DNA of 16,616 nucleotides from Jimgerdemannia flammicorona (Eukaryota; Mucoromycota; Endogonomycetes; Endogonales; Endogonaceae). The stretch is from assembly GCA_003990745.1 (NCBI GenBank), contig RBNI01003122.1:1-16616 (forward strand), read 5' to 3'. The notes under the pieces were generated by a model that did not search any database, was not told the DNA's origin, and saw only the letters and a program-made list of their open reading frames with translations. The first letter of the stretch is position 1; the number at the start of each line of letters is the position of its first letter. Position numbers and translations under genes: made by a program. Positions 1-16,616 of the stretch are shown here, in pieces.

Positions 1-8
1 TTTTTTTT
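1..8 (-). other. LINE 3' poly(A) tail (T run on + strand)
   Basis: The window opens with eight T residues. Read on the minus strand this is an A run directly downstream of the LINE 3' region, as expected for target-primed reverse transcription. The tail may continue beyond the window edge, so its full length and the target-site duplication cannot be seen. Confidence 0.6.
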
Positions 9-311
9 ATAGTTACTTAGACTCTGCCATTTATTACCAGTCTATTAATAAGGTTACAGTATTTCCTCCCCCTATCTGATCCCCATAGGAGAGCCTCTCC
101 CCACTCTCTCTCAGACAAAGACCACCTTCTCACCCACTACTTCAACCCTTCCCCTACTCTGCCTATAGATTTTCTCCACCAATCAATGCCTTTGACCACT
201 CTGCAATCCCCAACCAAGCCACCAGCCTGTCAAGATATCTTCCATAAGACTATGCCACTGTAGCAGCTGGACCCCCAAGCCCTGCCTCTTCCCATTCTCA
301 AAAACAAATAG
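9..311 (-). other. LINE 3' untranslated or degraded C-terminal region
   Basis: This is about 300 nt between the apparent ORF2 stop and the poly(A) tail. Parts of other minus frames read as plausible protein, so the true ORF2 end could lie further downstream, past a frameshift. No separate gene or RNA structure was recognised here. Confidence 0.45.
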
Positions 312-488
312 CTAGTGGCTGGCCAGCCCCACCCATATAGTCAGAGCCCAGCCTAATATGAGCCATTCCTTTCCCACCCCCCCCATCAGTCTATTCCTCA
401 AATCCTCCCATTGCCTCCACATACCACCTCTCTTGCATCCTATCCCCAAATGATCCCCAATAGTCTGCCAAAAGTCACTAAGTATCTT

Positions 489-569
489 GTACTCTCCTAG
501 CCAATGTTCAGATATCTGCACATATCCTCCTTCCTGTCCTACATTATAGCATTCCTCACAGTTAAAGCA
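489..569 (-). other. ORF2 C-terminal Cys/His zinc-binding motif, degenerate
   Basis: In the open segment 626-312 there is C-x2-C at 569-558 followed by His and then x4-Tyr about 20 residues later. LINE ORF2 proteins of this group often end in a C-x2-C...H-x4-C cluster. The last Cys appears changed to Tyr (TGY to TAY), again a G-to-A change. The zinc role is inferred from family layout. Confidence 0.5.
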
Positions 570-1399
570 ATCTCCCTTGATAAGATGATCTGAGCAATAG
601 TTGAGCATTACATTCCTCCTCAGCATGTACTACCAAGTCACCCAGTACTTTGGCAGCATCCATCTTCTCACCTCAGCACTCTAGGCCCAAATGCCATGTC
701 AGGCCCACTCTTTACCAATTCCAATATCTTGCTAACCACTAGGCCACAGATCCTGGTCTGGTCCCCTCTGGTATTCTATTCCATCACTAATGTCAAACTC
801 AAGTAAGGGAATACTGCCCAGCAGCACTTGATCTCATCTCCATATTACCAGGTCTCAATCTACCTCCCCTTCATTTTCCTGCTAACAAATTCCAATACAG
901 TGCACCCCCTCTGCCACCCTCCACCAGAAGCCTTTGTATTACAATTATTCAGTATTCTAAAGTCTAACCAAAGATAGGAGATCTCCAGTTGAGCCTCATA
1001 GTGAGGACCTCATCTCCTAGACCTTCTACAATAGGGGAACCCAACCTCTCCCTCTCAACTCCATGGCTCTCTTCAGCCACCATGCTCTTAAGCAGTATAG
1101 TCTCTTTAGAAAGTCAACCAGCCCAAGTCCTCAACTTGCCACCAGTAAGGACAAGACCTCCCAGCTGATCTGACTCCTTCTTCCAGCCCAGATCCAACCC
1201 TTGGCCAGCTTCATCAATCTCTTCACCACCCAGGCTGGGAAGTCCAGATGATAAGTCAGATATCATAACTTCAGCAGCCAGTAGATGTTCAAAATCGAGA
1301 CATACCCTGCCAGAGACAATTAGTGGCCCCCCCAACTCCACAGGGCCTCCCTCCAGATTCCAACCCACTACTCTCACCAAAGTCTGGGTAGAACTGACC

Positions 1400-2400
1400 C
1401 ATACATTGATAGATAGATACCCAAGTATCACACTGCCTCATCAGTAGGGATGATTGTTCCAATAACCTCCCCTTTCACCAGACTATTGCTTAACACCATT
1501 GTTTCACACTTATGTCAATTAAGCTTTGCCCCAGAGTTCTCCTCATACCACTCTACTGTCTCTTTGAGCTCCTCAATATCAGCAATTGATCCTAGTCTAA
1601 CCACTATATTATTCACAAAGGCCCCTACTTTTCACCCAATGTCAAAGATGGAGAGCCCTGCTATCTTCCACCTGATTCTATCCATTAAGGGTTCCAGGAA
1701 AAGGGTATACAGAATGGGGGACAGTGGGTCCCCCTGGAGCACCCCCCTATCTAGGGGAAATACTACTCCTTTATGTCCATTACACATGAGTGCAGCCCTA
1801 CTCCCTTTCAGTAGACTGATCATAGCTGACTGGAACTGGTGTGGAATCCCAGTTCTGTCCAATACTTTCACCAGCCAGACTCACCTCATCTGGTCATAAG
1901 CCTCTCTTAGTCCAAAAAGACCAGGCACTCATCCAAGCCATAAGCTTATACCTCTTCTATATCTCCATATACCCAGGCTGTACTATCCCTAATGAGCTGG
2001 TCTCCCACAAAGCTTCTCTGCTCAATGCCCAAGACTTGCTGGGCCATCTTTTGGAGCCTTGCAACCACCACCTTAGTAACCAACTTTCTGTCTATATCTA
2101 GCAGCATAATTGGTCTCCAGTTCTTCCAATCCTCTCGCCTTCCTTTGTTCTTATAAAGCAATATCACCAACCCCAGATCCTGTTTCCCCACCTATTTTCC
2201 CATCTGTAGAATAGAATCACACAGTACCATCATCTCACCCAGTACTCTTGAGATCCCAACCATCTTCTTCCAGAAGTCTCATGGTAGACCATCCTCTCTG
2301 GATGCTGTACTTGGTATTGTCACAGCAAGAATCTGGTAGATCTTCTCTTCTTGTACTGGCAGCACCAAGTCTTCCACCCCATCTACTCGTAGAGGGTACC
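1400..2400 (-). other. ORF2 reverse transcriptase domain, catalytic site destroyed
   Basis: The N-terminal RT motifs are clear in 2191-1946, where LLYKNKGRREDWKNWRPI is the classic LINE motif before the fingers. Upstream, around 2400-2200, is the EDGLP-type segment. Motif A (FLD followed by E-x-A-Y-D) lies around 1900 and is broken by a one-base shift and a stop. RGVLQGDPLSPILY, in the ORF whose reverse start is 1871, is motif B. The F/Y-A-D-D box at 1608-1619 reads FVNN, so both catalytic Asp codons became Asn and the preceding Ala became Val. A SGAKLN segment follows. YLGI-like sequence near 1425 begins the thumb. Confidence 0.85.
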
Positions 2401-3039
2401 AATCCTCTAATGTATGGCCAATAGCATCAGTATCCACCCCACCCTCCTTCTCACTCCATAAACCACTCTAATGCTCCTTTAAAGATCCAAGAATATTATA
2501 TATACCATGTACCAATATATCATCAGAGTCAAGCACCCTCTCCCACCTCTGCTGCACTCTTCTTGCCTGAAGGGCTCTTATGAGATACTTTGAGGGTCTC
2601 TCCCCTTCTTCCAAACCCTACCAATAGAGCCATGCTGCCAAGCTCTGCACCTTTGCCTCTTCCTCCTCCTGCAATATCTATTGTAGTTTGCCAACCTTCT
2701 TTTTCACTCTCAGTGATCTCCAATTCTCCTCTCTCTCTAATATCACCAGCCTCACCCAATCCTCCAAGAGTCTAGACAGTCTACTAGAAGTCCATCTCAC
2801 CCATTACCTCTTCTGTTTCCCAGCCTTCTTGCCAGCCTTACTCCAGTAGGTCCTGGCCATCTCTTTCATCCATATCCACTGAACACCAACTGAGGCACCT
2901 TCTTGTCTCCAATACTCTACTCTCAGTTGAATGTCCACAGCCCACTCATCTCACCAGATCTTATTATCTAATAAGGAGGAATTGAGGTGCTAATGTCCAG
3001 GCCCATCCCCACTCCTCCCAAATTGCCCCTGTTCTAAAA

Positions 3040-3727
3040 GCCCCCAATGATCCAACCAAGGACACCATTCTACCTCCAGTGACTTCTAAACATCCAAGCC
3101 CCAGCAGCTGGCCATCAGAATCCAATCAATTCTTGTCCCCAAGCCCTCTGTCCAATGCGTATATATCCTTCTATCCCCCCAGCACTCCCTACCCACATCC
3201 ACCAGAGCACTTAGCCTTTCCACTTCCTCCCATACTACCAGTCCTCCACTCTGACCCTCAGCTCTCCATCCTCCATCTGTTCTGTCCAATAGTACATCTT
3301 GGATCATATTGTAGTCTCCACTCAGCATATCCATCTCAGCCTCTGTGAGGATCCCACTCTCCTGAAGGCCCTTCACCCAATCCACCCACTCACTCTATAC
3401 AACAGGGCAGTAATAAGAGCCCACTATGACTGGCTCCCATCCTGAATATATTCACTCACCCTAGACCAATCTATCCCCCCAGCTCTGTATGTCCCTTATC
3501 TCCCCTCTGCCTTTCTGTACCAGAATCCCAACCTTGCCTTTCCAAACTGCTGCACCTCTCCATTCCTTTGTCTATTCCAGTCTATCCAAATCATCTTCAC
3601 ACCTGACATCCTGCAAGAGGAAGAGATCGGCCTCCAATCTCTTCAGCCAAGTAAAAATGTTCCTGCATCAATAAGTACCCCATAACTCATTCATATTCAA
3701 AGAAAAAATATTAGTTATACTATTCAT
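3040..3727 (-). other. ORF2 endonuclease (EEP/AP-like) domain
   Basis: This domain would cut the genomic target. The N-terminal stretch reads as a Trp-Leu helix leading into LFLLQDVRC, which matches the LQE-type metal-binding strand with Glu replaced by Asp. GDYN at 3308-3319 corresponds to the conserved GDFN motif. RIDWIL near 3116-3133 matches the usual RID-(Y/W)-(I/V) strand. A Leu-Asp-His at 3047-3055 sits where SDH is expected; its Asp-His catalytic pair is kept and in frame. At least two in-frame stops interrupt the domain. Confidence 0.8.
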
Positions 3728-3759
3728 AATGAAGTATGGTGTATTAATCCAGTCTATCC

Positions 3760-5645
3760 CTACTGCTCCATATTTATCTCTTCCTGTGCTATGTCCAGAT
3801 TATGTTCTGCAGTCACTACCTCCTCTTCAGCCTGCTGAGTCTCCAATCCTGCTAACAGCTTATTCATCTCCCCATCTGCCTTCTCCTCAAACTCCTCTTG
3901 ATACTCCAGGCAGGCCTCTTACCAGAGCTGCAATCTATGTCACTTGGCCCAACAGTATTTGGCCCTCTCACCAGCAACCCCTGCTAGCTCCACCTCCTGC
4001 TCCTTATCTACCTCATACCCTTCCTTCTCCAGATATACTACAAGAATCTCCACCTTCAATGCCAACTCCACACCATCCCCCTGCAGGACCTGTACCCAAT
4101 GCTCATTGCTCATTACTCTCAAGTCCATCTCTCCCAACTCTTCAGCCACCAGGTTATTTATTATTCTATACATCCAAAGTAGGTTTCCTACCTCCTTCTC
4201 TCCCAGGGTTATCAGTCTCCTGCTGTCCAACATTGTGGTGTCAGCCCCAGCACTCACAGCCTCATCCCACACCTCTGGGATATCCACCAGTTCCTCCTCT
4301 CCAATCGCCTCTACCTGTCCCCCATTTGCTACCTCTGGAACTCCAAATTGCACTCACTGGGCCCCCTTCATAGGCACATTCTCCCCCACCCTGCTCCAGG
4401 AAGCCAGACCTCTCCTGATAAGTAGAATAGAGGTAGGCAATCCCTCCCAGTCCTCTTCCCAGACCTTGAACATATCATCAGTATACAGGTTGCTGCTAGC
4501 TGCTTTCCTGTCCTCTTCTGATCCTTTCCCCACACTCCTACTATCCTCGCCAGCCCAGACACTTACATTGGTACTCTCTATTTCCACCATTCCACTTGCT
4601 GCCTTCTGTGGTTGACTTTTTATCTTAGCCAGTAGCTCCTTCTGATGTTTATGATCCTGAGCTTTTTTCCATTGTCCTCTGACCACTTGAATCTGCTTCC
4701 CATCTATCACCTCTAAGTATATTGACTTCTCAAAAGCCTTTCAAGCCTTTGCCTGCTACTCTACTGCTCTACTCAGTTCTTCTAGTGCCTTCAGCAAGTC
4801 CTCTTCCTCCTCCTCACTCCCCTTCACCCTCATTACCTTATACAAGATTGCCCCCCAGACTATTCCTGGAGGCCAGTCCCTTGCCTTTCTAGTAGCTTCT
4901 TTTCCTGCTAGCTGAATCCTCACATCCACATCTCCAGTCCTGAGTGAGGTCTCTTCCCAGACTCTAAACCTGATATCCACCACCTCTCCATACTCCACCA
5001 TGACCTCCTCGACTCTCCTTTTCATCTCCACCATAATCACCATGGGTACTCCTTTCACCAGTAGTTAGACCACTCTGGGGTCCCATTTTAGGTAGCATGC
5101 CATTGGAATACACACCTCCCCAACTATCAATCTAACCTTCAGTGCTTCCTCCAGAGGCTTGGCCTCCTCAAAACCCACCTTCACTCTCTCCAATCCCTTC
5201 AGGAACTTTACAGATACTGCTCCAGCCACCTGCTTAGTGATAAGCCCCAGCACTATTTTTGCCATCACTATCAGGCCCTAGAAGCACAATATTACTGCAA
5301 ATGCTGAGATCAATTTCTTGAGTAACAGAGCCACTGCCAGGCCTGTTATACCATCCACCAAATCTCCTTGCCTTCTAAGCCTCAGTCAATCAGCCACACC
5401 ATTAGCAGTCACATCTGGATTTTTTTCCAGATTGGCAGTCCCATCACTATCAGCTGTTATGTTCTCCCCAGCTACTACTCCCCTAGCTCCACTGCTCTCA
5501 CCACTAAGAGCTGCTCCCCCACAAACTGCTATCTTCTCCATCTCCTTGCCTTTCCTCAGCCAACCCTCCAACCCAGTCATCTGCTACCTCTCCTTCACCA
5601 TCTTCGCAAAGCTTGCCCTCTCAGACCCCTATCCTCTCCTGCTAC
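3760..5645 (-). pseudogene. LINE ORF1 (Gag-like RNA-binding protein), stop-ridden
   Basis: ORF1 of Tad-type LINEs normally encodes a nucleic-acid-binding partner of the retrotransposition particle. One reading frame holds from about 5640 to a TAG at 3760-3762 with no frameshift. It is broken only by stops, giving open pieces whose reverse starts are 5580, 5268, 5058, 4710 and 4353. The C-terminal part is rich in Glu, Leu and Gln (residues coded by 3920-3763) and looks like a coiled coil. The 5060-4760 piece, with a beta-strand-like VPMVIMV and a later VVDIRFRVW, could be an RRM-like fold, but this is weak. No CCHC knuckle was found. A hydrophobic stretch lies around 5345-5240. The exact start codon is not decided. 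Confidence 0.7.
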
Positions 5646-5868
5646 CTCCTCTCCCTCCTCATCCTCTTGCCAACAACCTCCTCATGCCTCCTCCCAGGCC
5701 AGGACCTCTCCCTACCTGCTGCTAGTTGAATATGCTAGGGCTGCCCTACCCAGTATATACCTCAGATTGCTTGCTATTTGCTATTGCCTTAGTACCTTTC
5801 TCCAATAAATAACTTGAAAGTATGTTGGAAAAGTGTGTATAATGTGAATGGTATCTGAGAAAGGACTG
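5646..5868. other. Junction between LINE 5' end and truncated 5' LTR
   Basis: About 220 bp joins the minus-strand LINE ORF1 to the recognisable part of the 5' LTR. The first 100 bp or so is probably LINE 5' UTR or the ORF1 N-terminus. The rest (about 5785-5868) is A/T-richer and does not align convincingly with the U3 part of the 3' LTR, although short matches such as CTTAGTAC occur. The breakpoint could not be placed. Confidence 0.45.
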
Positions 5869-6030
5869 TGTATAAATATCCTTGTTCTCTGCCTGAATAA
5901 AGCTCAGAATATTTTCTCTCAGAAATCCTTTGAGAATACTTGAACCTTTAAGTATCTCTTCAAGCTACTTTAGAACAACTAGAACTTCCATATTTAGCCA
6001 CTTCCTCTTAAAGAAACTAGAACCATTACA
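5869..6030 (+). repeat. 5' LTR of element 1, distal part only
   Basis: The 162 bp align without gaps to 11480-11641 with 11 differences, of which 10 are transitions. The copy ends in TTACA, the expected inverted complement of a TGTAA start. The remaining 290 bp or so of U3 present in the 3' LTR is not recognisable upstream, where the LINE lies. Confidence 0.85.
5871..5901 (+). promoter_or_regulatory. LTR core promoter TATA box and AATAAA signal (5' LTR)
   Basis: TATAAATAT starts at 5871 and AATAAA lies at 5896-5901. The TATA box would drive transcription of the retroelement. The AATAAA in the same LTR would serve polyadenylation when read in the 3' copy. The spacing of 25 bp is the same in the 3' LTR. 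Confidence 0.6.
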
Positions 6031-6031
6031 C

Positions 6032-6047
6032 TTGATAGCAGTAGTGT
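6032..6047 (+). other. Candidate primer binding site
   Basis: One or two bases after the 5' LTR the sequence reads TTGATAGCAGTAGTG. Allowing for G-to-A decay it resembles a TGGTAGC-type site complementary to a tRNA 3' end, possibly initiator Met. This is a weak match and rests mainly on position. Confidence 0.3.
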
Positions 6048-6120
6048 CATTATATCTTGCCTTATTAAGAAATCTCACACAAATTCAGAAACCAGTCACA
6101 ACTAGTTATATGAATCTGAA

Positions 6121-7040
6121 ATGAGCTGTGAAGAGTCAGTCTACTAGCCAGACCCCTCTGCTACAGAAGAAGCAAGAGGACAGCAACTTGGCATAGAGGA
6201 TATGATCAATACTATGGTTCACTAAATTCAAGAACTTCAAGCACAACTAGAACAGCAGAAAACACAAACAGTGGAAACATCACATCCTGCTATAGCACTA
6301 GTCAGTTTTAAGCCACTTAAGCCAGATATCTTCAACAGTCATTGAGGAGGACTATCTATAGATGCATGGACCTTCCAATTAGACCAATACTTCAAACTCA
6401 CAAGAATGGAAGATGATATGCAAGTCCAATTTGCCACCACACTTCTTTGAGGAAATGCAACCATCTGGTGGCACAATCATATCATGGTTATATCTGTATA
6501 CTCATATATATGAATCAGAGATTGAGAAGCTTTCAAGAGAGCCCTTCACAAGCAGTTCAAGCCTGCTAATGCCACTAAGCTAGCCAGGGACAAGCTAGTG
6601 AACATCAAGCAACTTAAGTCTGTACAAAGCTACAATACACAATTCTTGTCAATCCTACTTAAGCTACCAGCAGTATCTGAGGATAAAAAGATAGACCACT
6701 ATGTCTGAGGTCTGAAGGGAAACACATGAGTCAAAGTTGAGCTAGAAGAGCCCAAAACTCTTGATGAAGCCATAAGAATCACCAATAGATTTGATATTAT
6801 TACCTTTGGCAATCACTTCAAACCAGAATACCACAAAAACTACTTTGAGAACCACCACAGAAACCAACCAAGGGCAGTTGACCTGGCATCAATAGACTTA
6901 GACACTATGAACAAAAAGAACACCAAGCTCACCCCTGAAGAAAAGGACTATCTGAAGAAATCTGAAGCCTGTTTCTTCTGTTGCCAAATAGAACACATTG
7001 CAATCAAATATTCTAGGAAGACTAGCAAACCCTCAAGATC
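6121..7040 (+). other. Gag capsid-like region and CCHC zinc knuckle
   Basis: An N-terminal Gln-rich helix (about 6210-6290, ELQAQLEQQKTQT) precedes a capsid-like domain with features common to Ty3/gypsy Gag: DAWTFQLDQYFKL around 6361-6396, LL-stop-GNATIWW around 6442-6465, and a later KLARDKLVNIKQLKSVQSYN segment (6580-6639). The zinc knuckle at 6970-7011 reads C-x2-C-x4-H-x4-Tyr, so the final Cys is lost (TGY to TAT). Gag would coat and package the element RNA. Several in-frame TGA codons lie where Arg or Trp is expected. Confidence 0.8.
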
Positions 7041-7089
7041 AGTCACTGTGTTGTCCAAGAACACACCTGTCAATCCCACTACTAGTCAA

Positions 7090-7506
7090 CTTGAGCTTAA
7101 GGTCAAGAAGCTTCATCTGAAGGTCCAGGTCCCTCAATATCAAACAAAAGGAGCCATTGGTCTTGACCTACACTCAGTCAAACAAGTCACTATTCCAGCT
7201 CAGAGCTATACTCTGGTGCCTACTGGAATTGCAGTTCAATGCCCTGAAGAACATTATGCTAGAATTGCATCATGATTAGGACTCAGTGTCAAACATCATT
7301 TGGATATAGGCACTGGTATTATTGATCCAGACTTTCAAGGACAAGTTCAAGTTTTGCTTATTAACTAGAAGGATCAAGACTACACAGTTAAAAAAGGAGA
7401 CCAAGTCACACAAATGATTCTGGAAAAAGCCAGTCAACTCAAGATTACAGAAGTCTAAGAACTCCCTGAAACCAAATGAGATTAAAAGGATTTTGGCAGT
7501 ACTGAT
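7090..7506 (+). other. dUTPase domain (trimeric type) between NC and protease
   Basis: All five trimeric dUTPase motifs appear in order in the Gag-Pol frame. Motif I is AIGLDLHS (7153-7176). Motif II is AS-stop-LGLS (7267-7287), where PRSGLA is usual; Arg is now TGA. Motif III is GIIDPDFQG (7315-7341). Motif IV is GDQVTQMI (7396-7419). Motif V at 7474-7503 ends in DFGST, where R-G-x-x-G-F-G-S-T is usual, with stops at two positions. The length of about 135 residues fits the family. The enzyme would convert dUTP to dUMP and pyrophosphate, keeping uracil out of the cDNA. The position after nucleocapsid recalls the dUTPase-protease arrangement of betaretroviruses, a known parallel. The domain is inactive now because of stops and motif damage. 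Confidence 0.85.
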
Positions 7507-7509
7507 CAA

Positions 7510-7870
7510 GCAGTAAGTCTTAGTGAAAATCGAGCTCAAGCTATACTCATTTTCAAAGGCCTAGTCAAAGGAAAAGAAGTTCAAGTACTCATAGACAACA
7601 GAGCTGCAGGAAACTTCATCAATCAGAATCTCATTGAAAGCCTCAAGATCCTCACCAAGCCTATACCCAAGAACAATAGTATAGTTACTACAGATGGTAA
7701 TCTGCACCCCATTGAGTCAATTGCTGCCAAACTGCCCATCAAGATCCAGAAATATTGGGAATGAGTAGACTTCAAGATTGCACCACTAGGAGATCATGAC
7801 CTGATCTTAGGAAAATCCTAGCTTATAAAACACAACCCAGATATTGATTGATGTAAGAATGAAGTCACCT
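7510..7870 (+). other. Retropepsin-like aspartic protease, active site lost
   Basis: VQVLID at 7579-7596 leads into the active-site box, which reads Asp-Asn-Arg-Ala (7594-7605) instead of D-(S/T)-G-A. Both changes are G-to-A. The flap-side region and the C-terminal hydrophobic motif DLILGKS-stop-L (7798-7827) followed by HNPDID are clear. The domain would cleave the polyprotein into Gag and Pol units. It lies directly after the dUTPase. Confidence 0.82.
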
Positions 7871-8039
7871 TACTTCAAGATAGAGCCAACATTATAATCA
7901 AGACAAACAAGACTATGAGCAAGACCCAGATTGCAACACTGTCAGCTATACAGTACAAGAAAGCACTCAAGAAGGCAATACATGCCTTTATTGTAATAAT
8001 CCACCCCAAGAAACAAGACAAGAGACTATCAGTCAATGA

Positions 8040-8890
8040 AAGCATCAAGCTACTGCTAGAAGAATTCAAGGATGTCTTTCCAGACAAGCTACCTGGTCTA
8101 TCACCTATACAAGAAGTTGATTATGAAATTAAACTAACCCCAGGAGCTATACTACTCAAGAAACATATGTACTACATATCACCACTTGAAATTGAAGTAG
8201 TCAAGAAGAAACTAGAAGAACTACTTGCATGAGAAGCCATCCAGCCAAGCAAATCTCCTTATAGCTCATCAGTCTTATTCATCAAGAAGAAGGATGGTAC
8301 CCTGCAAATATATATAGACTATCATACACTCAACAAACTTACTGTCAAGAACTGCTATCTGCTACCCTTGATTGATCAAATCTTTGATGCTCTCAAGAAT
8401 GCCAAGTACTTCACCAAGTTAGACCTCATGTCAGGATACCACCAGATTCAAATCAAGCCAGAAGACATTCCCAAGACTGTGTTCATGACTCCCTTTGGAC
8501 TCTATGAATTCCTGGTCTTAGCATTTGGTCTCACCAATGCACCTGCCATATTCTAGACTCTGATGAATAAGATATTCAAGGACCAACTATTTATTTTCCT
8601 ATTAGTATATCTTTATGACATTCTGATCTTTAGTATAACTAAAGAAGAATACCTTAAATACATTTGAATAGTTCTGGAGATCCTGTAAAAACACAAGTTT
8701 TACACTAAGCTCAAGAAATGTGAATTTTTCAAATAATAAGTCAAATACCTTAGACACATTATCTCTGCACAAGGAATTCAAGTAGACCCATACAAGATAA
8801 AAGCAATTGAAGAATAGCCCATTCTGTCAAACCTCACAGAACTCCGATCCTTTCTTGGTCTAGCTGGCTATTACTACTACTTTATCAGAA
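8040..8890 (+). other. Reverse transcriptase domain of element 1
   Basis: The FKDVFPDKLPGLSP segment (8065-8106) is the standard N-terminal marker of Ty3/gypsy RT. The catalytic Asp of [11 protein letters not shown] is kept (8422-8424). [10 protein letters not shown] (8524-8553) is motif B-like. The Y-x-D-D box at 8608-8619 reads YLYD, so one catalytic Asp is lost. GIQVDPYKIKAIEE followed by a stop, then LRSFLGLAGYYYYFIRNFS (8776-8895), marks the end of RT and the connection. Stops lie at 8230, 8554 and several sites between 8660 and 8820. Confidence 0.9.
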
Positions 8891-8989
8891 ACTTCTCTGG
8901 TATTGCCAAGTCACTGACTAACCTCATGAGGAAGGCCCCACACTCAGACCACTATGTACCCTATACCTGGGATCTCTTCTGTCAACAAG

Positions 8990-9430
8990 TCTTTCAAGAA
9001 CTCAAGAACCACCTGACCTATACTCCAGTTCTGCATAATACAGATCAAGGCCTAAAATTCATGGTCACTACTGATGCATCAAATTTTACTATTGGAGCAG
9101 TCCTGTTACAAGATGATGGCAAAGGACATCGCCCCATTACTTTCAAGTCCTGCAAGCTAGCTCCAGCTGAACAAAACTAGCTACTTATAAGAAGGAACTA
9201 CTAGCAATAATATATGCACTAGACTACTGGTGATGCTATCTAGAAGGTGTTGAGTTTGATATCATTACTGATCATCAATCCCTCAAATATATCAACACCC
9301 AACCTACTCTGTCATATTTACAAGCCAAGTGGAGCCTCAAGCTTCAAACCTTTAATCCAACAATTAACTATAAGCCTGGCAAGACACTTATAGTACCAGA
9401 TGCCTTATCAAGACATCCAGACCTTGCCAC
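8990..9430 (+). other. RNase H domain of element 1, split by frameshift
   Basis: The TDAS strand carrying the first catalytic Asp is at 9070-9081. After the stop at 9178-9180 a one-base loss shifts the frame. The KKELLAIIYALDYW helix with the catalytic Glu (9195-9197) then follows in the next frame, with TDHQSLKYI near 9268-9294 for the second Asp. A conserved DALSRHPD-like end (9400-9423) closes the domain. It would remove the RNA strand from the RNA:DNA hybrid. Confidence 0.85.
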
Positions 9431-9589
9431 AATCATGCAAGTCACCTTGGTATCAGAATTCCTAGACCAAATCAGGCAAGCTTATAAAGAAGACACAGTT
9501 GCCACTAGAGTTTTCTTGAGTAAGCTCAAGGATACATATATGTTGAGAACAACCTGATCTATTATCAAGATCAAGTCTATCTATCTGAA

Positions 9590-10350
9590 AACATAAATCT
9601 ACACTATAAGGTTTTGCAAGAACATCATGACTCTCTTCTTGCCAGTTACCTGAGAATTGAGAAGACTGTCAAGAACATTCAATGCTGCTACTATTGGCCA
9701 AACATAGTTGGAAATTAAGAACTATATTATCAGCTATGATTTATGCCAGCACAATAAGTCTACCAACCAAATGTCTGTTAGTTTGCTATAACTACTGCCA
9801 ATTCCTACTAAGAAGTTCAAGCAAGTCACCATAGACTTTATAACTCAACTACCATGAACTCAATCTGGTGCTGATGCTATCATTGTATTTGTTAACTGCC
9901 TGACCAAGACTATGGTTACTAAACCAATCACTACCAATGCTACTACATCTAAGATTGCAAGAATCTTCTTCAAGTCCATCTTCTATCACTATGGTCTACC
10001 ATGAGTAATTGTTAGCAATCACAACCCCAAGTTCACCAGCCACTTCTGGCAAACTCTCTTCAAGACTCTGGGAACCCAATTGGCTATGTCTACTACCTTT
10101 CACCCATAAACTAATGGACAAACTGAGCATATGAATAGAACTCTAGAATAAATGCTTAGAAACTATGTTTCTTATAAGCAAAATAATTGGGACATCTACC
10201 TGACTTATGCAGAGTTTTTATACAATAATGCTGTCCAATCATCTACTGGTCTTTCTCCTTTCCAGTTACTCTATAGTCAAGATCCCAAGACCCCTGCAAG
10301 TCTATTCTCTTTTAAGAAAACCAGTCAAATACAGGTCTCAACTGCCAAGA
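9590..10350 (+). other. Integrase zinc-binding and catalytic core domains
   Basis: The HH part of the HHCC finger sits around 9600-9630, with YYWP at about 9690. The first Cys of the CC pair appears as Tyr (SYDLCQ near 9732-9749). In the DDE core, the first Asp is at 9834-9836, the second position at 10017-10019 reads Asn, and the Glu is at 10125-10127. The D2-E spacing of 35 intervening residues is exactly that of DD35E integrases. NGQTEHMNRTLE (10113-10148) and an intact stretch 10152-10403 with AEFLYNNAVQSSTGLSPF are typical of Ty3/gypsy integrase. Loss of D2 (GAY to AAT) would abolish integration. Confidence 0.9.
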
Positions 10351-10721
10351 ACCTTATAGACAAAATGGATGAACTACTCAAGATTGCTACCATGAACCTT
10401 TAGAAGGCTCAACAGTATCAAGTCAAGTATACTGACAAGAAATGCTGTGATGTCACTTACACTGTTGGAGATTAAGTCCTACTGTCTATCAAGAATCTCA
10501 AGATATAATCTCAAGTCAACTGCTCTTTGAACAAGTTCCAACTCAAGTATATTGGACCTTTTGAGATTACTGAACAAGTCTCTGCATCCTCTTACCATCT
10601 CAAGCTATCTGAAACTATAAGAGTACACCCAATCTTTTATATGTCACACCTCAAGACCTGGAACCAGTCACTACTCTACCCTGGTTGAATTCCTAAGCCT
10701 TCCACTTCTGTGATTATCAAA

Positions 10722-10880
10722 GACTATATCAAGTATGAAGTTGAGAAAATTCTTGACAAACAAATCTGCTACTGCCATCCTGAATACCTAGTCAAGTAGA
10801 TGGGTTATCCTGAATATGATACTATCTGGAAACCACTGGTCAACCTCAAGAACTCTTAAGATCTAGTTCAAGACTTCAAG
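10722..10880 (+). other. Chromodomain at the Pol C-terminus
   Basis: YEVEKILD (10734-10757) followed by EYLVK-stop-MGYPEYDTIW (10785-10829) and PLVNLKNS is the classic chromodomain pattern, with aromatic cage positions at the first Tyr, the stop (Trp expected) and the Trp. In chromoviruses this domain is known to guide integration to histone-marked chromatin. The tag codon within the domain is likely an original TGG. Confidence 0.85.
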
Positions 10881-11177
10881 ACAAAATACATTGCCCAATC
10901 CCTGTAGTGACTTCCTTGAATTGTCAACAACCTATGGCAATGACCAGTGCCTTATGCATTGAAAGTTTACTTTGGGACCCCAGAACCAGCAGAACATTTA
11001 ATAAACAAGAAGTCCACTGAAATGAAGCTACTAGCTAGGTTTGAACCTCTCCCAGTTGGTTAGTCTGATAATAGGCTCTCTGCCCTATATGAGGATGGCA
11101 AATCTCCACCAATGTGCCAATATAAGTTTGAGAAGTCTTGTGTTATCTAAGAACTCAACAAGGATATTAGTTCTTAA
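10881..11177 (+). other. Uncharacterised Pol C-terminal extension after the chromodomain
   Basis: The Pol frame continues for about 95 codons beyond the chromodomain to a TAA at 11175-11177, just before the purine tract. Stops are clustered at 10905-10950, with others at about 11061 and 11148. In between are protein-like open stretches such as YALKVYFGTPEPAEHLINKK and SALYEDGKSPPMCQYKFEKS. No family was recognised. The alternative is that the true stop is at 10905 and this is 3' untranslated sequence. Confidence 0.5.
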
Positions 11178-11188
11178 GAAGGGAGAGA
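11176..11188 (+). other. Polypurine tract of element 1
   Basis: An all-purine run, AAGAAGGGAGAGA, lies immediately upstream of the 3' LTR start. This is the expected plus-strand primer for LTR retrotransposons. Confidence 0.75.
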
Positions 11189-11641
11189 TATAACAATTTC
11201 ACAGTCATATTTAGTCTTAGTACATTTTCGTGTCTTTTAGTTAGTCTTTTCTTATCATTTCTTGAATATTCTACTATGTTCTGTCACCTTCTACTTACTT
11301 AGAAACCTTCTCTTGGTGCTCAGACACCACTAGAATATTCTTATTTTTTCTTGGTGTCAAGTATCTTGTCTTAGCTAGTTATGGAATCTTTTGGAACATT
11401 GTAGAATAGTATTAGTCAGTTTTGCTAAGAACTTATTTCTTGGCATTTCTCTTTCTTTTCAGATCTTTCTTTCAGATTATGTATAAATATTCTTATTCTC
11501 TATCTAAATAAAGCTCAGAATATTTTCTCCCAGAAATTCTTTGAGAATACTTGAACCTTTAAGTATCTCTTTGAGCTACTTTAGGACAACTAGAACTTCC
11601 AGATTTAGCCACTTCCTCTTAAAGAAACTAGAACCATTACA
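11189..11641 (+). repeat. 3' LTR of element 1
   Basis: The 453-bp repeat starts TATAAC (probably TGTAAC before a G-to-A change) right after the purine tract and ends TTACA. Its last 162 bp match the 5' LTR. It contains a TATAAATAT box at 11482 and AATAAA at 11507-11512. The first 290 bp or so is U3 and is T-rich. Confidence 0.85.
11482..11512 (+). promoter_or_regulatory. 3' LTR TATA box and AATAAA polyadenylation signal
   Basis: TATAAATAT begins at 11482 and AATAAA lies at 11507-11512, at the same offsets as in the 5' LTR. In this copy the AATAAA would end the retroelement transcript. Confidence 0.55.
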
Positions 11642-12881
11642 TTAGCCAAGATGCTTTCCCTTTTCCAATGCTTATAAGTCTGCAAACTATTGAGAACATC
11701 AAGAAATAGCAACTGAGCAACTTTATATTAAGTAGTTGATGATTTGTAAAACTTCTCACTGATTAGTCCTGATGTATAGAATATATATATAAAATAAATG
11801 ACTTTAAATATTACAATAGTAATGATATATAATCTTCTGTTTTATATATCTGTTTGTTCAATCATACTAATACTCCTTTGTCTACTCAATATTATCAAGC
11901 TTATTGTGAATAAAATAAGCATAGATACAAGATAGATCAGAGAATTAGTACTTTAAGAAAGAGAGTTTATTATTACCAAGTAAATTATTTCAAAGAAATA
12001 ATAAAAAGTGATAAGGTTTTATATTTTCTATCAAAATTCATACTATAAACTATAATAACTAAAGTTATTCAAAATAATTTATAATATTAAGTTAAGAAGA
12101 TAATTTAGATAAATATAATATAACTAGTTTTAGTAGTTTTTGAAATAATAATAACTGAACAATAGTTTAGAATATTCTATTAGTACTTTATTTTAAAAAT
12201 AAATATCTATTTAATTGAAAATATATTTAATTTAGATCTAACTTTATAAAATATTAAATAAATATTTAGATATTATAATATAATAAAATAAAAAATACTA
12301 TTAGTAAAAAGAAAAAAAATATTAGATTTTAACTTTTAAAAAAAAAATTATTAACATTATTTCATTTTTTTTTTTTTTTTTTTTATTTTTATAATTTTTT
12401 TTATTATTATTTTTTTTTTATTATTATTATTATAATTTTTCTTATTATTACTTTTATTTTATTTCTATTTATTAGATATTTATTTTTTAATTATCTCACT
12501 TTAGTAAAATATTTTAAAATCTTATTATATTTAAAAATAAGTTTTTGATAAGTATATATATTATTTATTTTAATAGACAGTAATTCTTATACTATATTAT
12601 TTTATTATTTATATATTATAATGGTTGATCTAAATTAGGAATATAAATTAGAGAAGTAGATATTTGATTTCAGTATCTAAATCTGATTCTCAAATATAAC
12701 ATAGTCTTATGAATAGCAGTTATTTCACAAATGTTAAAGTTTTGATAAATGTTAATACTTTTATAAATATTGAGATTTTATAAATATTAAATATTTAACA
12801 GATATTAAGGATTAATACTTATAAAAAGTGACTCACAGAAAACATAGTCATAACTTAGCTACCTTATAGCTAGCAAAGTTA
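11642..12881. other. AT-rich non-coding DNA
   Basis: No open frame, RNA gene or recognisable transposon domain was seen. The sequence becomes steadily more A/T-rich, with long runs of A, T and TTA repeats. It is probably heavily decayed repeat DNA or an AT-rich isochore between the two LTR elements. The last 130 bp or so may belong to the U3 of the element 2 LTR. Confidence 0.6.
12362..12480. repeat. Low-complexity poly-T / TTA tract
   Basis: A 20-base T run (12365-12384) is followed by T blocks and TTA/TAT repeats, with an A run just upstream (about 12337-12346). This is simple sequence and could come from slippage or an old poly(A)-tailed insertion, but no LINE coding sequence follows it. 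Confidence 0.7.
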
Positions 12882-12918
12882 TATAAATATCTCTAGTATC
12901 TAGAGTAAATAAACCTCA
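12882..12918 (+). promoter_or_regulatory. Probable LTR promoter core of element 2
   Basis: TATAAATAT at 12882-12890 is followed at 12908-12913 by AATAAA and then CCTCAGA. Element 1 LTRs have TATAAATAT, AATAAA about 25 bp later, then GCTCAGA. The same order and spacing, located about 300 bp upstream of the element 2 Gag start, suggests this is the 5' LTR of element 2. LTR ends were not determined. Confidence 0.5.
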
Positions 12919-13210
12919 GATCAAAATAGTTCAAAGTAAAGAGAAAGTAAGAGGACTAGTAAGTCTGTAGATAGATACGTATACTTCAAACTTACCCACT
13001 CTTATATTCTGAGAACTTTGCAGAGTCAAAGAAGATTAAGTTTTCAAAATACAGAAATCTAATATACTTATATAGTTATGCATTTACTATATTATAACTT
13101 AGTACTTATTAACTAGTAATTCAAGATAAATTTCTCACTTTTAAGCTGAACAATGAACAACTACTACCACCTAAATAACTATATAAATTGAACTAAGACA
13201 TCCAGACAAG

Positions 13211-13845
13211 ATGGATATAAGACTACCAGTATTTTATAGATATACTTCAGACAAATCAATCATTACTTTCATTGATGATTTTGAGTAATATACTATTATA
13301 AGAACCCTGACAGCAAGGCAGCAAATAGCCCTCATACTCTTCAGTCTCTGAGGTCTAGCAAGAGTAGTATTCATAGCTATAATCTATGTGGAAAATGATA
13401 ATAATGCTATACTGACAGTACAGAAGGCCTAGCTTAGAGTCATCTACTATATAGATAAGATTAAGCAAGCTCTGAAGAATTAGCTCAATATAATATATCA
13501 AGAAATGAGTAAGAATCTAAATATATTCTATACCAGAATTTAATATTAGATAATTCTCATAAATTAAAATACTGTTATTTAAGATCAAGTAGCCAAGGCA
13601 ATCTTTATAAAAAGAATGTACTCAGAAATAGCCATAACTATCTACTCATCACTAGTAGTTCTGGATCTGGCACAGAAGGTCACCTATGCTTAGCAATACT
13701 AGATAACCAGATATCCACAAGACTATATAATAGAAAAAGTTACTGAAGTTAGAATTGAAGTATCTAAGACAACTAGTATAATCTTTACCATAGTAATTAA
13801 TTGAAACATACCTCAACTAGAGCTATCAAACAGTAAAGAAACAGT
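13211..13845 (+). pseudogene. Gag capsid-like region of element 2
   Basis: The ATG at 13211 starts a frame reading RLPVFYRYTSDKSIITFIDDFE, followed by a stop. This is a typical Gag N-terminal capsid pattern (P-x-F-x-G-x-x-S / F-I-x-x-F-E). Later segments include IALILFSL-stop-GLARV (13326-13364), where LxGxA is usual, and a long helical region. More than ten stops interrupt it, mostly TAG or TAA. The protein would package the element RNA. Confidence 0.65.
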
Positions 13846-14130
13846 GATCTCATAGAGGAACTAGCCAAGAAGTTTGCTGAAATAACTGCCCACTTAGGAG
13901 ATATGGTAAAAGAAATCAGAAAAAGAGATCACTATCTAGTTCAGAAGGTTGCTGCTACTTTAGACAAGAAAAGAGGTATCTGCTATACTTGTGGAGAAGA
14001 AGGCTACTACTTATATGAATACATAAGTAAAACCAAGCACAAGATACAACTGAGCAATTCTACTCAGAATAGAGAACAGACTAATACTATTATGTTTAAA
14101 GAAATTAGAGAATCTGATGAAGAAGAATAG
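13846..14130 (+). pseudogene. Nucleocapsid-like region of element 2, degenerate zinc knuckle
   Basis: A helical segment (LIEELAKKFAEITAHLGDMV, from about 13849) leads to C-x2-C-x4-Tyr-x4-Tyr at 13981-14022. A CCHC knuckle is expected; the His and last Cys are both Tyr, consistent with CAC to TAC and TGC/TGT to TAY changes. An acidic tail ends at the stop at 14128-14130. Confidence 0.7.
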
Positions 14131-14540
14131 AAGGTCTATCTGACATAGACTACTAAAAAGAATATTTATAAGAAACTCTACAAGAGACCACCAGGAAGAT
14201 CCAAGAAGAATCCAGTAGAGAAATAGATGGAAACTACTACAGAAAGCCAAGCTGAAGAAATAGATCAAGATATAGAGCTTGAGCAGATAGTTCAAGATAT
14301 TATCCAAGGAACTACTCTAGTTTTAGCCAGTGAAGAGAAAAGAAAAGAAAGCTTTATAAAACCAAGATCTTCAAGTATGATATCTTTAAAGATCTCAGCT
14401 AATAAAAAGTCAATACAACCTTTGGCCAGCTGGTAGAAATCCCCACATTTAGACAGCAAATGAGATATGAACTTACTGAGACAACTAAGAAGCAAGGTTG
14501 GAAGATAACTGAGGCTAATAATGTTCAAGAAGACTTAGGA
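14131..14540 (+). pseudogene. Gag-Pol linker of element 2, charged
   Basis: Open pieces at 14227-14436 (frame 1) and from 14460 (frame 0) are rich in Glu, Lys and Gln, and show no recognised domain. This probably links nucleocapsid to protease. The change of frame lies between 14436 and 14460. Confidence 0.5.
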
Positions 14541-14960
14541 GAAGAAAGTGAAGATAATTGCAAAACCTCTGCCTATGTAATCTATCAAATTGAAGATAGA
14601 ATCTTTGAGGCCATTATTAATACTAAAGCAGGAGAATACCTCTTTAGTAAGAAAGCAGCAGACTGTCTAGGTTGGGAGATTGAAGAAGTAATCAAGTTAG
14701 TATTTATCACAAAAGATAAAATAAGAGCCACATCTCTGAAAAAGATCTGAGATATATATCCCAATTAAGTTTAGAGAAGTAACTATCTCAATAAATATCA
14801 TTATAACTAATACAACCAATTATGACATTCTTATCAACAACCAATAGCTTTATAAAGCCAGGGTAATAATTGATCTAAATGCCCAGAAGATATAAATTAT
14901 CTACTGAGGACAGAAGATATGAATTTCTATCAATATCAATAAAGAAGTACTCTTCAAAAT
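14541..14960 (+). pseudogene. Retropepsin-like protease of element 2, active site lost
   Basis: DRIFEAIINTKAGEYLFSKKA holds the active-site box at 14619-14630 as Asn-Thr-Lys-Ala instead of D-T-G-A. Both lost positions fit G-to-A changes. The C-terminal half has YDILINNQ-stop-LYKARVIIDL (about 14821-14880), matching the usual D-x-I-L-G-x-x-W-L pattern, with Trp as a stop. It would process the polyprotein. Confidence 0.78.
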
Positions 14961-15300
14961 AAAGGAAGAAGAAAGTAAGTAAGAAGAAATCTATATAGTG
15001 ACCACTTAGAAAAAGAAGAAGAAAGTTGGATAAATCAGTGAAGAGAACTAGTATAAGAGAATTATTGAAGGATATATACTATAAGGAGTCTACTCTTATA
15101 GAATCAAGATATATTATATAGATTATATCAATGATTACTACCAGTATACCAGCAGAATCAAGAAGATCTTCTATAAAAGAAGACAGAAGGCTCTTGATAA
15201 ATAAGCAAGAGAAGAGAAGGAGGAGGAAGAGAATAAAAAACCATTAGCTCTTCTATAAGACAGTAATGACAAAGAGAAGATCAAGGTCAAGATTTAGAAA
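14961..15300 (+). pseudogene. Lys/Glu-rich spacer between protease and dUTPase
   Basis: The stretch reads mostly as Lys-, Glu- and Tyr-rich peptide in frame 1, broken by several stops, with an acidic run near 15210-15235. No domain was recognised. It is a natural linker between protease and the dUTPase domain. Confidence 0.45.
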
Positions 15301-15705
15301 ATCTATCCTGATATAGTCCTATCAGAATATAAGTCAGAGAATGCAGCTTGAATAGATATTGCTATAGTAGAAGAAACTATACTTGAGCTCCAGATAACTA
15401 CTCTACTTATAACTGATCTAGAGATAACTATTTCAAAAGACTATATCAGAATTCTCAAGACAAGAAGCAGTTTAGCTAAAAGTGAGATTACTATCAAAGG
15501 AGAAGTTATTGATTCAGATTATATTAGAGAAATACTACTCATTGCTAGAAACTATAACTCTATGATTCCATTTCCAATCAAGAAGAAAAACTGACTAATA
15601 CAGATATTAATATTTCCAGTTCTTTAATCAAATATTATAGAAGTTAAGAAGTTAGAGGAAATAGAGAGAGAAAGAAAGGAATTTAGATCTATAGAAAGAG
15701 GAGTA
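15301..15705 (+). pseudogene. dUTPase domain (trimeric type) between protease and RT
   Basis: Five dUTPase motifs occur in order in frame 1. Motif I is AA-stop-IDIA (15343-15360), where A-G-x-D-x-x is usual. Motif II is TRSSLA (15460-15477), close to PRSGLA with Gly changed to Ser. Motif III is GEVIDSDYIREI (15499-15534), which keeps the substrate-stacking Tyr (15520-15522). Motif IV is KKN-stop-LIQILI (15583-15609), where G-D-R-x-A-Q-L is usual. Motif V is RERKEFRSI (15667-15693), where R-x-x-G-F-G-S-T is usual. The substitutions fit G-to-A or C-to-T. The domain would have hydrolysed dUTP. It is not interchangeable in position with that of element 1, which lies before protease. Confidence 0.78.
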
Positions 15706-15779
15706 TTCATTAGTACCAAGATTACTAAACTAGACCACAAGAAGAAGGAAACTACAAATAAATATAGCTATACTATTGG

Positions 15780-16602
15780 AAATAAATTCTGACTCAAGGA
15801 ACTCAAAAAGATATTTTACAAATTTGAGAATATTCTGGTCATAAATTTCAAGAATATCAAAGAAAAGACTCCACACTACTATCATAATATAAATATAGAG
15901 AATACTAAACCAATCTACTAAAAAGCAAGATCAATTCCACCAGTCTACCATAAATGGCTTAGAGAAGAAATTTAGTAGATAGAAGAAGCTGGTATCATTA
16001 AAGAAACCAGTAGTCCTTAGGCTTCACTAGTTGTACTGGCTCTGAAGAAAGAAAGCAAACTAGAAGAATTCACTCCAAGGCTCTATACTGATTACAGGAA
16101 GCTCAACCTGGCTACTAAGAAAGATTACTAACTACTACCCTTCATTAGTGATATCTTTATAACTCTGAGAGATAAAGTACAGTATTACAGCACTTTGGAT
16201 TTATATTCAAGATTCTATTAAATTGGCCTTATAGAAGCAGTAAGTGAGAAGTCAGTCTTCATTACTCTAGACAGAACTTATATCTATCTATAAATACTAT
16301 TTGGAATATGCAATATACCAGCAAGCTTCTACTATAATATGGAAAGATGTATGATGGTTTATATAGATAAAATTATTATTTATAGTAAAATAGCTGAAGA
16401 ATATCTGTAGTATATCTAGCAGATGATAGAGAAGCTAAGGAAGTATAGTCTATACATCAAGCCCAAGAAGTGTAAGTTTGTAAAAATCAAGATCTCCTAC
16501 CTTGATCATATTATCAATCAAGATAGAATATACACAAATCACTTTAAGATTTAAGCAGTAGTAGTATATTCAAGACCTACCACTATTACTGAAGTCCAAG
16601 CC
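15780..16602 (+). pseudogene. Reverse transcriptase of element 2, partial
   Basis: The KELKKIFYKFENIL segment precedes a typical RT N-terminus (IPPVYHKWLREEI, then EEAGIIKETSSP). TDYRKLNLATKKDY (16087-16128) and STLDLYSRFY (16189-16218) are RT motifs; the catalytic Asp is kept at 16198-16200. The Y-x-D-D box at 16360-16371 reads YIDK. About 10-15 residues expected before this box appear deleted. KPKKCKFVKIKISYLDHII (about 16459-16515) is the conserved region after the palm. The frame ends at EVQAF, where the T run starts. Confidence 0.82.
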
Positions 16603-16616
16603 TTTTTTTTTTTTTT
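16603..16616. repeat. Poly-T run interrupting RT of element 2
   Basis: Fourteen T residues follow the codons for EVQA. One or two T would belong to the expected Phe-Leu codons; the rest is extra. It may be the poly(A) tail of a minus-strand LINE inserted at this point, or an assembly-edge homopolymer. Confidence 0.45.

Follow-up and report, generated by a model that had tools for sequence, protein, structure and literature searches.

dUTPases in LTR retrotransposons and retroviruses

A dUTPase between the aspartic protease (PR) and the reverse transcriptase (RT) has been described in LTR retrotransposons of fungi and rotifers. In Postia placenta, three Gypsy families differ in where the domain sits, at the amino end of Pol, between PR and RT, or at the carboxyl end, and their independent acquisition is considered likely (Novikova et al. 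2010, PMC2864245). Tmt1 of Tuber melanosporum is also reported to carry a dUTPase, for whose placement between PR and RT PMC5408684 cites Riccioni et al. 2008. The bdelloid rotifer elements Juno, Vesta and TelKA possess the domain between PR and RT (PMC5408684). Retroviral dUTPases are described upstream of the protease, between RT and the integrase, or downstream of the integrase (PMC4531489, PMC2427051, PMC4299795), and dUTPases of fungal chromoviruses are mentioned in passing (PMC2774666).

The window, i.e. the whole stretch of 16,616 nucleotides of Jimgerdemannia flammicorona analysed here, contains two LTR elements with a dUTPase each: element 1 (5864-11641, plus strand), used for comparison only, and element 2, which carries the domain under study at the end of the contig. 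We regard it as very probable that this domain belongs to a dead member of a Ty3/Gypsy LTR retrotransposon family that is present in many copies and built in the order gag-CCHC-PR-spacer-dUTPase-RT-RNase H-integrase, and that in working copies the dUTPase would be borne on Pol and would limit uracil in the cDNA; nothing was found in our analyses against either the identity or the position of the domain.

Among the closest described counterparts is PosPlaTy3-5 of Postia placenta, by its description a fungal Gypsy element with dUTPase between PR and RT like element 2; its sister families, with the dUTPase at the ends of Pol, are comparable to element 1, where it precedes PR (PMC2864245). Tmt1 resembles element 2 in the descriptions of the citing papers, of which PMC5408684 speaks of basidiomycetes, whereas Tuber is an ascomycete according to PMC2864245. 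The rotifer elements Juno, Vesta and TelKA share the order PR-dUTPase-RT with element 2 but live in animal hosts; in Juno an additional zinc knuckle follows the dUTPase (PMC5408684), whereas in the element 2 family a Cys-rich stretch precedes it. In element 1, and likewise in betaretroviruses (PMC4531489, PMC2427051), the dUTPase is part of the Gag-Pol product as in element 2, but lies before PR; in non-primate lentiviruses it lies within Pol as in element 2, but between RNase H and integrase (PMC4531489). An earlier note on this DNA had drawn both distinctions, from element 1 and from the lentiviruses, and was right in both; the rarity it implied for the order PR-dUTPase-RT is not supported. 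The position itself is not new: placement between PR and RT has been published for Postia placenta and bdelloid elements (PMC2864245, PMC5408684). With element 2, the LTR retrotransposons of this arrangement gain a family that is rich in copies, some of them open, and together with element 1 this family offers a contrast of two dUTPase positions within one genome. The known picture is unchanged, variable positions in one genome and likely independent acquisition being reported already in PMC2864245.

Structure and copy number of element 2

The family of element 2 consists of 6.7-kb Ty3/Gypsy elements with LTRs of about 470 bp. The copies L071 and L070 possess paired LTRs of 466 bp (96.1% identical, spanning 6710 bp) and 472 bp (94.7% identical, spanning 6721 bp), and their end strings are readable as TG...CA with 4-bp target duplications. 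Positions 220-466 of the 466-bp L071 LTR align by blastn to 12848-13097 of the window (plus strand, 77.8%, E 3e-51), which represents the 3' portion of the upstream LTR of element 2; the 5' portion of this LTR was undetected in the window with the same query. The C-terminal part of gag follows in two frames at 13550-14346 (plus strand; tblastn of residues 2-267 of the L048 ORF) and includes a decayed CCHC knuckle, which matches PF00098 with E 7.9e-5 in L048 and only E 0.3 in the window. As the contig end at 16616 falls inside RT, RNase H and integrase of element 2 are outside the window. The Pol order PR-RT-RNase H-integrase that defines Ty3/Gypsy elements was found in genomic copies, beyond the end of the window, with P0010, an integrase-bearing protein, matched by its C-terminal part downstream of RNase H in L069, L070 and L071 (L050 and L069 are one genomic place). 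A Pfam search of two C-terminal frames of L071 gave no chromodomain hit, the copies being broken there.

A protein search of the same genome with an element-2 query yielded 5383 first-look candidates, the best 150 of which were scored and matched without exception, the window among them. The best 40 of 746 candidates scored in a DNA search are 83-100% identical and again include the window, and a search with the dUTPase profile, to which element 1 responds as well, had 5391 candidates, of which the best 150 were scored. Counts of matched copies are minimum values, and first-look candidates have the status of unconfirmed copies.

Identity and motifs of the dUTPase domain

Three in-frame stops lie in frame 1 of 15301-15705, and the profile search was therefore conducted on stop-free pieces. 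The piece 15352-15591 (80 aa) matches the Pfam dUTPase family PF00692 with E 1.3e-8 and a score of 35.1 bits (the cut-off being 22), far beyond what chance could cause, and this match above the cut-off confirms the second dUTPase that the earlier note had placed at 15301-15705. The best PDB match by phmmer is 1duc (E 0.0024), the dUTPase of EIAV. The domain extends over approximately 15313-15693 (plus strand, frame 1, pseudogenised), a projection of the dUTPase match in the colinear copy L052 (residues 187-313, PF00692 E 2.1e-28). Genomic copies L050, L052, L070 and L071 score 74.6-100.8 bits with PF00692. By profile the domain is a trimeric-type dUTPase, and it has the dUTPase fold. An unrelated protease-RT linker that resembles a dUTPase by chance might be suspected from the heavy decay of the window copy and from its shorter piece 15628-15789, for which the Pfam search gave no family above cut-off, but the dUTPase matches in window and copies refute this reading, and we give it next to no credence. 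A DCD-type assignment was rejected, since PF22769 remains far below PF00692 in L052 (E 3.4e-8 vs 2.1e-28) and in L050 (E 9.7e-9 vs 4.6e-24).

dUTPases are characterised by five motifs, I to V, the fourth of which usually starts with Gly-Asp. On the plus strand of the window they are located at 15337-15360 (motif I, with a stop inside), 15460-15483 (motif II, retained), 15499-15534 (motif III, Asp and Tyr retained), 15577-15606 (motif IV, with a stop inside) and 15679-15696 (motif V, glycines gone), and the third frame-1 stop lies between motifs IV and V. These positions agree within a few bases with the span of 15343-15693 reported earlier for motifs I-V, and the Tyr of motif III is retained, as had been claimed. 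With motifs I and IV each interrupted by a stop and the motif V glycines lost, the window copy is dead and cannot make the enzyme.

Of 37 copies examined, 33 have at least 130 aligned dUTPase codons, and nine of these are open. The open copies possess the five motifs in order, with motif IV lacking its usual Gly and departing from the Gly-Asp start in all nine. The first Asp of motif III, presumably the catalytic one, is Asn in four of them; motif V is intact and the domain full-length in six. The unusual motif IV and the replaced Asp would both be expected if the fold had lost its enzyme function and were retained to give Pol its structure or to help it fold, for which BIV provides a precedent, its dUTPase-related gene being reported as critical for replication and its product as without activity (PMC4261571). 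We consider this improbable in view of the full-length domain with intact motif V in six of nine open copies, the 74.6-100.8 bits that genomic copies reach with PF00692, and the related protein P0001, in which all five motifs are recognisable by eye. The structure model of P0001, built from a 20-row alignment, has a mean pLDDT of 70.5; a single-sequence model (35.4) was discarded.

According to the favoured reading, that of a Pol-borne enzyme, working copies would make the dUTPase within Pol, from which the element protease would probably release it, and hydrolysis of dUTP near the reverse transcriptase would leave less uracil in new cDNA. Activity, trimer formation, processing and uracil exclusion are expected by analogy with the dUTPase family, the role in excluding uracil from cDNA being taken from PMC4531489.

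Order of domains from PR to RT

The window PR (14580-14853, plus strand) is decayed and split over two frames. It is a projection of residues 344-433 of L048, which match PF13975 with E 7e-12. L048, which comprises CCHC and protease, covers 13550-14904 of the window in three frames, its protease region falling on 14337-14756 (frame 3) and 14758-14904 (frame 1) by tblastn. The piece 14406-14747 by itself gave no protease family match in the Pfam search, and the putative identity of the window protease comes from its alignment with L048. Alignment places the spacer between PR and dUTPase at 15052-15204 (plus strand), where the Cys-rich stretch of other copies is lost. RT occupies 16021-16608 (plus strand; tblastn of the L050 frame), decayed and ending at the contig end; by profile it gives a weak PF00078 match on 16420-16551 (E 0.022), under its cut-off.

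The order of these domains is read from less damaged copies. L052 contains an unbroken 335-aa frame with the protease C-terminus (PF08284 E 8.9e-5) followed by the dUTPase, colinear with window 14758-15762 in a single frame with one gap column and 66% identity. In L050, an unbroken 700-aa frame comprises dUTPase, RT and RNase H and aligns to window 15034-16608 with 65% identity (tblastn). L070 has protease (residues 67-156), dUTPase (311-437), RT (554-719) and RNase H (782-888) in one unbroken 888-aa frame, and the order PR-dUTPase-RT is therefore not produced by decay. The placement between protease and RT proposed in the earlier note is thus borne out by relatives from the same genome, through the alignments of L052, L050 and L048 and the frame of L070, with open copies placing the dUTPase there.

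dUTPase and RT occur together in 8 of 120 listed related proteins, and a protease C-terminus is found upstream in three related proteins, P0001, P0002 and P0008. Of the 120 RT relatives listed, 112, some of them fragments, have no dUTPase among their precomputed Pfam assignments; Gypsy elements in general clearly do not need the domain.

The Cys-rich stretch of the spacer reads C-x7-C-x6-C-x2-C in L052 (residues 112-130) and is also present in P0001; P0002 and P0008 have such a stretch with other spacing. Its conservation among decayed copies is mixed, with the first Cys retained in 34 of 36 aligned copies and the others in 17, 29 and 18 of 37, at a spacer mean of 0.75. The stretch may bind zinc.

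Constraint on the protein

Of the codons with a single change in the nine open dUTPase copies, a fraction of 0.382 (286/748) is nonsynonymous, where 0.631 is expected if C>T and G>A changes occur at random and stops are left out, or 0.61-0.62 if sequence context is weighted; RT shows 0.408 in three open copies against an expected 0.618. These values are a sign that the protein is under constraint. Broken copies fall below expectation too, with 0.448 both for dUTPase (24 copies) and for RT (24 copies), and the signal may for this reason be partly older than the last insertions or be due to a crude expectation. No P value is attached to the constraint figure, because the open copies were chosen for having no stops, copy pairs are non-independent and the broken copies are low as well.

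Decay of the window copy

The window differs from L071 at 686 of 3027 positions. Changes from L071 to the window include C>T 267 times and G>A 236 times, the reverse types T>C and A>G numbering 54 and 55, and C-to-T or G-to-A transitions make up most differences between the window and the three copies compared. C>T is commonest before G (32/50) and A (149/292) and rarest before T (31/149). The GC content is 31.3% in the window copy vs 44.7-45.1% in the three copies, and 13550-16604 contains no CpG despite 449 C and 508 G. Transitions relate to all other changes as 17 to 1 between the LTRs of L071, 25 to 0 in L070 and 13 to 0 in L072, a member of the element-1 family. The pattern is compatible with deamination of cytosines in both strands of repeated DNA, for example by RIP or by decay linked to methylation. 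The blurring of the motifs had previously been ascribed to stops and G-to-A changes; both are seen, and C-to-T, left unnamed there, is equally common.

Among the best matches of the dUTPase-profile search, in which the inspected frames are element-1-like, internal stops look mostly TGA; TAA and TAG look commoner among genome-wide matches of the element-2 query.

Element 1 and the two dUTPases

Element 1 consists, on the plus strand, of LTR fragments at 5864-6030 and 11475-11641, gag, a dUTPase at about 7084-7524 before PR, PR at 7486-7761 (PF08284 E 5.9e-4, just under cut-off), RT at 8233-8553, RNase H and an integrase zinc-binding domain. Its piece 6730-7272 matches PF00692 with E 1.3e-8, and the element-1 copy L012 has dUTPase then protease in one frame. 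Identity between the two dUTPases is only about 30%, and the second one sits, as the earlier note had it, in another LTR element, whose family has its own paired LTRs. Both families share one contig, and on contig C1920 an element-1 family copy is nested in a copy of the element-2 family, so that the dUTPase of element 2 could be imagined as a piece of element 1, brought in by insertion or by misassembly; the low identity, the same order in related proteins from other sources and, decisively, the same order in one open frame on contig C24 refute this, and its probability is negligible.

In a 34-row tree the two kinds of dUTPase stand apart, but a joint clade, and with it a single origin, is not rejected (p-AU 0.086), and the bootstrap had not settled. 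The tree group labelled PR-dUT-RT has 12 rows, and among its related proteins a protease C-terminus is found in P0001, P0002 and P0008 only; P0121 and P0122 have no RT by precomputed Pfam, and P0123 (179 aa, no RT listed) falls inside the group, so that a single capture for all its members is no more than possible (one-clade p-AU 0.18). It is conceivable, although we lean slightly against it, that the cassette of PR, Cys-rich spacer, dUTPase and RT represents one widespread old Gypsy lineage, with a dUTPase captured apart from that of element 1. If true, dUTPases captured on two separate occasions, both highly multiplied and each at its own position in Pol, would reside in one fungal genome.

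Further repeats and matches

The element-1 family copy on contig C1920 (L072) has LTRs at 483-887 and 6110-6514 and is inserted in the protease-to-spacer part of the element-2 family copy. No host cellular dUTPase was recognised among the best 150 genome matches to the cellular-type dUTPase P0178, and four fetched matches are places already found by the dUTPase-profile search. Matches to P0178 at G000:C2375:7391-7816, C261:14991-15416 and C1880:7167-7592 contain 2, 3 and 1 TGA, respectively, and have a longer range and a lower identity (42-45%) than the best-scoring ones; judged from these alignments, they possibly constitute a third dUTPase-bearing family. The HET family has no match in the genome, nor in any control genome, the Zn2Cys6 family matches at 51 places and KDZ at one decayed place. 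Families of this kind are indicative of a fungal host. Remnants of a third RT are located on the minus strand of the window at 1635-2191 (PF00078 E 3.1e-5 and 6.6e-4, under cut-off), within a region of strong GC skew (1-6000).
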